Assembly: GCF_000230715.2 (NCBI RefSeq)
Contig: NC_019792.1
Location: 2,170,001-2,234,000, forward strand
Reading direction: 5' to 3'
DNA: 64,000 nucleotides
Source of the DNA: Natronobacterium gregoryi SP2
GTDB lineage: Archaea; Halobacteriota; Halobacteria; Halobacteriales; Natrialbaceae
Under the pieces are notes generated by a model. It was not told where the DNA came from and did not search any database. It saw nothing but the letters and a program-made list of their open reading frames with translations. Position numbers and translations under genes: made by a program. This document shows, one piece after another, positions 1 through 64,000 of this stretch. Each line of letters opens with the position of its first letter. Within the stretch, counting starts at the first letter, position 1.

Positions 1-1
1 C

Positions 2-235
2 TTCGAGAACGTCCTCGAGTGTGCCAGCCCGCTCGGACTCTACTCCGAGAAGATCGATCCCGAAGACGGCCAACTACTCGGGAACTTCCCACAGGCGTTC
101 TCCCACCTCGGGCTGATAAACAGCGTGACGTATCTCGCGCGGGCACTCGAGCACGACGGCGACGTCCGACCCGAGGATTTCCACCCCGACAACGTCGAAA
201 CGCTGTTCAGGCGGGGGGACCGTCCCGAACCGTGA
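2..235 (+). CDS. C-terminal end of a glycoside hydrolase family 15 protein (partial)
   Basis: Only the last 77 codons are in the window; the gene runs in from the left. The segment GNFPQAFSHLGLINS is the conserved end of the (alpha/alpha)6 barrel of GH15 enzymes (glucoamylase, trehalase, glucodextranase). The family cleaves terminal alpha-glucosyl residues from glucans or trehalose. Which substrate this one uses cannot be told from the fragment. It ends in a TGA and is followed by about 200 bp with no gene. Confidence 0.8.
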   Translation, partial: FENVLECASPLGLYSEKIDPEDGQLLGNFPQAFSHLGLINSVTYLARALEHDGDVRPEDFHPDNVETLFRRGDRPEP

Positions 236-434
236 GGCTGTCGGCTCGAGCGGCAGATGCGAAAAACGGGCTGCAGACGACGGCTAGCCCCGCGACGGCG
301 TCGGGAAACCGCCGTCGACGATGCCACCACGATTCCGGGTTTCGCCCTCGGTTTCCTCGTCAGGAGAGGGAAGTCCGGGATGCTGGGCACGGGAACCGCC
401 TCCGTTCGGAGCTAGTCGCTCGAGCCGGGAACCC

Positions 435-644
435 TCACTCGAGGTAGCCCAGTCCCCGGAGCTGTTCGGTGATCTCCTCGAACTCGGCTTCCGTGAGCTG
501 GCCTTCCTTCTGGTGCTGGATGACGATGCTGCGCAGCAGGAACCGGACGAGGTCGCTCGTGCTCTGGAAGCTCGTCCCCTCGATCGTCTCGTCGACGCGG
601 TCCGCGAGGTCTTTCGGGATCGAAACCGTCGTATATTCCGTCAT
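435..644 (-). CDS. ribbon-helix-helix (CopG-type) DNA-binding protein
   Basis: A 69-residue protein. The N-terminus YTTVSIPKDLADRVDE has the alternating pattern of an RHH beta strand, followed by the two helices that form the dimeric DNA-binding fold; the C-terminal half is an acidic tail. The Met of MTEYTT is preferred because it places the beta strand at the N-terminus as in the family; an upstream Met would add nine residues. No toxin gene is adjacent, so it is probably a stand-alone regulator. The target is unknown. Confidence 0.75.
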   Translation of the reverse strand: MTEYTTVSIPKDLADRVDETIEGTSFQSTSDLVRFLLRSIVIQHQKEGQLTEAEFEEITEQLRGLGYLE

Positions 645-787
645 ACCCGTGGTTGGGTCGCGGCTCCCCAAATGCGTGTCGACGGGACGGTGACAGTTAG
701 TTAGCGGAAGCCCATGACTTTAGTCGTGGGTCTGAGCGATAGGCATTTCCGAGTATTCAATGAAAACAGCAGGCTGGATTTCACATG

Positions 788-934
788 TTATAGCGAATTA
801 TTCTCTTCAAGACGTTTTGCTCCCTGGAGCAACATTCCTTTCCACGTCACGCCGTGCTTTTTCTTCAATTCCTTGAGTTGCTCGTACTGTTCCTCGTTGT
901 CCATTTCGACGTATACCCTTTGGGTATCTCCCAT
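788..934 (-). CDS. 48-residue protein divergent from tnpB within the IS1341 element
   Basis: The reading frame starts MGDTQRVYVEMDNEEQYEQL, continues with a Lys-rich segment and ends ...LEENNSL. It is highly charged, with a short beta strand (RVYVEM) followed by helices, like a minimal RHH or helix-turn-helix regulator. Its start lies 57 bp from the tnpB start on the other strand, so the two share one promoter region (about 935-990). Small proteins of this kind recur beside haloarchaeal IS1341 tnpB genes. A role in controlling tnpB or its RNA is inference. Confidence 0.65.
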   Translation of the reverse strand: MGDTQRVYVEMDNEEQYEQLKELKKKHGVTWKGMLLQGAKRLEENNSL

Positions 935-991
935 ACATACCCATACTATACCCAACCTTCTTAGTGTTCTGTCTCCATACGACTACACGTG

Positions 992-2314
992 ATGCAGCGC
1001 ACTAACACGTTCGAGGTACGCCCTCTATCCGTCAACGACGAGGAGCTACTTCTCGACGTGTTAGATGCGTCCGCTGCACTCTGGAACGAGGTCAACTACG
1101 AGCGACGCCAGAACTTCTTCAACGGCGAATCCGTTTGGGAAGTTTCTGATTATCGAGAACGCTACAAAGACGTTCTCGGCAGCGCAACCGCTCAACAAAT
1201 CATTCGGAAGAACAAGTCGGCGTGGAAGTCCTTCCTCTCGCTCAACGAGAAATGGAAGGACGGAGACCTCGACGAGAAACCCTCGCCCCCAGGTTACTGG
1301 GGAAACGAGGACGACGGTCGAGAACTCTCCACGCTCATCCGTAACGACATGTACTCGGTAGAGTTCGGCGACCGCTCCCGACTCGAAATTCCAATCGGAA
1401 GCAAGCTGAAAGACGAGTACGACTACGGGTACTACGAGCGGTTGCGCTTAGAAGTCGCTGGCGAGCCAAAGTGGACTGGCGAGCAAGGCCGCCTCGAACT
1501 CACGTACGACGAGACCACCGACACGTTCAGAGCAATTCAACCCGTAGAAGTTCCTGATTCTGCGCGGGATTCACCACTGGCTTCAGAAGAGGCTGCTCTG
1601 GACATCGGTGCGAACAATCTGGTCGCCTGCACTACCACTGCAGGCGACCAGTACGTGTACGAAGGGCGGTCCTTGTGCGAGCGATTCCGTGAGACTACGG
1701 AAGAGATAGCGCACTGCCAGTCCTTGCTGGACGACCAGCGTCGGACGAGCAAGCGCATCGACCGCTTGTACGATAAGCGGACGAAGCGTCGCAACCATGC
1801 TCAAGACGCTCTCGTTCGAGACCTCGTCGAACAACTGTACGAAGATGGTGTGTACCAACTCTACGTTGGCGACCTCGGCGACGTGCTGGAAACGCACTGG
1901 GTTGCCGAGGTCAACGAGAAGACACACAATTTCTGGGCGTTCGGACGCTTCGTCCAGCGTCTCGAAAGCGTCTGCGAGGAGTATGGTATCGAGGTCTGTG
2001 AAGAGTCTGAAGAATGGACGACCCAACAGTGTCCAAAGTGCAACGAGCGAGACAATACTCATCGAAACGAAGACTATTCTCGGTGCAATGAGTGCGGTTT
2101 CGAGGGACATGCCGACCTTGCTGCGAGTCGAGTGTTCCTTGAAAAAGAGACGAGTGAATCGGTCGGGCTGATGGCTCAGCCTGTGTGCTTCGAGTGGGAC
2201 GACCACGAATGGTCGGAGGTATCATACTCTCCCGTCAGGGTAAGTCCCAAAGAAGCTCACACGAACCAGAGTACCTACGTTGTAGGGAAACTTGCCTCTG
2301 TGGATTCAGCATAG
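992..2314 (+). CDS. tnpB: TnpB-type RNA-guided nuclease homologue
   Basis: 440 residues. TnpB proteins are RuvC-like nucleases guided by an RNA from the element's right end, and they keep the donor site occupied after transposition. Visible here: RuvC motif I (LDIGANN, Asp204), the bridging helix rich in Arg/Lys, a zinc ribbon (CPKC ... CNEC) and motif III (GHADLAASR, Asp375). RuvC motif II reads YVGDLGD (residues 292-298), where most TnpB proteins have (V/I)EDL, so the usual catalytic Glu is a Gly. Whether the adjacent Asp294 can replace it is unknown. The ATG at 992 is used; a GTG at 989 is in frame. Confidence 0.9.
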
Positions 2315-2366
2315 CCTGAAATCCCAGCAGAGGAATCCCACGGCTTCAGCCGTGGGAGGAAGTCAA
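2215..2366 (+). ncRNA. putative omega (right-end guide) RNA of the TnpB element
   Basis: In IS605-family elements the guide RNA overlaps the 3' end of tnpB and runs to the right end, where its guide begins in flanking DNA. Here the strong hairpin at 2337-2356 followed by GAGGAAGTCAAG would form its 3' scaffold. The 5' boundary is a guess from the typical length of about 150 nt. Confidence 0.4.
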
Positions 2367-2409
2367 GGGTTTCGTAGCGGTTTTTATACCCGACTGTCAA
2401 TAGGGAGCT

Positions 2410-2739
2410 ATGGGAGTCCGGCCACCATCGAACGGAGACGACGACGAACCCGAGAGCGTCGAGTTCGGCATCGCTGCCGTCGACGCTCGTCTCAAGCACG
2501 CTGATCTCTCTTTTCCAGCCTCGAAAGACGACGTCGCCGCCGAACTCGGGAACGAACGCATCCCGTACGACGTCCACGGCAACGACGTCTCGCTCGGCGA
2601 GATGCTCGCAGAAGTCGAGTCGACGGAGTTTCGCTCCCGTCAGGAACTGCTGAACGAACTCCACGAACCGTTCGAGGAGTACCGCCGGGAACACTCCGGC
2701 GGCGTCTTCCAGCAAGTACGGTCGATGCTTCCGTTCTAG
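2410..2739 (+). CDS. conserved haloarchaeal DUF5789-type protein
   Basis: A 109-residue soluble, acidic protein with no membrane segment. It resembles the small haloarchaeal DUF5789 family (pattern ...LGNERIPYDVHGNDVSLGEMLAEV...RQELLNEL). The function is unknown. The last four bases overlap the convergent aglJ gene. Its 5' end is close to the right end of the IS1341 element. Confidence 0.65.
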   Translation: MGVRPPSNGDDDEPESVEFGIAAVDARLKHADLSFPASKDDVAAELGNERIPYDVHGNDVSLGEMLAEVESTEFRSRQELLNELHEPFEEYRREHSGGVFQQVRSMLPF

Positions 2740-3707
2740 CGGTCGTCGTCGGTCTCGCCCGCCTCGCGTCGCTCTCGCGTGATCTGCTCGAGGCGACGAC
2801 GCTGTTCGCGGTGCAGGGTGACGAACATATCCGAGAGCACGCCGAACATCAGCAACTGGACGCCGAGCAGGATGCCGGCCGCGGCGACCACCGCCAGAAT
2901 CTCGTGGCCCTGACCGTACTGGACCCACTGCCAGAGGACGTACGCCGCGACGACGCCGCCAGCGGCGATGCCCGAGACGCCAAGACTCCCGAAGTAAAAC
3001 AGCGGGTTGTTGGTCTTGGCAAGCGAGTACAGCGCGAGGATGATCGTCCCACCGTCCCTGATCGGGTGGAGGTTCGTCTCCGACTCTTCGGGTCGGGCGC
3101 TGTAACTGATCGGGACGACCGTCGTGTCGATGCCGTGTTTCACACACTCGACGGCGAGTTCGGTCTCGATCGTGAACCCGTCCGAGTCCAGCGAGAGTCG
3201 CTCGAAGGAATCGGCCGTGAACGCGCGATACCCCGAGAGGATGTCGTCGTAGTCCGCGCCGTGAATAAAGCGAAACGAGCGGTTGATCATCCGGTTCCCG
3301 AAGCCGTTCAGCGCGCGCATCGCGTCGTCGTCCATGTCTGCAAAGCGGTTGCCGATCACGTGCTCGTAGCCCCTCGAGAGCGGCTCGAGCATCGTTTCGG
3401 CGTCCGTGGGATCGTAGGTGCCGTCGCCGTCGAGCATCAGGACGTAGGGAACGTCGATGTAGTCGACGGCCTCGCGAACGGCCTGGCCCTTCCCGTCGCC
3501 AGACTGGACGAGGACGGTCGCACCGTGCTCGCGGGCGATCTCCTGGGTGTCGTCCTCGGAGCCGCCGTCGATGACGACGACGTTCCCGTAGCCCTGTTCG
3601 TGGAAGCCGTCAATCACGTCGCCGACCGTGGCTGCCTCGTCTAGGGTGGGTATGAGGACACACACCTCTTCGGACGAAATCTCGCGCGTCGTCTCGGCCT
3701 CGCTCAT
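2736..3707 (-). CDS. aglJ: dolichyl-phosphate hexosyltransferase AglJ (first step of S-layer N-glycosylation)
   Basis: A GT2-family enzyme of about 323 residues. In Haloferax, AglJ adds the first glucose to dolichol phosphate on the cytoplasmic face. Visible: a GT-A fold beginning VCVLIPTLDEAATVGDVI, the metal-binding DGDGTYDP motif, NRFADMD, and a C-terminal pair of hydrophobic segments (GSLGVSGIAAGGVVAAY and ILAVVAAAGILLGVQLLMFG) as in AglJ. The start at MSEAETT is preferred; an in-frame ATG at 3761 would add 18 residues and lies nearer a possible TATA box. It is convergent with the preceding gene by four bases. Confidence 0.85.
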   Translation of the reverse strand: MSEAETTREISSEEVCVLIPTLDEAATVGDVIDGFHEQGYGNVVVIDGGSEDDTQEIAREHGATVLVQSGDGKGQAVREAVDYIDVPYVLMLDGDGTYDPTDAETMLEPLSRGYEHVIGNRFADMDDDAMRALNGFGNRMINRSFRFIHGADYDDILSGYRAFTADSFERLSLDSDGFTIETELAVECVKHGIDTTVVPISYSARPEESETNLHPIRDGGTIILALYSLAKTNNPLFYFGSLGVSGIAAGGVVAAYVLWQWVQYGQGHEILAVVAAAGILLGVQLLMFGVLSDMFVTLHREQRRRLEQITRERREAGETDDDR

Positions 3708-3832
3708 GGCGATGACCTCCCCGCCACGGTCCGAGTGCGCGAGTGTTCCGTCATTTTCCATCGCCAGTCACTCTCTCGTGGGGCTGCAAAAGGTTACTGA
3801 AAGCCGTCGTGGGACCGATCGATGGTCTCTGC

Positions 3833-3840
3833 TATAATAA
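3833..3840 (+). promoter_or_regulatory. TATA box for the VapB-like gene at 3865
   Basis: TATAATAA lies 25 bp upstream of the ATG at 3865, which implies a leaderless transcript, the common arrangement in haloarchaea. Confidence 0.55.
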
Positions 3841-3864
3841 GGCCACACGTGCAAACGGACACGT

Positions 3865-4146
3865 ATGGGGACGAAGACGGTCAGTATCCGGGGCGACGTC
3901 TACGAGCGACTACGCGCCCGGAAGCGCGACGACGAGAGTTTCAGTGCCCTCCTCGAGCGGCTACTCGAGGAGTCCGAACCCGACTGGGAGGCGACGTTCG
4001 GAACGCTCTCGAGCGAGGATACAGGGGGCCTCGAGGAGGTCGTCGCTCGAGTGCGGGCTGAATCCGACAGGGGACACATCGATCGGCAGCGTGGTGCACT
4101 CGAGGCGTTCGGTGAGGTGACCGACGAGGAAACGAATAGTGAGTGA
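3865..4146 (+). CDS. VapB-family antitoxin-like protein
   Basis: 93 residues. The N-terminus KTVSIRGDVYERLRARKRDDESFSALLERLL matches the archaeal VapB/DUF217 family, whose N-terminal segment binds DNA and whose C-terminal tail normally blocks a VapC PIN nuclease. The C-terminal half is a long acidic tail. No vapC-like PIN-domain gene follows. Instead a second, similar gene starts 66 bp downstream, then the convergent aglM. It is therefore an orphan antitoxin or a stand-alone regulator. Confidence 0.7.
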   Translation: MGTKTVSIRGDVYERLRARKRDDESFSALLERLLEESEPDWEATFGTLSSEDTGGLEEVVARVRAESDRGHIDRQRGALEAFGEVTDEETNSE

Positions 4147-4212
4147 TTCGTCTCTGGTCGATTACGAGGGCCCTCGCCGACGTTTTTGTGGATGAGAACG
4201 AATACGTGTCAC

Positions 4213-4434
4213 GTGAGCAGGGAGATCACCATCTCGGAAGACGTGTACCGGGAGCTGAAACGGGAGACGGAAGATCGGAGTTTCAGCGACGTCATTCGAG
4301 ACCACCTCGAGGAGGGACGGCGGCTCGCCGACGTCACGGGTGAGGGAGTCCTCGACCGGAAAACGCACGGCGCCGTCGAGGACGACGTTCGAGAACTGAG
4401 TCGTGGAACGCTCTCGAGGGTCGACGAGCGGTGA
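4213..4434 (+). CDS. second VapB-family antitoxin-like protein
   Basis: About 73 residues from a GTG start (SREITISEDVYRELKRETEDRSFSDVIRDHLEEG). This start aligns with the N-terminus of the preceding paralogue; an ATG at 4186 would add nine unlikely residues. It has the same domain layout as the upstream gene, a DNA-binding N-terminus and an acidic tail. No PIN-domain toxin follows; the next gene is convergent aglM 22 bp away. Confidence 0.6.
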   Translation: MSREITISEDVYRELKRETEDRSFSDVIRDHLEEGRRLADVTGEGVLDRKTHGAVEDDVRELSRGTLSRVDER

Positions 4435-4456
4435 AGTTTTGTGACGCGTACTGCCG

Positions 4457-5752
4457 TTACCAGGTCAGACCCTCGTACACTTCGAGGTCGTCCTCGTCGA
4501 TGTCGACGCGCCGGCCGTCGACGAGGACCGCCCGGCGCATCCCGTCGAACGCGAGGTCGTCGAACTCCGGCCAGTCGGTCGCGACGACCGCGCCGTCTGC
4601 CCCCTCGAGTGCCGCTTCGGCGGAGTCGGCGAACTCGAGATCGAGGTCGGGATACTTTTCGCGGACGTTGTCCATGGCGACGGGGTCGTAGGCGACGACC
4701 GTCGCGCCCCGGCTCTCGAGGTGCTCGAGAACGTCCAGTGCGCGGGACTTCCGGATGTCGTCCGTGCCCGGCTTGAACGAGAGGCCGAGAACCGCGATGC
4801 GGGCACCCTCGAGGTCGACGTGGTCCGCGAGGAGAGCGACGAGCCGACGCGGCTGCTCGTCGTTGACCGCGACGACGGCGTCGAGCAGGTCGGGGTCGTA
4901 CCCCTGTTCGCGTGCGCCCGCTCGAAGTGCAGCGACGTCTTTCGGGAAACAGGAGCCGCCCCAGCCCAGCCCCGAGCGCATGAATCGCTCGGAGATGCGG
5001 TCGTCGAGGCCGACCGCCGCGAGCACCTCGTAGGCGTCCGCGCCGTACTCCTTGGCGACGTTGCCGAGTTCGTTGACCAGCGAGACTTTGGCGGCGAGGA
5101 AGGCGTTGTTCGCGTACTTGATGAGTTCGGCCTCGCGGACGTCGGTCTCGACGAGGTGAGTGCCGTCGTTCCCGAGAATGGGCGCGTAGAGCCCCCGGAG
5201 AGTGGCGGCCGCCTCGTCGGTGCGGGTGCCGACGACGACCTTGTCCGGCTCGAGGAAATCGCCCACGGCAGTGCCCATCCGGAGGAACTCGGGGTTCATC
5301 GCGACCTCGAGTCCCTCGTCGAGGTGCATGCCGGCTGTCTCCTCGAGGATCGGTGCGACGACGTCCTCGGTGGTGCCGGGAAGGACCGTGCTCTTGACGA
5401 CCACGAGGTGGTCGCCGCCTTTGTCGGCGAGGGCCTCACCGAGCATCTCCGTCCCGGCACGCATCGGCGCGAGGTCCAGGCTGCCGTCCTCGCTTTGGGG
5501 CGTCGGGAGACAGAGGATGGTGACCTCGGTGTCACGGACACTGGCGTAGTCCGTGGTCGCCCGGAGGCTGGTGCCTGCGTTGTCGGCGATGCGCTGCTCG
5601 AGGCCGGACTCGTGGATCGGCGCTTCGCCCGCGTTGATCGTTTCGACGATGTCTTCGTCGATCTCGACGTTGACGACGTCGTGACCCAGGTCGGCGAGGC
5701 AGGCGGCGACGGTCGTACCGACGTAGCCGCTGCCGACGATAGAGACGTTCAT
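4457..5752 (-). CDS. aglM: UDP-glucose 6-dehydrogenase AglM
   Basis: 431 residues. It oxidises UDP-glucose to UDP-glucuronate with NAD+, supplying hexuronic acid for the N-glycan. Visible: an N-terminal Rossmann motif (VSIVGSGYVGTTVAACL), a central domain with NPEFLR and EADLIKYANN-like segments, catalytic Cys268 in GWGGSCFPKD, and the C-terminal UDP-binding domain (LGLSFKPGTDDIRKSRA). The start chosen puts the Rossmann strand at the N-terminus; longer in-frame forms have non-coding-like sequence. aglF lies just upstream on the same strand, 106 bp away. Confidence 0.92.
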   Translation of the reverse strand: MNVSIVGSGYVGTTVAACLADLGHDVVNVEIDEDIVETINAGEAPIHESGLEQRIADNAGTSLRATTDYASVRDTEVTILCLPTPQSEDGSLDLAPMRAGTEMLGEALADKGGDHLVVVKSTVLPGTTEDVVAPILEETAGMHLDEGLEVAMNPEFLRMGTAVGDFLEPDKVVVGTRTDEAAATLRGLYAPILGNDGTHLVETDVREAELIKYANNAFLAAKVSLVNELGNVAKEYGADAYEVLAAVGLDDRISERFMRSGLGWGGSCFPKDVAALRAGAREQGYDPDLLDAVVAVNDEQPRRLVALLADHVDLEGARIAVLGLSFKPGTDDIRKSRALDVLEHLESRGATVVAYDPVAMDNVREKYPDLDLEFADSAEAALEGADGAVVATDWPEFDDLAFDGMRRAVLVDGRRVDIDEDDLEVYEGLTW

Positions 5753-5858
5753 ACGGGGGAAGTGTGGTGGTAGAAGGTAGACGTTTTGGGTTCGGAGCGA
5801 AGCGATTTCGCTACCAGTGAATCGATGCTCGAGAAAAACCGCGTTCGGTAGCGGACGA

Positions 5859-6608
5859 TCAGTCGTCGACTTCGATCTGGGAGGCTTCGATTTCGTCGCC
5901 GTTCTCGAGTCGCTGTTCGGCCCGGTCGCGGTCCTCGGGGTAGCCGACATCGATCCGCCAGCCGTCCATGCGGATGGCGTCGATCGTGCGACCGGACTGG
6001 ATCAGCAGGTCGATCGCGTCGGGGAGCTCGTACTCGCCGCGGTCGCTCGGTTGCACGAGATGACAGGCGTGGAAGATCGCCGGCGTGAACGTGTAGAAGC
6101 CGGTCATGACGAGATTGGAGGGTGGATCGTCGGGTTTCTCCATCACCTCGACGATCTCGCCGTACTCGTTGGTGTCGAGGACGCCGTACCGGCTGGCTTC
6201 CTCCCAGGGGACCTCCTCGACGAGGAACGCGGCATCGGCGCGGTCTTCCTGCTGGCGATTGATGACGTCGCCGAGATTCGACCGGAAGACGTTGTCCCCC
6301 AACATCAACATGAAGTCGTCGTCGACGTGTGGCTCGGCCTGGAGAATCGCGTGGGCCAGTCCGAGCTGCTCGCGCTGGTGGGTGTAGGTGATCGGCACAC
6401 CCTCGTACTCGTCGCCGTAGCGGTCGATGATCTGTTCTTTCTGGTAGCCGACGACGACGATGAACTCGCTTGCGCCGACCTCGAGGAGGTTGTCGAAGAC
6501 GTCCTCGATGAGCGGTTTCCCGTCGACCTCGACGAGGACCTTCGGCTTGTCCTCGGTGAGTGGCCGGAGGCGTGTTCCCTTGCCCGCGGCCAGTACGACT
6601 GCTTGCAT
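5859..6608 (-). CDS. aglF: sugar-nucleotide pyrophosphorylase (AglF-type glucose-1-phosphate uridylyltransferase)
   Basis: 249 residues. It would make UDP-glucose from UTP and glucose-1-phosphate, feeding AglJ and AglM. Visible: the nucleotidyltransferase signature AVVLAAGKGTRLRPLTEDKPK at the N-terminus, LMLGDNVF (metal/substrate loop) and EKPDDPPSNLVMTGFY. The start is the Met directly before the first strand. A TATA-like AGTATATAG lies about 30 bp upstream (6633-6641, minus strand). Nucleotide specificity (UTP versus dTTP) is inferred from context. Confidence 0.85.
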   Translation of the reverse strand: MQAVVLAAGKGTRLRPLTEDKPKVLVEVDGKPLIEDVFDNLLEVGASEFIVVVGYQKEQIIDRYGDEYEGVPITYTHQREQLGLAHAILQAEPHVDDDFMLMLGDNVFRSNLGDVINRQQEDRADAAFLVEEVPWEEASRYGVLDTNEYGEIVEVMEKPDDPPSNLVMTGFYTFTPAIFHACHLVQPSDRGEYELPDAIDLLIQSGRTIDAIRMDGWRIDVGYPEDRDRAEQRLENGDEIEASQIEVDD

Positions 6609-6655
6609 GTCCGATACGTTTCGACCCGGAGCTATATACTTTGTGAGCAGCGCAC

Positions 6656-6732
6656 TCGAGTGAATCCATCCCGTCTCACCAGTGACCGAATCGGGATTCC
6701 TCGTCGACTCATACGGCTTGCTGTATTCAATT
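6656..6732. repeat. 77-bp direct repeat, copy 1 (edge of duplicated unit)
   Basis: This segment matches 7826-7902 with a single mismatch (T at 6697 versus C at 7867). It marks the left edge of a tandem duplication whose units each hold a ~112-residue gene and a divergent winged-helix gene. Confidence 0.85.
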
Positions 6733-6793
6733 ACCGCCGATTGCCAGAACGGGGTCGGCGATCGGCGGTAAATAGTTACAGCAATCCGTCTCA
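6709..6793. repeat. R1 palindromic repeat, copy with a distinct inner hairpin
   Basis: The left arm TCATACGGCTTGCTGTA and right arm TACAGCAATCCGTCTCA are near-inverted. The inner stem (TTACCGCCGATTGCC with GGCGATCGGCGGTAA) differs completely from that of other copies but still pairs. It shares its last TCA with the next copy, so two R1 units lie head to tail. Confidence 0.75.
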
Positions 6794-6877
6794 TACGGTT
6801 TGCTGTCTGTCAGTTCCGGCGCGTCCGCGAGTCCGCCTGCGGTCGCACCGGTACATCGGGACAGCAGCCCGTCTCAC
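6791..6877. repeat. R1 palindromic repeat copy
   Basis: The left arm TCATACGGTTTGCTGTC and right arm GACAGCAGCCCGTCTCA are near-inverted, with a GC-rich inner stem. The right end supplies the TGA stop (reverse strand, 6874-6876) of the adjacent gene. Confidence 0.8.
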
Positions 6878-7212
6878 TCGTCGATCTCGGGCCACTCGCT
6901 CGAGTCTCCCGGACGGTACGGAATCGTCGCCTCCGGTCCGTACAGCAGCAGTCCGAGCTGACTCGTCTCGGCCCTGATCTCTCGACAGCGACGTCGAGCC
7001 TCCCGGTGCGTCTCCTGAGAACGAGGTTTGCCCCCGATCTCCGCCGACGGGTCGTGGAGCCGCTCGAGCATCGCGTCCGTGAGTCGCTCGAGGGTCTCGA
7101 GGGCGTCACGGATCGAATTCACGTCGGCGGGGGGTCTAGGGGTATAGTTGTCTGGCGTCGGTACGTTCCGCCGGACGGGAGTTTTAGCATCCCGCGAATC
7201 GTCGTTCGACAT
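6874..7212 (-). CDS. small conserved protein of the duplicated two-gene module, copy 1
   Basis: 112 residues, no recognised domain. The N-terminus (SNDDSRDAKTP...) is variable and probably disordered. The middle is helical (LETLERLTDAMLERLHDP), then a basic helix (EARRRCREIRAE), ending LLLYGPEATIPYRPGD. From about residue 38 to the end it is identical to the paralogue at 7961-8296; a diverged third copy lies at 51550-51918. A winged-helix gene is divergent from it in all three places. Its stop codon is part of an R1 repeat. A role as partner or effector of the neighbouring regulator is inference. Confidence 0.7.
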   Translation of the reverse strand: MSNDDSRDAKTPVRRNVPTPDNYTPRPPADVNSIRDALETLERLTDAMLERLHDPSAEIGGKPRSQETHREARRRCREIRAETSQLGLLLYGPEATIPYRPGDSSEWPEIDE

Positions 7213-7339
7213 GGCTTCCAGGCTGGTTGCGGAAGCTTCTCGCGGACTCGGTGGTTAGGTCCCTGGGTCCGCGATTTTGCGACTCCACTACCGAGCGAGC
7301 CGCGCATAGCGTCCGTGTCAGGTGATAATGATCTGCTTT

Positions 7340-7386
7340 GATATAAATTCTACTACGAACGTAGTTTTTAGAGGACTACGTACGTT
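7340..7386. promoter_or_regulatory. TATA box and palindromic operator candidates of module copy 1
   Basis: GATATAAA (7340-7347) is followed at once by a perfect inverted repeat, ACTACGAACGTAGT (7352-7365), and a related palindrome, ACTACGTACGTT (7375-7386). The site lies between the two divergent genes and is AT-rich compared with its surroundings. It would suit autoregulation by the winged-helix protein. Confidence 0.45.
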
Positions 7387-7446
7387 ATTTGATCATCAGT
7401 GGATAGTACTGATTTTTCCGTTTTGCCGATCGGACATCGTAAATAG

Positions 7447-7713
7447 ATGGTTGAGCGGGTTCCCTGGATGGCTCCTGTCGACTACGAGATCATGCTTTTC
7501 TTCGACGAGCACGCGATACAGGTCTCTCCGCGAGTTCTCGCGGCGAACATCGGGTACGACCGCCAGTACGTGAGCAAACGCTGTCGGACCCTCTCGGAAG
7601 CAAGATTGCTGAACGCCGTCGACACTGGCCTGTATCAACTGACGGAAACCGGAGTGGCATATCTCGAGGGGGAACTCGATGCGGACGACCTCGAGAACGC
7701 CGAACCCGAGTAA
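7447..7713 (+). CDS. winged-helix DNA-binding protein of the two-gene module, copy 1
   Basis: 88 residues, about the size of a single winged-helix domain. WMAPVDYEIMLFFDEH is helix 1, ISPRVLAANIGYDRQYVSKRCRTL covers the recognition helix, and GLYQLTETGVAYLEGELD is the wing and last helix. The same frame (WM.P.D..IL ... Y.L...G.AYL.GE.D) occurs in the proteins at 8513 and 51061. It resembles the phage-repressor-like small wHTH proteins of haloarchaea. It is divergent from the 112-residue gene. Confidence 0.8.
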   Translation: MVERVPWMAPVDYEIMLFFDEHAIQVSPRVLAANIGYDRQYVSKRCRTLSEARLLNAVDTGLYQLTETGVAYLEGELDADDLENAEPE

Positions 7714-7792
7714 CGGCCCGGAGCTATCGCTATCGTTGCTATGCCGATTCGACCGTTAGAGCTGGTTTACCCTCCGATACTGTGCAGTTAGT

Positions 7793-7830
7793 TACCCGCC
7801 AGCGGAACGTCGACCGGAAGGTTCTTCGAG
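7793..7830. repeat. duplicated 3' tail of the flippase gene
   Basis: 38 bp match 8817-8854, the end of the flippase coding sequence (encoding NLPVDVPLAG), with one difference. The fragment stands alone here, downstream of the first winged-helix gene, and marks the junction of the tandem duplication. Confidence 0.8.
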
Positions 7831-7902
7831 TGAATCCATCCCGTCTCACCAGTGACCGAATCGGGACTCCTCGTCGACTCATACGGCTTGCTGTATTCAA
7901 TT
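7826..7902. repeat. 77-bp direct repeat, copy 2
   Basis: Copy of 6656-6732 with one mismatch. Its sequence runs directly into the R1 repeat, lacking the 82 bp (6733-6814) present in the first copy, as expected if two R1 left arms recombined. Confidence 0.85.
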
Positions 7903-7964
7903 CCGGCGCGTCCGCGAGTCCTCCTGCGGTCACACCGGTACATCGGGACAGCAGTCCGTCTCAC
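7879..7964. repeat. R1 palindromic repeat copy
   Basis: The arms TCATACGGCTTGCTGTA and GACAGCAGTCCGTCTCA flank a GC-rich inner stem. The right end again supplies the TGA stop of the adjacent minus-strand gene (7961-7963). Confidence 0.8.
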
Positions 7965-8296
7965 TCGTCGATCTCGGGCCACTCGCTCGAGTCTCCCGGA
8001 CGGTACGGAATCGTCGCCTCCGGTCCGTACAGCAGCAGTCCGAGCTGACTCGTCTCGGCCCTGATCTCTCGACAGCGACGTCGAGCCTCCCGGTGCGTCT
8101 CCTGAGAACGAGGTTTGCCCCCGATCTCCGCCGACGGGTCGTGGAGCCGCTCGAGCATCGCGTCCGTGAGCCGCTCGAGGGTCTCGAGAGCCGCACGGAT
8201 CGACTCGGTGTCGTCGAGCGGTGCGGACGTGTCCGCCGGCGTCGATGCGTCCTGTCGGACGGGAGTGTCGGTCTCCCGCGAGTCGTCGTTCGCCAT
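7961..8296 (-). CDS. small conserved protein of the two-gene module, copy 2
   Basis: 111 residues. The C-terminal ~75 residues equal those of the gene at 6874-7212, and about 210 bp of DNA are almost identical. The first ~35 residues share only MxNDDSR and scattered positions. This sharp step in conservation coincides with an unrelated-looking intergenic region and a diverged winged-helix partner. It shows no signal peptide or membrane segment. Confidence 0.7.
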   Translation of the reverse strand: MANDDSRETDTPVRQDASTPADTSAPLDDTESIRAALETLERLTDAMLERLHDPSAEIGGKPRSQETHREARRRCREIRAETSQLGLLLYGPEATIPYRPGDSSEWPEIDE

Positions 8297-8512
8297 GGTT
8301 TCCAGGGTGGACGGAAGCGTTTCGCGGACTGGATTTTGGCCGAGTCCTTTCGGAGCGTACGCGTTGTGCTTGCACTGTCGCTTCCGTATACGTCACCACA
8401 TCTTCAATGCACTTATAGACTAGCGTATTTATGCTAATACTGGATACGGGATGAGCTATTATATCCGGGGACCAGTCCAAATTAATGTTCGTCAGTGGGA
8501 CGACACCGTCGA

Positions 8513-8797
8513 ATGCGTCCTCGGCCAGAGTGGATGTCGTTGAAAGATGGGCTCATCCTCGAGTTCCTCGAAGAGCACGATCTCGAGCTCCCCGCGAAAC
8601 CGCTATACCGGAACCTGAATCGACACGGACACGAGATCGGATACTCGACCGTTCGACAACGATTAGGCGAACTCGAAGACCACGGACTAATCGAGAAAGT
8701 CGACGACGCGGGCTACTACCAGATAAGCCAGAAGGGTCAGGCATATCTTGCGGGAGAAGTGGCTCTCAGCGATCTCGAGACCAACGGCGATGCGTAA
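8513..8797 (+). CDS. winged-helix DNA-binding protein of the two-gene module, copy 2
   Basis: 94 residues from MRPRPEWMSLKDG, a start that aligns with the third copy (MRPRLADWMTPVD); an upstream ATG at 8495 adds six residues. It has a helix 1 (LILEFLEEHDLEL), a recognition helix (GYSTVRQRLGELEDHGLI) and a wing (AGYYQISQKGQAYLAGEV). TATA-like AGCTATTATAT lies about 50 bp upstream (8455-8465). It ends 14 bp before the convergent flippase gene. Confidence 0.8.
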   Translation: MRPRPEWMSLKDGLILEFLEEHDLELPAKPLYRNLNRHGHEIGYSTVRQRLGELEDHGLIEKVDDAGYYQISQKGQAYLAGEVALSDLETNGDA

Positions 8798-8811
8798 CGC
8801 CGGCAGTTCTC

Positions 8812-10254
8812 TCAGCTACCCGCCAGCGGAACGTCGACCGGAAGGTTCCTCGAGACGGTCGTTCGGAACGTCCTCGAGATGGCGAGCAAAACGAGGAAGT
8901 AGACGGCAGCACCGAGGCCGACCAGCGAGACGACGAACACCTCGTTGTAGGCGGCGACGGGATGGGTTTCGCCGACGGCTCGAGCGCTGTAGACGACGAT
9001 CCCCATGAACAGGGCGGCGAGGATCTGTCTCGAGATTTCGCCGACTGGGACTCGGAATCCGACGTGGCGTCGGGTGTAGTAGAAGCTACAGACCAGTCCG
9101 ATTGCAGCGGAGGTTGCTGTCGCGATCGCTGCGCCGATCCATCCGATGCTGTAGACGAGTGCAACGTTAAGCACGAGATTGGCCCCAATGAAGACGGCGT
9201 TCGCTCGGAATGCGAGGTCGGGACGGTCGATCGCGTTGAGGGTATTAAGCAGCTGTTTGTTATAAGAGTAGGCAAGGATACCGAGAAGTAGAATCGTCAG
9301 TACGTGGGTGCCGATGCCAAACCCCTCACCGTAGAGCAACATTAGACGTTCTCCAAGAATTTCTGCGCCGACTACCCCTGGAATTAGGAACAGGCCCGCA
9401 TAAGAGAGCGCGTCGTTTGTGAGTGCCCGAACCATGTTGACATCACCAGAGGAGGATTGTTTGCTTAATTCGGGAAACAGTGTGCTTTCCATTGCATCTC
9501 CAAAAGTGTCTAAGAACTTTCCGAGAGTATATGCAACGGAGTAAATCCCTACATATCCAGAAGAAACAAACGCACCGAGTACAAGAATATCCATCTCACT
9601 GAACGTTTTCTTCCGCATACTTCCGAGCCAGGAAAATTTCGCGAAATCGAATAACTGACTAAAATGATGGCGTTTCGGAACTACGACTGTAGGCCGGACG
9701 ATCCAGAGTCCGATAATAGCAATTATGAGTGTCCCGAGTGCATGGCCGGCAAGCATACCGGAAAGTCCCCAACTGAGTGCCACAAGAACGACCATACTGA
9801 CGCTCCTACCAACCTCTTTCAGCGTAAATAGTGGTGCATAAACGTGGATTCGGTGGGTCCCCTTGAGTGCAGAACTAACTATATTCTTAAGTATCGACAC
9901 TACTAGCAATACGATTACAAACTCAGAAACTGGTTGTCCAACATAGGCGTTCACTTGGTCACTAAATACAACTATTGCGATTATAACGGGTAGTGTGAGC
10001 GATATTTTGGTAATAAATCCTGCGGCAAGATACTCGTTTGGCGCTTCTCCTTCACTCATTCGCTTGATAATTGCCTGTCCGAACCCCACGCTCTTTACGA
10101 GCCCGAGCCAGGAAACGAGCGCGAGAGTGATAGCATAGAACCCATAGATGTCTTCTCCCAACGTCCGTGTAAAATATATCGTTGCCAAAAACCCGATGAC
10201 AGAGGCAGCGACTTTTGAAATGAAGTAAATAACCGATGTCTGTCCAAGACGCAT
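8812..10254 (-). CDS. Wzx/MATE-type polysaccharide flippase
   Basis: 480 residues, about 12-14 hydrophobic segments, beginning MRLGQTSVIYFISKVAASVIGF as in the polysaccharide-biosynthesis export family. Such proteins flip lipid-linked glycans across the membrane; here the likely cargo is the dolichol-linked N-glycan, as for AglR in Haloferax. The gene is mosaic in base composition: the 5' two thirds (about 9250-10254) is markedly richer in A+T than the 3' part. The 3' tail is duplicated at 7793-7830. It follows the ParB-fold gene at 10348-11211 on the same strand. Confidence 0.85.
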   Translation of the reverse strand: MRLGQTSVIYFISKVAASVIGFLATIYFTRTLGEDIYGFYAITLALVSWLGLVKSVGFGQAIIKRMSEGEAPNEYLAAGFITKISLTLPVIIAIVVFSDQVNAYVGQPVSEFVIVLLVVSILKNIVSSALKGTHRIHVYAPLFTLKEVGRSVSMVVLVALSWGLSGMLAGHALGTLIIAIIGLWIVRPTVVVPKRHHFSQLFDFAKFSWLGSMRKKTFSEMDILVLGAFVSSGYVGIYSVAYTLGKFLDTFGDAMESTLFPELSKQSSSGDVNMVRALTNDALSYAGLFLIPGVVGAEILGERLMLLYGEGFGIGTHVLTILLLGILAYSYNKQLLNTLNAIDRPDLAFRANAVFIGANLVLNVALVYSIGWIGAAIATATSAAIGLVCSFYYTRRHVGFRVPVGEISRQILAALFMGIVVYSARAVGETHPVAAYNEVFVVSLVGLGAAVYFLVLLAISRTFRTTVSRNLPVDVPLAGS

Positions 10255-10347
10255 CTCTGACTACCCCAGGATAATTGTCTATCTGGAATAGGCCTTTCTA
10301 TAGACGTGGGACGTAACCTATGAAACAGAGGTGATCGACTGGTGCCA

Positions 10348-11211
10348 CTAACCAGAGAGTCCGGCAGTGTCTTTTGGAACGCAATCTTGGAGATCAGGAT
10401 GATCTGAATACAGTAGACACTCGTCACGAACGCCGTCGATTGACCTTGCAGCCCGGTATTCGTCACGCACGCGCTGCCATGCCGAGTGACGTGACAGTAC
10501 CTGAATTGGTACTGCATCTATGTCAGCAACTTTGGCTATGGCTAGTCGATGCGCGCCACGATATCTATGGATGAGCGCTCCTTCTCGGCCGATACAGACG
10601 CCGACCTCGTTCATCGCCGGAACGGGTGCATCCATATTCTTTAGCCGTGTCTCTTCTGGATTCGTAGCTTCCAGACTGGACTGAGATCGGTAGCCATCTT
10701 GTCCGATCCGTCTATACAATTCATCCATTTCAGAAAAGTACTGGTCAAGCTCTGACTGGCTACTTCCAGCACGAGTTGATTGACCTCGGTGAATTCGGTC
10801 AGACATCTTCTGATAGTACTCTGTCTCGTCCCACGACGCTCCACCATTGAAGCGTTCCTCGAACGACTTGTAGATTGTATTGTCCGATATCAGCTCCAGA
10901 TTCTGGTCCCAGTCTCCACTATACACGCGGCCGAACCGTCGAAGATGAGACGCTCGTCCAGAAATTTCGTACTGGATGCAGTCTGGATCTACCCATAGTA
11001 GCTTGAGAGGGTCTGCATCGGTGTATCGGTCGGGGGATAGTCTGTGAGCGGTAGCAGTGTACTTCCTTACGAGTTGTTCTGTCCACGGCGTAAACCCTAT
11101 TAGTTTGTATCTGGCTTCGCCGCTGGTGACGAAGCTCTCAAATCCATCCAATAGCCCAGATACACCGCCAGATCGTACTCTTTCTGCAGCTCGAACTATC
11201 AACTCGTTCAT
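10348..11211 (-). CDS. ParB/sulfiredoxin-fold protein of the glycan locus, paralogue 1
   Basis: 287 residues. The C-terminal third has GREGALIHRYRGAHRLAIAKVADIDAVPIQVLSRH, the ParB-like nuclease-fold signature (usually DGxHR). Two paralogues lie at 14517-15362 and 15538-16308; all share an N-terminal region with VDPDxIQY, a GDWD motif and W(D/K)ETxxY. Here the Asp-Gly before HR is replaced by Arg-Gly. The start overlaps the end of the asparagine-synthase-like gene by four bases (ATGA), so they are co-transcribed. The family includes DNA-binding proteins and small-molecule kinases; the role here is unknown. The gene is relatively A+T-rich. Confidence 0.65.
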   Translation of the reverse strand: MNELIVRAAERVRSGGVSGLLDGFESFVTSGEARYKLIGFTPWTEQLVRKYTATAHRLSPDRYTDADPLKLLWVDPDCIQYEISGRASHLRRFGRVYSGDWDQNLELISDNTIYKSFEERFNGGASWDETEYYQKMSDRIHRGQSTRAGSSQSELDQYFSEMDELYRRIGQDGYRSQSSLEATNPEETRLKNMDAPVPAMNEVGVCIGREGALIHRYRGAHRLAIAKVADIDAVPIQVLSRHSAWQRVRDEYRAARSIDGVRDECLLYSDHPDLQDCVPKDTAGLSG

Positions 11212-13076
11212 TCTACCTTTGGTTGATCATCTGTCTCAGAACCAGTCTCAACAACCGATTCGATTGCCGGATGGTTAATTAATGTTAGTATTCGGTCTGT
11301 ACCTCCGCTAGATTTATCCACATCCTTCCAAGAAATGGCTGGGATAGACTGAGTCTTTTCTTTTTGGGTAGTAATCTGATCGTTTACAGCTAGATATTTC
11401 TCTCGAGCAAAACTCTTGTCCGGCCAGGGACCTTGCGTCCGATGATCGTCGGGTTCGGACGAGAACAGTAGTCTTCTGACGCCGCTCCAGTGTCGCCACA
11501 CGTATCGAACCGGGAAGCTTCGGTCGAGTGGCGTTCGGGTTCCCGCTCGAGGGATTGCGGCGAGATCGGGAGCGAGTTTCGCGATCGCCTTGTTCACGAT
11601 CTCCCCGCGGAGGCGATATTCGATCGGAATCTGGGTCTGCAACGTCACGAGTCGGCGGTCGAGAAACGGATTCCGGTATGGATGCGTCTGGACGTACGAG
11701 AAGTGATGGAACGCCGACCAGGCGTTGGTCAACGGATACACGTAGTTGTAGAGAGCCAAATCCTCGAAGCTGTCGTACTCGACGTTTCCGAGCTCGACGT
11801 TGTCTTCGTCGACGTGACACGCGTTCGAGAGAATGTCGTGCAGCGAGTCGTCGGTGGGAACCGTCTCTGGGTTACCGGAGCGGAACGTACCGTTGTACGT
11901 CGGCCCGAAGTAATAATCGTCCGTATCCGACAGGATATCGATCGTCTCCTCGAGCGTGTCGACTGCCTTGTAAATCGGTATTTCGGCCGCCTCGCCCGTC
12001 CCCGGAATCTTCAACTCGAACTGTGGCACTTTGCTTCGCCCATACAGCGAGTCGGCTAGATGTCCGGAGAAGATCACGTCGACTTCCTCACGCAACTCCT
12101 CGTCGAATCCGATAACGTGTCCCTGCGTATACGCTCCGTTCAGGTTCGAATACTGTATTCCGTCGTCGAGAATCGACGGATAGTGGTCGGGCTCACGTTC
12201 CAACAGTAGGAATTCGTTCCCCGAGGTGTCTGCGACCTGTTTCGCCACCCGAGCTTCTTCGTTCAGCCAGTCGTTCATGTGGAGTCCGACGAGGGGTTCG
12301 TCGGTGGCCGCGACGAACAGCCGCGAGTCACTCCCACCACTGAGCAAGACGCCGTAATCGCCGTCTTCGCGCATCCGATCCTCGAGAGCGTCGGCAAAGC
12401 GCTCGGCGAACTCGTCGACGTACTCCTCGAGTGGTTTCGAGACGGGGGCGTACGTCGGTGTCCAGTAGGTTTCGGTACGAAGCTTCTCGCCGGTTCGTGC
12501 GTCGAACTGAACGATCGACGCTGGTGGCACCTGTCGGACGTCCTCGAAGACTGTTCGAATCCCGAAAACTCTCTTGTAATGCATAAACTCTGCGACGCGA
12601 TCTTCCGAGAGTCCAGCAGAAAGCGGTGCCAGTGGCGTAATCGAACTCGAAAATGCGATGCCATCACCCGTCGCGACGTAGTACAGCGGGCGCGTCGACA
12701 GGTGATCGGTAAACAACGTCAGAGTCTCTTCGTCGGGTTGATAGACAACTCCACAGCATTCCCCGTTGAGTGTAGTGGGAAACTGTATCCCAACTTCACC
12801 GTATCGACTGACACAGTACTCGGCGTTCGAGATGCCAGGGGGCTTCGGCGAGTAGTTATCGGTTGAGCCGTGTCCGTACACGTCCCCCCATACCCAGATG
12901 AGTTCTCCGTCATCGGTCCGGGCCGGCTGTGTCTCGTTCAGAACGGTATGGTCGACGGTATGCACTGCGATAGTTTCTTTCGAGAACTCCCGTGCCACGT
13001 TCTCTTCTCGAGCGGGAAGATGGTCGCCGTCGACGAGTCGACGTAACGAGCCAGTACCCCCACAAATACCGACCAT
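11208..13076 (-). CDS. asparagine-synthase-like ATP-dependent amidotransferase of the glycan locus
   Basis: 622 residues. The N-terminal part resembles a degenerate class II glutaminase domain (MVGICGG, with Cys5 rather than Cys2), including the segment HLSTRPLYYV. The C-terminal part is a PP-loop synthetase with ATP motif LLSGGSDSRLF (residues 244-254). Relatives in polysaccharide loci are thought to amidate sugar acids or make amide bonds. A plausible job is amidation of hexuronic acid in the glycan, but this is inference. TATA-like GCTTATTC lies 26-33 bp upstream of the start, implying a leaderless mRNA. Confidence 0.75.
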   Translation of the reverse strand: MVGICGGTGSLRRLVDGDHLPAREENVAREFSKETIAVHTVDHTVLNETQPARTDDGELIWVWGDVYGHGSTDNYSPKPPGISNAEYCVSRYGEVGIQFPTTLNGECCGVVYQPDEETLTLFTDHLSTRPLYYVATGDGIAFSSSITPLAPLSAGLSEDRVAEFMHYKRVFGIRTVFEDVRQVPPASIVQFDARTGEKLRTETYWTPTYAPVSKPLEEYVDEFAERFADALEDRMREDGDYGVLLSGGSDSRLFVAATDEPLVGLHMNDWLNEEARVAKQVADTSGNEFLLLEREPDHYPSILDDGIQYSNLNGAYTQGHVIGFDEELREEVDVIFSGHLADSLYGRSKVPQFELKIPGTGEAAEIPIYKAVDTLEETIDILSDTDDYYFGPTYNGTFRSGNPETVPTDDSLHDILSNACHVDEDNVELGNVEYDSFEDLALYNYVYPLTNAWSAFHHFSYVQTHPYRNPFLDRRLVTLQTQIPIEYRLRGEIVNKAIAKLAPDLAAIPRAGTRTPLDRSFPVRYVWRHWSGVRRLLFSSEPDDHRTQGPWPDKSFAREKYLAVNDQITTQKEKTQSIPAISWKDVDKSSGGTDRILTLINHPAIESVVETGSETDDQPKVE

Positions 13077-13100
13077 TTGTTGCTACTGAATCAGTTGTAC

Positions 13101-13113
13101 GAATAAGCTTTGC
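13101..13113 (-). promoter_or_regulatory. GCTTATT-type promoter core of the asparagine-synthase-like gene
   Basis: On the minus strand the sequence reads GCAAAGCTTATTC, centred about 30 bp before the ATG. It matches the cores of the aglG, aglB and S-layer promoters. Confidence 0.5.
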
Positions 13114-13230
13114 TGAACGAGCCCCCCCACTCTCGAGAGTTCGCGTATTGGTTGACGAACCGGCTGCTCTACCGCCAGCCATAATCACGAGGTTAAAGAA
13201 CATACGGTAAGAACTGCGTACTATTCACTG

Positions 13231-14502
13231 ATGTCGTTCGGTTCCCTTCTTCTCCGGGCGAACCGCAAGCGTCGTTCCGATGGGACACTGTCAGTGCTCT
13301 CTGAGGCATCTACACGCATTTTCGAGAGTACTGTCACCCGGGCGCTCGTTCGTCGACTTCTTCTCGATGACCAGTCCGTTTTCGAACAGCCCCAACTTCG
13401 AGAAGTTACGAGCCAGCACTGGGAATCCGATCCACAGAACACGTTCAATCCGTTTCAGTCTAAAGTTCAGATTCCAGGCAAGTCGCGGCTCGAAACGAGC
13501 GGATCGTTCGCAAACAACGAAACGTATCTGCCTCCCGAGCCGTTCGTTGCTGAGCTTCCGAATGCAACCGTGCTGGCACCGACGGGAGTCGCGCTAACGG
13601 AGGATTCGCGATTCGTCAAGGATATCGTTGCACCGCACCGATCGTCTAATTCCAGACTCGAGAAACTTCTTGCACGTAGCCTCAGATACAACGGCTATCG
13701 GGACATCCGAAACGCCGTCTCCGGTTCTGACGTGAGTCCCGATCGATGTCTGTCACTCGCGACGGTGCTGGTGCCGACCTGGCACAACTACTACCACTGG
13801 ACGCTGGAGTGTCTGCCCAGACTACTTGGCGTCGAAACGTACCGCAAGCATACGAACGAGACACCGACAATTCTCTTGCCGTCTGACCCCCCTTCGTGGA
13901 TGCGAGAGTCGCTCGAGTTAGTGGATGTCGACGACCTCGAAATCGAAGAGATTCGATCGGAGATCATCGACGTAGACCGACTCGTCGTGCCGTCGTACCC
14001 GTCCCCATCGAGAACGGAGTGTCACTGGCTCCGAAACCGTATTCACGACGGGCTCGATGATAGAGAACTCGATGGAGAGTCACATGATCGCGTCTACGTC
14101 ACCCGTCGAAACGCGACCGTGCGTCGAGTGAAAGACGAACAGCGGCTCTACAGCGTTTTTGACAAGTACGATATGCAACCGTATGCACTCGAAGCGCTCA
14201 CCATCGCCGAACAGGCGAACCTGTTCGCCGAGGCCGAACTGGTAGTCTCGCCGCACGGTGCTGGGCTCGCAAACCTCGTGTATGCGAGTTCACCGACGGT
14301 TCTCGAGTTGTTTGGTGATAAAGAAAAAACGACGTTCTACCGGTTGGCGAAACTGATGGGATTCGAGTATCACGCAATGTTTTGCGATCACGACAAAAAA
14401 GATATCGTCGTCGATCCAGACCGGTTAGACGACGCGATAGGAAGTGTTCTGTCCGGCGACCGAGACCCAGTTATCGAGGGGCGCCGTCCCGGGTCCGAAT
14501 AG
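13231..14502 (+). CDS. glycosyltransferase family 61 protein
   Basis: 423 residues. The GT61/DUF563 core is clear: VPTWHNYYHWTLECLPRL near residue 180, RVYVTRRNATVRRVKDE near residue 290, and VVSPHGAGLANLVYA near residue 340. The family transfers pentoses or GlcNAc in eukaryotes and acts in surface polysaccharides of prokaryotes. No membrane segment is seen. GGTTAAAGAA lies 31-40 bp upstream of the ATG as a possible TATA box. It is divergent from the asparagine-synthase-like gene and convergent with a ParB-fold gene. Confidence 0.8.
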   Translation: MSFGSLLLRANRKRRSDGTLSVLSEASTRIFESTVTRALVRRLLLDDQSVFEQPQLREVTSQHWESDPQNTFNPFQSKVQIPGKSRLETSGSFANNETYLPPEPFVAELPNATVLAPTGVALTEDSRFVKDIVAPHRSSNSRLEKLLARSLRYNGYRDIRNAVSGSDVSPDRCLSLATVLVPTWHNYYHWTLECLPRLLGVETYRKHTNETPTILLPSDPPSWMRESLELVDVDDLEIEEIRSEIIDVDRLVVPSYPSPSRTECHWLRNRIHDGLDDRELDGESHDRVYVTRRNATVRRVKDEQRLYSVFDKYDMQPYALEALTIAEQANLFAEAELVVSPHGAGLANLVYASSPTVLELFGDKEKTTFYRLAKLMGFEYHAMFCDHDKKDIVVDPDRLDDAIGSVLSGDRDPVIEGRRPGSE

Positions 14503-14516
14503 CCGCGCCGGCTAGC

Positions 14517-15362
14517 TCAGAACTCGTTTTGGTCGACGACTGATCGAACATCTGGATGAGAGAGAGAACGGACAGCGTCGTCCGATAATTCGTCTTTCGA
14601 GTCGGCCGACGTGATTTCCTCGCGGATGTTTTGCCACCTCGCATGACGTACAACCACGCGGACGGGCATGTCTTCGAGTCCGAGAACGTGGGCAATCGCT
14701 AGTCTGTGGTTGCCATCGACGAATAGGAACTCGCCATCGCGCCCGACAGCTACCGCTACGTCCGTCTTCGATCGATCGAACGCGCCACTCAAAACGATTG
14801 ATTTGACGCTCTCGCTGTGAAGTTCCGACTGCGATTTGAACCCGCTCTTCCGGATCGTTTCGTAGAGTCGTTCGACGTGGTCAATTCGTCGCTCGAGGTC
14901 GTCGACAGTTCGACAGCCGTTCCAGTGTGTCTCACCGTTCTCGAGTCGTTCGAGTGTCTCCTGATAGATGTCGGTTTCCTTCCAGGGCGTGCCGTTCTCG
15001 AACCGGTCGACGACGCTTCGGTACTTGACGCTATCCTCAAGGGTCCTGCTCGAGTAATCCCAGTTACCGTCCCGAACTTCGCCGACGTGCTTCCATCGAT
15101 CGATGTCTCTTGGAGCGCGATAGCGAATTCGTTGCGGGTCGGTGTTTACGATGGTGAACGGTTCTGCCGTGCGGTATGACCCATGGGACTGCTTGTACAG
15201 GTAGTTCAGATAGTAGTAGAATCCACGGTGGTTCAAATTCAGTTCTCTCAAGCCCGCTTGGATAAACGGTCGGAGCCCCTCGTTTTGAAGGATAGAAATT
15301 CCGCTCAGGAACGTGGCTCTGACGTGCTCGAGTAATCGCTGCATCAGCACACGTATTACCAT
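14517..15362 (-). CDS. ParB/sulfiredoxin-fold protein of the glycan locus, paralogue 2
   Basis: 281 residues. It holds the clearest ParB-fold motif of the three paralogues: GRDGEFLFVDGNHRLAIAHVLGLEDMPVRVVVRH. Upstream are VNTDPQRIRY, VRDGNWDY and WKETDIYQ, shared with the paralogues. The N-terminal ~60 residues are basic and may contact membrane or nucleic acid. An alternative start is the Met at 15344. It is transcribed alone, convergent with the GT61 gene and divergent from paralogue 3. Confidence 0.65.
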   Translation of the reverse strand: MVIRVLMQRLLEHVRATFLSGISILQNEGLRPFIQAGLRELNLNHRGFYYYLNYLYKQSHGSYRTAEPFTIVNTDPQRIRYRAPRDIDRWKHVGEVRDGNWDYSSRTLEDSVKYRSVVDRFENGTPWKETDIYQETLERLENGETHWNGCRTVDDLERRIDHVERLYETIRKSGFKSQSELHSESVKSIVLSGAFDRSKTDVAVAVGRDGEFLFVDGNHRLAIAHVLGLEDMPVRVVVRHARWQNIREEITSADSKDELSDDAVRSLSHPDVRSVVDQNEF

Positions 15363-15398
15363 TGGCAGTTACGTTGGCTTGAGTATTACTCTTTGATA

Positions 15399-15460
15399 CG
15401 GATTGCTGTGACGATTTACCGGTGCAACCGCTGTCCGGGCGCGGTTGTGTCGAAAATGAC
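15399..15460. repeat. R1-like repeat, left arm and inner hairpin only
   Basis: The sequence begins TGATACGGATTGCTGTGA and then GCAACCGC ... GCGGTTGT, an inner stem with its own sequence. A matching right arm is not recognisable. It lies in the divergent region between two ParB-fold paralogues. Confidence 0.5.
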
Positions 15461-15537
15461 ACACAGCCGACCGCACGAAGCAGTGGGGAGCCTCTGGGGC
15501 CGATATGTATTTGCGATTTGGTCCACCACCCACTTCC

Positions 15538-16308
15538 ATGACCAGTCCCCTCGAGCGGATGCGAGAGGTATACCGAAAGCGAGGTGCGATCGAACTCTTC
15601 TCTCGACTCGTTCGACAGATCCGTTATCAGTTTTCTGCGCGGATATTCGGCTCTCGAGTTTGGTTCCGGGCCCGAGCCTTCGCTAACTCCGTGCGGTACG
15701 AGACGGTACCCAATCCATACAAGATCACGTATATCAATCCAGATTCCGTTCAGTATTTTTCTGCACGTAAAAATAAATCTGGTAAGAATATCGCGCACAC
15801 GAGATGGAAGGATATCGGTCGTGTCGCCGATGGCGATTGGGATATTCGATCTATCTCGTCGGAATATGCTATCAAAAACTCTCTCCTCTATGAGAGCATT
15901 GAAAACCACTTCGAACGAGGAGTTCCGTGGGAGCAGACCGACTACGTTGCCACGTCTCGCGAGCATCTTCGACAGGACTGTCATCAAAACACGTGGCGGG
16001 CTACCGTTCGAAGCGAGGAAGACCTCTGGGAAAGGTGCGAACAACTCGAGAAACTGTACGAGCGGATCGAAACAAGCGGGTACAAGAGCAAGCAAGAGGT
16101 GTTCGATTCGCAATCAAACGATCCGATGGGATACTACCCGCGAACGTACAAATACACGCTTGACGAGGTGATGATTGACCGTGGGCGTGATGGCGAACCA
16201 CTCCTAGTCGACGGCAAACATCGACTGTTCCTCGCCAAGGTGTGTGGGATTGAAGAGATTCCGGTACTGGTCGTCGTTCGCCACCGTGAGTATGTCAATA
16301 GTGGCTGA
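15538..16308 (+). CDS. ParB/sulfiredoxin-fold protein of the glycan locus, paralogue 3
   Basis: 256 residues. Shared features are INPDSVQY, VADGDWDI, PWEQTDY and the ParB-fold motif GRDGEPLLVDGKHRLFLAKVCGIEEIPVLVVVRH. The ATG at 15538 is chosen because TATA-like GATATGTATT lies about 30 bp upstream (15502-15511), inside the longer alternative frame. It precedes the AglQ-like gene on the same strand. Nothing outside the C-terminal domain is recognised. Confidence 0.65.
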   Translation: MTSPLERMREVYRKRGAIELFSRLVRQIRYQFSARIFGSRVWFRARAFANSVRYETVPNPYKITYINPDSVQYFSARKNKSGKNIAHTRWKDIGRVADGDWDIRSISSEYAIKNSLLYESIENHFERGVPWEQTDYVATSREHLRQDCHQNTWRATVRSEEDLWERCEQLEKLYERIETSGYKSKQEVFDSQSNDPMGYYPRTYKYTLDEVMIDRGRDGEPLLVDGKHRLFLAKVCGIEEIPVLVVVRHREYVNSG

Positions 16309-16400
16309 GCGGGGGCACAGAATCTTGAGTCAGCGGACAACCACGATATTTGTCCCGAGGAACTTATATTTGCGTCGCTTCGAGTGTAGTACCACGAGAG

Positions 16401-17519
16401 ATGTCAGAGGGTGAATTAGATGACGAAGCGGAGACGATCACCATCTACGAACTGTTAGAACGGAGCGCGGAATCTGCACTCGAGTTCCAGCGGGCGGACG
16501 GATCGTTTCCACCAGGTCGAAATTACACCTACGACGAGCCTGAGACACCCGTACGGACGACATCACACTGGACAGTGACGCTCTCCGAGGTGTACGACAT
16601 AACAGGCAAAGAGAAATACCGGGAGGCAGCCGAAGCAGCTGTGGAGTATCTGCTCGGCGACGAAGTCCGGCCACACGGGTACACGTACTATTGCCGGGAT
16701 GCATCCGGAAAGGACCACTGTAATGGGCTGATCGGTCAGGCATACCCGATTCGGGCACTCGCCTACGCTGGACCGATACTTGAGCGGCGAGACGCCATCG
16801 AAACGGCGGAAGAAGTGTTCACGGTTCATCCGTTCGACGCGGAACTCGGACTCTGGGAGCGGGTCGAAATCGACGGAGAAAAGCTCTCGTTCGACAGGAC
16901 GTTGAACCACCAGATTCTGTTTGCGGCTGGTAGTAGCAAACTGGCCTCGGAGTCAGATATCGTTGCCGACCGAATCACGTCTTTTCTCGACCGTCTCCCG
17001 GCGAACATGGAACTCCGCTCCGATGGTCTACTAAGACATTACGTTCGTCCGTCTCCAACTGATGTGGTCAAGACGGTCTTCCGTAGCTCGAGGCACTGGT
17101 TGTTGTTGCTGAACGAGGCAGTATTTCACTACTACTCGCGTTCCGCTGAACGGCGGAAAAAAGAAATTGGTTACCAGCCCGTAAATCTCAAAGGACTGGC
17201 CCAATTGCGCTTGCAGTTTCCGGAGCACAGTGTCTGGTCGAACGAGACGATACGAACTGCTATCGAGGCTTTCGACGCGAACGAGTGTACCGACGTCAGT
17301 TATGGTAGCACCACTCCCGGTATGAGTTTCTCGCTGGCGGAGTATGCTTTCTCTGCCGATCCCGATCGAATAACGTCCTTGATAGAGATGGATCTCGACG
17401 ATCAGTTAGATCACGAGAGCTATCTCCTCACTTCGGACACTGTGAGTGATTTCGATCAGTCGGCCTCGATTTCGCTTTTGGTAGAGTTGCCGGAGTACGA
17501 TGTGTGTGTCGGACCGTAG
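16401..17519 (+). CDS. AglQ-like glycan-cluster protein (alpha/alpha-barrel type)
   Basis: About 372 residues. The region ESALEFQRADGSFPPG, PVRTTSHWTVT and KDHCNGLIGQAYPIRALAYAG resembles the Haloferax Agl-cluster protein AglQ, which is needed for complete S-layer glycan assembly and looks like a helical-barrel glycan-modifying enzyme. It is soluble, with no signal peptide. TATA box CTTATATT (16363-16370) lies 31-38 bp before the ATG, which supports this start. The two GT2 genes follow on the same strand. Similarity is judged by eye. Confidence 0.55.
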   Translation: MSEGELDDEAETITIYELLERSAESALEFQRADGSFPPGRNYTYDEPETPVRTTSHWTVTLSEVYDITGKEKYREAAEAAVEYLLGDEVRPHGYTYYCRDASGKDHCNGLIGQAYPIRALAYAGPILERRDAIETAEEVFTVHPFDAELGLWERVEIDGEKLSFDRTLNHQILFAAGSSKLASESDIVADRITSFLDRLPANMELRSDGLLRHYVRPSPTDVVKTVFRSSRHWLLLLNEAVFHYYSRSAERRKKEIGYQPVNLKGLAQLRLQFPEHSVWSNETIRTAIEAFDANECTDVSYGSTTPGMSFSLAEYAFSADPDRITSLIEMDLDDQLDHESYLLTSDTVSDFDQSASISLLVELPEYDVCVGP

Positions 17520-17631
17520 TCACCCAATCTGTAGAACGATGTCCCGATCGTTATCCGTCGGGATTTATATGAGAGTGACCGCAAGCAGCCAGATACGACC
17601 GTCTTGAAGAGTGAGTCCTCGTGGTTGATAA

Positions 17632-18540
17632 ATGAGAGACGATACTGGTGTTTCGGTTGTAATTCCGGTCTATAACGACCCTGAAGGGATCAGAACGACC
17701 CTCCACTCGCTCGTGTCCCAGTCGGCACGGTCCTACGATGTCTTTCCCGTCGATAACGATTCGACGGACGGGACGGGTAACGTTATCACCGAAATCGCTG
17801 ACGAGCATCCGGAACTCGTTCACGCGTGTGAGGAGACGGACATTCAGTCGTCCTATGCGGCTCGCAATACGGGCATCGAACACGCCTCCGGTGACGTTCT
17901 TCTCTTTCTCGATGCAGACGTGTGGGTCCCCGAAACCTGGATCGAAGACATGGTCGCCGTCCTCGAGTCAAACGACTACGACTACCTCGGCTGTAACGTC
18001 GAAGTCGTCGCTGGCGACCAGCCTAATTTCTGGGAGTGTTATGAACACTCGCTCTCGTTCCCCGTCGAGACATACCTCGAGAACAAACACTTCGCTCCGA
18101 CTTGTGCACTCGCGGTCAGACGCGAGGTCTTCGAGGAAGTCGGACTGTTCGACGAACGTCTCGAGTCTGGCGGCGACAAGGAGTTCGGCCAGCGAGTCCA
18201 CCGCGCTGGTTTCGAACAGGGCTACGCTGAGGACGTGACTGCGTCTCATCCGGCACGTGAGTCCTGGGATGCCCTCCGATCGAAGGCACTCCGGATCGGG
18301 CGGGGGCGCGCACAGAAGCGTCGGTACCACCCGGAGCACGGCGACACCCATCCGCTGCATCCGATCAACGTTCTCCCACCGAGTCCGTTCCGTCTTCGGC
18401 GTCGCTTCTCGGGCCAGGACGTCTCGCTTCCGTCACTCGTCGGGTTCTATCTGCTCGAGTACGTCTTGAAACTCACCCAGAGCTACGGGATGCTTCGAGA
18501 AACGCTCGCACAACGACAATCGAAACGCGAAGAACCCTGA
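17632..18540 (+). CDS. family 2 glycosyltransferase
   Basis: 302 residues with a GT-A fold: VSVVIPVYNDPEGIRTTLHSL at the N-terminus, VDNDSTDGT, AARNTGIEHASGD, and FLDADVWVP as the metal-binding DxD. The C-terminal part has the EVGLFDERLESGGDKEFGQRVHRAG substrate segment. It is a cytoplasmic enzyme that probably adds a sugar to the dolichol-linked glycan; the donor is unknown. A close paralogue starts two bases downstream, so the two are co-transcribed. TATA-like TTTATAT lies about 60 bp upstream. Confidence 0.85.
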   Translation: MRDDTGVSVVIPVYNDPEGIRTTLHSLVSQSARSYDVFPVDNDSTDGTGNVITEIADEHPELVHACEETDIQSSYAARNTGIEHASGDVLLFLDADVWVPETWIEDMVAVLESNDYDYLGCNVEVVAGDQPNFWECYEHSLSFPVETYLENKHFAPTCALAVRREVFEEVGLFDERLESGGDKEFGQRVHRAGFEQGYAEDVTASHPARESWDALRSKALRIGRGRAQKRRYHPEHGDTHPLHPINVLPPSPFRLRRRFSGQDVSLPSLVGFYLLEYVLKLTQSYGMLRETLAQRQSKREEP

Positions 18541-18542
18541 CG

Positions 18543-19427
18543 ATGATCTCGATCGTCGTCCCCGTCTACAACGACCCCGGCGGCATCGCGACCACTCTCG
18601 AGTCTCTCCTAATTCAGACCATTGACGACTACCGAATCGTCGTCGTCGACAACGACTCCACCGACCGCACCCCGGAGATCGTTCGCTCCTACGAAGACGA
18701 CCACGACCATCTCACCCTCGTCCACGAAACGAAGATCCAGTCGTCCTACGCGGCTCGCAACACCGGCATCCGGCATGCCGACGGCGACGTCCTCGCGTTC
18801 GTCGACGCCGACATGACCGTTCCCGAAGACTGGCTCGAGTCCGCGCTCGAAACCTTCCAGACCACAGACGCCGACTACCTGGGCTGTAACGTCGAGCTCA
18901 CGCTCCCCGATACCCCGACACTCGCAGCCCGGTACGACCACCACACCGGGTTTCCCGTCGAGGGCTACCTCGAGTCCCAGCAGTTCGCCCCGACGTGCTG
19001 TCTTCTCACTCGACGAGCCGTCTTCGAAGACGTGGGCCTGTTCGATCATCGCCTCGAGTCCGGCGGGGACAAAGAGTTCGGCAACCGGGTTCACGACGCC
19101 GGCTACGATCTCCACTTCGCTGCGGATGCCACGATGTACCACCCGACGAGGAACACTCTCCGTGCACACGTGAAAAAAGATCGCCGCGTCGGTCGCGGGC
19201 TCTGCCAACTGCAACGTTACCATCCCGATCGGTACGGTACGCCCGGCGTTCCACCACGTCCAAGCGGGATCAAACGTCCCGCTCGAGAGCTCCCGACGAG
19301 TGACCGACTCGCCTTCGGTGCACTCTCGAAATTCCTCACCGCCGTCCGTGGGCTGGGCTACTACGAGGAGTATCTTACCGGAGAGAGCCGCGGGGATTTC
19401 GAGGGCGTTCCACGACTCGAGCCGTGA
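18543..19427 (+). CDS. family 2 glycosyltransferase, tandem paralogue
   Basis: 294 residues, beginning ISIVVPVYNDPGGIATTL, with DNDSTDRTPEIV, QSSYAARNTGIRHADGDVL, FVDADMTVPEDW and LFDHRLESGGDKEFGNRVHDAG. It is co-linear and strongly similar to the upstream gene, from which it is separated by two bases, so the pair arose by tandem duplication. Its codon use is more GC-rich than the upstream copy. Probably a hexosyltransferase for a later sugar of the same glycan. Confidence 0.85.
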   Translation: MISIVVPVYNDPGGIATTLESLLIQTIDDYRIVVVDNDSTDRTPEIVRSYEDDHDHLTLVHETKIQSSYAARNTGIRHADGDVLAFVDADMTVPEDWLESALETFQTTDADYLGCNVELTLPDTPTLAARYDHHTGFPVEGYLESQQFAPTCCLLTRRAVFEDVGLFDHRLESGGDKEFGNRVHDAGYDLHFAADATMYHPTRNTLRAHVKKDRRVGRGLCQLQRYHPDRYGTPGVPPRPSGIKRPARELPTSDRLAFGALSKFLTAVRGLGYYEEYLTGESRGDFEGVPRLEP

Positions 19428-19455
19428 CGAGTACGGGCAGTCGCGACGGATAGAA

Positions 19456-20415
19456 TCAATCGGCCGTCGCGGCGTCACGATCGGCGACCAGCTCCGATCG
19501 GTCGACACCCGCCAGCCCGTAGAGGTAGCCGAACCCGACTGCCGCGGTGAAGACGACGATCGTCACGAGTTGTTTCGCCTTCGCCGTCGACGGCCGTCGC
19601 AGGAGCGACGACAGTCGGTCGGGAACGAACTCGAGGAGTAACTGTTTCAGATACTCGTTTTTGTCGCCCGAGGCTTCGGGCAGCAGGATGTCCATGATAC
19701 GTTTCGAGTATCCCTGCCAGAACGACCGGCCGACGAGCCACCGGAACTCGCCTCTGTAGTCGAAGAGTTTGTGATGGACCACGGCGTCGGTGTTGTAGAG
19801 CACGCCCTTGCCGTACTGGTTGTTCATCCGGATGCAGACGGGTGCCTCGTGGGCCTGGATGTGTCGATCACCCTTTCGGCCGGTGTTCTCGTCGTAGCCG
19901 CCGACCTCGAGGAAGACGTCTCGTCGGTAGGAGATGTTCGAACCGTAGGTGTTTCGCAGTTCCTCCATGTGCTCGCCGAAGCCGCGTTCGTCACAGCCGA
20001 CGAGCCAGTAGAACTCCTCGGGGAAGAAGTCGGGTTTTTCGGTGACCCAGTCGGGAGCGACGTGGCCGCCAACCGCGATCGCGTCCGTTTCCTCGTAGAC
20101 GCGGGCGAGTTCCGCGATCCAGTCTTCCTCGGCGACCGCGTCGTCGTCGATGAACGCCACGACGTCGCCGGTCGCGATCTCGGCCCCTCGAGTGCGACTG
20201 TAGGAGATGCCCTGGTTCTCGTCGTTGCAGTGGAGGACGACGTCCTCGAGGTCGCCGTACTCGTCTTTGACTCGGTCGAACACCTCCTCGTTGCCGTCGA
20301 CGACGAGGACGACCTCGAGTGGGTCGTAGGTCTGTGCGAGGACGCTGTCGACACACTCCGAGAAGACGTCGTACCGCTCCATCGCGTACGTGCACACGAC
20401 GACGGAAACCTTCAT
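19456..20415 (-). CDS. aglG: glucosyl-dolichyl-phosphate glucuronosyltransferase AglG
   Basis: 319 residues. Starts MKVSVVVCTYAMERYDVFSE and continues with VLAQTYDPLEVVLVVDGN, the pattern of AglG; DxD motif IDDDAVAEEDW; a C-terminal hydrophobic segment (QLVTIVVFTAAVGFGYLYG) that anchors it to the membrane. In Haloferax AglG adds glucuronic acid as the second sugar, consistent with the aglM gene in this locus. The minus-strand promoter core AAAAGGCTTATTC lies about 30 bp before the ATG, giving a leaderless transcript. It is divergent from aglB. Confidence 0.85.
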   Translation of the reverse strand: MKVSVVVCTYAMERYDVFSECVDSVLAQTYDPLEVVLVVDGNEEVFDRVKDEYGDLEDVVLHCNDENQGISYSRTRGAEIATGDVVAFIDDDAVAEEDWIAELARVYEETDAIAVGGHVAPDWVTEKPDFFPEEFYWLVGCDERGFGEHMEELRNTYGSNISYRRDVFLEVGGYDENTGRKGDRHIQAHEAPVCIRMNNQYGKGVLYNTDAVVHHKLFDYRGEFRWLVGRSFWQGYSKRIMDILLPEASGDKNEYLKQLLLEFVPDRLSSLLRRPSTAKAKQLVTIVVFTAAVGFGYLYGLAGVDRSELVADRDAATAD

Positions 20416-20440
20416 TGAACGATCGATTACCGGGAGCGTC

Positions 20441-20454
20441 GAATAAGCCTTTTC
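20441..20454 (-). promoter_or_regulatory. GCTTATT-type promoter core of aglG
   Basis: On the minus strand the sequence is GAAAAGGCTTATTC, about 30 bp upstream of the aglG ATG. It is nearly identical to the aglB core on the other strand. Confidence 0.55.
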
Positions 20455-20490
20455 GTTCCCTGATGACGCCGCCGTCTCTCCTACGGCTGT

Positions 20491-20578
20491 CCGACGACGG
20501 ACTGTTGTACGCGGTCGACAGTCCCATCGGGTGCGAGTCGCGGCGTCCCCGCAGATCGGGACAGCAACCCGCGTCAGT
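20491..20578. repeat. diverged R1 palindromic repeat
   Basis: Left arm GACGGACTGTTGTA and right arm GACAGCAACCCGCGTCA are imperfectly inverted. It lies between the divergent aglG and aglB promoters. Confidence 0.55.
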
Positions 20579-20616
20579 CGTCCGATTCCGGGATCGAAAC
20601 ACCGCAGGTATATGAC

Positions 20617-20628
20617 AAGGCTTATTCT
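20617..20628 (+). promoter_or_regulatory. GCTTATT-type promoter core of aglB
   Basis: AAGGCTTATTCT is centred about 30 bp upstream of the ATG at 20652, implying a leaderless transcript. Confidence 0.55.
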
Positions 20629-20651
20629 TGGGTTGGGTCTGTTGTGACCTA

Positions 20652-23423
20652 ATGAGTACCGAGACCGAACGCGTCGAGGACGGGACGGAGACGTCTCTCC
20701 TCGAGACGTGGGAAGACTGGTATCACCTCCCGATTCTGGGGGCTGTGATGCTGTTTATGTTCTGGGTGCGAACCCAGTCGTACGACAGGTTCGTCACCGA
20801 GGATGGAACGGCCGCTCTGGCTGGCGTCGACTCGTGGTACCACTGGCGGACCGTCCAGTGGACTGCCGAGAACTATCCGTCCACGATGCCCTACGAGATC
20901 TGGACGAGTTTTCCGACTGGCCGGTACGTCGGCCAGTTCGGGACGCTGTTCGACCAGCTCATCGTCACGGTCGCGATGATCGTCGGACTCGGTGATCCGT
21001 CGACCGAGACGCTATATATGGTCTCGCTGTTTGCCGTCCCGGCGATGGCTGCCCTCGTCGCGATTCCCGTGTTCTACGTGGGTCGGCGACTCGGCGGGAC
21101 GCTCGGCGGCATCGTCTCGGTCTTGCTTCTCGCTCTCGCGCCGGGACAGTTCCTCACCCGGACGACGGCGGGGCAACTCCAGCACCACGTCGCCGAGGTC
21201 CTGTTTATGGCGATCGCGGTGCTTGCGATGATGGTCGCACTTCGGGTCGCCGAGCGCGAACAGCCGATCTACGAACTCGTCGTCGACCGCGACTGGGAGA
21301 CGCTGCGGGAGCCGACGATCTACAGCGTTCTCGCGGGGATTGCACTCGCCCTGTACATCTGGGTGTGGCCGCCGGGGATCGTGTTGATCGGTATCCTCGC
21401 GGTGTTTTTCACGATCCAGCTCTGTCTCGACTACGTCCGAAACGTCTCGCCGGACCACGTCGCGTACGTCGGGGCAGTCAGTCTCGGCGTGACCGCTCTC
21501 ATCACGGCGCTTCTCATCGAGGAGCCGGGAACCAGCGTGACGAGTTTCGGCTACCTCCAGCCCGTCAGCGCGGCACTCGTTGCTGTCGGCTGTGTGTTCA
21601 TGGCCTGGCTCGCACGCCAGTGGAACGCTTCCGGGATCGACCGGCGGTACTATCCGGTCGCCATCGGTGGCCTCATCGTCGGGGCGTTCGCTGCGATGGC
21701 GGTCGTCCTTCCGGACCTCTACAGTACGTTCGTCGGTAACTTCACGAGTCGGGTGCTTCCGCTGGACCCGGGAACCGGTGCACAGACCATCCAGGAAGCA
21801 CAGCCACCGGGCGACTTCGGTGAGCACGTCTTCAGCGAGTTCGGTGCGGCCTTCTACACGATGGTCGCCGGGCTCGCGTTGCTCGTCGCCCGACCCTACC
21901 TGGGACGGGAGTATCGAACCGAGTACACGCTCGTCCTCGTCTGGTCGCTGTTCCTGATTAGTATGGCAGCGACCCAGGTCCGGTTCGCGTACTATCTCGT
22001 CTTGGCCGTCGCCGTCGTCAACGCAGTCTTCGTCGCGGAAGTCGTCCGCTTTTTCGACTTCGACGTCAGAGACGGCGTCGATTCTATCCGCCAGGTCGAG
22101 GCCTACCAGATCATCATCCTGCTCGTGGTCGCGATGTTGCTATTCGCACCGTTGCTCCCGCCGGTCGCTGCCGAGGGCACGACCGCGATGGATCGTGGCG
22201 AGATGGCCCAGCCACACCACGACGCGATGACCTGGGAGGACTCGAACCACTGGCTCCAAGAGAACACCCCCGAACCCGGTAACTGGGGTGACGCCGAGTA
22301 CGCCGACGAACTCGAGCTTTACGGCACCTACGAGTATCCCGAAGGCGAGAACTACGCCTACCCCGATGGGACCTACGGCGTTCTCTCCTGGTGGGACTAC
22401 GGCCACCTGATAACGACCCAGGCCGAACGGATTCCACACTCGAACCCGTTCCAGTCGGGTGCAACGTCGTCCTCGGAGTTCCTGACTGCCGAGTCCGAAG
22501 AACACGCAGAGCTCACGCTCGATGCGATCGCACTCGACGAGTCACCCGAGGACAGCTCTACCGACGAGCTCAGAGAACTCGTCGGCGACGCCGACCCCGA
22601 CGAGGAGATCCGGTACGTGATGATCGACGATGCGATGGTCGCCGGCAAGTTCAGTGCGATTGCCTCGTGGACGGAACCTGGTCCGGACCACTACACGACG
22701 CCGCCGGAGTTCGAGCCGACCGATCAGATCCCGCGCGACGAGATCCCACAGGAACTCAGCGACATGCCCTACTACGATACGGCTGTCGCACAACTGTACT
22801 TCGACGACGCGTCGGGAATGGAGCACTACCGGCTCGTCCACGAGAGCGACGCACAGCCGGAAGTACTCGTCAGCTACGCGATCGTCGATTCCGAAACCGA
22901 CAACGTCGTGGTCGACGACGGAGCCCCGCAGGTGTTTGTCAACCAAAACTACGCACAGGCACAGGCAGCTCTCAACTTCTACGACCAGCATCCGCAACTC
23001 GACTACGAAATCTTCGACGATCGACTCGTCTCACCCGTCAAGACCTACGAGCGCGTCGACGGCGCGACGCTTACTGGATCGGTCGACGATCTCGACGCCG
23101 ACCTCGACGATGACGCGACCGTGACCGCAGCCGTCGAACTCGACACCGGTGTCGACCGCGACGAGAGCGAAACACCGCTCTACGCGCAGGAAGCCGAACT
23201 CGAGGACGACGGTTCGTTCGAACTCACAGTGTCGTACGCGACGAACGACGAACTCGGCGTCGAAGACGGCTACACCGACAGTGCCGTCGAAACGGTCGAC
23301 GACTACGAGATCGTCGTCGAAACCGGCGGCGACACGTACGAGGCCCAGCAGGAAGTCCCCGAGACGGCAGTCGTCGAGGGTGAAACCCTCGAGGTCGAGT
23401 TCGAGTCGGCCGACGACGACTGA
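20652..23423 (+). CDS. aglB: oligosaccharyltransferase AglB
   Basis: 923 residues. AglB (STT3 family) transfers the lipid-linked glycan to Asn in N-X-S/T sequons on the outer face of the membrane. Visible: an N-terminal membrane domain of about 13 segments with the DxD-like GVDSWYHWR in the first outer loop, the catalytic-domain motif WWDYGH (residues 580-585), and a large acidic C-terminal domain carrying RYVMIDDAMVAGK. The ATG is preferred over a TTG 24 bp upstream. The TGA stop is the first base triplet of an R1 repeat. Confidence 0.95.
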   Translation: MSTETERVEDGTETSLLETWEDWYHLPILGAVMLFMFWVRTQSYDRFVTEDGTAALAGVDSWYHWRTVQWTAENYPSTMPYEIWTSFPTGRYVGQFGTLFDQLIVTVAMIVGLGDPSTETLYMVSLFAVPAMAALVAIPVFYVGRRLGGTLGGIVSVLLLALAPGQFLTRTTAGQLQHHVAEVLFMAIAVLAMMVALRVAEREQPIYELVVDRDWETLREPTIYSVLAGIALALYIWVWPPGIVLIGILAVFFTIQLCLDYVRNVSPDHVAYVGAVSLGVTALITALLIEEPGTSVTSFGYLQPVSAALVAVGCVFMAWLARQWNASGIDRRYYPVAIGGLIVGAFAAMAVVLPDLYSTFVGNFTSRVLPLDPGTGAQTIQEAQPPGDFGEHVFSEFGAAFYTMVAGLALLVARPYLGREYRTEYTLVLVWSLFLISMAATQVRFAYYLVLAVAVVNAVFVAEVVRFFDFDVRDGVDSIRQVEAYQIIILLVVAMLLFAPLLPPVAAEGTTAMDRGEMAQPHHDAMTWEDSNHWLQENTPEPGNWGDAEYADELELYGTYEYPEGENYAYPDGTYGVLSWWDYGHLITTQAERIPHSNPFQSGATSSSEFLTAESEEHAELTLDAIALDESPEDSSTDELRELVGDADPDEEIRYVMIDDAMVAGKFSAIASWTEPGPDHYTTPPEFEPTDQIPRDEIPQELSDMPYYDTAVAQLYFDDASGMEHYRLVHESDAQPEVLVSYAIVDSETDNVVVDDGAPQVFVNQNYAQAQAALNFYDQHPQLDYEIFDDRLVSPVKTYERVDGATLTGSVDDLDADLDDDATVTAAVELDTGVDRDESETPLYAQEAELEDDGSFELTVSYATNDELGVEDGYTDSAVETVDDYEIVVETGGDTYEAQQEVPETAVVEGETLEVEFESADDD

Positions 23424-23507
23424 GACGGTTTGCTGTCAGTCAGTTCCGGCGCAGCCGCGAGCCATCCTGCGGGTGGGCCGGTACATCGGGACAGCAGTCC
23501 GTCTGAG
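23421..23507. repeat. R1 palindromic repeat abutting aglB
   Basis: It begins TGAGACGGTTTGCTGTC, whose TGA is the aglB stop, and ends GACAGCAGTCCGTCTGA. The outer stem pairs over about 15 bp with two mismatches. The inner stem is imperfect in this copy. Confidence 0.85.
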
Positions 23508-24189
23508 ACGAGATGTATGCTGACTCCCGTAAACTGGCGGCGTTCGTGGTTGCGAACTTGAAACGCCCACCGCTGAGCGGAATCGACGATGCCGCGATGC
23601 TCGAAACTCTTTGCTTCCCATCCGCTCGGGAGTCCTCCGCGTTCACGCGGAGAAACATGCCAATTTCGGTCATTTTCGCTGTCTCTACGCTCGAGGTAGA
23701 CACATCGGGAACTCGAGACAGCACTCCGTTTGAGACGCTCTCGTGTACTCGTGTGGTGCAGTCACGAGCGGCGTCGCGGTCGTGTCGTTACTGACCGCCA
23801 GTGTCTGTGGACAGTTCACTACGACGTCTAGTATCGTCCCAAGTCTACTCTGACTAGTGCACTCCACTTCTGATCGAGAATCGTGATCGGTTTGGGCCAA
23901 CTCTCAACTAGTCGGTCCACACTTGGGACAGTACTAGCTGGTCGACCCGGAGTCTCTCTCTTTTCGGGTGGATCGCTGTCTGGCCTGTCGACACAGCCGT
24001 CGCCGTTGTGCTGACGTGGTCGTCATACGGGTTGGTGGGAGTCGTTTCCGGTGCGACCGCGAACTCTCCTGCGGTCGCGCCGGGACAGCGGGACAGCAGT
24101 CCGTATCAGGGTCGAGACGGAACGTCGCTCGAGTGTGTTGTCACCTGCTGTGCCGGGTTCCCGCCCACCGCCTCGTATGAACATAAAAA
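23424..24189. other. 766-bp stretch with no convincing gene
   Basis: The stretch lies between aglB and the IS1595 element. It contains most of the R1 copy at 23421, a degraded right-half R1 around 23701-23737 (CACATCGGGAACTCGAGACAGCACTCCGTTTGA) and a full R1 at 24023. Short open frames here lack haloarchaeal codon bias. Confidence 0.6.
24023..24109. repeat. R1 palindromic repeat with a strong inner stem
   Basis: The arms are TCATACGGGTTGGTGGG and GACAGCAGTCCGTATCA. The inner stem CCGGTGCGACCGC / GCGGTCGCGCCGG pairs at 12 of 13 positions. No gene end coincides with it. Confidence 0.8.
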
Positions 24190-25203
24190 GAAAATCGCTC
24201 TTCTGTAGGAGATTGTTGATACTGCTCAGCTGTCGCTGTAGAATCGAAGAGAGCAAGGACACCGCGTCAGCGGTGTCCGTTAGGCATGATCCCGCTAGAT
24301 GTGTTTGGGTCGGAATCGGTCGCAGCGGACCTGTTAGAGCAGGTTCGCTGGCGTAACGGTGTTACTTGCCCTCGCTGCCGTTCTGACCTGACGGTCAAGA
24401 ACGGTAGCTATGGGCACTTTCAGCGCTATCTCTGTAAGAATTGCGACCGCACGTTCAACGACAAGACCGGCACAATCTTCGCCCATTCGAAAGTCGCACT
24501 CAGAAAGTGGCTGTTCTCGATTTACGCGTTTCTCCGGTTTAACACGAGTCTTCGTCAACTTCAGATAGAGATCGACGTCCAGTACAAAACGATCTATCAG
24601 CGCGTCGAGCGCTTCACGAAGGCGCTTGATGCACCTTCGCTTGACCTTGTCGGACCGGTCGAAATCGATGAAGTCTACGTTTCTGCAGGGCTGAAAGGCC
24701 GCGAGCGCGACCAAGAGTCGCGCTCGCGTGGCCTGTCCACGCGTGGGCGAGGAACGTACGAGCAGGACAAACCGCCGGTGTTCACGATCGTCGATCGTGG
24801 CACCGGCGACCGATACGTGATCCCAGCGAAATCAGCCGACGAATCGACGATTCGGCTCCTTCTCGAAAACCGTCAGAAGGAGCCACTGACCGTCTACACT
24901 GACGGATTTCGTGCCTACGATCCACTGGCCGAGGACGACGCATTCGACCGCGAATACGTCGTCCACGGCGACGGCGAATACGCCAACGAAAACGTACACG
25001 TCAACACCTGCGAGAGCCACGGATCGCTGCTGCGACCGTGGCTCTCGCCTCATCGAGGCATCTCAAAAGACAAGCTCACACAGTATCTCCGAGCGTTCCA
25101 ACTTCGACGAAAGCTACTGCGGAAACCAGGGAGAGAAGCGCTCAAACACGCTATCAAAGCGACGCTATGAGATCAACAAAGTGCTACACAAGAGCGAAGA
25201 AAA
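24190..25203 (+). mobile_element. IS1595-family (ISH4-like) insertion sequence
   Basis: One transposase gene is flanked by imperfect inverted repeats: GAAAATCGCTCTTCTGTAGGA at 24190-24210 and the complement of TGCTACACAAGAGCGAAGAAA at 25182-25202. A clean 8-bp target duplication could not be identified, so the ends are approximate. The right end lies about 120 bp upstream of the first S-layer promoter. Confidence 0.75.
24286..25170 (+). CDS. IS1595-family transposase
   Basis: 294 residues and apparently intact. An N-terminal zinc ribbon (CPRCRSD ... CKNCDRTF) is followed by a helix-turn-helix segment and a DDE-type catalytic domain: VEIDEVYV, VYTDGFRAY, then HVNTCESHGSLLRPWLSPHRGISKDKL as expected for the ISXO2-like N-(E/K) part. 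It catalyses cut-and-paste or copy transposition of the element. No frameshift was seen. Confidence 0.88.
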   Translation: MIPLDVFGSESVAADLLEQVRWRNGVTCPRCRSDLTVKNGSYGHFQRYLCKNCDRTFNDKTGTIFAHSKVALRKWLFSIYAFLRFNTSLRQLQIEIDVQYKTIYQRVERFTKALDAPSLDLVGPVEIDEVYVSAGLKGRERDQESRSRGLSTRGRGTYEQDKPPVFTIVDRGTGDRYVIPAKSADESTIRLLLENRQKEPLTVYTDGFRAYDPLAEDDAFDREYVVHGDGEYANENVHVNTCESHGSLLRPWLSPHRGISKDKLTQYLRAFQLRRKLLRKPGREALKHAIKATL

Positions 25204-25321
25204 TTATACACTTAGTGTTTTTGGCCAGTCAGGCTAATTGTCATATAGTGCTCTAGAAACGTTCTTAGGAGAGTTTTCGGGCAATCTAGTGTTAATTATA
25301 TAGCTATTTGAAGCTTCTGAA

Positions 25322-25474
25322 CAGAAAGCTTATTATGGGACGATTATACTCTCCGAGTACCCCTGCCCGGAAGGCCGAGTGGGCGCGCGAAATGGTGTTG
25401 GACGTGCTGATAACGGCCGCCTCCGGTGAACTGCTCGTTAACCAACCCAAGCGAACGAAACTACAACATAACAC
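25322..25474 (+). promoter_or_regulatory. S-layer gene 1 promoter and long conserved 5' leader
   Basis: The core CAGAAAGCTTATTA (BRE plus TATA) is followed by a leader of about 115 nt. The leader shares TACCCCTGCCCGGAAGGC and GCGAACGAAACTACAACA with the second S-layer gene's leader. A long leader is unusual here, since most genes in the window look leaderless. Confidence 0.6.
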
Positions 25475-27895
25475 ATGACAAGCGATCCATCATATCGTGA
25501 AAAGGGACGTGCAGTGTTCCTAGCAGCGATTATGATCGTCTCTGTCTTCGCGATGTCCGCAGCGTTTGCGGGCACCGCGGTGGCAGACGACCCCGAAGAA
25601 GAAACGCTCGAACAGGCATACGACGACCCTGGTCCGGTGTGGGTAGACGGTGACGTCGAAACCGCCTACCTCGGCCAGGAAATCGAGATCGAAGGCGACA
25701 GTCTCGAGGGAGAAAGTTCGGTCATCCTGTACGAAGGCCCAGCCTCCCTCGACGATCCGGACCGAGTAGCCTCGATCCAGATCTACCACGATGAGGATCG
25801 TCACTGGGGCGAGTTCGAAACTGCCGACCTCGAGCCGGACGAAGCCTACCACTTCGCTGCTGGTAGCTCCGAGTTCGACGGCGAAGAGTTCTGGACCGAC
25901 GAAGAAGACCTCGACGTCGAGTTCGACGTCAACACCGTCACCCAGGACGAAGCGGTCGACCTCGAGTTCGACTCTGAACGAGATCTCCAGCATCTCAACG
26001 TCACCAGTGACGACTTCGACGGTGACGAGCTCGACGACATCTTCAGCTACACGGACGGGTGGCAAAACGACTACACTGACGACGTGCTGACGCTCGAGAA
26101 CGTCCCGGCGGACATCGACATCGAGGTCGAGTTCGACGACGTCGATCCCGACGAGTACGAGTTCGAGTTCGAGACGACCGACTCCTTTGCGTGGGACAAC
26201 GCGTCGATCGAAGTCGTCGACGACGACGCATCCGTCGACTTCGCCGACGACATCGGTGGCGAGCGCGGTGACGTGGTCGATATCCCGATCGAACTCGAGC
26301 ACGTCCAGACCGGTGCCGTCCAGATCGGCGACTACGACGACGACAACTTCCAGGCTGCCGCCCAGTTCGACGTGGACGACTACAGCGCTGACGAGATCAC
26401 GCTGCAGTTCGATACGTACGCGCCGAACGAGGGTGAGGACTCCTGGTCCGTCCACCCTGACGACGAAGACGAGTACGACGTCGAGATCCTCGAGGCCGAG
26501 ACGTCGATCAACTTCGACGAAGGCGAGGCACTCGGCGTGCACGACTACGAGATCATCGCTGGCACGTCCTACGACGACGAAGGAGAGCACGCAGCCGTCG
26601 AGGACGACTCCGAGACGGACACGAACTTCTTCAGTGTCTTCGAGCCGGAGCCGGTCAGTGACGTCGACTTCGAGATCGCGCCGGCTGGCACCGACCTCGG
26701 TGACTACGAGGAATACGACGAGGCACACACGACGTCTTCGTCCGACGTCGCCTTCCACGACGAACTCGTCGTTACTCTCGAGGACTTCGGCATGTCCGGT
26801 GCCGTCGACGCTATGAGCGACGACGACGTCGGTGCGATGCTCGAGGATGCAGGTATGAACCTCACTCTCGAGGAGCAAGACCCTGGTCCGAACGTCGACG
26901 CGATCGTCTGGTCGACTGCGTCCGACGACGAGGACGCGGACTACGAGATCGACGTGACTGCGGTTTACACCGATCTCGAGGACTACGACGGTGACCTCGT
27001 TGCGACGATCGACTACGCCGACGCCGAGGCGTTCGACGAAGGTGGCTACGACCTGACACTCGAGGTCACCGAAGACAGCATGTTCGCTGACGACGAGGAC
27101 GAGGAGATGGAGATCGAGAGTTCCTTCGAGGTTCTCGAGCCGGAGCTCGACCTCCACCCGGACAACGACGAAGTGCCGAACAGCGACGACGCTGAAGTGA
27201 CGGGGACGACGACGGTCGCGCCCGGTAGCGAGATCAGTACGAGTGCGTCGTCGGCCGGTAACTTCACCGACGGTGCCGATGCGGTTGTCGACGCGGACGG
27301 GACGTTCACTGCTGTCTACGACTTCAGCGAGTACGAGGCTGGCGTCGACTTCGAACTCGAGGCCGAGCACGACGACCGTTCGGAGTTCGAGGACTACGCT
27401 GACGACCTCGAGGACGACATGGATGCTGTGTTGGTCGACGCTGAGGACCCGTTGATCAACCTCGATGCGACCGCGCCCGGTGAGGTCGAGCCTGGCGAGG
27501 ATGCTGCGCTCGATGTGACTGTTAGTAACGATGGTGGCGCGTCCGACGATGTCGACGTGGTTGTCACGATCGATGGCGAGGAACTCGAGAACGAGACGGT
27601 CACTCTCGATGCTGGTGACGAGTGGAGCGAGAGCTTCGAGTTCGACACCGCCGAGGAAGCGGACATCGATTGGGAGGTCACTGCTGGTGAGGAGGCTGAC
27701 AGTGACACGGTGACTGTCGTGGCACAAGAGGAGCCTGACGACGAGGATGCTGACGACGAGGATGCTGTCGACGATGGCGCTGGTGACGACGACGAGGAGC
27801 CTGCCGATGACGACGAGACGCCTGGCTTCGGTGTTGCCGTTGCTGTCGTCGCTCTGCTGGCTGCAGCCATGCTGGCGCTGCGTCGTCAGGAGTAA
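25475..27895 (+). CDS. S-layer glycoprotein, paralogue 1 (PGF-CTERM)
   Basis: 806 residues, very acidic. The N-terminal signal peptide (AVFLAAIMIVSVFAMSAAFAG) is followed by GPVWVDGDVETAYLGQEIEI, the start of the haloarchaeal S-layer domain. Several N-X-S/T sequons are present (e.g. LNVTSDD, WDNASIE, MNLTLEE, GNFTDGA) as AglB targets. It ends with an Asp/Glu-rich linker, TPGFGVAVAVVALLAAAMLALRR, a PGF-CTERM sorting signal processed by archaeosortase ArtA with lipid anchoring. It should form the cell-surface lattice. A hairpin terminator follows the stop. Confidence 0.9.
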   Translation: MTSDPSYREKGRAVFLAAIMIVSVFAMSAAFAGTAVADDPEEETLEQAYDDPGPVWVDGDVETAYLGQEIEIEGDSLEGESSVILYEGPASLDDPDRVASIQIYHDEDRHWGEFETADLEPDEAYHFAAGSSEFDGEEFWTDEEDLDVEFDVNTVTQDEAVDLEFDSERDLQHLNVTSDDFDGDELDDIFSYTDGWQNDYTDDVLTLENVPADIDIEVEFDDVDPDEYEFEFETTDSFAWDNASIEVVDDDASVDFADDIGGERGDVVDIPIELEHVQTGAVQIGDYDDDNFQAAAQFDVDDYSADEITLQFDTYAPNEGEDSWSVHPDDEDEYDVEILEAETSINFDEGEALGVHDYEIIAGTSYDDEGEHAAVEDDSETDTNFFSVFEPEPVSDVDFEIAPAGTDLGDYEEYDEAHTTSSSDVAFHDELVVTLEDFGMSGAVDAMSDDDVGAMLEDAGMNLTLEEQDPGPNVDAIVWSTASDDEDADYEIDVTAVYTDLEDYDGDLVATIDYADAEAFDEGGYDLTLEVTEDSMFADDEDEEMEIESSFEVLEPELDLHPDNDEVPNSDDAEVTGTTTVAPGSEISTSASSAGNFTDGADAVVDADGTFTAVYDFSEYEAGVDFELEAEHDDRSEFEDYADDLEDDMDAVLVDAEDPLINLDATAPGEVEPGEDAALDVTVSNDGGASDDVDVVVTIDGEELENETVTLDAGDEWSESFEFDTAEEADIDWEVTAGEEADSDTVTVVAQEEPDDEDADDEDAVDDGAGDDDEEPADDDETPGFGVAVAVVALLAAAMLALRRQE

Positions 27896-27899
27896 CTAA

Positions 27900-27941
27900 C
27901 TGAATCACGCGGTTCAGTTTCTGCGGCAGTTCGTATTTTTT
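27900..27941 (+). terminator. hairpin plus T-run after S-layer gene 1
   Basis: CTGAATCACGCGGTTCAG forms a short stem three bases after the stop, and a T-rich run (ATTTTTT) follows within 25 bp. The same arrangement follows the second S-layer gene. Confidence 0.6.
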
Positions 27942-28197
27942 CGACGCTGGTCACGCTCGGGAGCGGCTGCTGGCGGTCGCAATCGGCGGTCGTAATCAGT
28001 TGTTGTCGACTGGTGATCCAGGTATTGACTCGAGGATCGCCCTGACGTGTTTGTGACGTGATATCACTGGTCGTTGGTAATCCGGGGGTTTTGACCAGAT
28101 CCCAAAACCGGCGCTTTGTCGTCTGAAAGGCCGAGTAATCGCTAATTACGCTTGGGAAAACGTATGTTGAAATCGTACCGATCGCTGATGTATCAGA

Positions 28198-28357
28198 CAG
28201 AAAGCTTATTACGGGGTAGGGTCTTGCTTCGGATACCCCTACCCGGAAGGCTGTGTCGGCTTGCGACGATGTGCGGGTCGTGCCGATAACGGTCGCTTCC
28301 GATCTGATCGCGCGATAACCAACCTAAGCGAACGAAACTACAACACAAACACAACAC
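28198..28357 (+). promoter_or_regulatory. S-layer gene 2 promoter and long conserved 5' leader
   Basis: The core CAGAAAGCTTATTA is identical to that of S-layer gene 1. The leader of about 120 nt has TACCCCTACCCGGAAGGC and GCGAACGAAACTACAACA in the same order. A self-complementary stretch (GGGGTAGGG ... CCCCTACCC) could form a hairpin near the 5' end. Confidence 0.6.
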
Positions 28358-31303
28358 ATGACAAGCGAACCTTCATATCGTGAAAAGGGACGCGCAGTGT
28401 TCCTGGCAGCGATTATGATCGTCTCTGTCTTCGGGATGTCCGCAGCGTTTGCGGGCACCGCGGCGGCATACGATGGTGATTTCGATGATGACGATGCCTT
28501 CGAAATCACTATCGAAGACGACACGATTGACGCAGATGAAGAGGTAACGACCACGGTTACAGTTGATGTTCTCGATCACGGGGATGTTGACGAGGGTGAA
28601 GTCGAAGAAATCGACATCAACAACCCATCTGAGGGTGACGATGCCGGCGTTCAGAGCCCCGACTTCGATGCTGGGACTGAAGAGCTCGACGTAACTCTCA
28701 ACCCCGATGGTGACGAGAGTAACTTCGACCTTACTGTCACCGTTGCCGCTGAGGACGATGGCGATCACGATGAAGACTTTGTAGAAGAACTGCCGATCAC
28801 CGTCGAAGAACCTGACACAGTCGACGACACGCAGGAATACGACGATGACGGTCCTGTCTGGGTCGATGGCGAGGACGGCCCCGTCTACATCGGACAGGAA
28901 GTCACGATCGTGTCCGAAGAATTCGCAGAGCAGACTAATGGCGACACTGCAGACGACGTCAGTGCTGTCATCCTCTACGAAGGTCCGGAAAGCCTTGACG
29001 AGGATGACCGAACTCACGTGACGTCGATCGAAATTCAGGACGACGACGACTATAAGCACCCATACGGTGAGTTCGAAACCGACGACCTCGAGCCAGGCGA
29101 AGCCTACCACTTCCACATCGGCGGCGAAGGTCACTACGCCTTCGACGGTGAGGAGTTCTGGACTGACGAGGAAGACCTCGATGCTGATTTCGGCGTCAAC
29201 ACTGTCCCACAGGATGACACTGCCGAAATCGAGTTCGAGAGCGAACGTGACGACATGTTCCTCAACGTCACCAGCGAAGACGTCGACGGTGACGACCTCG
29301 AGGACTACGTCGAGAGCACGTCCGACATCGACGAGTACGAAGCCTACACTGACGATGTCCTGACGCTCGAGGGCGTCGACGACGGTGCCGAACTCGAGAT
29401 CGACTTCGATGAGTTCGACACTGGTACCTACGAGTTCGAGTTCGAATCCACCGACTCGTTCGCGTGGGATAACGCGACGGTCGAAGTCACCGATGAAGAC
29501 ACCGGTGTCTACTTCGCCGACGATCCGATGGGCGAACAGGGTGACATGATCGAGATCGTGCTCGAACCCGAGCACACCGAAGAAGGTGCTGTTCAGGTCG
29601 GTAACTGGGAGGACGACTACTACCAGTCCACTGTCGAATTCGAAATCGACACTGCCGACGCTGACGAAATCGTGCTCCTGTTCGACACGGACGACCCAGA
29701 AGATCCCTGGAACGTCCCTGAAGAGTACGAAGACGATTACGATCTCGACACTCCTAACGATGCAACCTTCACCGGTTGGGATACCGACGACGAAGACGTC
29801 CTCGGTGTCTACGACTACGAGATGACCTCCGGCACCTCGTACGAGAGTCTCGACTACGGCGATGATGATGATAACGTGCCGGCGAGCTCGGGAGATGCTC
29901 CGTCCGAGGCGGACGGCGATGGTGACTTCGCTACCGTCGCAGAAGACGACGAAACTGACACGACGTTCCTCCGTGTGACCGAACCCGAAACGATCTCGGA
30001 CGTCACGCTGGAACGAGCGCCACACGACACTGACTTCGACGACGCCGACGACCTCGAGGAAGCCTACGAGGACGACCTCGTCACGGAGGATGACGTCGTC
30101 GCTCACGGTGACGAACTGCTCCTGATCCTCGAAGACTTCGGCATGTCCGGTGCTGTCGACGACGAGAACGACGCCACCGCCATCTTCGAGGACGCCGGCA
30201 TGAACGTCACCATCGAGGAAGAAGACCCTGGTCCAAACCAGGACGCAGCCTGGTGGACGACCTACGAAGTCGCTAAGCATCTCGATGACTACGAAGGAGA
30301 CGACCACTCTGACAACGATGTCGCGCAGCTAGAGACCAGCAACGTCATCCAGGACTTCAACGAGTACGACGGTGACCTCGTGCTCCAGATCGACTACGAA
30401 GATATGGACATGCCTGGTGACCGCTCGGCTGACGACGACGCCGAAGGCCTTGACTTCGGTGAATACGAGATTACCTTCGAGGCAACCGACGACAGCATCT
30501 TCGTCGACGACGACGAGGACGCTATCGAGTTCACGACCGAGTTCGACCTCGAGGAGCCCGAACTCGACCTTCACCCGGACAACGACGAAGTGCCAAACAG
30601 TGACTCGGCTGAAGTGACCGGCACGTCCAACATCGCGCCTGGTGCAGAGATCGGCACTGACGCGGCTTCGGAAGGTAACTTCACCGACTCCGAAGACACG
30701 ATCGTCGACGCCGACGGCACCTTCACCGCTGTCTACGACTTCACCGAGTACGACGCTGCCACGCCGTTCGAACTCGATGCTGAAGCCGACGAAACCACCT
30801 ACGACGACCGCGGTGACGCCGAGGACGACATGGACGCCGTCCTCGTCGCCGCTGAGGACCCACTGATCAACTTCGACGCGGCCGCACCCGGTGATGTCGA
30901 GCCTGGTGACGCTGCCTCGCTCGACGTGACCGTCAGCAACGACGGTGGAGCCTCCGACGATGTCGACGTCACCGTCACGATCGACGGCGACGACGTCACG
31001 GACGAGACCATCACCGTCGACGCAGGTGACGAGTGGAGCGAGAGCTTCGACTTCGACACCGCTGACGAAGCTGACATCGACTGGGACGTCACTGTCGACG
31101 ACGAATCCGACAGTGGCACTCTGACCGTCGCCGAGGAAGAGGACCCTGTCGATGAAGACGAGGACCCCGTCGATGAAGACGAGGACCCTGAAGACGAAGA
31201 GGAAGAACCCGCCGATGACGACGAGACGCCCGGCTTCGGTGTCGCCGTCGCCGTCGTCGCTCTGCTCGCCGCAGCCATGCTCGCGCTGCGCCGACAGAAC
31301 TAA
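28358..31303 (+). CDS. S-layer glycoprotein, paralogue 2 (PGF-CTERM)
   Basis: 981 residues, very acidic. Signal peptide and first ~35 residues are nearly identical to paralogue 1. It then carries an additional ~130-residue beta-rich domain before the shared S-layer domain (GPVWVDGEDGPVYIGQEVTI). Sequons include LNVTSED, WDNATVE, MNVTIEE and GNFTDSE. It ends with a DEDPVDEDEDP repeat and the PGF-CTERM signal TPGFGVAVAVVALLAAAML. The strong similarity at both ends suggests tandem duplication followed by divergence or gene conversion. It could be an alternative or co-assembled lattice protein. Confidence 0.9.
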   Translation: MTSEPSYREKGRAVFLAAIMIVSVFGMSAAFAGTAAAYDGDFDDDDAFEITIEDDTIDADEEVTTTVTVDVLDHGDVDEGEVEEIDINNPSEGDDAGVQSPDFDAGTEELDVTLNPDGDESNFDLTVTVAAEDDGDHDEDFVEELPITVEEPDTVDDTQEYDDDGPVWVDGEDGPVYIGQEVTIVSEEFAEQTNGDTADDVSAVILYEGPESLDEDDRTHVTSIEIQDDDDYKHPYGEFETDDLEPGEAYHFHIGGEGHYAFDGEEFWTDEEDLDADFGVNTVPQDDTAEIEFESERDDMFLNVTSEDVDGDDLEDYVESTSDIDEYEAYTDDVLTLEGVDDGAELEIDFDEFDTGTYEFEFESTDSFAWDNATVEVTDEDTGVYFADDPMGEQGDMIEIVLEPEHTEEGAVQVGNWEDDYYQSTVEFEIDTADADEIVLLFDTDDPEDPWNVPEEYEDDYDLDTPNDATFTGWDTDDEDVLGVYDYEMTSGTSYESLDYGDDDDNVPASSGDAPSEADGDGDFATVAEDDETDTTFLRVTEPETISDVTLERAPHDTDFDDADDLEEAYEDDLVTEDDVVAHGDELLLILEDFGMSGAVDDENDATAIFEDAGMNVTIEEEDPGPNQDAAWWTTYEVAKHLDDYEGDDHSDNDVAQLETSNVIQDFNEYDGDLVLQIDYEDMDMPGDRSADDDAEGLDFGEYEITFEATDDSIFVDDDEDAIEFTTEFDLEEPELDLHPDNDEVPNSDSAEVTGTSNIAPGAEIGTDAASEGNFTDSEDTIVDADGTFTAVYDFTEYDAATPFELDAEADETTYDDRGDAEDDMDAVLVAAEDPLINFDAAAPGDVEPGDAASLDVTVSNDGGASDDVDVTVTIDGDDVTDETITVDAGDEWSESFDFDTADEADIDWDVTVDDESDSGTLTVAEEEDPVDEDEDPVDEDEDPEDEEEEPADDDETPGFGVAVAVVALLAAAMLALRRQN

Positions 31304-31307
31304 CTGA

Positions 31308-31351
31308 CTGAACCAGCCGGTTCAGTTTCCGCCGCAGTTCGCTTTTCTTTC
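31308..31351 (+). terminator. hairpin plus T-rich run after S-layer gene 2
   Basis: CTGAACCAGCCGGTTCAG is a perfect 7-bp stem with a 4-base loop, starting four bases after the stop; GCTTTTCTTT follows about 15 bp later. Confidence 0.65.
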
Positions 31352-31772
31352 ACCGACCGCAACACCCGCTAGCTGCAGCGCTGTTTTTCCGGTCGCACAG
31401 TCGTCGCCACCGTGCTCACGCGAGTCGAAGGCGACGACGCACGCGGCGTCGATCCAGACCTGTCGAATCGTGTTGCAGGCCGTGACAGGCGAGCGCGAGC
31501 GTCGAGTCGGTTTGTGACGGCTGACGCCACTGCTCGCAGGATCGATGTCTCGGTCTGGCTCGTACTCCGCCAAGCGTCGACTGCTGAGTGAACCCAGACG
31601 ACTGCATTCGGTTTCACTCATCCGTTCGGGCTTGCCAACGCACTCGAGGCCGCTCGACGCGGCAGTCGGTCCGACTCTGTCGTTTCCTGTTCCATCGATC
31701 GAACCGACCTCACTGCCGTCTGTCGATTCGCTGTCCTTTCCAACACTCACCAGCTCGGTTTTTACAGTTACG
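31352..31772. other. 421-bp stretch with no convincing gene
   Basis: Open frames on both strands are present but their codon use and composition (many Ser, Arg and Cys, few acidic runs) do not match the surrounding genes. No repeat of the R1 or R2 type was seen here. Confidence 0.5.
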
Positions 31773-31787
31773 TTTATAAAATAATAA
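31773..31787 (+). promoter_or_regulatory. TATA region of the 44-residue protein gene
   Basis: TTTATAAAATAATAA lies 40-54 bp upstream of the ATG at 31827 in an A+T-rich patch, consistent with an archaeal promoter and a short leader. Confidence 0.5.
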
Positions 31788-31826
31788 GGTAAATTTATTG
31801 CTTCTGGAGATAACCATTAGTCTGCA

Positions 31827-31961
31827 ATGTCCGAGACCGACAGCATGGCTGACTACCTCGCACAGCACCCACGACTGATCGGCGCACTGTTTACGATGTT
31901 CGTCCTCCTGAGTCAGACGGGGACGGCCGCAGCCTCGACCGCGTCCCAGGTCGGACCGTAA
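31827..31961 (+). CDS. 44-residue single-span membrane protein (DUF7503-like)
   Basis: The frame reads MSETDSMADYLAQHPRLIGA, then a hydrophobic stretch LFTMFVLLSQ and a small-residue tail ending SQVGP. It resembles the short haloarchaeal family DUF7503. It has its own TATA box, and the stop lies 15 bp from the end of the convergent CHAT-protease gene. A role is unknown; short membrane proteins next to CHAT proteases could be partners or substrates, but that is speculation. Confidence 0.65.
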   Translation: MSETDSMADYLAQHPRLIGALFTMFVLLSQTGTAAASTASQVGP

Positions 31962-31976
31962 AAAACGTCTCGCGGC

Positions 31977-34082
31977 TTACTCGAGTGGCGTCGATCCGAC
32001 GCCGTGATACCACTGCAGTTCTCCGTCGAGTCGAACCGGCGGGTCGTTCCAGATGAAGTACTCCTCGAGAGCCTCGCGGTCGACTCCGGTAAACGCGGTT
32101 CGGTCGGGGCCGAGGTGCCGATCCGCGACGGACGGCAGCGTCGATTCGGTCGTCGTTCCGAGTTTGAACTCTTTTGTCGAGTACGACTGGACAGCAAAGT
32201 CGAACCCGTCTTCGTGGCGCTCGAGGTCGATCAACGCCGGTGCGCCGCCGTCGGATTGGGCGATGTCGGTCGAGCCGTCACCGATGATGAGATACCGATC
32301 GTCCATGTCGGCGTGGTCGCGGGCGATTTCGAGTGCGCCACGGAGCGGGAATCCGCAGTTGAGTAGTTTGGCCATCGTCTCACCGGCTTCGACTGCCTGT
32401 TCGTTGTCCACGTCGACGTGTGTGCCGACGCCGCCGTATGCGCCGTGTCGCGTCAGTGCCAGCCCCTGTTCGTATGAGCGACAGGCGTTTAGAAAGAAGA
32501 CGCTGACGGTGACGGATTCGAGGGTTCGGACGTCGAGTTTGCCGTCGGGACAGCGCAGGCCGTCTTCGGTCGCGTGGCCGATGTAGTGAAAGAAGTCGTA
32601 GTCGCCGTCGGACAGCAACGCGGCGAGCCGATCGGTGTCGACGCCGAACTCCGAGTCGACGTCGAACGGCACTCGCTCCTGGGTGCCGTAGGTGTCGTCG
32701 AGCAGGTCGTGTTCCTCGAGCATCCGGGCGTCGTTACAGACGAGCAGGATGTCGATCGACTCCTTGCGCGACCTGCGATCGAGTTGGTTCCGGTAGGCTT
32801 CGACGGTCGCTTTCGACGCGCCGTAGGGGATCGCGTCCCCGAACCAGGCGTGTTCGACCGACTCGGTGGTGACGTCGGGGTCGACCAGCGCTGTCTCCGC
32901 CGTCCCGGGTGTCGGCGATCGGTCGAGTTGCCGTGATTCGCTGGCAGACCGGACGAGCTGTGAGTCGGCGGGCGTCGCTGGCGAGGGTGCTGGCGTCTCG
33001 CCGAACTCGTCGATCTCGGTCCCGCGAGCCTGACGGATCACGCCGAGTTCGTGCGTGACGAAGGGGACGAGTTCGACGCTGTTCGGTTCGGCCGGGACGT
33101 GAGCCGTCAGTGGCCAGCGTGGGACGTACGGCTCGAGTCGCTCGAAGGGGATCTCGAGGTATCGATCTAGTCGCTCGGGCAGTGACGCGTCGTAGATCGC
33201 CGCGAGGTCGAACGGGAGGTCGTCTTCGAGTGCGTTTCGTTCGTGGAGGTCGGACTGGAAGATGCCTTCCGTTCGGGCGAGACAGTCGAGGAAGAACGTC
33301 CGTTTGAGAAGTTGTGCCATCGCGTCTTCGAACGCCGGCCCTGTTGGTAACGGGCGTTCGAACTGGTCGGTCGTGAGGGCTGGCTCGTCGCCAGTTTGGA
33401 GGTCGGCTCCGAGGAAGAACGCGAGCGGCGCGGCGGCAAAAAGCGCCGCGTACGTGGGTGGGATCGTCAGCGTGACGCCGGTGTCGGGCTGGTCCCGGTC
33501 GATCGCTGCTGGGACCTCGAGTCGCTGCCCGAGTTCGATCAGCGGTGGGTGTCCACGCAGTGTCGGCCAGGTTCGCTCCGGCGAGGTCGTCTTCAGCGCG
33601 GAGGCCGATGCCGAGACCGCGGTCAGCATCGACTCGAGGTCGGGCGGCGTCGTGATCGTCCCTGCCGGTCGATCGTGCAGTGATCTGGCTCCGACGACGA
33701 TCGTCGCGTCCTGCTCGAGGGAGAGGCGAAACGATCTGAGTCGCCGTTCGACTTGTCCGACCGCCTCGACCCCGACGTAGAGTTTGATGGGGCCGGTCAC
33801 GCCGACGAACTGGCGGCGGTCGTCGAGTGGGTCCGTCTCGCCGATTTCGAGGCTCGACTCGGTCACGCCCGCGTCGTCGTGGAGTGTGATGGCGTACGGT
33901 CGATCGAAGACGAGTTCGTCCGTCTCGATCGTACACGTCGTGTCGACGGGAAACGGAAACGCCGTCGGGGACGCTTCCTGGGGTGTGGTGACGGCTCCCG
34001 TTTCGAACCGAAGCCGTCGTTGTTCGATCGAATCGTACACTTCGAGCCCCACGGGGTCCGTCGTTGCCTCGATGTCGATCAT
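31977..34082 (-). CDS. CHAT-domain (caspase-like) protease
   Basis: 701 residues. The C-terminal CHAT domain has the His-Cys dyad: His503 in YIGHATEDG and Cys534 in FFLNACRSYEQG, followed by GGVGTHVDVDNEQAVEAGETMAKLLNCG as in the family. The long N-terminal region (about 400 residues, starting IDIEATTDPVGLEVYD) has no recognised domain and may sense a partner. CHAT proteases cleave partner proteins in signalling or defence. The start at MIDIEA is chosen because longer frames look non-coding. The 44-residue membrane protein gene is convergent. Confidence 0.85.
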   Translation of the reverse strand: MIDIEATTDPVGLEVYDSIEQRRLRFETGAVTTPQEASPTAFPFPVDTTCTIETDELVFDRPYAITLHDDAGVTESSLEIGETDPLDDRRQFVGVTGPIKLYVGVEAVGQVERRLRSFRLSLEQDATIVVGARSLHDRPAGTITTPPDLESMLTAVSASASALKTTSPERTWPTLRGHPPLIELGQRLEVPAAIDRDQPDTGVTLTIPPTYAALFAAAPLAFFLGADLQTGDEPALTTDQFERPLPTGPAFEDAMAQLLKRTFFLDCLARTEGIFQSDLHERNALEDDLPFDLAAIYDASLPERLDRYLEIPFERLEPYVPRWPLTAHVPAEPNSVELVPFVTHELGVIRQARGTEIDEFGETPAPSPATPADSQLVRSASESRQLDRSPTPGTAETALVDPDVTTESVEHAWFGDAIPYGASKATVEAYRNQLDRRSRKESIDILLVCNDARMLEEHDLLDDTYGTQERVPFDVDSEFGVDTDRLAALLSDGDYDFFHYIGHATEDGLRCPDGKLDVRTLESVTVSVFFLNACRSYEQGLALTRHGAYGGVGTHVDVDNEQAVEAGETMAKLLNCGFPLRGALEIARDHADMDDRYLIIGDGSTDIAQSDGGAPALIDLERHEDGFDFAVQSYSTKEFKLGTTTESTLPSVADRHLGPDRTAFTGVDREALEEYFIWNDPPVRLDGELQWYHGVGSTPLE

Positions 34083-34247
34083 TACTCGTAGATAGCAGAC
34101 GTATGAGACGCGACGAGCAAAAGTCCCTGCGGTGCTGTCCCGGCGACAGACTGGCAGACCGGCACGCGCACTCGAGTGGATCGGCCCCGTTCCCGTTCTG
34201 TCGCTTGAATCCGACCGTTTTAGCCTGTGGGTCACTGACGGGCGGAT

Positions 34248-34934
34248 ATGACAGTTACTCCGCCGCTCGTGTTGGACGTCGACGGGACACTCACCCGTCC
34301 GGAGGGGAAGGGAATCGACCCGCGTCTCTTCGATCCGCTGCGGGAGTGGGACGCCCCCGTCGTCGTCGCGACCGGGAAGGCCTTCCCCTACCCCGTTGCA
34401 CTCTGTCACTTCGTTGGTTTGTCTGAGCTGGTCGTCGCCGAGAACGGGGGCGTCGTCTACACCGGCGACGACGTCTTTTTCACCGCCGACCGTGCGGCCG
34501 CCCAGGCCGTCGTCGAGGAGTACCGCGACGCCGGCTACGACCTGGGGTGGGGCACAGAAGACACCGTCAACCGGTGGCGCGAAACCGAAATCGCCGTCGC
34601 CCTCGAGTCGCCCGTCGAACCGCTGCGTGAGATCGCTGCCAGTCGTGGCCTCGAGGTGGTCGACACCGGCTACGCCTACCACGTCAAGGACGCGAACCCG
34701 AACAAGGGGACGGGCGTCGAGCGGATCGCCGACCACGTCGGCTTCGACCCCGAGACGGCTGTCGCCGTCGGCGACTCGGTCAACGATGTCTCCACTTTCG
34801 AACTCGTCGGTCGGAGCTTTGCGGTCGCAAACGCCGACGAGTCAGCCAGGGTGGCCGCAGACGAGGTGCTCGAGGAGTCTCACGCCGACGGGACGCTGTC
34901 GGTGCTCGAGCGGGTTCGTGGCGACACTGGTTGA
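34248..34934 (+). CDS. phosphoglycolate phosphatase (archaeal HAD type)
   Basis: 228 residues. HAD-superfamily subclass IIB: catalytic LVLDVDGTLTRPEG at the N-terminus, VVATGKAF as motif II, and the C-terminal AVGDSVNDVSTFELVG. KDANPNKGTGVERIADH is the archaeal phosphoglycolate-phosphatase pattern with motif III Lys. It would hydrolyse 2-phosphoglycolate in the cytoplasm. Other small phosphorylated substrates are possible. The next gene starts about 50 bp downstream on the same strand. Confidence 0.85.
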   Translation: MTVTPPLVLDVDGTLTRPEGKGIDPRLFDPLREWDAPVVVATGKAFPYPVALCHFVGLSELVVAENGGVVYTGDDVFFTADRAAAQAVVEEYRDAGYDLGWGTEDTVNRWRETEIAVALESPVEPLREIAASRGLEVVDTGYAYHVKDANPNKGTGVERIADHVGFDPETAVAVGDSVNDVSTFELVGRSFAVANADESARVAADEVLEESHADGTLSVLERVRGDTG

Positions 34935-34983
34935 TCGCTCTCTTTCTCAGAACGCTTTTCTTTCGCCCGACGAACCCCTCCGT

Positions 34984-35274
34984 ATGGTATTGGACACGTT
35001 CGTCGCGGTCTTCGGGCTCGTGACGACGGCTGGGCTTTTCGGTTGGACCTATCGGGACGCTAGCCGCGTTTCGGTCTCGCGGCCGGTGCTGTGGGCTGGG
35101 ATCGTCGCGGGGGCCTTCGCCGTCGGGCTCGGACTCTACCTGTTCGCGACGGTGCCGATGACCGGTGTCATCCTCACTGCCAACACTGGACTCGTCCTCT
35201 ATGGGTTCGAACGCGAGGTCGTGAACGAAGACGACGAGCCAGCGGAGCCGGGAACGCTCCCGGAGCGGGAGTGA
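34984..35274 (+). CDS. small membrane protein of unknown function
   Basis: 96 residues with three hydrophobic segments (DTFVAVFGLVTTAGLFGWTY; PVLWAGIVAGAFAVGLGLYLF; MTGVILTANTGLVLYGF) and an acidic, Pro-rich tail. It starts at the ATG 49 bp after the phosphatase stop and ends 60 bp before twy1, so the three genes could be one transcript. No family recognised. Confidence 0.65.
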   Translation: MVLDTFVAVFGLVTTAGLFGWTYRDASRVSVSRPVLWAGIVAGAFAVGLGLYLFATVPMTGVILTANTGLVLYGFEREVVNEDDEPAEPGTLPERE

Positions 35275-35334
35275 TCGAACGCTCCGGTGTGGGACCACAC
35301 GTCTTTTGTCCGCGCCCGTCCAAGCGCGGGCAAC

Positions 35335-36345
35335 ATGAGCGAGCCCGCCGATTCCGGCGTCGGCCCGGGGATCGACGCAGACGACGGGGGACCGGCCCAG
35401 GTCTCGAGTCCGGACTATCACAGCGAGAACCATACGGCGGCCCAGACCTGTGGCTGGACGGCAAACGCCTTGCGTGGGGAGGGCAAGTGCTACAAGAATA
35501 TCTGGTACGGGATCGAGTCCCATCGCTGTATCCAGATGACTCCCGTGGTCAAGTGCAACGAACGCTGTGTCTTCTGCTGGCGCGACCACCAGGGCCACGC
35601 CTACGAATTGGGCGACGTCGAGTGGGACGACCCCGAGGCGGTCGTCGACGCTTCGATCGACCTCCAGAAGAAACTGCTGTCGGGCTTTGGCGGTAACGAC
35701 GAGGTTCCCCGCGAGGTCTTCGAGGAGGCGATGGAACCCCGCCACGTCGCTATCTCCCTGGACGGTGAACCGACGCTGTATCCCTACTTGCCGGAACTGC
35801 TCGAGGCGTTTCACGACCGCGACATCACGACCTTCCTCGTTTCGAACGGTACCAACCCCGACGTCCTCCGGGAGTGTGAGCCGACGCAACTGTACGTCAG
35901 CGTCGACGCCCCCGAACGCCACACCTTCGACGAGGTCGTCAAAGCCGTCGCGGACGACGCCTGGGAGCGACTGCTCGAGACGATGGCCGTTCTCGCCGAG
36001 AAAGACGAGACTCGCACCGTCTTGCGGACGACGCTCGTCGATGGTGAGAACATGCACCACCCCGACTGGTACGCCGGGTTCTATCGGCTGGCAGATCCCG
36101 ATTTCGTCGAGCTCAAGGCCTACATGCACGTCGGCCACTCACAGGGGCGACTCGACCGTTCCTCGATGCCGGACCACGAGACGGTCGCGGCGTTTGCCCG
36201 CGAGGTCGGCGAGTACATGCCCGAGTTCACGGAGTGCAAGGAGGTTCCGCCGTCGCGTGTCGCCTTGCTCTCGAAGACGGACGACACGTGGGTGCCGAAA
36301 CTGAAGAAAGAAAGCGAGTTCTGGGCACGGGAGCCCGACCGGTAA
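35335..36345 (+). CDS. twy1: 4-demethylwyosine synthase Twy1 (radical SAM)
   Basis: 336 residues. It catalyses the radical-SAM step of wyosine formation at G37 of tRNA-Phe, using pyruvate and N1-methylguanosine. Visible: the radical-SAM cysteines C74-x3-C78-x2-C81 in KCNERCVFCWRDH, the upstream GKCYKNIWYGIESHRCIQMTP that carries family cysteines for the second cluster, and the C-terminal ELKAYMHVGHSQGRL. Archaeal Twy1 lacks the flavodoxin domain of the eukaryotic enzyme, as here. The start MSEPADSG is preferred over a Met 16 codons upstream. Confidence 0.92.
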   Translation: MSEPADSGVGPGIDADDGGPAQVSSPDYHSENHTAAQTCGWTANALRGEGKCYKNIWYGIESHRCIQMTPVVKCNERCVFCWRDHQGHAYELGDVEWDDPEAVVDASIDLQKKLLSGFGGNDEVPREVFEEAMEPRHVAISLDGEPTLYPYLPELLEAFHDRDITTFLVSNGTNPDVLRECEPTQLYVSVDAPERHTFDEVVKAVADDAWERLLETMAVLAEKDETRTVLRTTLVDGENMHHPDWYAGFYRLADPDFVELKAYMHVGHSQGRLDRSSMPDHETVAAFAREVGEYMPEFTECKEVPPSRVALLSKTDDTWVPKLKKESEFWAREPDR

Positions 36346-36796
36346 CTGACACGACGGCAGCCGTCGGACGGCGAGACCGTTCTGATCGACCGGGCGGTAG
36401 ACGCGGAGGTGACGCCGATCGGTCCTCGATGCGTGGCGACGAGCGGTCGAGTCGACCGACGACGGAGTTGGTGGCTCTGCCTTTCTCGAGGGTGACACGT
36501 TGGTCGTATCGTCGGTGCTGTCCGAATCGTCGTGATGGTCGAGTCGGAGCTGTCCACGACGGGAACTCGTTGGCTGGCAGAGACCGAGCCGTCGGACGTG
36601 CTCGTGACCCTCGCGGAGACGTGGCTCCGTCTCGGGGAGTCTGTTGCCGACACGCTGTCAGTAGCCGACATCGGTGGCTTTTTGCGTCGGTCGTCCAATC
36701 GGACTCTACTGGGGAGACACCGACGCGCACCATAACGATTCTGGGGAGCGTTCCACTTTCGATATGCTTTTGGGGGACGACATCTAATCCGAAGCT
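36346..36796. other. 451-bp stretch with no convincing gene
   Basis: Several overlapping open frames exist, none with acidic composition, start context or recognisable motif. A short plus-strand frame at 36535-36735 (VESELSTTGTRWLAETEP...) is the best candidate for a remnant, but its support is weak. GATATGCTTTTG near 36762 may be the rbkR promoter. Confidence 0.5.
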
Positions 36797-37504
36797 ATGT
36801 CAGTTACATCGGAGTCCGCCGTCGGCCCCGACGAACTCGCCGCACTCAAGCTACTCGCACTCGAGGGCGGGCTCGAGGGCGACGTCAAACTCTCTTGTTC
36901 TCAACTCGCAGACCGACTCGAGGCGTCGAACCAGACCGCTTCGCGTCGACTCCAGCGACTCGAGGGGGCGTCCCTGATCGAACGTGACACCGTCAGCGAC
37001 GGGCAGTGGGTCACCGTTACCGAGGATGGCGAACGCGTTCTCCACGCCGAGTACGAGGACTACCGCCGCGTCTTCGAGACTAATTCGACGGTCGAACTCG
37101 AGGGGACTGTCACGAGCGGTATGGGTGAAGGCCGCCACTACATCTCACTGCCGGGGTACAAGCGACAGTTCGCGGACCGGCTGGGCTACGAGCCGTTCCC
37201 GGGGACGTTGAACCTGGATCTGCGGGAAGACAGTGTCCGGCGACGCAGTGCGATCAGTTCGCTCGAGCCGGTCTCTATCGACGGCTGGGAGGACGACGAG
37301 CGCACGTACGGTCCTGCAGTCTGCTATCCTGCGACGATCGAGACGAGCGAAGGGGAGAGCTACGAGAGCGCCCACACGATCGCCCCGGACCGCACTCACC
37401 ACGACGAGGACCAACTCGAGGTGATCGCGCCTGACAAACTCCGCGAGGACCTCGACCTCGAAGATGGGGACTTCGTTACCGTCCGCGTGGGTGATCGGCG
37501 ATGA
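36797..37504 (+). CDS. rbkR: CTP-dependent riboflavin kinase with N-terminal regulator domain (RbkR)
   Basis: 235 residues. An N-terminal winged-helix domain ([24 protein letters not shown], residues ~35-60) is fused to the archaeal riboflavin-kinase domain: [31 protein letters not shown], and ELEVIAP-like [23 protein letters not shown] near the end. It makes FMN with CTP as phosphate donor, and in archaea the N-terminal domain represses riboflavin genes. It overlaps ribB by four bases, matching that role. Confidence 0.92.
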
Positions 37505-38211
37505 CCGGAACCGACCACGCGGGTCCTCGGTCGGACGTCGGTGTCGACGAGAGCGACAGTCAGCCGGCCGATCCGATCGAGCGCGCTCTCGAGTCGCTGC
37601 GGGCCGGCGAACCGGTGCTCGTCCACGACGCTGCCGACCGCGAGGGTGAGACGGATCTCATCTATCACGCCGACGCCGTCACGGACGACGCCGTTGGCCG
37701 ACTGCGAAACGACGCCGGTGGGCTGATCTGTGTCGCATTCGCCCACGAGGTCGCGGAGGCGTTCGGCCTCCCGTTCTACACCGAGGCGGTCGACCACCCA
37801 GCGACTGCCGGTCACGACCTGGGGTACGACGAACGGTCGTCGTTCTCGCTGACGGTCAACCACCGCGACACCTACACGGGGATCACGGACACCGATCGCT
37901 CGCTGACGATCCGTTCGCTGGGCGACGCCGCCGCCAATCCGGGGGAGACGACGTTCAGCGAGGAGTTTCGCGTCCCCGGCCACGTCCACCTCCTGAAGGC
38001 CGCACCCGACCTGCTCGCTCAGCGAGAAGGCCACACCGAACTCGGCGTCGCGCTCGCCGACGCCGCCGACCTCTCGCCCGCAGTCGTCGTCTGTGAGATG
38101 TTAGACGACGAGACAGGCGAGGCGCTGTCTCCCGACGACGCCCGGGCGTACGCGACCCGCCACGACTTTTCGTATCTCGAGGGGCGAGACATCCTCGAGC
38201 GACTGGGTTAG
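37501..38211 (+). CDS. ribB: 3,4-dihydroxy-2-butanone-4-phosphate synthase RibB
   Basis: 236 residues. It converts ribulose-5-phosphate to the four-carbon unit of riboflavin. Motifs: [23 protein letters not shown] (acidic active-site loop), GGLICVAF, and the C-terminal [24 protein letters not shown]. It starts with ATGA overlapping the rbkR stop, so the pair is one operon. The last four bases overlap the convergent gene at 38208. Confidence 0.92.
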
Positions 38212-38567
38212 TCGTCAGAGCCGAGCGCCGACTCGCTCGCGGGTTCGTCGGTTCCGGGCCCGCTCCGGTAGACGGCATAGAGTATCAAGACGGCGATCGT
38301 GAGGTCGACGCCGTGTTCGACGAGGTGGTGGATGGTCATGGGTACGACTCCGAACGCAGTGCCGAGCCCGACGAACGACCGTCCCACGAGCAGCCCGAGC
38401 ACGATCGTGATCAACAGATAGCGAAGCGATCGACGCCGCGAGTAAGCGACCACGCCACAGAGAAAGAGAATCGTCGTCCCCAGCACTGCCAGTACGATCA
38501 CCGCGAGCAGGATCGGTGCGAGTTCGGGATCTAGCCAGCCGACCTCGAACGGACTCGTGTGCTCCAT
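38208..38567 (-). CDS. small four-segment membrane protein
   Basis: 119 residues with about three to four membrane segments (LAPILLAVIVLAVLGTTILFLCGVVAY; LRYLLITIVLGLLVGRSFVG; VDLTIAVLILYAVY) and a charged C-terminal tail. It resembles haloarchaeal membrane proteins (DUF7471 type) that often stand beside an HTH gene, as here: the two-winged-helix regulator at 38729 is divergent. The function is unknown. Confidence 0.7.
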   Translation of the reverse strand: MEHTSPFEVGWLDPELAPILLAVIVLAVLGTTILFLCGVVAYSRRRSLRYLLITIVLGLLVGRSFVGLGTAFGVVPMTIHHLVEHGVDLTIAVLILYAVYRSGPGTDEPASESALGSDD

Positions 38568-38728
38568 GCCCCTCGGTAGTACCGAGCAGTTGCCGACGTA
38601 TGTACTTTTACTGTTCGGCAGGTGATACGTACTCCCGTCGTATGACCCGTTCTCAATTACCGGGAACGGGCGAAAGCCGTTATCAGCGTCCCCCCTCTAC
38701 TCACGGATAGTTACCGGTCGAGCAATCT

Positions 38729-39256
38729 ATGAACGAGACTAGACGCCAGATCAGAGTACACGTTCAGCGCAACGCTGGCATTCACTTCAACGAACTCGTC
38801 AGGGAGTCCGACTTCGCGCCAGGGCAGATCCAGTATCACGTCCGGCGACTGCTCTCTCAGGACGAACTCGTCCGCGGCGAGTACTACGGCCGGACCCACT
38901 ACTATCCACTCGGCTACGACGAGTGGGAACGGGCCGCACTGGCGCTGTTTCGCCGCGAAACGGCCCGCGAAATCGTCGTCTACCTGATCGAACACGACTC
39001 GGTCGCACCGAGCGAGGTCGCGGATGCCCTCGAAGTCGCTCGCAGCACCCTGGAGTACCACCTCGATCGGCTCGTCGAACGCGATATCGTCGAGAAACGG
39101 TACGACCACCGGAGCCGAGTGTTGCTCTCGCTTGCCAACCCCGAACGGACCGGCGAGTTGCTCTCGGAGGTCGAACCGACCGTTCCCGATCGGCTGCTCG
39201 ACCGGTTTACCCGGCTGGTCGACGAACTGCTCGAGGGGACGCCCGACCCCCAGTAA
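38729..39256 (+). CDS. transcriptional regulator with two winged-helix domains
   Basis: 175 residues. The first wHTH (IRVHVQRNAGIHFNELVRESDFAPGQIQYHVRRLLSQDELV) is followed by TRREIVVYL-like AREIVVYLIEHDSVAPSEVADALEVARSTLEYHLDRLVERDIV, a second wHTH. The architecture is common in haloarchaeal regulators of membrane or stress functions. It is divergent from the small membrane protein gene, its most likely target. Confidence 0.8.
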   Translation: MNETRRQIRVHVQRNAGIHFNELVRESDFAPGQIQYHVRRLLSQDELVRGEYYGRTHYYPLGYDEWERAALALFRRETAREIVVYLIEHDSVAPSEVADALEVARSTLEYHLDRLVERDIVEKRYDHRSRVLLSLANPERTGELLSEVEPTVPDRLLDRFTRLVDELLEGTPDPQ

Positions 39257-39353
39257 CGGAAGCGTCCGGGTTCCGTTTCGTTTCGTCTCGTCACTGTCGG
39301 TTCGCTGCGAAAATCGCGAACACTTAGTATGGTGGCTTTCGACACACACGAGC

Positions 39354-40283
39354 ATGGGATTCGACGAGATGGACGTCGACACGATCTGGATGGACGGCGA
39401 GTTCGTCGACTGGGAGGACGCACAGATCCACGTGCTCACTCACGGTCTCCACTACGGCAGCGGCATCTTCGAGGGGGCACGCTGTTACGACACCGAGAAC
39501 GGGGCCGCGCTCTTTCGCTGGGAGGAACACCTAGAGCGGTTCTATCAGTCCGCGAAACCGTACGAACTCGAGATCGATCACACGAAAGCGGAACTCACCG
39601 ACGCCACCAAAACGCTCATTCGGCGCCAGGATCTCGCCTCCTGTTATGTCCGTCCGATCGCGTTCTACGGCTACGACTCGCTCGGTGTCAGCCCGGACGG
39701 CTGTCCCACTCAGACCGCCATCGCCGTCTGGCCCTGGGGTGCCTACCTCGGCGAGGACGCCCTCGAGAACGGCATCGACGTGATGGTCTCTTCCTGGCGG
39801 AAACACGCCTCGAGCCAGATTCCGACCAACGCCAAGACGACGGGGCTGTACGTCAACAGCATGCTCGCTGGTGAGGAGGCCCGCCGCAACGGATACGCGG
39901 AAGCGATCGTCCTCAACAAGGAAGGCAACGTCGCAGAAGGCCCCGGTGAGAACCTCTTTCTGGTCCGGGACGGCGAGATCTACACGCCCGGCCTCTCGGA
40001 GTCGATTCTCGACGGCATCACCCGCGACGCCGTGATCACGCTCGCGGAAGACCTCGGCTACACGGTCCACGACGACGTCTCGATCTCTCGTGGCGAACTC
40101 AACACGGCCGACGAACTGTTCTTTACCGGCTCTGCGGCCGAAGTTACGCCGATCCGGAAAGTCGACAACGTCGTCGTCGGCGACGGGTCCCGTGGCCCGG
40201 TCACCGAAGAGCTCCAGTCGACGTTCTTCGAGGTCGTCGAGCGACGGACCGACAAGTACGACGAGTGGTTCGAGTACGTCTAA
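39354..40283 (+). CDS. ilvE: branched-chain amino-acid aminotransferase IlvE
   Basis: 309 residues, fold-type IV PLP enzyme. Motifs: DAQIHVLTHGLHYGSGIFEGARCY at the N-terminus, YVRPIAFYGYDSLGV, the PLP Lys in QIPTNAKTTGLYVNS, EAIVLNKEGNVAEGPGENLF and the EVTPI loop (GSAAEVTPIRKVD). It transaminates Val, Leu and Ile. The ATG at 39354 is used; MDVDTIWM five codons later is possible. An R1 right half follows 20-57 bp after the stop. Confidence 0.9.
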   Translation: MGFDEMDVDTIWMDGEFVDWEDAQIHVLTHGLHYGSGIFEGARCYDTENGAALFRWEEHLERFYQSAKPYELEIDHTKAELTDATKTLIRRQDLASCYVRPIAFYGYDSLGVSPDGCPTQTAIAVWPWGAYLGEDALENGIDVMVSSWRKHASSQIPTNAKTTGLYVNSMLAGEEARRNGYAEAIVLNKEGNVAEGPGENLFLVRDGEIYTPGLSESILDGITRDAVITLAEDLGYTVHDDVSISRGELNTADELFFTGSAAEVTPIRKVDNVVVGDGSRGPVTEELQSTFFEVVERRTDKYDEWFEYV

Positions 40284-40302
40284 GCGGCTGGATAGACCAG
40301 TA

Positions 40303-40341
40303 CGGTCGCGTCGGGACATCGGGACAGCAGTCCGTCTCAGT
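40303..40341. repeat. R1 repeat, right half
   Basis: GTCGGGACATCGGGACAGCAGTCCGTCTCA is the right arm of R1 with little of the left arm. Its end supplies the TGA stop (reverse strand, 40337-40339) of the GNAT gene. Confidence 0.7.
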
Positions 40342-41431
40342 CGGTCACTTCCAGAAACGAGACGCGCCAGTTGTCACGCGCCGTCAGTTCGTTCCGTGAA
40401 ACCGGCGGCGTCTCGCCGTCGCGCTCGAGCGGACGCACCGCAAGGTACGTCGGATCGGCAACGCGGGAGAGGATCGGGTTCCGGTAGCGGACGAACCCGA
40501 ACTCGTTCAGCAACGTCGGGGGGAGAACGTCGTTGGCGACAGTCATCACTGCGGCCGACTCGTTGTCGGCGACGGCCGCCGAGAGCAACTCGGGAAACGC
40601 CTCGTGGTCGCCGGTCGCCGGGAGGGCGTCCATGAGCTTGACAGCTCGCCCGGTCTCGGTTCTCGTGACCAGCGCGGCGACTGGACGGTCGTCACACCGC
40701 GCCACGTACACCGTATGGTCGTAGTTCGGTGCGTCCAAAACCCACCGGTAGAAACGGGCGTCGCGGTAGACGTGCAGCCGGTCGGGAACGTGAGACTCGT
40801 ACAGCGACTCGAGAACGGCGGCCGGAGCCGACGAGTGACGGTCGATATCGAACCGGTCCGGCGTCGTCGCGAGACGGTCTCTGGCGGTGAGATACGCCCG
40901 CGACAGCGCAGTGAGCGGTCGCTCGAGCGACGCGGGAACGGCGTCGTCGGACAGGAACTCGTGTGGCCGCTGCAGCCGATACTGCATGGGAACGACGTCG
41001 ACCGCCCGCCAGCCGAGTTTCTCCTGGGCACCCAGCGACGCGTCGTTCGGGAAGTTGAAGAAAAACGCTGGCTCTCGGTCGCGGTACGTTTCGATCGCTT
41101 TCCTCGTAACCCTGGAGTACAAGCCTTTTCGGCGGTGGTCCGGGTGAACGAGTGCGTCGACTGGCTTGAGCGCGGGGACGACTTCGTCCCGGCACCGAAC
41201 GGGATAGGGAAGATACCCCTGGGCTGCGACGACCTCGCCGTCGCGTTCGGCGAGCGTGATCGGGACGTGAGAGAGTGAGGGGGTCTCGACGTACTTCCAC
41301 TCGAACCAGTCGGTTCCCGACCGATGCTCCCACGCCGTTTCGAACAGCGACAGGACGCTCTCGCGGTCACCGTCCGCGTATCGTCTGACGACGTACTCGT
41401 CGGTCTGGTCGCGAGCGACACTACGTGACAT
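40337..41431 (-). CDS. GNAT-family N-acetyltransferase
   Basis: 364 residues. The N-terminal GNAT domain has YVVRRYADGDRESVLSLFETAW, a first conserved strand (VVAAQGYLPYPV) and the acetyl-CoA loop ALVHPDHRRKGLYSRVTRKAIE (motif A, near residues 90-115). The C-terminal half resembles a second GNAT-like lobe, as in several haloarchaeal two-lobe acetyltransferases. The substrate is unknown. Its stop codon lies in an R1 repeat. Confidence 0.8.
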   Translation of the reverse strand: MSRSVARDQTDEYVVRRYADGDRESVLSLFETAWEHRSGTDWFEWKYVETPSLSHVPITLAERDGEVVAAQGYLPYPVRCRDEVVPALKPVDALVHPDHRRKGLYSRVTRKAIETYRDREPAFFFNFPNDASLGAQEKLGWRAVDVVPMQYRLQRPHEFLSDDAVPASLERPLTALSRAYLTARDRLATTPDRFDIDRHSSAPAAVLESLYESHVPDRLHVYRDARFYRWVLDAPNYDHTVYVARCDDRPVAALVTRTETGRAVKLMDALPATGDHEAFPELLSAAVADNESAAVMTVANDVLPPTLLNEFGFVRYRNPILSRVADPTYLAVRPLERDGETPPVSRNELTARDNWRVSFLEVTD

Positions 41432-41532
41432 TCGATGGGACTGTCACGAGAGCACAGTATCGTTATGCGTCTCGTTCCCAGAGCTAGTGCTGGATTACCG
41501 GCCCGGCCGGGTCCGAACGAGCGCCAGCGCGA

Positions 41533-43326
41533 TCACTCGAGCAGCGACTCCAGTTCGTCGAGTCGCGTCCCGTACGTTTCGAGTGCGCGGTCGATCGGCT
41601 CGGACGTACTCATGTCGACACCGGCGGTCCGCAGCAACTCGAGTGGGTACTCTCGAGAGCCCTGGCGGAGGAACTCGAGGTAGTCTTCGGCCGCGGTGTC
41701 GCCTTCCTCGAAGATGCGGTCGGTGATCGCCAGGGCGGCGGAGATGCCGGTCGCGTACTGGTAGACGTAGAACGCCCGGTAGAAGTGGGGGATGCGCATC
41801 CACTCGCGGGCGATGTGGTCGTCGATGGCTGCGGGCTCGTAGTAGTCGGCTTTGAGTCCCTCGTAGAGGTCGTCCAGCCGATCCGCGGTGAGTGGTTTGC
41901 CCTCCTCTTCGAGTTTGTGGGCTTCGTGTTCGAACTCGGCGAACAGCGTCTGACGGTACAGTGTCGACCGAACTCGCTCGAGGAACTCGTTGAGGACGGC
42001 CTTGCGGAACTCGGGGTCGTCGACGGTCTCGAGGAGATGGTTCGTCAGCAAGGCCTCGTTGACCGTACTTGCGACCTCGGCGACGAAAATCTCGTAACTC
42101 GAGTAGACGTAGGGTTGTCGGTCTTTCGTGAACTGGGAGTGCATCGAGTGGCCGAGTTCGTGGGCCAGCGTGTACATCGAGGCGACGTCGTCTTGGTAGT
42201 TCATCAGGATAAACGGCTGGGTGTCGTAGGTACCACTCGAGTAGGCCCCCGACCGCTTGCCCTCGTTCTCGTAGACGTCGACCCAGCGCGACTCCAGGCC
42301 CTCGGCGACGCGGGACTGGTACTCTTCGCCCAGTGGCTCGAGCGCGTCGACGACGTACTCGGCGGCCTGATCGTACTCGAGGGCAGGCCCTTCGTCGCCG
42401 GTCAGGGGCATGTAGAGGTCCCACATCTGGAGGTCGTCGACGTCGAGGGCCTCGCGTTTGAGTTCGGCGTGGCGGTGGAGCTTGTCGTGGTTGTCCCGAA
42501 CTGTCTCGACGAGCGTGTCGTAGACGTCGACGGGGACGTTCGGCCCGTCGAGTGCAGCTTCGCGGGCGGTGTCGTAGTTGCGCGCCTGCGCCAGTTTCAC
42601 GTCTGCTTTGACGCTGTTCTTGTAGGCCGTCGCGACGGTGTTTCGCATCGACCCCCACTCCTCGAAGTACGCCTCGTAGACCTGCTGGCGGAACTCGCGG
42701 TCGGATCGCTTGAGCAGATTGGTGAAGTTACTCTGGGTGATCTCGACGGCCTCGCCGTCGGGGTCCTCGACGGTGGGGAACTCCATGTCCGCGTTCGAAA
42801 GCATGTTGTAGACGTCTCCAGTTGCACCCGTAACTTCGCTCAGATCGGCCAGCAGTTCCTCGACCGCCGCCGAGCGGGTGTGGGGTTTCATCCGGAGCAC
42901 GTCGTCGACGTAGTGGTCGTAGGTCTCGAGGTCCGGCTCCGCCTCGACCAGCTCGTCGAACGCTTCGCGGGTCAGTTCCTGGAGTTCGGGTTCGATGAAA
43001 GAGGCTGCGGATTCGGCGTCGGCAGCGAGCGACTGTGCGCGGGCGGTCAGCGCCTGGTAGTGTTGGTCCGTGGTGTCTTCGTCTCGCCGCATCCGGGCGT
43101 AGGCCGAGACGGTCTCGACCTCGCGCATGACCGACTCGTACAGTTCGAGGACCGAAAGCAGCGTTTCGGCGTCGTCGGTGACCGCTCCCTCGTAGCGCTC
43201 GAGGTCCGCGATGCGGTCGGCGACCGCGTCGTAGGCTTGCTCCCAGTCGTCGTCGGTCGCGTAGATACTCTCGAGATCCCAGATGTACTGCTCGTCGATC
43301 TCCGAGCGGTCGGGGACTGAACTCAT
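41533..43326 (-). CDS. pepF: oligoendopeptidase F (M3B metallopeptidase)
   Basis: 597 residues. M3 zinc peptidase with HELGH near residue 387 (TLAHELGHSMHSQFT) and the third ligand in FVAEVASTVNEALL about 30 residues later, plus GRRSGAYSSGTYDTQPFILMNYQ-type substrate loop and the helical N-terminal cap (DLESIYATDDDWEQAYD). It degrades short peptides in the cytoplasm. The length is typical of the family (about 600). Confidence 0.92.
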   Translation of the reverse strand: MSSVPDRSEIDEQYIWDLESIYATDDDWEQAYDAVADRIADLERYEGAVTDDAETLLSVLELYESVMREVETVSAYARMRRDEDTTDQHYQALTARAQSLAADAESAASFIEPELQELTREAFDELVEAEPDLETYDHYVDDVLRMKPHTRSAAVEELLADLSEVTGATGDVYNMLSNADMEFPTVEDPDGEAVEITQSNFTNLLKRSDREFRQQVYEAYFEEWGSMRNTVATAYKNSVKADVKLAQARNYDTAREAALDGPNVPVDVYDTLVETVRDNHDKLHRHAELKREALDVDDLQMWDLYMPLTGDEGPALEYDQAAEYVVDALEPLGEEYQSRVAEGLESRWVDVYENEGKRSGAYSSGTYDTQPFILMNYQDDVASMYTLAHELGHSMHSQFTKDRQPYVYSSYEIFVAEVASTVNEALLTNHLLETVDDPEFRKAVLNEFLERVRSTLYRQTLFAEFEHEAHKLEEEGKPLTADRLDDLYEGLKADYYEPAAIDDHIAREWMRIPHFYRAFYVYQYATGISAALAITDRIFEEGDTAAEDYLEFLRQGSREYPLELLRTAGVDMSTSEPIDRALETYGTRLDELESLLE

Positions 43327-43436
43327 ACCACGAGCTTCGAAACGACAGTGGTAAAACGTATCGGAGTCGCCGATCGCTCCAGCAGGCCCGACGGCTTTTG
43401 TCGGTTCGTGGGCGTCTCGCCGGCCATAAACGAGCG

Positions 43437-44609
43437 CGACGCGACCGACACGGACGACACGACCTCGAATCGGCCTCTCGAGCGGGCGCTCGGCCGTGCC
43501 TGGCGCGACGCCCGTTCTTGGGGCCTGCCGACCGAACTAACTCAGCCTCCCCCAGAGGGGTGGCTCCGAACACGAGCGCCGAGTGGCGGAACTCGTCGCC
43601 AACACGGTCGCGGATGCTGGCCTCGAGAACGTCGGAAAGCGGGAGTCCCGATGCAACACTGACAGCGCGGCCACACCGAATTCACTGTCTACCGTGAGGA
43701 CGGCCCCGATCGTCCGTTCGCGGCGAGTGCACTCCCGTACTCGCCGTCCGGCGACGTGGAGGCGGCTGGTCGACGCCGGCTACGGGACGCCCGAAGAGAT
43801 CGCAGCGGCCGACCTCGAGGGAGCGATCGCCGGCGAGGCGGCCGTTCCGGGGATCGGCGTCAGCGCCGAGACAGGTGACTGGCTCGTCGAGTACGCCGAG
43901 GGGAGCACTCGCACACGAATCCAGGTCGTGGTGACGACCAACGCGGGCTCGAGCCGGAACGTCACCGGCACGATCGGTCCCGACACCGACGAGGAAGTGG
44001 TGGTGGTCGCTCACTACGACAGCCACGACGTCGCCGAAAGTGCGCTCGACAACGGCTGTGGGATCGCGACGGTCGCGGATGCAGCGTCGATCCTCTCGAC
44101 GGTTGCGAGCGAACTCGACTGTCGGGTCCGGTTCGCCGGCGTCAACTGCGAGGAGATCGGGCTGCTCGGTGCGGAGGCGCTGGCCGGCGACCTCGCCCTC
44201 GAGTCGATCCGTGCGGTGGTCAACGTCGACGGTGCGGGCCGGTTCCGGAACCGCGTGGCGATGACTCGTACGGTTTGTTGTCAGTCAGTTCCACCGCGAC
44301 CGCGGGCAGGCTCGCGGTCGCGCCGGGACAGCGGGACAGCAGTCCGTATCACTGCAACTGCACAGCAATCCACCCGTAGGCGGCGATTGCGGGCGTGGCT
44401 GGGGCCACACCGCGGCCGACACACGCGACACGGTCGACCCGCGAAATCTGCGGGAACACGCCATGTTGACGGCACTGCTAGTGCTCGAGTTGATAGACGA
44501 GCCGATCCTCCGGGTCGACGCAGCGAAACTCCGGAAACAGTTCCGAGAGTAGGACTACGAGCCGGAGATGTGGGCCTCGAGGATCTGGCCCGAGGGCTGG
44601 GACAGCTAG
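43437..44609 (+). pseudogene. decayed M28-family aminopeptidase with an R1 repeat in place of its middle
   Basis: Pieces of a haloarchaeal M28 peptidase are in order but in different frames. They are RRVAELVANTVADAGLENVGKRE (about 43567-43641), FAASALPYSPSGDVEA, LVDAGYGTPEEIAAADLEG, then a long stretch with the metal-binding VVVAHYDSHDVAESALDNGCGIATV and NCEEIGLLGAEALAGDL. After VVNVDGAGRF the frame meets an R1 repeat (44265-44351). Coding resumes at GRGWGHTAADTRDTVDPRNLREHAM, with a TAG before DYEPEMWA. The HPFSDHW-type segment expected between is absent. At least two frameshifts, one stop and one replacement make it non-functional. Confidence 0.85.
44265..44351. repeat. R1 palindromic repeat inside the M28 pseudogene
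   Basis: Arms TCGTACGGTTTGTTGTC and GACAGCAGTCCGTATCA flank a perfect 10-bp inner stem (CGCGACCGCG / CGCGGTCGCG). It interrupts the peptidase homology. Confidence 0.85.
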
Positions 44610-44926
44610 AACGGCGTCTCCGGCGGTACGTCTCGCGAGGTCTCCTCGCCCAGCTCGTCGAAGCCGGTCGTGACCGCCACCGATTCGATCGCCTCGATGT
44701 CGCTCGGGAGCCGTCGCTGGATCGCCTGGGTCGTCATCGGACTGACGCCACAGCCGCTGCACGCGCCGCTCAGGTTGATCTCGACGTGGCCTGCCGCTAC
44801 GTCGACCTCGACGATCGAGAAGTCGCCGCCGTGGCCCTGAATCTGCGGGAAGTTACGCGCCAGAAACGTCGAAACAGCGTTTCGAACGTCGTCTTCCGTG
44901 GCGTCCCCGCTTTCGGAGTGGCTCAT
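44606..44926 (-). CDS. NifU C-terminal-domain iron-sulfur scaffold protein
   Basis: 106 residues. The NifU/Nfu domain is seen in LARNFPQIQGHGGDFSIVEVDVAAGHVEINLSG and the cluster-binding ACSGCGVSPMTTQAIQRRL (Cys-x2-Cys). It would carry and deliver 4Fe-4S clusters. The start MSHSESG is preferred over a longer frame with poor coding character. Its 3' end overlaps the last bases of the M28 pseudogene. Confidence 0.85.
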   Translation of the reverse strand: MSHSESGDATEDDVRNAVSTFLARNFPQIQGHGGDFSIVEVDVAAGHVEINLSGACSGCGVSPMTTQAIQRRLPSDIEAIESVAVTTGFDELGEETSRDVPPETPF

Positions 44927-45042
44927 ACCCGTCGGAACGACCTCGAGCGAGGTATACCTGTCCCCTCCGGCTTGCTGTCGCCGGCCCGGTGCAACCACGC
45001 CACAAAGCGGTTACAGCCGGAGCTGGCCGCCAGTAGCCCAGC

Positions 45043-45285
45043 TCAGCCGCGCATCTCGGCGTCGACGGCCGTCCTGACGACTCGAGCGACGCCGAGCATC
45101 ACGGCGAAACAGCCGGCGAAGACGAGTGCGGCAAACAGGAACGCTCCGAAGACGACGGCTCCGGCGTTCGGGTGAGCGAGCAACGGCGACGAGATGCGTA
45201 CGGCGAGTGCGAAAAGTAAGACTCCGGCAGCGACGCGGATCGACGCACGCCAGTATGCATCGTACTCTTCCGGCGACAGTTCCAT
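45043..45285 (-). CDS. small membrane protein of unknown function
   Basis: About 80 residues from MELSPEEYDAYW, with two hydrophobic segments (SIRVAAGVLLFALAVRI and GAVVFGAFLFAALVFAGCFAVML). An in-frame ATG at 45333 would add 16 residues. No family recognised. It lies between the NifU-like gene and truA, all on the minus strand, and could be part of their transcript. Confidence 0.6.
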   Translation of the reverse strand: MELSPEEYDAYWRASIRVAAGVLLFALAVRISSPLLAHPNAGAVVFGAFLFAALVFAGCFAVMLGVARVVRTAVDAEMRG

Positions 45286-45348
45286 GCGCCGAACTGTGTA
45301 CTGGGGGTAAAAAGCCTCTTCGTCCGACTGCAACTGCCGCGGGCACCG

Positions 45349-46260
45349 TTACAGGTCACGATCGGTGCCGACACCGGCTGCCAACTGCCCGGCGACTCGT
45401 GCTCCCGTCCGTCGCTCGAGTGTGCGTTCACCAAACACTGCCTGTGCGCTCTCGGCTGCCGGCTCGTCGACGGTAAACGCGAGATTCGGATACGCCACGC
45501 CGGTCAACACGAGCGGCTCCGGCGGTGCGGGAGCGACGCCTTCAGGTCCGGGGAGCGGCTCGGGCGAGAAGACGCGGTCGACCTTCTCGAGGGGCGACGC
45601 GCCGGTCCCGATTTCCTGGACGAGAGAGACGAGGCGTCGAACGAGTTGGTGGGCGAAGCCATCGGCAGCGACGGTAACGACGAGGTAGTCGCCGTCTCGG
45701 ATCGCCTCGATCGACAGCGTCCGTTCGGTTCGGTCGGGATCGTCGTCTGGCGTGAGATTGTGGTAGTCGTGACTGCCCGAGAGGGCCCGGCAGGCAGCCT
45801 GGACCAGTTCGTCGTCGACGCAGTCCGACGACTCGAGCGAGCGAGACGTGCCACCGTCCGCCGGCGGCGCGTACAGCTGATAGGTGTACTCTCGGCGGGT
45901 CGCGTGGTGGGTCGCGTGAAACCCCTCGGGCGCGTCGGCGCTCGCCCACGCCCGGACATCGGCGGGCAACGCCGCGTTGAACGCCCGTGGCGTGAGCCAG
46001 TCCGGTGTCTCGAGTCCGATCGTCTGGGCGAGCGCAGAGACACCCCTGTCGGTTCGTCCGGCGGCGGCGTACCCGGTGGGTTTCTCGGCGTCGGGGGCGA
46101 GGACCTCGAGCGAGCGAAGCGCCTCGAAGATGGCGTCCTCGACGGTCGGAACGGACGGCTGGCGCTGGTAGCCGTAGTAGTCGGTGCCGTCGTAGGCGAT
46201 CCGGAACGCACGTAGCGCTCGTTCGTTCGAAGTCGACGACGGTGTCCGCGGCGTGGGCAT
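45349..46260 (-). CDS. truA: tRNA pseudouridine synthase TruA
   Basis: 303 residues. It makes pseudouridine at positions 38-40 of tRNA anticodon arms. Motifs: FRIAYDGTDYYGYQRQPSVPTVED near the N-terminus, catalytic Asp71 in AGRTDRGVSA, HATHHATRREYTYQLY, and the C-terminal GFAHQLVRRLVSLVQEIGTG. The length suits archaeal TruA (about 270-300). Confidence 0.92.
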   Translation of the reverse strand: MPTPRTPSSTSNERALRAFRIAYDGTDYYGYQRQPSVPTVEDAIFEALRSLEVLAPDAEKPTGYAAAGRTDRGVSALAQTIGLETPDWLTPRAFNAALPADVRAWASADAPEGFHATHHATRREYTYQLYAPPADGGTSRSLESSDCVDDELVQAACRALSGSHDYHNLTPDDDPDRTERTLSIEAIRDGDYLVVTVAADGFAHQLVRRLVSLVQEIGTGASPLEKVDRVFSPEPLPGPEGVAPAPPEPLVLTGVAYPNLAFTVDEPAAESAQAVFGERTLERRTGARVAGQLAAGVGTDRDL

Positions 46261-46381
46261 CGTTCGTACTCGACGATCCGCGCCACGGAGTTAGAGGCAT
46301 CGCTATCGCTGGAAAGAACTCGATGAAGAGGATTCACCGGACCCGTCCGGCGAACTCCCAGGATAGTTCTGTCCAGCAGTA

Positions 46382-46714
46382 TTACTCGTCGATCAGGTCG
46401 TCGATCCAGCTCATTGCGGCCATCGCCTGTGGGAATCCGATCGTCGGAATCGAGAGGACCGCGACGTGTCGCAGCGTCTCCGGCTCGACGCCTTCCTCGA
46501 GTGCTCGCCGGACGTGAGAGTGGACGGCTCCTTCCGACTGAGTCCCGACGGCAACGGCGAGTTTCACGAGGCGTTTCGTCTCGTCGTCGATTGGCCCGCC
46601 GGCCGAACACGCTTTGCCGAGGGCGGCGTACTCTTCCCAGATTTCGGGGTACGATTCGGCGAAGTCGCCGGCGGTCGATGGCAGTTCGGTCGGATCGTCG
46701 ATTTCGTCGGCCAT
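46382..46714 (-). CDS. carboxymuconolactone-decarboxylase-fold (AhpD-like) protein
   Basis: 110 residues. The CMD core is present: IDDETKRLVKLAVAVGTQSEGAVHSHVRRALEEGVEPETLRHVAVLSIPTIGFPQAMAAM. The redox CxxC of true AhpD proteins is replaced by QSEG, but His of SHVRRA is kept. It is probably not a peroxidase partner; the function is uncertain. It is convergent with truA's neighbour region and divergent from the sulfatase. Confidence 0.8.
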   Translation of the reverse strand: MADEIDDPTELPSTAGDFAESYPEIWEEYAALGKACSAGGPIDDETKRLVKLAVAVGTQSEGAVHSHVRRALEEGVEPETLRHVAVLSIPTIGFPQAMAAMSWIDDLIDE

Positions 46715-46749
46715 GCTCGCATCGCTTCCAGACCGACAGTATTAATCTC

Positions 46750-46766
46750 GGGGGAGGGGGGGGGGG
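46750..46766. repeat. G-homopolymer tract
   Basis: Five G, one A, then eleven G lie between the AhpD-like gene and the sulfatase gene. It is the longest homopolymer noticed in the window and is prone to slippage or G-quadruplex formation. Confidence 0.8.
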
Positions 46767-46906
46767 CGTGCGCCACGTGCTCTCGAGAACGGTAGTTTCG
46801 GGGCGACTCGAGGCGTATTTCTCCGGATGACGCCGCTCGGTAGTCCGTTGTACCTGCATAGTCCGGGCAGACGGCCTTCCCCGTGAGGGGTGGAAGTGTC
46901 CTACCC

Positions 46907-48412
46907 ATGGCGGAATCCAACGGAAGTGACGCCGAGTCACACGATACTGTGCGGAACGTTGTCCTGATCGTTCTCGACACGGCCCGCGCTTGCAGCGTCG
47001 GTGATCGAACGACGCCGACGATGACGGGGCTCGCCGACGCGGGAACGGCCTTCGACGACGCCTTCGCGGCGGCTCCCTGGACGCTCCCGTCTCACGCCTC
47101 GATGTTTACGGGAGCGTATCCTTCCGAGCACGGGGCCCACGGCGGCCACACCTATCTCGACGAGACGCTCCGAACGCTTCCCGAGGCGTTTGCCGACGCC
47201 GGATTTCAGACCATCGGCGTCTCGAACAACACCTGGCTCACCGAAGAGTTCGGGTTCCACCGCGGGTTCGACGAGTTGCGCAAAGGGTGGCAGTACGTCC
47301 AGTCCGATTCGGACATGGGGGCCGTCGTCCGTGGTGAAGACGTCCAGGAGAAACTTCAGGCGACTCGTACCCACCTCTTCGACGGCAACCCGTTCGTCAA
47401 CGCCGTCAACATCTTCTACAGCGAACTCTTCCAGCCGACCGGCGACGACGGCGCTGACCGGTCGACGACCTGGATCGCAAACTGGCTCGCCGGCCGAACC
47501 GACGACCGACCGTTCTTCCTGTTCTGTAACTTCATCGAACCCCACGTCGAGTACGATCCGCCACGCGAGTACGCCGAACGGTTCCTCCCCGACGAGACGA
47601 CCTACGAGGACGCGACCACCATCCGGCAGGACCCACGCGCCTACGACTGTGGCGAGTACCACCTCTCGGAACCGGAGTTCGCCGCGCTCCGTGGCCTGTA
47701 CCGCGCCGAACTCGCGTACGTCGACGACCAACTCGCCGAGATTCGGACCGCCCTCGAGGACGCCGGCGAGTGGGAGGACACCCTGCTCGTCGTCTGTGGC
47801 GATCACGGCGAACACATCGGCGAACACGACTTTTTTGGCCACCAGTACAATCTCTACGACACCTTGATCAACGTCCCGCTGGTCGCCCACGGCGGCCCGT
47901 TCACCGACGGCGGACGACGGAACGAACTCGTCCAGTTGCTCGACCTCCCCGTGACCGTGCTCGAGGCGGCCGGCGTCGACGATCCGGAACTCCGCGAGCA
48001 GGGCTCCGGGCGGTCGTGGGTCCCGCTCGTCGCCGACTCCCGAACGGCGTCGACTCGAGACGCGGTCTTCGCCGAGTACGTCGCTCCACAGCCGTCGATC
48101 GAACGCCTCGAAAACCGCTTTGGCGCGGACTCGATTCCCGACCGCGTCCGCGAGTTCGACCGTCGACTTCGGGCCGTCCGGACGAACGAGTACAAGTACG
48201 TCCAGGGCAGCGACGGCTTCGAGCGACTCCACGACGTCGCCAGCGACCCCGCCGAGTCGACGAACGTCGTCGCGGACGAACCAGAGCGAGCCAGGCGACT
48301 GCGGAATCGACTCGAAAAGCGATTCGGCCCGCTCTCCGAGGACGCCACGGACGGCGACGTCGAGATGCAGGCGGGGACGAAAGACCGGCTGGCGGATCTG
48401 GGGTATCTCTGA
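46907..48412 (+). CDS. sulfatase-family (alkaline-phosphatase fold) hydrolase
   Basis: 501 residues. The fold signature is clear: NVVLIVLDTARACSVGD (first metal Asp), APWTLPSHASMFTGAYPSEHGAHGG, and VVCGDHGEHIGEHDFFGHQ (second metal site). Where sulfatases have Cys or Ser of C/S-x-P-x-R, which matures to formylglycine, this protein has Thr in TLPSH. It may be a phosphoesterase or use another nucleophile. No signal peptide is present, so it is cytoplasmic. The ATG at 46907 is chosen. Confidence 0.8.
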   Translation: MAESNGSDAESHDTVRNVVLIVLDTARACSVGDRTTPTMTGLADAGTAFDDAFAAAPWTLPSHASMFTGAYPSEHGAHGGHTYLDETLRTLPEAFADAGFQTIGVSNNTWLTEEFGFHRGFDELRKGWQYVQSDSDMGAVVRGEDVQEKLQATRTHLFDGNPFVNAVNIFYSELFQPTGDDGADRSTTWIANWLAGRTDDRPFFLFCNFIEPHVEYDPPREYAERFLPDETTYEDATTIRQDPRAYDCGEYHLSEPEFAALRGLYRAELAYVDDQLAEIRTALEDAGEWEDTLLVVCGDHGEHIGEHDFFGHQYNLYDTLINVPLVAHGGPFTDGGRRNELVQLLDLPVTVLEAAGVDDPELREQGSGRSWVPLVADSRTASTRDAVFAEYVAPQPSIERLENRFGADSIPDRVREFDRRLRAVRTNEYKYVQGSDGFERLHDVASDPAESTNVVADEPERARRLRNRLEKRFGPLSEDATDGDVEMQAGTKDRLADLGYL

Positions 48413-48585
48413 TCGACACAGCGACGTTTCGACGGGTAGGCGGCAGTCGGTTCCGGGTGTGCTGGAACGCCCACCCCGTGTCCGCCCCACCGGCGGACAC
48501 GCCCGCTCCGTGCTGTCCACGAGTCGGCCGACGGCTGCCCGTCGATCACCGTCGACGCGACTCCGGCGACGCTCGAGACCGTCTC

Positions 48586-49086
48586 TCACTCCTCGACGGT
48601 CGTGGTCGCGCCACAGTCGGGACAGACGAGCCCCTCGTCGCCGATCCGCATGTGGTCGTGTCCGCAGTCGGGGCACGTGACCGACTCCCCGAGAACGGGG
48701 ATGCGATCGATACGTATGTCCGTCGAGTCGCGGGGTGCGCCGAACGCCAGCGCGACGAGTCGCTCGTCGGCGTCGTTCCACCCTGTCTGGAACTCGCCGG
48801 GCGCGAACCGTACCGCCTCGCTCTCGCCGATCCGAACGGTTCGCGGCCCGTCGTCGTCCGCCTCCCGACCGACCTCGAACGTCGCCTCGCCCGAGAGGAC
48901 GACGAACACCTCCTCCTGATCCGGGTGGGCGTGAGCCGCACCGCTGAACCGCTCGCCCGGCTCGAGGGCGTACTGGACGACCGAGACGCCCTCGAGCGAC
49001 AGCGGCTCCGTCAGGTCGCGACGGTCGGTGTGGAGATCCTCGTCGTACGGCTCAGGCTCTAGGTCGTCGATCGAGAGTCGTTTCAT
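48586..49086 (-). CDS. cupin protein with C-terminal zinc ribbon
   Basis: 166 residues. The N-terminal cupin has VVQYALEPGERFSGAAHAHPDQEEVFVVLSGEATFEV (metal-binding His residues) and VRFAPGEFQTGWND. The C-terminus has CPDCGHDHMRIGDEGLVCPDCGA, a two-knuckle zinc ribbon. Start is MKRLSID. Such fusions in haloarchaea are of unknown function; a small-molecule sensor or isomerase role is possible. Confidence 0.8.
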   Translation of the reverse strand: MKRLSIDDLEPEPYDEDLHTDRRDLTEPLSLEGVSVVQYALEPGERFSGAAHAHPDQEEVFVVLSGEATFEVGREADDDGPRTVRIGESEAVRFAPGEFQTGWNDADERLVALAFGAPRDSTDIRIDRIPVLGESVTCPDCGHDHMRIGDEGLVCPDCGATTTVEE

Positions 49087-49151
49087 AGCGGGTACTTCAC
49101 ACCGGGCCAACATAGTCTCTACCTCCGCGTGCGTCGCTCACGACGCCACGG

Positions 49152-49607
49152 CTACCGTTCGCTCGGCCTCGAGTCGTCGCCGTCGGTCCGTCTCACTGGC
49201 GGGGTCTTCGAGACGACCTGTCCCCACTGCGCCCGGTGGTCGGCGACCGACCGGTACCCCCACTCGCGGAGACGGCCGTACTCCTCGAAGTTCCTGAGAA
49301 ACAGGACGACGTCACGAAGCGGTGTGGCGACGTTGGCGCGGACGAACGCCTCCTCGATCGAAGCGCCACAGGAGTACACCCACTCGTCGGTCACCAGGTG
49401 CGAGCAGGCCTCGTAGTTCTCCGGCAGTTGCTCCCGGAGTTCGGGCGACAGGTCGCTGAACCCCACGATCCGGAGGTCGGTGCGCTCGTCGAAGAACTCG
49501 GCCCACCAGGTACAGAACCCACAGTCGTCGTCGAAGACGAACGTATCCTGGGTGTAGTTCACGTGAGAATCGACGGGTTCGAGGGACAAAATACGCTGGC
49601 CCGACAC
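49152..49607 (-). CDS. DCC-family thiol-disulfide oxidoreductase-like protein (DUF393)
   Basis: 151 residues. The family signature FVFDDDCGFCTWWAEFF is present near the N-terminus, with Cys-x2-Cys, and DLSPELREQLPENY and GASIEEAFVRAN follow. The family is thioredoxin-like and of uncertain role. It lies alone on the minus strand, downstream of the cupin gene's start, with an R1 copy just upstream. Confidence 0.8.
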   Translation of the reverse strand: MSGQRILSLEPVDSHVNYTQDTFVFDDDCGFCTWWAEFFDERTDLRIVGFSDLSPELREQLPENYEACSHLVTDEWVYSCGASIEEAFVRANVATPLRDVVLFLRNFEEYGRLREWGYRSVADHRAQWGQVVSKTPPVRRTDGDDSRPSER

Positions 49608-49635
49608 GACCGATGGGGGGTTCCGTCGCGCTGCC

Positions 49636-49720
49636 TGAGACGGTTTGCTGTCAGTCAGTGCCGGCGGGCCCGCGAGCCCGCCTGGGGTCGCGCCGGGACG
49701 GCGGGACAGCAGTCCGGATA
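49636..49720. repeat. R1 palindromic repeat copy
   Basis: Arms TGAGACGGTTTGCTGTC and GACAGCAGTCCGGATAG, with a partly degenerate inner stem. It lies in the divergent region between the DCC-family gene and the PD-(D/E)XK-like gene. Confidence 0.8.
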
Positions 49721-49819
49721 GGTCGGGAGTGTTCGGGTCGCTGGCCGGTGGCGTCGTCGGTGAACTCGAGACGAGTCACTCGTCGGAACGTTCTTGAGGG
49801 CCGTGACCAATCCGACGGT

Positions 49820-51058
49820 ATGAGCAGTGCGGCCGGGTCGCTGTCGGAACCGCAGGTACTCGCACACACCAAGCGGCGGCTCTTTCCGGGCGACACGGAC
49901 GGCTCTTATGTCGTCGCCGACACGCAGTTCTCCCAAGACGAGTGGCTTCCTGGAGAGCCAATCGATTCGTCGGTCCGTGATCGACTCGCGCCGTTCAACC
50001 ACGTCCGGATCGGCGGTGGCTACCCCGACCTCGTCGGCGTGGGGAACCTCGAGTCCGAGTTGCTCGCGGTCGACCGACTCGGCGACGAACCGCCGTTGAT
50101 CGCCATCGAGGCGAAAGGATACACGAGCAGCGGCGTCGACACGGAACTCGGGATCGTCCAGGCCTACGATCGGCTCCACGAGGCGAACGCGGCCTACTTC
50201 GCTGCGCCGGTTGGCGTCGTCTCCGAGACGGATCGGACGCTCGCGCGTGAACTCAACGTCGGCGTGCTGGGCGTCGACGCGGCGGGAAACGTCGAGGCGC
50301 TCGAGGTCCCTCGCGTCGTCGGCAATCGAACGACGACCGAGGCGAGGGCGTTGCGGTTCCAGGCTGGGACACAGGGGGTCGCGGACGCCTCCTTTGGCCT
50401 GAACCACCCGAAGAACTACCTCGGATACGTGCTGGCACACTACGCTGACGGCGACACTGCGACGCTGCTGTCGGAGTACAGGGTTGTCAGTGCCGTCGAA
50501 GACGCCAAACGTGGCGCTGCCTTTCTCGGTCTGATCGAGGACGGCCCCAGGGTCGACCTGACGTCGCTCGGCGAGGAGGTAATCCGGTTCGCCACGGCCC
50601 GCTACGGGAGCGTCGAGTCGGCACTCGAGGAGTTCGAACAGTGGCACGGCTCGCCAAAACGGTTCGTCGACCTCGCGCCGGCGTGGGGGCGACTGGCCCG
50701 CAGGGTCGTCTTCGACTACGAAGCGACGGCGCTACTCGTCCGTGAACTGCAGGCGATGGACGACGAGGGAATCACCGAGCCGTCGCTCGTCGACACCGTC
50801 GTCTGGCTCCACGAACACTACCCCTCCTTTACCGTCGAACTGTTCGTTCGTGGCGACGACGACGTTCGCCGGCGCGTCCTGACGAAAGACGGCGAACTGC
50901 GCCGGCCGGCACTCGAGGATGGCGAGGTTTACCACTCGCCGACGGTCTTTCAGCTCAAAGCGATGCTGTACCACGCCGGCATCCTCACGGACCGCGGCGC
51001 AGAGCCGAGCACCCTCGAGCCGACTGCGGACGTCTGGGCGCTGCGAGAGCCGGTGTGA
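49820..51058 (+). CDS. uncharacterised protein with a PD-(D/E)XK nuclease-like N-terminal domain
   Basis: 412 residues. The N-terminal 150 residues have GGGYPDLVGVGNLESELL (Asp70) and, about 27 residues later, PLIAIEAKGYTSSG (Glu97-Ala-Lys99), the spacing of a PD-(D/E)XK active site, followed by GIVQAYDRLHEANAAYFAAP. The middle and C-terminal parts look like winged-helix domains (VDLTSLGEEVIRFA; PTVFQLKAMLYHAGILTDRG). The start MSSAAGS is used; the longer frame passes through an R1 repeat. It is convergent with the winged-helix gene of module copy 3, two bases away. The activity is inferred. Confidence 0.6.
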   Translation: MSSAAGSLSEPQVLAHTKRRLFPGDTDGSYVVADTQFSQDEWLPGEPIDSSVRDRLAPFNHVRIGGGYPDLVGVGNLESELLAVDRLGDEPPLIAIEAKGYTSSGVDTELGIVQAYDRLHEANAAYFAAPVGVVSETDRTLARELNVGVLGVDAAGNVEALEVPRVVGNRTTTEARALRFQAGTQGVADASFGLNHPKNYLGYVLAHYADGDTATLLSEYRVVSAVEDAKRGAAFLGLIEDGPRVDLTSLGEEVIRFATARYGSVESALEEFEQWHGSPKRFVDLAPAWGRLARRVVFDYEATALLVRELQAMDDEGITEPSLVDTVVWLHEHYPSFTVELFVRGDDDVRRRVLTKDGELRRPALEDGEVYHSPTVFQLKAMLYHAGILTDRGAEPSTLEPTADVWALREPV

Positions 51059-51060
51059 GG

Positions 51061-51342
51061 TTAGTCGTCGTCCTCGAGTTCGGTGGCATCGAGTTCGCCT
51101 TCGAGATACGCTCGGCCACGATCCGAGAGCCGGTAGATCCCGCCAGTTTCGTCGTAATACTCGACGAGATCGTGCGTCCGTAGCGACATCAGGTGTTCTC
51201 GGACGGTTTGTCGGCTCCAGTCTGTGTTTTCTGCGATTATCCGAGGTGACAGGACGAGTTCGTGGGCCCCACCCTTGTTGTACAACAACTCGAGGATGTC
51301 CCTGTCGACTGGCGTCATCCAGTCGGCTAACCTCGGACGCAT
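51061..51342 (-). CDS. winged-helix DNA-binding protein of the two-gene module, copy 3
   Basis: 93 residues. WMTPVDRDILELLYNKGG is helix 1, SPRIIAENTDWSRQTVREHLMSLRTHDLV the HTH, and GIYRLSDRGRAYLEGELDATELEDDD the wing and tail; this tail matches those of the copies at 7447 and 8513. It is divergent from the small-protein gene at 51550, with an A+T-rich region (51343-51440) between them. Confidence 0.8.
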   Translation of the reverse strand: MRPRLADWMTPVDRDILELLYNKGGAHELVLSPRIIAENTDWSRQTVREHLMSLRTHDLVEYYDETGGIYRLSDRGRAYLEGELDATELEDDD

Positions 51343-51549
51343 TTTTTCCGACGACGCTCTCTCCCCGTTTGACCATTTTCATCCTATCTCGCGTGCAAAC
51401 AAAATAATTTGAGATACAAACAATGTCGTCGGTACATTTACTTGCCTGGAAACAGATCTGTTTGCCACAGGAACAGTGTAGATCCACTCACCGGCAAACC
51501 AAAGTGTCGGTGGCGTGTCGATCCTCGCCGTTCCAGCAAACCGAAAGTC

Positions 51550-51918
51550 ATGCCGACTGATGATTCACGAGGTCACGAACGCCTCAATCGACAGGCCGTA
51601 TCGACCCGGACCTACCCCGACGGTGGAACCGACGAATCCATCCAAGACCAACTCGAGGCTATCGACCGCCTTACCCGAAGTCTCCTTGCGGATCTTCGAA
51701 CTGGCGAAGCGACGACACTCGAAGACGGAAACGAGGATACTCGCCGAGAGGCGATACGACACGTCCGCGAAATACGGGCAGAGGCGAGCCGCGTCGGACT
51801 GTTGTTGTTCGGCCCCGAGGCAGCAATCCCGTATCGGCCGTCGGACCCGCCACTCGAGTCGGACCGTTCCAGGTCGTCGACCGGGTCCGACTCGGAAGGC
51901 CGCGGCAACGAGGACTGA
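51550..51918 (+). CDS. small conserved protein of the two-gene module, copy 3
   Basis: 122 residues from MPTDDSRG, a start that aligns with the other copies (MSNDDSRD, MANDDSRE). It shares LEAIDRLTRSLLADL, REAIRHVREIRAEASRVGLLLFGPEAAIPYRPSDPP with them but has diverged, and carries an extra Ser/Arg/Asp tail. The R2 repeat starts directly after its TGA. It is divergent from the winged-helix gene at 51061-51342, the same arrangement as at 6.9-8.8 kb. Confidence 0.65.
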   Translation: MPTDDSRGHERLNRQAVSTRTYPDGGTDESIQDQLEAIDRLTRSLLADLRTGEATTLEDGNEDTRREAIRHVREIRAEASRVGLLLFGPEAAIPYRPSDPPLESDRSRSSTGSDSEGRGNED

Positions 51919-51919
51919 T

Positions 51920-52014
51920 ACTGTCGGCAGACGACAATACGAAGCCGGTCGCGGATTCGCGGCCGTCTCCACCGGTGACAGCCCCAACAGAGCGCCCGAT
52001 CTTCGTGGCTGTCC
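51920..52014. repeat. R2 interspersed repeat, copy 1
   Basis: About 95 bp align with 61225-61323, best over TTCGCGGCCGTCTCCACCGG. It starts one base after the stop of the small-protein gene. A possible R1 left arm (TGATACGGAGTGTTGTC, about 52023) follows. The 309 bp between 51918 and 52228 hold no gene. Confidence 0.65.
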
Positions 52015-52227
52015 GCCAGTCTGATACGGAGTGTTGTCTCCAGGTGCCGGCGAGTGTCGATTCCGGTGGCTAACGCGGGACCGACGGACCGGCACAGCCA
52101 CGACTCGCCCGGCAACTGCGCCGGAACCGGCGGACAGACATCCGCCTACCGCCGCCACGGCAACCGACGCGAGAGGGGAGGGGGTACTCGACTCTTCGGC
52201 GACGACCTCACGGGACAGAAGAAACTC

Positions 52228-52539
52228 CTATAGCGACGGCGACGAACCGGTATCGACGGTCGTTCGTTGCTCGTCGGCGGTGACGCCCACCTCCGCAAAC
52301 GAGACGTGAAACTCGCCGTCGGCGGTTTCGACTTCGATCGTTCGATCCGCATACTCGAACTCGAGGCTAGTAAACGCGTCGGAGGCAGCCAACGCGTCGA
52401 GAGCGTCGGGATCGATCGCGTCGTAGAGTGGCTCGAGTTCGACTGGATCGGTGTCGGTTCGTCGAGCGACGTAGTCGATAATTGCCATGCTAAGCCGCCG
52501 GTCTGTGTCTACTACCGCCGTTGCTCGTGAAGCACTCAT
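52228..52539 (-). CDS. HalOD1 output-domain protein
   Basis: 103 residues. LSMAIIDYVARRTDTDPVELEPLYDAIDPDALDAL and LEFEYADRTIEVETADGEFHVSF match the haloarchaeal output domain HalOD1, usually found alone or after a receiver domain. It is thought to act in two-component outputs; the mechanism is unknown. Met at 52488 is an alternative start. Confidence 0.85.
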   Translation of the reverse strand: MSASRATAVVDTDRRLSMAIIDYVARRTDTDPVELEPLYDAIDPDALDALAASDAFTSLEFEYADRTIEVETADGEFHVSFAEVGVTADEQRTTVDTGSSPSL

Positions 52540-52894
52540 TGTACAACACCATACTGCCGATAGTAAAGTAACTGACCCAAAATTCCAGGCGGGACCATCC
52601 CCTCGAAATGACAGTCTTGCTCGCTAGTACACACAAACAAGCACCCAGGAACCTCTGAATAGAGGGTGTTTATGTGCCTGCTTCTGTGTCTCGAGAGTGA
52701 CGGCAACGCCGCATCGACTCATGGCAGTTTTCCAATAGTCTCCCAATACTGGGGTGGTGTGTCGGGACGTCTGCAGGAGCGACGGACTGTCACGAGCCCG
52801 AACGCGGTGTCCTGTCGCCACGACTGCCCAAACCATATAAAGGGATGTATATATCAGAGAAAGCAGTATCTATTTATAGGGGAACAAGTAGGAT
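52540..52894. other. 355-bp intergenic region with promoter-like A+T-rich patches
   Basis: No gene is supported. CCATATAAAGG (52833-52843), GTATATATC and CTATTTATAGG (52870-52880) are TATA-like; the last lies about 20 bp before the start of the Bat-type regulator. Confidence 0.5.
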
Positions 52895-53545
52895 ATGTCG
52901 ATGATTTCTCAGGGGGAAGTCAGGGGACTGTGCATCGAGCTCGATCTCACACTCCCCGACGATCATCCATGCCAACTAACCAGTGTCTGTGACTGTGCAT
53001 CGTCCGTCCACCGAAAGAAGATGAACGGCGACTGTGTCGTTCTCGTGCAGGGACTTCCAGAGGAGTCCGAGGATCTTCGGGCAGAGTGCGCGAGTAACTC
53101 GATCCACGAGCAGTGTTTCCATTCGATCTTCGAGGAGTACAATTGCCCAGCTCTCATCGTCGACGTCTCCGGCCCGCGCATTCGACTGCAAGCCCATCCC
53201 GCTGATCGAGAGACGCTCAAAGACATCGTGACCGAACTTTCCAGGCTCGGAAACGTGGCCGTCATCCGCATCGCCGATCTATGCAGTACCGACGACGTCT
53301 GTGACTTGCGGACCGTCAACTGTAGCCAGCTTACCACCAAAGAACGTGAAACGCTTACACAGGCAGTCGACGCCGGCTACTACGACCGACCACGCGGTGC
53401 CGATCTCGAGGCACTTGCCGACGAGTTCGACGTGTCGAAAAAGACGGTCTCACAGCGTCTCAGGTCTGCAGAACGAAAGATCGTCCTCGACCTCCTCGAC
53501 GATCCACAGAAGTGTCTCAGTAGTCCGGCACCGGCTTCCCAGTGA
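52895..53545 (+). CDS. Bat-type HTH regulator upstream of the DMSO-reductase-like operon (DmsR-like)
   Basis: 216 residues. The C-terminal HTH_10 domain reads LTTKERETLTQAVDAGYYDRPRGADLEALADEFDVSKKTVSQRLRSAERKIV. The N-terminal domain is Cys-rich (C13, CQLTSVCDC, GDCVVL, AECASN, HEQCFHS, YNCP), which would suit redox or metal sensing. Regulators of this type (DmsR) activate DMSO respiration genes in haloarchaea. The operon begins 317 bp downstream on the same strand. Confidence 0.8.
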   Translation: MSMISQGEVRGLCIELDLTLPDDHPCQLTSVCDCASSVHRKKMNGDCVVLVQGLPEESEDLRAECASNSIHEQCFHSIFEEYNCPALIVDVSGPRIRLQAHPADRETLKDIVTELSRLGNVAVIRIADLCSTDDVCDLRTVNCSQLTTKERETLTQAVDAGYYDRPRGADLEALADEFDVSKKTVSQRLRSAERKIVLDLLDDPQKCLSSPAPASQ

Positions 53546-53766
53546 TCCGGGACTCCGGTACGGATCACTGTGCCGACTCCTGGTACGACCACGTCGGGTC
53601 GCAGGTGCGTCGGAACCGACCGACATAAACCGTCTGGGTCGTTGTTCGGCACCGGTACGTCGGCTTCGGCCGGACGGACTCGCGCCTTCCCTGTCTCGTC
53701 GGTCTAGTCACGAAGCACCGCCGCTGAACCTAAAGGGGCGAATATGAAGGCGGTTCGTCCGGAGTG

Positions 53767-53776
53767 TACATAAAAG
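53767..53776 (+). promoter_or_regulatory. TATA box of the DMSO-reductase-like operon
   Basis: TACATAAAAG lies about 90 bp upstream of the catalytic-subunit start, giving a leader of about 60-65 nt. The rest of the 53546-53862 gap shows no gene apart from a 10-codon frame. Confidence 0.5.
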
Positions 53777-53833
53777 AGGTGAATTTGAGCAGTTGAGGCC
53801 TCGGCCTTCCCGCCCCTACACCCTAGTGGAGTC

Positions 53834-53866
53834 ATGACTACGACAAACTGGAGGGGGTTTGCATGA
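53834..53866 (+). other. 10-codon upstream reading frame overlapping the catalytic-subunit start
   Basis: ATG ... TGA encodes MTTTNWRGFA and its TGA overlaps the ATG at 53863 (ATGA). A purine-rich GGAGGGGG (53850-53857) lies just before the downstream ATG and could act as ribosome-binding site. It may be a translated leader coupled to the operon, or chance. Confidence 0.35.
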
Positions 53867-56139
53867 GTAGCAACGAGTCATCCATCAATCGTCGTACGTT
53901 CCTCGCGGGAACCGCTGCGGCAACGGCTGCAAGCGTTGCAGGGTGTGTCGGTGGGGAGGAACCAGCGGGAGATCCAACCGCTAACCGAGCGGTTGCGAAC
54001 AACAACTGTCATATCTGTCGTGCAAGCTGTGGAATGGAGGTCACCCTCGAGAACGGCGAAGCGATCGACCTGACCGGCGTCGACGGCCATCCGAAGGCAA
54101 GCGCTGGCGAGGGCCGAGAGGGGACGCTCTGTTCGAAGGGGATGGCACAGTTGGACAAGACGTACAACCCGAACCGAATCACGCAACCGTACATTCGTGA
54201 GGACGGTGAGTTGCGGGCTGCTGACTGGGACGAGGCGTTCTCCTACGCAGCAGACCGACTGCAGGAGTTCGCGGACGAACACGGGCCGGAGAAGTTCCTC
54301 CGCTATCAGGGGTATCCGATCGGCGGTGCCTGGCACGACACGTTCTTCCAGAACATCTACGGCGCACCGCTCCGGGTCGGTCGGAAGACGACGTGTCACG
54401 GCCCGTTCTCCGACTCCTGGGCGTGGATGGCCGGCTACGGCCGCGAGTACCCAGACTACCGGAACTCCGAGTACATGATCGTCTGGGGGCGCAACGTCAT
54501 GGAGAGTTTCCGTGGCCAGTACCAGCCGAAAGGCGTCCTCGACGCCAAAGAGAAAAACGACGCGACCCTCGTGTGTATCGACCCACGGTACACGAAGACG
54601 GCCGAAGTGGCCGACAAGTGGATTCCGATCGAGCCACGGACCGACGGCGCGCTCGCGCTGGCGATGGGACACGTCATCATCGAAGAGGGACTCTACGACG
54701 AGGGGTTCGTCCAGAACTGGACCTACGGCTTCGACGAGTATCGTGACGCCGTCGAGGGCAAGACGCCCGAGTGGGCCGAAGAGATCACCGGCGTCGACGC
54801 AGATGTCATCCGCGAAATCGCAATCGGGCTCGCCGAGTCTGCACCGCGTTCGTTCGCGTTCCCGTGGACCGGGCTCGCCTGGCAGAGCAACGGGTTCAAG
54901 AACTGCCAGAACATCCACGCCCTCAACGGGCTGATTGGCAGCGTCGACCGCGAGGGCGGAACGCGCATGTGGTCTGCTGGATTCAGTCTCGACGACCCCC
55001 ACGAGAAACGGGGCATCGACGTGCCGTCCAACCACGCAGACAAGCCGACGCCGGACTACGACGACTACCCGTTCCAGCGTCACGTCCGTGACGTCTCACA
55101 CAACCTCGTTCCGAAAGCCGTCGAGCGAGGCGACCTCCGGGGAATGGTCAACAACTGGTCGGCACCAGCCCTGAGCGGGAACACCGAAGAGTGGCTCGAG
55201 GCGATGGAGGAGATGGACCTGGTCATCACCATCGACGCCTTCTGGAGTGCCGTCGCCGAGCGTGCCGACGTCGTCTTCCCGGGTGCGTCGACGCTCGAAC
55301 AGCCGTTCCTCGACACTGGCGGCGACAACGCCTACTCCACGAACGGCTGGGCGACGGCCTCCGACGCGATCATCGAGCCGATCGGTGACTGTCGGGAAGA
55401 CTACCTGATCTACAAGGGCCTCGCGGAGGAGATGGGCTATGGCGAGTACTTCCCGTGGGACAGCGGGAAAGAATACTACGACGAACAGCTCGAGGCGATC
55501 GGGCTGTCGTTCGACGAGCTCGCCGAGAAGAGCTACGAGATCGTCTCGGAAGTCGGATACGAGCAGTGGCGCGAAGACGGGTTCGACACCGAAACGGGCA
55601 AGTTCCAGTTCGACCTCGAGCCCAACGACTCGTACGCTGCACTCGCAGACGAGATGGGAGCCAGTACGGCACCCGAGTGGCATCCGCCGGACGACGAACA
55701 CTACGGCGAGACGACCGACGACGAGTACCCACTGTTGGTCAGTGACTTTTTCGCCGAGCAACTCTCTCGAGCGCACTGCCAGGCGCTGCCGGAATCGCTC
55801 GAAGAGTACGCGGATCGGTTCGGGCTCGCATACGAGGAGTACCGCGGGAATTACCTGCACATCCATCCCGACGACGCCGAGCCTCGCAATATCTCGACCG
55901 GCGACATGGTCCGTGTCACCTCGCCCGATGGTGAGGTCGAGCTCATGGCCCACGTCTACGAAGGCATCCGGCCAGGATTCACTGGCATGGTCTCTGGCTT
56001 CGGCGAGGACTCCATTCAGCCGGACGGAGAGGGAGCAAACCTTATGGATATCAACAAAGAGCGACACGTCGAACCGGTCAGTGGTATGACTGCCAGGTTC
56101 CACCCTGTCGAAGTAACGCCGCTCGGAGGTGACAACTAA
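53863..56139 (+). CDS. DMSO-reductase-family molybdopterin oxidoreductase, catalytic subunit
   Basis: 758 residues. A Tat signal (NRRTFLAGTAAATAASVAGC) with a lipobox Cys28 indicates export folded and lipid anchoring outside the membrane. A 4Fe-4S motif C49-x2-C52-x3-C56 ... C90 follows, then the molybdopterin domains (e.g. YMIVWGRNVMES, ITIDAFWSAVAERADVVFPGAST) and a C-terminal MGD-binding domain. The terminal electron acceptor could be DMSO, TMAO or another oxide or sulfur compound; sequence alone does not tell. FeS, membrane and chaperone genes follow directly. Confidence 0.85.
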   Translation: MSSNESSINRRTFLAGTAAATAASVAGCVGGEEPAGDPTANRAVANNNCHICRASCGMEVTLENGEAIDLTGVDGHPKASAGEGREGTLCSKGMAQLDKTYNPNRITQPYIREDGELRAADWDEAFSYAADRLQEFADEHGPEKFLRYQGYPIGGAWHDTFFQNIYGAPLRVGRKTTCHGPFSDSWAWMAGYGREYPDYRNSEYMIVWGRNVMESFRGQYQPKGVLDAKEKNDATLVCIDPRYTKTAEVADKWIPIEPRTDGALALAMGHVIIEEGLYDEGFVQNWTYGFDEYRDAVEGKTPEWAEEITGVDADVIREIAIGLAESAPRSFAFPWTGLAWQSNGFKNCQNIHALNGLIGSVDREGGTRMWSAGFSLDDPHEKRGIDVPSNHADKPTPDYDDYPFQRHVRDVSHNLVPKAVERGDLRGMVNNWSAPALSGNTEEWLEAMEEMDLVITIDAFWSAVAERADVVFPGASTLEQPFLDTGGDNAYSTNGWATASDAIIEPIGDCREDYLIYKGLAEEMGYGEYFPWDSGKEYYDEQLEAIGLSFDELAEKSYEIVSEVGYEQWREDGFDTETGKFQFDLEPNDSYAALADEMGASTAPEWHPPDDEHYGETTDDEYPLLVSDFFAEQLSRAHCQALPESLEEYADRFGLAYEEYRGNYLHIHPDDAEPRNISTGDMVRVTSPDGEVELMAHVYEGIRPGFTGMVSGFGEDSIQPDGEGANLMDINKERHVEPVSGMTARFHPVEVTPLGGDN

Positions 56140-56765
56140 TGAGCGAACAGTGGGGGTTCTACTTCGATCCGGAGAAGTGTATGGGCTGTCACGCCTGTAC
56201 GGTCTCGTGTCGGGTTCGTAACGACACCGACACCGACGGGCCGAAGTGGCGACGGATGGAACACGTCAGCGAGGGAGAGTTCCCCAATTACGAGGAAGTC
56301 TCCATCTCGATGTCGTGTTTCCACTGTTCGGAGCCGCCATGCCGGGACGTCTGTCCGACCCACGCGATCGAGAAACGGGAAAGCGACGGGATCGTCACCG
56401 TCAACCAGGACGCCTGTATCGGCTGTCACTACTGTGGCTACGCCTGTCCGTTCGGCGCAGCGGTGTACGGCGACGACGGCCTGCTCGAGAAGTGTCACCT
56501 CTGTCTCGGCGAAGGCGCGGGTGACGGACACGGAAAACCACCACGCGAACGCGAGGAAGACGGTGGGAACACACCAGCCTGTGTCGACAACTGTGTCGGC
56601 GACGCACTCGAGGCTGGACCGATCAACGAGATCCTCAGAAACGCATCCGAGAAGGCGGCCGAAGAGTATCACGACCGTGATGATAGTGCTGGTGCGATGT
56701 TCGTCGTCGAACCGGTGACGTCGGCAGACGGCGAATCTATCCCGACCACGGAGCCGTCCGAGTGA
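56139..56765 (+). CDS. 4Fe-4S ferredoxin-type electron-transfer subunit (DmsB-like)
   Basis: 208 residues. Four cysteine groups that bind four 4Fe-4S clusters: CMGCHACTVSCRVRN, CFHCSEPPCRDVCPTHAI, CIGCHYCGYACPFGAAVY, and CHLC ... CVDNCVGDALEAG. It passes electrons from the membrane subunit to the molybdopterin subunit; no Tat signal is present, so it would be exported with the catalytic subunit. TAATG overlaps the preceding stop. The next gene overlaps by four bases. Confidence 0.92.
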   Translation: MSEQWGFYFDPEKCMGCHACTVSCRVRNDTDTDGPKWRRMEHVSEGEFPNYEEVSISMSCFHCSEPPCRDVCPTHAIEKRESDGIVTVNQDACIGCHYCGYACPFGAAVYGDDGLLEKCHLCLGEGAGDGHGKPPREREEDGGNTPACVDNCVGDALEAGPINEILRNASEKAAEEYHDRDDSAGAMFVVEPVTSADGESIPTTEPSE

Positions 56766-57847
56766 TCGCCATGATAGAACAAATGGACGGATTGATCTGG
56801 CTGCCAGAAGGCCACTGGGACTGGAAGATCATCGTCTACCTGTTTTTCGGTGGCCTAGCCGGTGGTGCGTATCTCACCGGACTCCTGGCCGACGTGATGG
56901 GGTATCGAAGTTCAGACGAATCGCTGGCCGACTCGATGCGAGATACGACTCGCTGGGGGATGCTCGCAGCGATCGTTGCGATCGCCGTCGGTGGCATCGT
57001 CCTGTTTAGCCACCTCGGTGCACCGTTACGAGCACTGCTTTTCCCCGTGCTGTTCGTCAACTTCGGGTCGTGGCTCGTGATCGGGACCTACACCCTCATC
57101 CTATTTACCCTCATCGCGGTTATCCAACTGTTCTGGCTCGTTTGGGGCCACGACGACGGGGAACGTCCGAGTATGTTCCTTCGACAGATCACGGGCTGGA
57201 TCGAGGAGACGGTCGGACTGCCGATCGACACGTGGCTCGCGCGACTCGCGACGTGGTCGAACCCTGGTACGACCGGCCGGCTGGCCGTCCACGTCGTCGG
57301 GGCGTTCTTCTCCGTGCTTCTCGTCGTGTACACGGCGTTGCTGTTGAGCGACGTTTCCTGGCTCGTGCCGGCCTGGGACGGAACGTTGCTACCGTTCCTG
57401 TTTCTCGCCAGTGGCCTCTCGATCGGAATGGCGGCGACGGCTGGACTGACGGTCGTCTTCGAGGGGCTCGAGGGAACCAGGATTACGACGTTCAGCCTCA
57501 TCGACGACGCGGTCATCCTCTTCGAGATCGTCGTTTTGGCGCTGCTGGTTTCGGCGCTCGCGAGCGGTGGGCCAGCATCCCTCGCCTCCTACGAGCTGTT
57601 GATGAACGACTACGCGTTGTTGTTCTGGGGTGGGGTCGTCGCTGTCGGCCTCGTCTTGCCGCTCGTCCTTTCGGGCGCTTTGCTGGTCGTCGAACGCCAA
57701 AAGGACGTCCACGGTGATGATGGCCTTCGCAAGATGGTCCGCCGAGTCTACACGACGAAGTTCACGTTCGTCGTGCTCGGGGGACTTGCGCTTCGCTTCC
57801 TCGCTCTGATGATGGGCGTTAGCGCACCGCTTGCAGCACCAGTATAA
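56762..57847 (+). CDS. NrfD/PsrC-type membrane anchor and quinol dehydrogenase subunit
   Basis: 361 residues with about nine membrane segments (WKIIVYLFFGGLAGGAYLTGL; WGMLAAIVAIAVGGIVLFSHLG; and others). The GGLAGGAYL and HLGAP(L)R pattern marks the NrfD/PsrC family, which binds menaquinol and feeds the FeS subunit. The GTG start at 56762 overlaps the previous stop (GTGA); an ATG at 56771 is possible. Confidence 0.88.
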   Translation: MIAMIEQMDGLIWLPEGHWDWKIIVYLFFGGLAGGAYLTGLLADVMGYRSSDESLADSMRDTTRWGMLAAIVAIAVGGIVLFSHLGAPLRALLFPVLFVNFGSWLVIGTYTLILFTLIAVIQLFWLVWGHDDGERPSMFLRQITGWIEETVGLPIDTWLARLATWSNPGTTGRLAVHVVGAFFSVLLVVYTALLLSDVSWLVPAWDGTLLPFLFLASGLSIGMAATAGLTVVFEGLEGTRITTFSLIDDAVILFEIVVLALLVSALASGGPASLASYELLMNDYALLFWGGVVAVGLVLPLVLSGALLVVERQKDVHGDDGLRKMVRRVYTTKFTFVVLGGLALRFLALMMGVSAPLAAPV

Positions 57848-57849
57848 CC

Positions 57850-58623
57850 ATGACCCACAATTCACACTGCTGCGCCGGAGACGTCGGGGTCGAACGAGAC
57901 TGCTCGGACGACGTGGGCGAGATCCGACACGCTGACGAGTGGGCATCGCTGTACACCTTCCTCGCAGAGTGTCTGAAACACCCCGACGAGCAGTTCTACG
58001 AGGACGTCGAGACCGGCCGGTTCGAAATGGAGCTGACGGAGCTGGCCGAGTCGCTCGACCTCGATCTTCCGGCACCACCGGATACCGTGGAACTGCTTCC
58101 GGAGACCACTGCCGCGCTCGACAGCGAGTACATCTCCCTGTTCGAAGCGATGGAAACGCCGTACGCGCCGCCGATCGAGTCCGTCTACAAAGAGTGGCAC
58201 GACGGACAGGGGTCGGACGGCTTACTCAACGGCCCATCCGCCGTCGAGATGCGAGCGCGGTACGAGGCGCTCGATGTCTCACCGCCAGACGCGTATCCTG
58301 CCGACCATCTGGCGCTGTTACTCGAGTACGCAGCAGTGGTCGTCCGTTCGGGGAACCGAGACGCCTACGAGTCGTTCGTTCGAGACCACTTCGACTGGCT
58401 CGTGGCGTTTCGAACGCTCGTCGATGACGCTGCTGCATCGGCTCCGTTCCACACGTATTGCGCCACGCTCGTCTGTGACTGTCTCGAGGCGGTCAGACGA
58501 CGCGAGGGTGTTGCGGGGCCGACAGACGAGGAAGTCGACGCGATGCTCGAGCGCGCGAGCGCGAAGACGACGACCCGAAAACACGACACGAGTCACGACT
58601 CGATCCGACCATCAGAAACATGA
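57850..58623 (+). CDS. TorD/DmsD-family assembly chaperone
   Basis: 257 residues. EWASLYTFLAECLKHPDEQFYEDVE, LDSEYISLFEAMETPYAPPIESVYKEWH, and YPADHLALLLEYAAVVVRSGN are typical of the all-helical TorD family, which holds molybdoenzymes and their Tat signals until cofactor insertion. It has a Cys-rich N-terminus (NSHCCAGDVGVERDC). It starts three bases after the membrane subunit and overlaps the next regulator by four bases. Confidence 0.88.
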   Translation: MTHNSHCCAGDVGVERDCSDDVGEIRHADEWASLYTFLAECLKHPDEQFYEDVETGRFEMELTELAESLDLDLPAPPDTVELLPETTAALDSEYISLFEAMETPYAPPIESVYKEWHDGQGSDGLLNGPSAVEMRARYEALDVSPPDAYPADHLALLLEYAAVVVRSGNRDAYESFVRDHFDWLVAFRTLVDDAAASAPFHTYCATLVCDCLEAVRRREGVAGPTDEEVDAMLERASAKTTTRKHDTSHDSIRPSET

Positions 58624-59033
58624 CAATTGGTACCCCGGTCGACGACGACGGCGAGCCAGGGCACGTCAAGCTCTGTCTCGCCCTGTCGGACGAAGCTGCG
58701 AGCCGTGACGTACTCGATTACGTCGTCAACACGCTCGAGAGCGACGTCGAGTTCTCGCTCGACTGGCAAAACTGTAGTCACACGTCGTCGATGACCATCG
58801 ACAGGGTAACCGTCGAGAACGTGACTGCAAAACAGTGGGAGGCTGCGGCCCTCGCAGTCGAAAAGGGGTACTACGATCGCCCACGGGAGGTGAAGCTTCA
58901 AGAGTTGGCCGACGAACTCGACATCTCGAGGTCGGCTGTCTCCCAGCGACTCAGTGAGGTCGAGCGAAAACTGATGGTCGAACTGGTCAAAACGAACACG
59001 TACCAGCCCACGCGAGTGGGCGAAAACCAGTAG
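58620..59033 (+). CDS. second Bat-type HTH regulator at the end of the operon
   Basis: 137 residues. The C-terminal HTH_10 (VTAKQWEAAALAVEKGYYDRPREVKLQELADELDISRSAVSQRLSEVERKLMVELV) is clear; the N-terminal ~70 residues are short compared with DmsR-like proteins and have a single Cys. Its start overlaps the chaperone stop (ATGA), so it is in the operon and may give feedback control. Confidence 0.85.
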   Translation: MTIGTPVDDDGEPGHVKLCLALSDEAASRDVLDYVVNTLESDVEFSLDWQNCSHTSSMTIDRVTVENVTAKQWEAAALAVEKGYYDRPREVKLQELADELDISRSAVSQRLSEVERKLMVELVKTNTYQPTRVGENQ

Positions 59034-59282
59034 GGCCGTTCCACCGGCCGACTCCCGAATTCTCCGTCCGCGCCTCGATGTCGTGACGAGTGAAGCGCCG
59101 GACGCCCACCGTTCCACCGCTTTCTTGCGGTCGCCCTGCCGTCGCAGTTCCGACGGCCTCGCCGGCGTCGTCCCAGGTTTCGACGGCGAGCACGGGAGTC
59201 CGTAGCGACCGATTCCTGCACGGTGAAAATCGTCACTCGAATGCTATCACGGCCGGATGTACGTCCGAATCGGTGATAGAAC

Positions 59283-59639
59283 GTGCTCGATCCAGACGCC
59301 GTAAAGCGACTCGTCGGGTTCGCTCGCCGGACGGTCGAGAGTGTCGTTCGGAACTCGACAGCTGGCGGCGACGAGACGGAATCGGTCGGATCGACGACCC
59401 GTCCGCTCGACGGCGAAGTGTCAGCAAACAGCGGTGCGTTCGTCACGCTCGAGCGCGGCGGCCGACTGCGGGGCTGTTGTGGACGACTCGAGCACGGCGG
59501 CCCCATCTCCGCGGCCGTCGAAATCGCCGCCCGACAGGCGACTCTGACCGATCCGCGGTTCTCGCCGGTCGAACCACACGAACTCGAGACCGTCACGGTC
59601 GGTCGCCACGGGCTCGTCGTCTCGAGTGGTCATGGGTGA
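59283..59639 (+). pseudogene. truncated AMMECR1-domain protein
   Basis: 118 residues from a GTG. The AMMECR1 motif SGAFVTLERGGRLRGCCGRLEHGGPISAAVEIAARQATLTDPRFSPVEPHELETVTV is intact. It then jumps to GRHGLVVSSGHG and stops, where full proteins have about 30 intervening residues and about 60 more after. An internal deletion and loss of the C-terminus make it a probable pseudogene. It follows the operon regulator by 249 bp. Confidence 0.65.
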
Positions 59640-59796
59640 TCGGGACGCGAGTTGCTCCCGTTCGAAACACGACTGCCGTCGGTCAAGATACCGCTCGTTG
59701 CCACCGGCTGGGAATACGCGCTCGGTCTCGGCACACGGTCGACGAGACGAAGACGTTTGGGAGCGACCGGTCCGACGGGGACGCCGACCGACAGCG

Positions 59797-61089
59797 TTAC
59801 CCACCGATCACGTTGACGTACCTGACCTCGACCTCGACCGGGTCCTCAGTGTGTTGATTGACTCGCTCGCGTAACGTATCCGCGAGCTCCGGCGGTGACT
59901 CCTCCGGTGGACCGCCGATCGTGACGATCACTCGTTCGGGGCTCACGAACGGATACTCGTCGTCCATCACGACCTCGAACTCGAGCAGCTGGTACTGGGC
60001 GAACGTTTCCTCCGAGAGGGCGAGTTCGACCTCCTCGCGGGCGTTCTCCTCGAACGTCGCGGTGACGTAGGAGGCGTACGTGATGCCGCCGAGGAAGAGT
60101 GCGAAGACAAAGACGATTGCGGCGAGTCCGAAGACCCGACGGCGGACGCGCTGTTCGGTCTCGCCGAGCGAGAACAGATTCTCGGGCCGGTAGCCGACGT
60201 ACCACAGTGTGAGCAGGCCGGCGAGGTTCACCGAGAGGACGTTGACCAACACGAGCGCCGTCGAGCCGATAGCTGCCGAGGGCTGTCCCCACGCGATGGC
60301 GATTCCCGCTGCTGCTGCAGGCGGGATCAATGCTGCAGCGATCATGACGCCGACGAGGGCGACGGCCGTCCCGGTCGCGATGCTGATGATCCCTGCGACG
60401 CCAGCACCGAGCGCGATTGCAAGCGAGAGAAGGTCGGGTGCGAGTCGTTCGGCGATTTCGTCGACTGCACTGATGTCCAGCCCGGGTGGGACGATGTTGG
60501 TCACGCGGACCAGCCAGGCGAAGACGGCGGCCGCCGCGACTGCGAGGACGATGCCGAGGATCTGGTATCGAAGGCTCTCCTGGAACAGTTCTTCGTCGTC
60601 GATCACGGACCCGACGCTTAACCCGAGCGCCGGGCCGATAAGCGGCGCGATCACCATCGAACCGACGACGACCGCCGGCGAGTCGAGCAAGAGGCCCGCG
60701 GTCGCAACGACGGCGCTGATGATCGTCATGATCGCGTAGACGCTGAACGTCGGCGTCAGCGACTCCGCTTCGCTCTGGAGTTCCTGGCGTGAGATGCGGT
60801 CTGACTCGACGTCGCCGTTCTCGTACTCCTCGCGAAGCGAAGCGAACCGCCGGGAGACGACCGTCTCCGCGTCGACGACGACCGTGTAGGCGTCCTCGTC
60901 GATCCCCGTCTCCTGCAGTTCGTCGAGGACGGGTTCGACCGCTGGCGACGGCAGCGGAAAGTAGACGACCGCCGTATACTCCCGCTTGCTCTCCTCGTCG
61001 GTCACGACGTAATCGATGCCACGATCCTCGAGCGTCTCGAGAACCGTCTCTCGCTTTCCCGTCGGTACCGTCAACTGAACGAGACGCAC
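59797..61089 (-). CDS. TIGR00341/DUF389 family membrane protein
   Basis: 430 residues. An N-terminal ferredoxin-like domain (RLVQLTVPTGKRETVLETLEDRGIDYVVTDE) is followed by a membrane core: MTIISAVVATAGLLLDSPAVVVGSMVIAPLIGPALGLSVG, GVMIAAALIPPAAAAGIAIAWG and others. This is characteristic of the DUF389 family. The C-terminus forms a second soluble domain (VIVTIGGPPEESPPELAD). The transport or signalling role is unknown. No operon partner. Confidence 0.88.
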   Translation of the reverse strand: MRLVQLTVPTGKRETVLETLEDRGIDYVVTDEESKREYTAVVYFPLPSPAVEPVLDELQETGIDEDAYTVVVDAETVVSRRFASLREEYENGDVESDRISRQELQSEAESLTPTFSVYAIMTIISAVVATAGLLLDSPAVVVGSMVIAPLIGPALGLSVGSVIDDEELFQESLRYQILGIVLAVAAAAVFAWLVRVTNIVPPGLDISAVDEIAERLAPDLLSLAIALGAGVAGIISIATGTAVALVGVMIAAALIPPAAAAGIAIAWGQPSAAIGSTALVLVNVLSVNLAGLLTLWYVGYRPENLFSLGETEQRVRRRVFGLAAIVFVFALFLGGITYASYVTATFEENAREEVELALSEETFAQYQLLEFEVVMDDEYPFVSPERVIVTIGGPPEESPPELADTLRERVNQHTEDPVEVEVRYVNVIGG

Positions 61090-61744
61090 GTGGATGGGTG
61101 AGGACCCCGGAGGTCATAATTGGAGGCGCTTTCGACGCGGCGTTCGAATCCCGGTAGCTCCGACTCGTCCCATCTCCTGTCCTGACTACCGTCCGTTCCA
61201 GGTGACGAGAGTTCCAGTAGTCAGACTGTCGGTCAGAAGTCGATACGGAGTCGGCCACGAATTCGCGGCCGTCTCCACCGGTGACGGCCCCAGCAGAGCG
61301 ACCGATCGTCACGTCGTTGTCCGGTAGTAGCAGTTCGTCACTCGGGCAGAGCTACGGACGGTGAGCCAGCGATTTGCACCGTGGTTCGCCGCCTGCTCGT
61401 GTTCGCTGTCGCCCTCCTCGCCGGCACCTCGAGGGTCGTCCTGGCGTTCGTCGCTGCCCTGTGGGGGAGGCGCGATCGGAACTGCCGACGGGGGCTCACA
61501 CTCGCCGGCACTGGACTGCCCGCCGGTGGCGTGTCGCTCGCCCGGTTTGGACGCCCGACACGTCGACCTCGAGACGACCCCGTCGACCACACGAATCGTC
61601 GCTATCGCCGTTCTCGTTGCGGTTTCGTTCGGCCTCGGCGTCGTTCTCGTTTCGTCCGTCTCGGTCGTCGCACGGACGACCTGCTCGAGAGCAGCGGCGG
61701 AGCCGATCACCGCGTATATACCCGCGACGCCCGTACGACCGTGC
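61090..61744. other. 655-bp stretch with an R2 repeat and no convincing gene
   Basis: The stretch separates the TIGR00341 gene from the convergently placed engB region. It holds R2 copy 2 and a tRNA-3'-end-like segment. A plus-strand frame upstream of engB contains a hydrophobic run ([20 protein letters not shown], about 61592) but lacks a credible start. Confidence 0.5.
61225..61323. repeat. R2 interspersed repeat, copy 2
   Basis: Aligns with 51920-52014; strongest identity over ATTCGCGGCCGTCTCCACCG and GCCCCAGCAGAGCG. Confidence 0.65.
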
Positions 61745-62362
61745 ATGTTCGAGACGCGTCCCAACCGCGATGCCGAGGTCGCCCTCGTCGGTCGCTCGAA
61801 CGTGGGCAAGTCCACGCTCATGCGCGAGTTGACTGGCCACGACTTCGACACCGGGGGGAGTCCAGGCGTTACTCGCGAGCCAAATCACTACGACTGGGCT
61901 TCCGAAGACTTCGTCATCACCGACCTGCCCGGCTTTGGTTTCATGAGCGGCGTCGACGAGGATCACCGTGAACAGATCAAGACCAACATCGTCCACTACC
62001 TAGAGGAGTACGCCGAGAACGTCCTCGTGGCGGTCCTGGTCGTCGACGGCAAGAGCGTGATCGACATCATCGACCGTCACTCCGGCCCCGACGAAATCCC
62101 TTACGACGTGGAGATGTTTCACTTCCTGCGAGACCTCGAGATTCCGGTCGTCGTCGCGGTCAACAAGATGGACAAGGTCGACGACAGAGACGAACGGCTG
62201 AACGAACTCTGTGACCGGCTCGGCCTCTACCCGCCCTGGAAACAGTGGCAGGAGACGATCGCACCGATTACGGCGAAGCAGGGACAGATCGAACCGCTGA
62301 ACGAGGCCGTCCGCGAACACCTCCACGAACAGCAGCGGGACGATCTGTTCAAGTTCTTCTAA
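61745..62362 (+). CDS. engB: GTP-binding protein EngB
   Basis: 205 residues. TRAFAC GTPase with P-loop GRSNVGKST (residues 16-24), switch [10 protein letters not shown]3 DLPGFGFM, G4 NKMDKVDD, and the EngB-typical C-terminus. The family acts in late ribosome assembly or cell division. The ATG chosen puts the P-loop at the usual position; a longer frame is not coding-like. A possible hairpin terminator follows. Confidence 0.92.
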
Positions 62363-62380
62363 CCGAAATGGTACGCTGTA

Positions 62381-62397
62381 GCGTGGCAAAGCCACGC
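62381..62397. terminator. hairpin between convergent engB and binding-protein genes
   Basis: GCGTGGCAAAGCCACGC is a perfect 7-bp stem with a 3-base loop, 18 bp after the engB stop. It lacks a strong T-run, so its action as terminator is uncertain. Confidence 0.4.
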
Positions 62398-62572
62398 CTC
62401 GGTAACGGTTCGACAAACAGCAACGGCAGACGTTCCTGCTCACTCCGTTTGCGGGCTGGCCTTCCGGGCCGTCGTTCGCTTCGCTCACGAAACCCGTCTT
62501 CCGTCCGTTCTCTCTTCTGGCTCACGGGCCACTTCGCTCCCCGTTGGCCGTTCCGCTCGGTCCGCCGGCAGG

Positions 62573-63733
62573 TCACAGATTCCCGTCGACGATGTCGGCC
62601 ATCCGTTCGCGGTCGAACAGTTGTTCGTCTTCGGGGATATCCGCGGAGTCACCCGGCCACTCGCCGAACCGGTCGGGATAGACCTGCTTTGCGAGTGCCT
62701 CCGTCGAGAACAGATGCGTGACCGGTCCCATGAACTGTCCCGAGGCACGGACGACGTTGCCGTCCTGGACCGCCGACAGCGTCCTCGCAGTGGAGTGGTC
62801 CTCGAGCGGTTCGACGACCTGGGAGTGCCACTCCTCGCCGGTCATCGACGAGAGGTTGAGCGCGGCGAGATAGTCGGGATCGATCTCGAGCAGCGTCTCG
62901 TAGCCGACATCGCCCTCGATGTCTCTGTCCGCGAACGCGTCCTCGATACCGAGATCCCGGAAACTGCGGACGTCGTTTCGTTTCTCGCTGATCGGTGCGG
63001 GCTGGAAGAGACCGGCGTCGGCGTCGATTCCGCGCCAGAATACGGCCGCGGTCGGTCGTTCGTCTTCCGGCGGCAGGTTCGCCTCGATTTCGGCCATGAA
63101 GTCGTCGCGGAGGTCGATCCACGCCTCGTACTGGTCCTGGCGCTGGAAGATCTCCGTCACCTTCTCGAAGAGTTCGTACAGCGTGTAGTAGGGTTGTTCA
63201 CCCTCGTAGTCGAACCGGATGTACGAACCGAGGTACGGGGCGACGTTTTGCTCGATCTCTTTCATGTCGGCGTCGCTCCAACTCGAGTAGTTCTGGAGCA
63301 TCCGGGGGTCGGCGAGGATCACGTCGGGGTCTACCTCGTAGAAGATTTCTTTGTCGTAGTTGCGGGCTGATTCGCCCTCGCCGTACTGGAGGGTGTCGTC
63401 GAGGTCGATGTCGACGCCGGGTAGCTGATCGTAGAACTTGTAGGGTTTTCGGTGGGGATAGGCGTGTGCCTCCGGTTGCAGTCCGAGCGACATCGCCATG
63501 TCCTCTTGGGAACCGGGGATGACGAAGAACGACTCCGGCACCGCGTCGAACGTATGGCAGCCGCCCGGTTCGAGACAGACTTCGTAGGACTGACCGCCGC
63601 TGTCGCCGTTCTCATCGTTGGGTCCACTCGAGCCGGAGTCGTCGGCTGGATCGGATTCGCCGCCGAGACAGCCGGCAACGCCGGCGGCTGCGAGACTTGC
63701 ACTGCTTGCGAGGACGCGTCGTCGATTCACCAT
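62573..63733 (-). CDS. iron-siderophore ABC transporter substrate-binding lipoprotein
   Basis: 386 residues. A Tat/lipobox signal (VNRRRVLASSASLAAAGVAGC) gives an anchored extracytoplasmic lipoprotein with a Ser/Asp/Gly linker. The FepB/BtuF-type body includes PGVDIDLDDTLQYGEGESARNYDKEIFYEVDPDVILADPRML. It would bind ferric siderophore or haem and deliver it to an ABC importer. The start at 63733 is preferred over a Met five codons upstream. Two DtxR-type operators lie directly upstream, one within a few bases of the start, so iron repression is likely. The ABC ATPase gene ends about 100 bp away on the same strand. Confidence 0.88.
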   Translation of the reverse strand: MVNRRRVLASSASLAAAGVAGCLGGESDPADDSGSSGPNDENGDSGGQSYEVCLEPGGCHTFDAVPESFFVIPGSQEDMAMSLGLQPEAHAYPHRKPYKFYDQLPGVDIDLDDTLQYGEGESARNYDKEIFYEVDPDVILADPRMLQNYSSWSDADMKEIEQNVAPYLGSYIRFDYEGEQPYYTLYELFEKVTEIFQRQDQYEAWIDLRDDFMAEIEANLPPEDERPTAAVFWRGIDADAGLFQPAPISEKRNDVRSFRDLGIEDAFADRDIEGDVGYETLLEIDPDYLAALNLSSMTGEEWHSQVVEPLEDHSTARTLSAVQDGNVVRASGQFMGPVTHLFSTEALAKQVYPDRFGEWPGDSADIPEDEQLFDRERMADIVDGNL

Positions 63734-63739
63734 ACATGT

Positions 63740-63755
63740 TTTAGGCACACCTAAA
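63740..63755. promoter_or_regulatory. DtxR/IdeR-type iron operator 1
   Basis: TTTAGGCACACCTAAA is a near-perfect palindrome of the form TTAGG-n6-CCTAA recognised by archaeal DtxR-family iron repressors. It lies just upstream of the binding-protein start. Confidence 0.7.
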
Positions 63756-63773
63756 AGAATAAGAATGTGGCTA

Positions 63774-63789
63774 TTTAGGCTGCCCTAAA
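63774..63789. promoter_or_regulatory. DtxR/IdeR-type iron operator 2
   Basis: TTTAGGCTGCCCTAAA is a second copy of the palindrome, 18 bp from the first. Between them, AGAATAAGAAT (reading ATTCTTATTCT on the minus strand) may hold the TATA box, so repressor bound to both sites would cover the promoter. Confidence 0.7.
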
Positions 63790-63832
63790 AGAATGGTCGC
63801 GGATCGTCCCGAATCGGACGAAAACGAGGCGA

Positions 63833-64000
63833 CTATCGTTCGACGCTCTCGTCGCTCGAGTCCTCGTGAAGCGGCCCAAGCGGCGTGATCGTCGGTCCGC
63901 GTTCCCCCTCCTCCACGTCGGCCTCGATACGGAACACGTCCGCGAGAAGCGCCTCCGTGAGCGTGTCGTCCGGCGGACCGCTGGCGTAAATCGAGCCGTC
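63833..64000 (-). CDS. C-terminal end of an ABC transporter ATP-binding protein (partial)
   Basis: The last ~55 codons are in the window; the gene enters from the right. DGSIYASGPPDDTLTEALLADVFRIEADVEEG matches the end of FecE/FepC-type ATPases of iron-siderophore importers, and the gene stands next to the siderophore-binding protein. The start and Walker motifs lie outside. Confidence 0.75.
   Translation of the reverse strand, partial: DGSIYASGPPDDTLTEALLADVFRIEADVEEGERGPTITPLGPLHEDSSDESVER

Follow-up and report, generated by a model that had tools for sequence, protein, structure and literature searches.

Gene ends at a short repeat in the aglB region

The stop codon of aglB in Natronobacterium gregoryi SP2 directly abuts a short repeat, here called R1, and the question raised by this locus is why a gene and a repeat should share a boundary to the exact triplet. 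The window considered here is the whole 64,000-nt stretch of DNA around aglB (64 kb), bases 2,170,001-2,234,000 of the contig, and unprefixed positions refer to it. A preliminary description of this DNA had reported four such coincidences between R1 ends and stop codons, at 23421, 6874, 7961 and 40337. All four are present in the sequence, and independent gene calls agree with all four gene ends (Table 1). At 6874, 7961 and 40337 the shared triplet is a TCA that comes after ...CCGTC and forms the TGA of a minus-strand gene.

Because a tandem duplication of a small gene (300 nt, 97%; region 6700-8310) accounts for both the 6874 and the 7961 locus, R1 ends included, the window holds three independent cases and not four, and the copy at 40337 is half an R1. 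The left arm of the copy at 7883 resembles the 6713 element and its right arm the 6795 element; it is probably a recombinant of that pair. Relatives of aglB in named genomes belong to Natrialbaceae, for example Halopiger, Natrialba and Natronorubrum.

Table 1. Coordinates of aglB, R1 copies and their flanking triplets in the window (TSD, target-site duplication)
Feature	Position	Strand	Remarks
aglB (STT3/AglB oligosaccharyltransferase)	20652..23423	+	Pfam AglB_core-like, STT3, AglB_L1; C-terminus ...SADDD, GAC-TGA
Left TSD TGA = aglB stop codon	23421..23423	+	directly before KACGG of R1
R1 core downstream of aglB, 78 bp, ACGG...CCGT	23425..23502	+	73.8 bits over nhmmer model positions 1-78; each strand forms one hairpin, z about -5
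Right TSD TGA of the aglB R1	23504..23506	+	
R1-type element, first of a pair having TCA 6791-6793 in common	6713..6789	+	
R1 copy; right TSD TCA 6874-6876 = TGA of minus-strand gene 6874-7212	6795..6872	+	
R1 copy; right TSD TCA 7961-7963 = TGA of minus-strand gene 7961-8296	7883..7959	+	
Divergent R1 copy	15398..15473	-	nhmmer
R1 copy, TCA/TCA duplication, away from any stop codon	24027..24104	+	
Right half of R1 copy (model positions 44-78)	40301..40335	+	TCA 40337-40339 = TGA of GNAT acetyltransferase gene 40337-41431 (-)
R1 copy with TCA on the right and a decayed left flank, TCG	44270..44347	+	
R1 copy	49640..49716	+	nhmmer
Weak, decayed R1-like copy	53560..53633	-	nhmmer

Form, copy number and distribution of R1

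R1 is a 78-bp imperfect palindrome with the ends KACGG...CCGTM, the core ACGG...CCGT and terminal inverted repeats (KACGGWWTGCTGT...ACAGCANNCCGTM). Copies are mostly 74-78 bp long, too small for an open reading frame and hence non-coding, and each strand folds as a single long hairpin (z -5.0 and -5.4). A 16-base end motif occurs 352 times in the genome, compared with a single occurrence of the reversed control. These features fit a non-autonomous transposable element of the MITE type.

A profile of the repeat (nhmmer HMM) was built from 30 copies. The first sample (864 kb) combined the 64-kb window with 40 stretches of 20 kb at even spacing and contained 104 copies, with both ends placeable in 96; a further 20 stretches made up the held-out sample. 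Together the two samples cover 1.26 Mb of the 3.79-Mb single-contig genome and hold 153 dispersed copies; extrapolation to the whole genome gives roughly 460 copies, and about 150 genes whose stop codon bears R1. Matches to R1 were found in 78 of 125 genomes of the family, representing 20 of 29 genera, and also on a plasmid of Halomicrobium urmianum. A scan of the 64-kb window against Rfam gave no match.

The flanking triplet is a duplicated target

The triplets directly outside R1 were identical in 48 of the 96 first-sample copies (25 TCA/TCA, 22 TGA/TGA and one TTA/TTA), and for TCA and TGA this amounts to 47 concordant pairs and no discordant one. The agreement is specific to this spacing, as all other offsets gave only 0-14 matching copies. 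Concordance held in the held-out sample (21 pairs against one TCA/TGA mix), bringing both samples combined to 68 same-triplet copies and one mix, and in a genome of another genus (G057; 15 concordant, one discordant). About half of the R1 copies no longer have identical flanking triplets, a loss that is attributed to decay.

A nested case provides an empty site. One R1-type copy (L070:6103-6180) lies inside another R1, and when the flanks of the inserted copy are joined via one TCA, the resulting sequence matches many uninterrupted R1 copies over its whole length. The concordance of TCA or TGA on both sides, taken together with this empty site, indicates that the triplet belongs to the target and not to R1. 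The proposal that R1 inserts at 3' ends carrying TGA was therefore right in substance, the TGA or TCA being the duplicated target. From the flanks of copies not at stops, the target motif is the palindrome CGWC-TSA-GWCG, and its left half-site is the codon GAC followed by TGA.

Stop codons are overrepresented among R1 sites

The coincidence with stop codons is beyond chance throughout the genome, as had been surmised from the window. Of the 96 first-sample copies, 33 have a called stop as the exact flanking triplet, whereas stops make up 293 of the 4218 non-coding TCA/TGA sites (6.9%, p=4e-15); L065:11845 (TAA) and a few low-score rows among these 33 are probably noise in end assignment. The held-out stretches gave 16 of 43 against a background of 7.2% (p=2e-8), and the second genus (G057) gave 14 of 29 against 7.1% (p=2.5e-9). 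Over the combined 1.26 Mb, a gene stop forms the duplicated triplet at 49 of 139 copies, compared with about 7% expected. Direction is uniform: all 63 coinciding genes read into R1 and none of the 63 reads outward. The same exact end is found in deposited annotation, where the R1 match begins with the stop triplet of a coding sequence on plasmids of Natrinema thermotolerans and Halomontanus rarus; at three other plasmid copies examined, no annotated coding sequence ended at that triplet.

The codon before the stop has a large effect. R1 occupies 25 of 83 GAC-TGA stops in this genome (30%) and 22 of 522 other TGA stops (4%; odds ratio 9.8, p=1e-11). Since GAC-TGA is the exact left half-site of the target, these stops are hot spots for R1. 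The share is weaker in G057 (4 of 26 GAC-TGA stops, 10 of 160 others), so that the codon effect is established in N. gregoryi and only suggested in the second genus.

When non-coding sites were weighted by the motif, the expected share at stops rose from 7% to 15%, whereas 40% of the copies with a target-site duplication were observed there (27 of 68). Compared with sites 1-100 nt downstream, 27 copies lay at stops against 15 at those sites, which is 64% observed versus 39% expected (p=0.0014). The residual excess at stops over nearby 3' sites after motif weighting is about 1.6-fold, so that target motif and survival together may not fully account for the bias. An imperfect motif model, selective loss of insertions elsewhere or a true preference for 3' ends may each contribute.

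Protein ends in relatives without R1

The gene ending at L042:11599 has the same TGA without R1 in three genomes of the same genus (G080, G081 and G082) and a TAA at that place in a fourth, G083. The genes ending at L044:9798 and L042:9381 likewise keep their TGA without R1 in G083. The nearest ortholog of aglB, also from G083 (83%), ends ...EVDFGELDGEN-TGA compared with ...EVEFESADDD-TGA here, that is, within one codon, and the DNA after its TGA is unrelated. More distant aglB orthologs have longer acidic tails, which the nearest ortholog does not share. The protein encoded at 7961 has the same end residue in G083, where its stop is TAG, and the acetyltransferase at 40337 ends ...RVSFLEVTD, compared with ...RLSFLEVKD in a 60% homolog from G122.

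As relatives free of R1 keep the same protein ends, R1 has not truncated these genes, and sequence comparison supports native ends at all six gene loci tested. The reading that the repeat supplies stop codons, tempting as it is, is thereby corrected. The preliminary description had named two observations that would speak jointly against its account of the coincidences: orthologues with the same protein ends but unrelated downstream DNA, and copies without any genome-wide bias to stop codons. The former was found, with unrelated DNA following aglB in the nearest ortholog, but the latter was not, the bias being strong.

At the stop shared with the L042:9381/9383 gene, a decayed R1-like sequence is present in G082:C167 (stretch L155). 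This is either an old shared insertion or one site used repeatedly.

Proposed mechanism and alternatives

R1 is very probably a MITE-type element whose coincidence with stop codons results from target choice and survival rather than from truncation. A putative transposase supplied in trans would cut the palindromic CGWC-TSA-GWCG and duplicate the central TSA (TCA or TGA) on both sides; it could be a DDE enzyme. The 3-bp TNA-type duplication resembles that of the IS1031 group of the IS5 family. Most targets within genes would then be lost to selection because insertion destroys the gene. The harmless target within a gene would be a TGA stop codon, where the left duplicate would stay an in-frame TGA. 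At the six gene loci the left triplet is indeed still an in-frame TGA after insertion, and the protein is therefore unchanged. Acidic haloarchaeal proteins would offer such sites readily, as they often end in GAC-TGA, the left half-site. Target duplication also means that the exact register with stops needs no function.

On this mechanism, a gene-dense genome can carry hundreds of mobile insertions without losing genes, for the target triplet is the stop codon itself and is copied, and the R1-bearing genes become predictable as those ending in GAC-TGA. A broader reading, which we put forward only tentatively, is that R1 is a family-wide mini-transposon with a target tuned to acidic GAC-TGA ends, which would make stop codons a self-renewing safe harbour; copying of the stop would place a second TGA downstream of the first, together with a hairpin, on an extrapolated 150 or so mRNAs per genome, and 3' UTRs could be shaped by this as a secondary effect.

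Active targeting of gene 3' ends beyond the TSA motif, by DNA structure, paused polymerase or supercoiling between convergent genes, would explain why the excess at stops persists after motif weighting, both overall and against the next 100 nt. We nevertheless regard it as unlikely, given that most of the effect tracks the GAC-TGA sequence, that a position-independent weight matrix built on 41 sites is likely to understate how strong real sites are, and that sites 1-50 nt past stops, which lie in the same 3' environment, show little enrichment (0.67% per weighted site, against 0.52% at >200 nt). More doubtful still is the idea, raised in the preliminary description, that the hairpin is kept as a bidirectional transcript terminator or mRNA stabiliser. 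A long hairpin on both strands, and genes that always read into it, would suit such a role. Archaeal terminators, however, are T-rich, and no run of five T or A occurs within any of 139 R1 copies; nor does a T5 follow within 60 nt of R1 at any of the 49 genes concerned, compared with 44 of 1117 cases after other stops. Conservation and folding are no better in copies at stops than in other copies (p=0.86 for the HMM score, p=0.23 for folding), and the register is already accounted for by the duplicated target. The lack of a T-tract and of better conservation at stops leaves the terminator role unsupported, and from the sequence an RNA role for R1 is possible but unsupported. R1 does offer a ready test of whether mobile elements come to form archaeal mRNA 3' ends.

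That R1 would carry its own stop codon and truncate genes, a further suggestion of the preliminary description, is very improbable and was wrong where tested. Gene ends lie exactly at the R1 border, but the long acidic tails of distant aglB orthologs are missing from the nearest ortholog too, the triplet is target DNA that agrees as TCA or TGA on both sides, and R1-free orthologs end at the same residue or at most one codon off, contradicting truncation at six gene loci. Chance or a gene-calling artefact, which the small number of cases within the window, one pair being a duplicate, might have suggested, is hardly credible in view of the three samples (p between 1e-8 and 1e-15), identical ends in deposited annotations and the absence of any coincidence in the wrong direction. 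The preliminary description is thus partly supported: its observation is correct genome-wide, but none of its three readings is the best one.

Relation to known elements

REP and BIME sequences are short palindromic repeats found at bacterial gene 3' ends in hundreds of copies; REPs are linked with RAYT enzymes of the IS200/IS605-like kind and do not duplicate their target. R1 is like REP/BIME in its palindromic form, its place at gene 3' ends and its copy number, and unlike them in having a target duplication. It also differs from PATE/IS605-related elements, which have neither terminal inverted repeats nor target duplication, whereas R1 has both.

Among haloarchaeal elements, the MITE families of Haloquadratum walsbyi are short and non-coding, have terminal inverted repeats, target duplication and many copies, and are moved by a transposase in trans (PMC3119063). 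R1 shares all of these features, the trans transposase being putative in its case, and is set apart by its far shorter length (78 bp), its fixed TSA duplication, its location on stop codons and the lack of an identified parent. SMR-A of Haloquadratum makes no target duplication and targets PATE/IS605 palindromes (PMC3119063). R1 is similar to SMR-A, which is about 100 bp long with prominent inverted repeats, a high copy number and no known parent, but has a 3-bp target duplication that SMRs do not. The IS1031 group of the IS5 family inserts at TNA and produces direct repeats of 3 bp exclusively, and ISLrh itself went into TGA (PMC12016507). The 3-bp TNA duplication of R1 (TCA, TGA and once TTA) agrees with this group, whereas the terminal repeats differ; an IS1031-type transposase bounded by R1 ends was not found here, so the link is by target type only. 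A stop-codon MITE precedent was not found in the open-access literature.

Pairs of R1 ends spaced 0.1-3.5 kb apart were sought across the sampled stretches, about a third of the genome, and none of them enclosed a convincing autonomous element. One 1162-bp candidate in L135 proved to be a chance pairing with an unrelated insertion sequence inside an R1 copy. This DDE_Tnp_1 element (L135, about 1057-2124) has an 8-bp duplication (TAAACCGT), which makes R1 itself a target. PF13586 is absent from this genome; PF01609 has 47 matches, and the two IS groups examined both have ends other than those of R1. The missing parent element lowers the claim of lineage, not that of mechanism.

Neighbouring and nested repeats

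A second short element (TAGGGAGTATCG...CGATAATCCCTA) lies inside an R1 copy at L212:3685-3797 with TGA on both sides, and its ends also adjoin R1 copies in L013 and L019. It is probably a sister MITE that obeys the same rule for its target. Downstream of aglB, the window contains a repeat of about 110 bp (23828-23937) with at least 20 other copies in the genome at 93-100% identity, followed by an IS1595-family insertion sequence of about 1.0 kb (24196-25196), whose many genome copies at 99-100% identity point to a recently active element. A repeat of about 175 bp (L065:15617-15791) directly adjoins an R1 copy, occurs at least 12 more times (91-98% identity) and possibly forms a composite with R1.

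Follow-up and report, generated by a model that had tools for sequence, protein, structure and literature searches.

A covarying 5΄ leader beneath a viral-type repressor in haloarchaea and the virus SNJ2, and its possible role as a translational switch

We report that a divergent gene pair of Natronobacterium gregoryi SP2 is a diverged member of a widespread haloarchaeal gene-switch module, in which a viral-type repressor faces a divergent gene. The conserved unit of this module consists of the repressor, the divergent promoter, a structured leader and the first ~14 codons of the gene behind it, and the divergent gene itself is interchangeable. The leader, whose helices covary, is our main new result; we found no earlier report of it in the literature, within which the main SNJ2 papers may possibly mention it. 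The window, namely the whole stretch analysed here, comprises 64,000 nucleotides (contig NC_019792.1, positions 2,170,001 to 2,234,000) and contains three copies of the pair.

A third, diverged copy of a divergent gene pair

The two open reading frames of copy 3 were located where the original prediction had put them: a winged-helix (wHTH) repressor of 93 aa on the minus strand (W3, 51061..51342), which matches phrog_2440 (E 1.2e-23) and belongs to the family of SNJ2 Orf4, and a small protein (SP) of 122 aa on the plus strand (SP3, 51550..51918, with its ATG at 51550). When SP3 was compared with the whole 3.79-Mb genome, its relatives were SP1 (6874..7212, minus strand; E 1.9e-16, 47% identity) and SP2 (7961..8296, minus strand; E 3.4e-16, 47%), and this search revealed no other SP in the genome. 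The corresponding search with W3 recovered W1 (7447..7713, plus strand; E 3.8e-12, 43%) and W2 (8495..8797, plus strand; E 6.6e-8, 41%), which match phrog_2440 with E 1.4e-23 and 2.2e-23, respectively, as well as seven more wHTH proteins, all of which were weak matches (best E 7e-4). The third copy had been predicted from short shared motifs, and a lack of significant similarity in profile comparison would have counted against it; the matches proved significant for both proteins, and copy 3 is thus a real, diverged member. Copies 1 and 2 arose by recent duplication (97% over 300 nt), and 27 SP relatives share 28-56% identity with SP3. All three pairs are arranged head-to-head. The gene order was therefore kept as predicted. 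The statement that orientation was kept holds for the divergence alone: in the window, the unit of copy 3 as a whole runs opposite to copies 1 and 2, with its SP on the plus rather than the minus strand.

Copy 3 adjoins, as had been noted, a gene for a D...ExK (PD-(D/E)XK-like) protein of 412 aa (49820..51058, plus strand; motif recognized by eye), which is convergent with W3 and has no match in Pfam, NCBIfam or PADLOC. A copy of this gene, 74-82% identical, was present at 16/98 fetched SP loci, and in 15/15 loci with a called SP pair it lay on the wHTH side in convergent orientation. Because the gene stands beside copy 3 in other species too, copy 3 is an old syntenic locus and not a fresh insertion, and the D...ExK protein is a syntenic neighbour outside the switch. 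The interspersed repeat reported near copy 3 is also present, but it is genome-wide rather than specific to the module: the 14-mer core of this imperfect repeat has 72 exact copies on the chromosome (0 for the reversed control), and within the window the repeat is found at 6779-6874, 7927-7967, 20540, 23409, 24011, 40303, 44254 and 49624-49719. Since its core copies are spread over the chromosome, we set the repeat aside as a mobile boundary of copy 3. Elsewhere in the window, a repeat-rich gene region (25430-31350; repeat families D4, D5, D8, D9, D11 and D12) occurs in two long direct copies ~3 kb apart. A further small protein is encoded after SP3 (52228-52539, minus strand), and we take it to resemble a halobacterial output domain protein.

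Architecture of the leader

The leader is ~105 nt long and ends in a hairpin within the first 13 codons. From the 5΄ strand TACGGAAGCT, it runs through a variable hairpin (P2) and the P3 hairpin, GCGGACCGGTG...CACCGAGTCCGC, to the strand AGCTCCCGTA, which closes helix P1; a spacer of ~7 nt, the strand TACGGAAGCC and the ATG follow. Helix P1 closes a three-way junction holding P2 and P3. Two copies of a 9-mer are possible partners of the AGCTCCCGTA strand: pairing with the upstream copy forms P1, and pairing with the downstream copy forms P4. In nearly all copies, P4 ends immediately 5΄ of the AUG, and the hairpin P5 (CGGGG...CCCCG, codons 7-13) begins at +19. In 106/170 leader copies, a TATA-like hexamer has its start 28-31 bp 5΄ of the first strand (the RNA 5΄ end); such a hexamer is present between -45 and -15 of that end in 134/170 copies, compared with 40/170 between -85 and -55. 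Given this peak, the transcript should begin near P1.

The three window copies of the leader are in different states. Copy 1 (7210..7317, minus strand; R1 model 61.5 bits, E 2.5e-9) contains P1-P2-P3 with P4 next to the ATG, and its P5 hairpin occupies codons 7-13 of SP1 (7176..7194, minus strand). A candidate repressor operator, ACTACGTTCGTAGT (7352..7365), lies just upstream of the SP1 TATA box (about 7341-7348); operator-like palindromes were only modestly enriched in general, with a score of 7 or more in 23% of 161 regions versus 7% of shuffles. Copy 2 (8294..8388, minus strand) is degenerate, scoring 23.7 bits with R1 (E 0.092) and having a fold z-score of -0.73. Copy 3 (51459..51549, plus strand) has a variant closing hairpin (TTTGC../..GCAAA and GGAAC/GTTCC) that scores only 4.9 bits with R1; its RNA fold has a z-score of -3.22, and 1/200 shuffles folded as well. 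The closing strand does not recur before the ATG, and the alternative P4 fold is accordingly missing; a P5 hairpin lies in codons 7-13 of the SP coding sequence (51568..51586, plus strand) and appears in the minimum-energy fold. A possible TATA element, read from the sequence, is located ~24 bp upstream of the closing helix (51435..51442, plus strand). In a same-genus relative of copy 3, the closing strands are kept and the inside of the hairpin differs. With a full, a weak and an altered leader, the genome thus combines one intact, one decaying and one derived form. Judged from these features, the copy 3 leader would be a non-switching derivative with the closing hairpin and P5 only.

Covariation and conservation of the fold

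We evaluated the fold with several sets of leaders. The R1 model rests on 24 seed leaders, whose structure we wrote by hand after first drawing it by eye from the same sequences; within this seed, 89.5% of cells pair. In A7, comprising 81 matches in loci outside the R1 seed (79 distinct rows) and aligned to the model, which favours the model, 89.0% of cells pair, compared with 79.0% after shuffling and 28-44% with slid partners; two-sided changes occur in 21/27 pairs, and the covariation score is 0.283 versus 0.133 (0/500 shuffles). In the unfitted MAFFT alignment A4 (n = 32), pairing was 88.6% versus 85.4% and the score 0.141 versus 0.095. A strand-swap test on 106 nonredundant leaders found the native strands to be better in 76 leaders for P1, 98 for P2, 90 for P3 and 82 for P4. 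These results strongly support a fold that covaries and is conserved in the 5΄ leader.

The hairpin within the coding sequence, P5, is present in 165/170 leader copies, compared with 22% of shuffles. Here, codon choice and amino-acid changes track the pairing: codon 7 is CGG in 75/75, and pair 23-33 is G-C in 46 and A-T in 16. In P2, 84 G-U pairs stand against 33 A-C mismatches, in other words, a G-U excess. The corresponding ratios were 38:48 in P1 and 33:51 in P3; because they show no such excess, P1 and P3 alone do not prove a role at the RNA level. Unguided RNAalifold on the MAFFT alignment A3 recovered only P5, because P2 varies in length and the alignment is gappy. Single-sequence fold z-scores were modest (-0.7 to -3.2). 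Rfam searches of 20 loci yielded five weak matches (E 2.1-9.6), none covering the leader at E up to 10.

Distribution of the module and the genes behind the leader

The SP profile matched 56/391 genomes of the class, all in Natrialbaceae, and 65/125 Natrialbaceae genomes, and the wHTH family was found in 385/391 genomes of the class. R1 leader matches occurred in 97/125 Natrialbaceae genomes and in 140/391 haloarchaeal genomes, the latter comprising 82 in Natrialbaceae and 58 outside. Among the SP-profile matches in the fetched loci and the window, 95/110 had a divergent wHTH, at an SP-wHTH intergenic length of 134-396 bp (median 233; 207-275 bp in 90/95).

We compared the proteins encoded behind 170 distinct leader copies ending at an ATG. 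Since SP hits had guided the choice of approximately half of the loci, the proportions are biased: the frame behind the ATG was an SP in 93, an Orf3-like PadR protein in 28 and the integrase-leader type in 18; coiled-coil and zinc proteins accounted for 4 each, the C-half of TnpB for 2, single types for 8 and short frames for 13. An SNJ2-like integrase was encoded at most 3 kb downstream in 18/18 integrase-leader loci, 12/28 Orf3-like loci and 0/93 SP loci. A start resembling M...SRGLESPDR is common to the SP, Orf3-like, coiled-coil and TnpB types, and its occurrence across unrelated proteins indicates that it belongs to the leader cassette. The 'MxxDDSR' start of SP, which had been listed among the motifs of the small protein, is accordingly part of the cassette and outside the SP domain, a point overlooked at that time.

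A divergent wHTH was present at 161/170 leader copies, compared with 3/617 random control positions in the same loci. For SP genes with a leader, a wHTH of this family lies in divergent orientation at most 500 bp away in 91/93; the same family is present at 70/77 non-SP leader loci, among them loci with SNJ2 Orf3, integrase operons or a TnpB C-half behind the leader. The claim that three head-to-head pairs show two genes working together therefore holds as regards a module (91/93 versus 3/617), but not as regards a partnership specific to SP.

Two observations concern individual leader loci. At L222 (3121-3885, plus strand) and L248, the leader cassette is in frame with a TnpB-like C-half bearing the TNB zinc domain (PF07282, E 4.9e-9), which is possibly a domesticated TnpB under the same control. 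At L181, L186, L187, L190 and ~20 related loci, a second element (B) follows the leader (element A) after 150-250 nt. Built on the same principle, it comprises a hairpin, GGTCcCAC..GTGaGACC, immediately 5΄ of an ATG and another, CGGTA..TACCG, in the first codons of a frame of 25-30 aa that ends in an ATGA overlapping the next (integrase) gene.

Relationship to the virus SNJ2

Like the three window repressors, SNJ2 Orf4 falls in phrog_2440 (E 2.7e-30), and a tblastn search with Orf4 detected the window wHTHs with E 5e-12 to 1e-10, with W3 showing 44% identity (E 6e-12). The leader itself was found in SNJ2 by blastn (76% over 117 nt of the query, E 7e-14), where it sits between the divergent genes gp04 (orf4) and gp03 (orf3) and scores 48.3 bits with R1; the leader of Halorubrum virus Humcor2 scores 44.8 bits. 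The SNJ2 strands ACGCGAG, CTCGCGT and TACGCGA all differ together from the common TACGGAAGC set. According to the available text of the respective sources, orf1-3 of SNJ2 make up one operon, which has two transcription starts, and its products Orf2 and Orf3 enhance integrase activity (PMC8371274), and orf4-orf10 have been named a lysogeny/lysis regulatory region (PMC13107129). Of the orf3-orf2-integrase operon behind the viral leader, the integrase had no tblastn match in the window, where SP stands instead.

The small protein

SP3 consists of the leader-encoded N-terminus, a disordered linker, a two-helix hairpin (residues 31-51 and 62-87) and a C-terminal tail. Its AlphaFold2 model (28 sequences) has a mean pLDDT of 72.6, with values of ~90 or more within the helices and flexible ends. 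SP had no match in Pfam, NCBIfam, PHROGs or PADLOC, and none in the PDB by sequence (best E 0.52) or by fold (best E 3.7); none of the sequence searches against these collections linked it to a known toxin or defence protein. A weak match of SP1 to the Acb2/Tad1 hairpin (E 0.1) was dropped as chance. No match was found in the phage collection, and both the SP profile and a strict pattern failed to match viral contigs; SP matched 6/72,556 plasmid records, and narrow peptide patterns hit a single record among genome contigs. SP-like helical domains were also seen within longer proteins (L092:4626-5960 and L086:4647-5624, both on the minus strand, L110 and L112), two of which carry a zinc-finger-like stretch. 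We consider it probable that SP serves the module as an effector or partner and has been kept by the host, possibly with a role in immunity to related viruses.

A proposed RNA switch and its alternatives

P1 and P4 are mutually exclusive, their median overlap being 7 nt. With standard parameters at 37 C, not molar KCl, the median difference in free energy between them came to 0.34 kcal/mol (quartiles -1.95 and 2.93), and the two states lay within 3 kcal/mol of each other in 60/106 leaders. Being mutually exclusive and nearly iso-energetic, they should render the leader bistable, and from these computed energies we infer switching between P1 and P4. We propose that the divergent pair represents the control region of an integrative element of the SNJ2 type (pleolipovirus-like), which would have become separated from the virus and been put to new use by the host. 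The Orf4-family wHTH would repress the promoter that it faces, forming the transcriptional layer, and the transcript from that promoter would start at the structured leader. The 3΄ strand of P1 could then re-pair with a second copy of the P1 5΄ strand just before the AUG to form P4, which would alter ribosome access to the AUG, while the P1 state would set the other expression level. The result would be a translational switch beneath a transcriptional repressor; behind it would lie the Orf3 or integrase operon in viruses and integrated elements and, in Natrialbaceae, mostly SP with no integrase nearby. We hold this explanation as a whole, namely an SNJ2-type lysogeny-control module reused by the host and equipped with a translational RNA switch, with moderate confidence.

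Two other explanations account for the leader without switching. It might be a constitutive translation or stability element that exposes the AUG between P4 and P5; the positions of P4, right at the AUG, and of P5, from +19 in nearly all copies, suit this reading, as does the loss of P4 in copy 3 and its same-genus relative, in which the SP frame is still open. However, compensatory changes preserve P1, which vies with P4 for one strand at a small energy difference, and a constitutive element would not need so precise a competitor, which leads us to regard this reading as somewhat unlikely. Alternatively, the three 9-mers could be DNA operator half-sites at and after the transcription start, bound by the wHTH or the downstream protein, with the RNA fold being incidental. 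That they change together in SNJ2, as sites of one DNA-binding protein would, that P1 and P3 lack a G-U excess and that a DNA-binding protein accompanies the element in 161/170 cases are all consistent with operators. Nevertheless, P2 and P3 vary in sequence with the pairing kept, which operators need not do; the 84 G-U pairs against 33 A-C mismatches in P2 and the constraint of P5 on codon choice within the coding sequence also argue against half-sites, and copy 1 has a separate candidate palindrome upstream of its TATA box. We therefore consider the operator reading to be unlikely.

Other explanations concern the gene pair. A toxin-antitoxin or defence pair, with SP as a toxic or defensive effector and the wHTH as an antitoxin-repressor, would agree with a small divergent gene pair in scattered, repeated copies and with its patchy presence (65/125 genomes). 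Typical toxin-antitoxin pairs are co-transcribed, whereas SP and the wHTH are divergent; moreover, the wHTH also faces non-SP cargo, and SP had no PADLOC, Pfam or NCBIfam match, so that this explanation appears very unlikely. We give least credence to an ordinary divergent regulator and target gene conserved through recent spread only: although copies 1 and 2 were duplicated recently (97% over 300 nt), the SP relatives are diverged (27 at 28-56% identity to copy 3), and both the spacing (207-275 bp in 90/95) and the pairing have been kept.

Beyond the reused lysogeny-control module favoured above, the results may point to a class of natural RNA switch that is new and that haloarchaea share with their viruses. 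Its bistable leader of ~105 nt, reaching into the first 13 codons beneath a viral-type repressor, would control a lysogeny or recombination operon; as a portable cassette, it would also have come to precede unrelated genes, among which that for a small protein of the host is the most frequent. We advance this generalization tentatively, as a proposition for which the chances fall a little short of even.

Significance and comparison with known systems

Most haloarchaeal mRNAs lack a leader: in Haloferax volcanii, 72% of protein-coding transcripts are leaderless, and the available text of the same study judges translational control via structured leaders not to be typical there (PMC4983044). The available text of a 2021 paper names a single natural archaeal riboswitch with experimental proof, the fluoride one (PMC8241225). 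If our proposal is true, the leader would be one of few RNA switches in archaea, and lysogeny would be controlled in two layers, at the DNA and at the RNA. Given its presence in 140/391 haloarchaeal genomes and in the tractable virus SNJ2, control of archaeal lysogeny at the RNA level becomes directly testable, as does start selection on leadered haloarchaeal mRNAs. In addition, an unexplained gene pair becomes a named, searchable module.

The module resembles the orf4 / orf3-orf2-int control region of SNJ2 (Betapleolipovirus) in its Orf4-family repressor, divergent promoter, leader and type of first codons. Unlike SNJ2, it has SP in place of Orf3, no integrase within 3 kb at any of the 93 SP leaders and, in window copy 3, a changed leader, and SP was absent from the searched phage and viral collections. 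The leader is also similar to bistable translational riboswitches and leader switches, in which one strand has two exclusive partners, one of them beside the start codon. In contrast to bistable riboswitches, the haloarchaeal leader is without a known ligand, a clear Shine-Dalgarno sequence in the sequestered strand or an Rfam match (20 loci), and its structure runs on into codons 7-13. The fluoride riboswitch of Thermococcus kodakarensis belongs to another organism and has a known ligand (fluoride) and, according to the available text on it, is likewise a leader at the 5΄ end of a natural archaeal mRNA, with a presumed effect on translation (PMC8241225).
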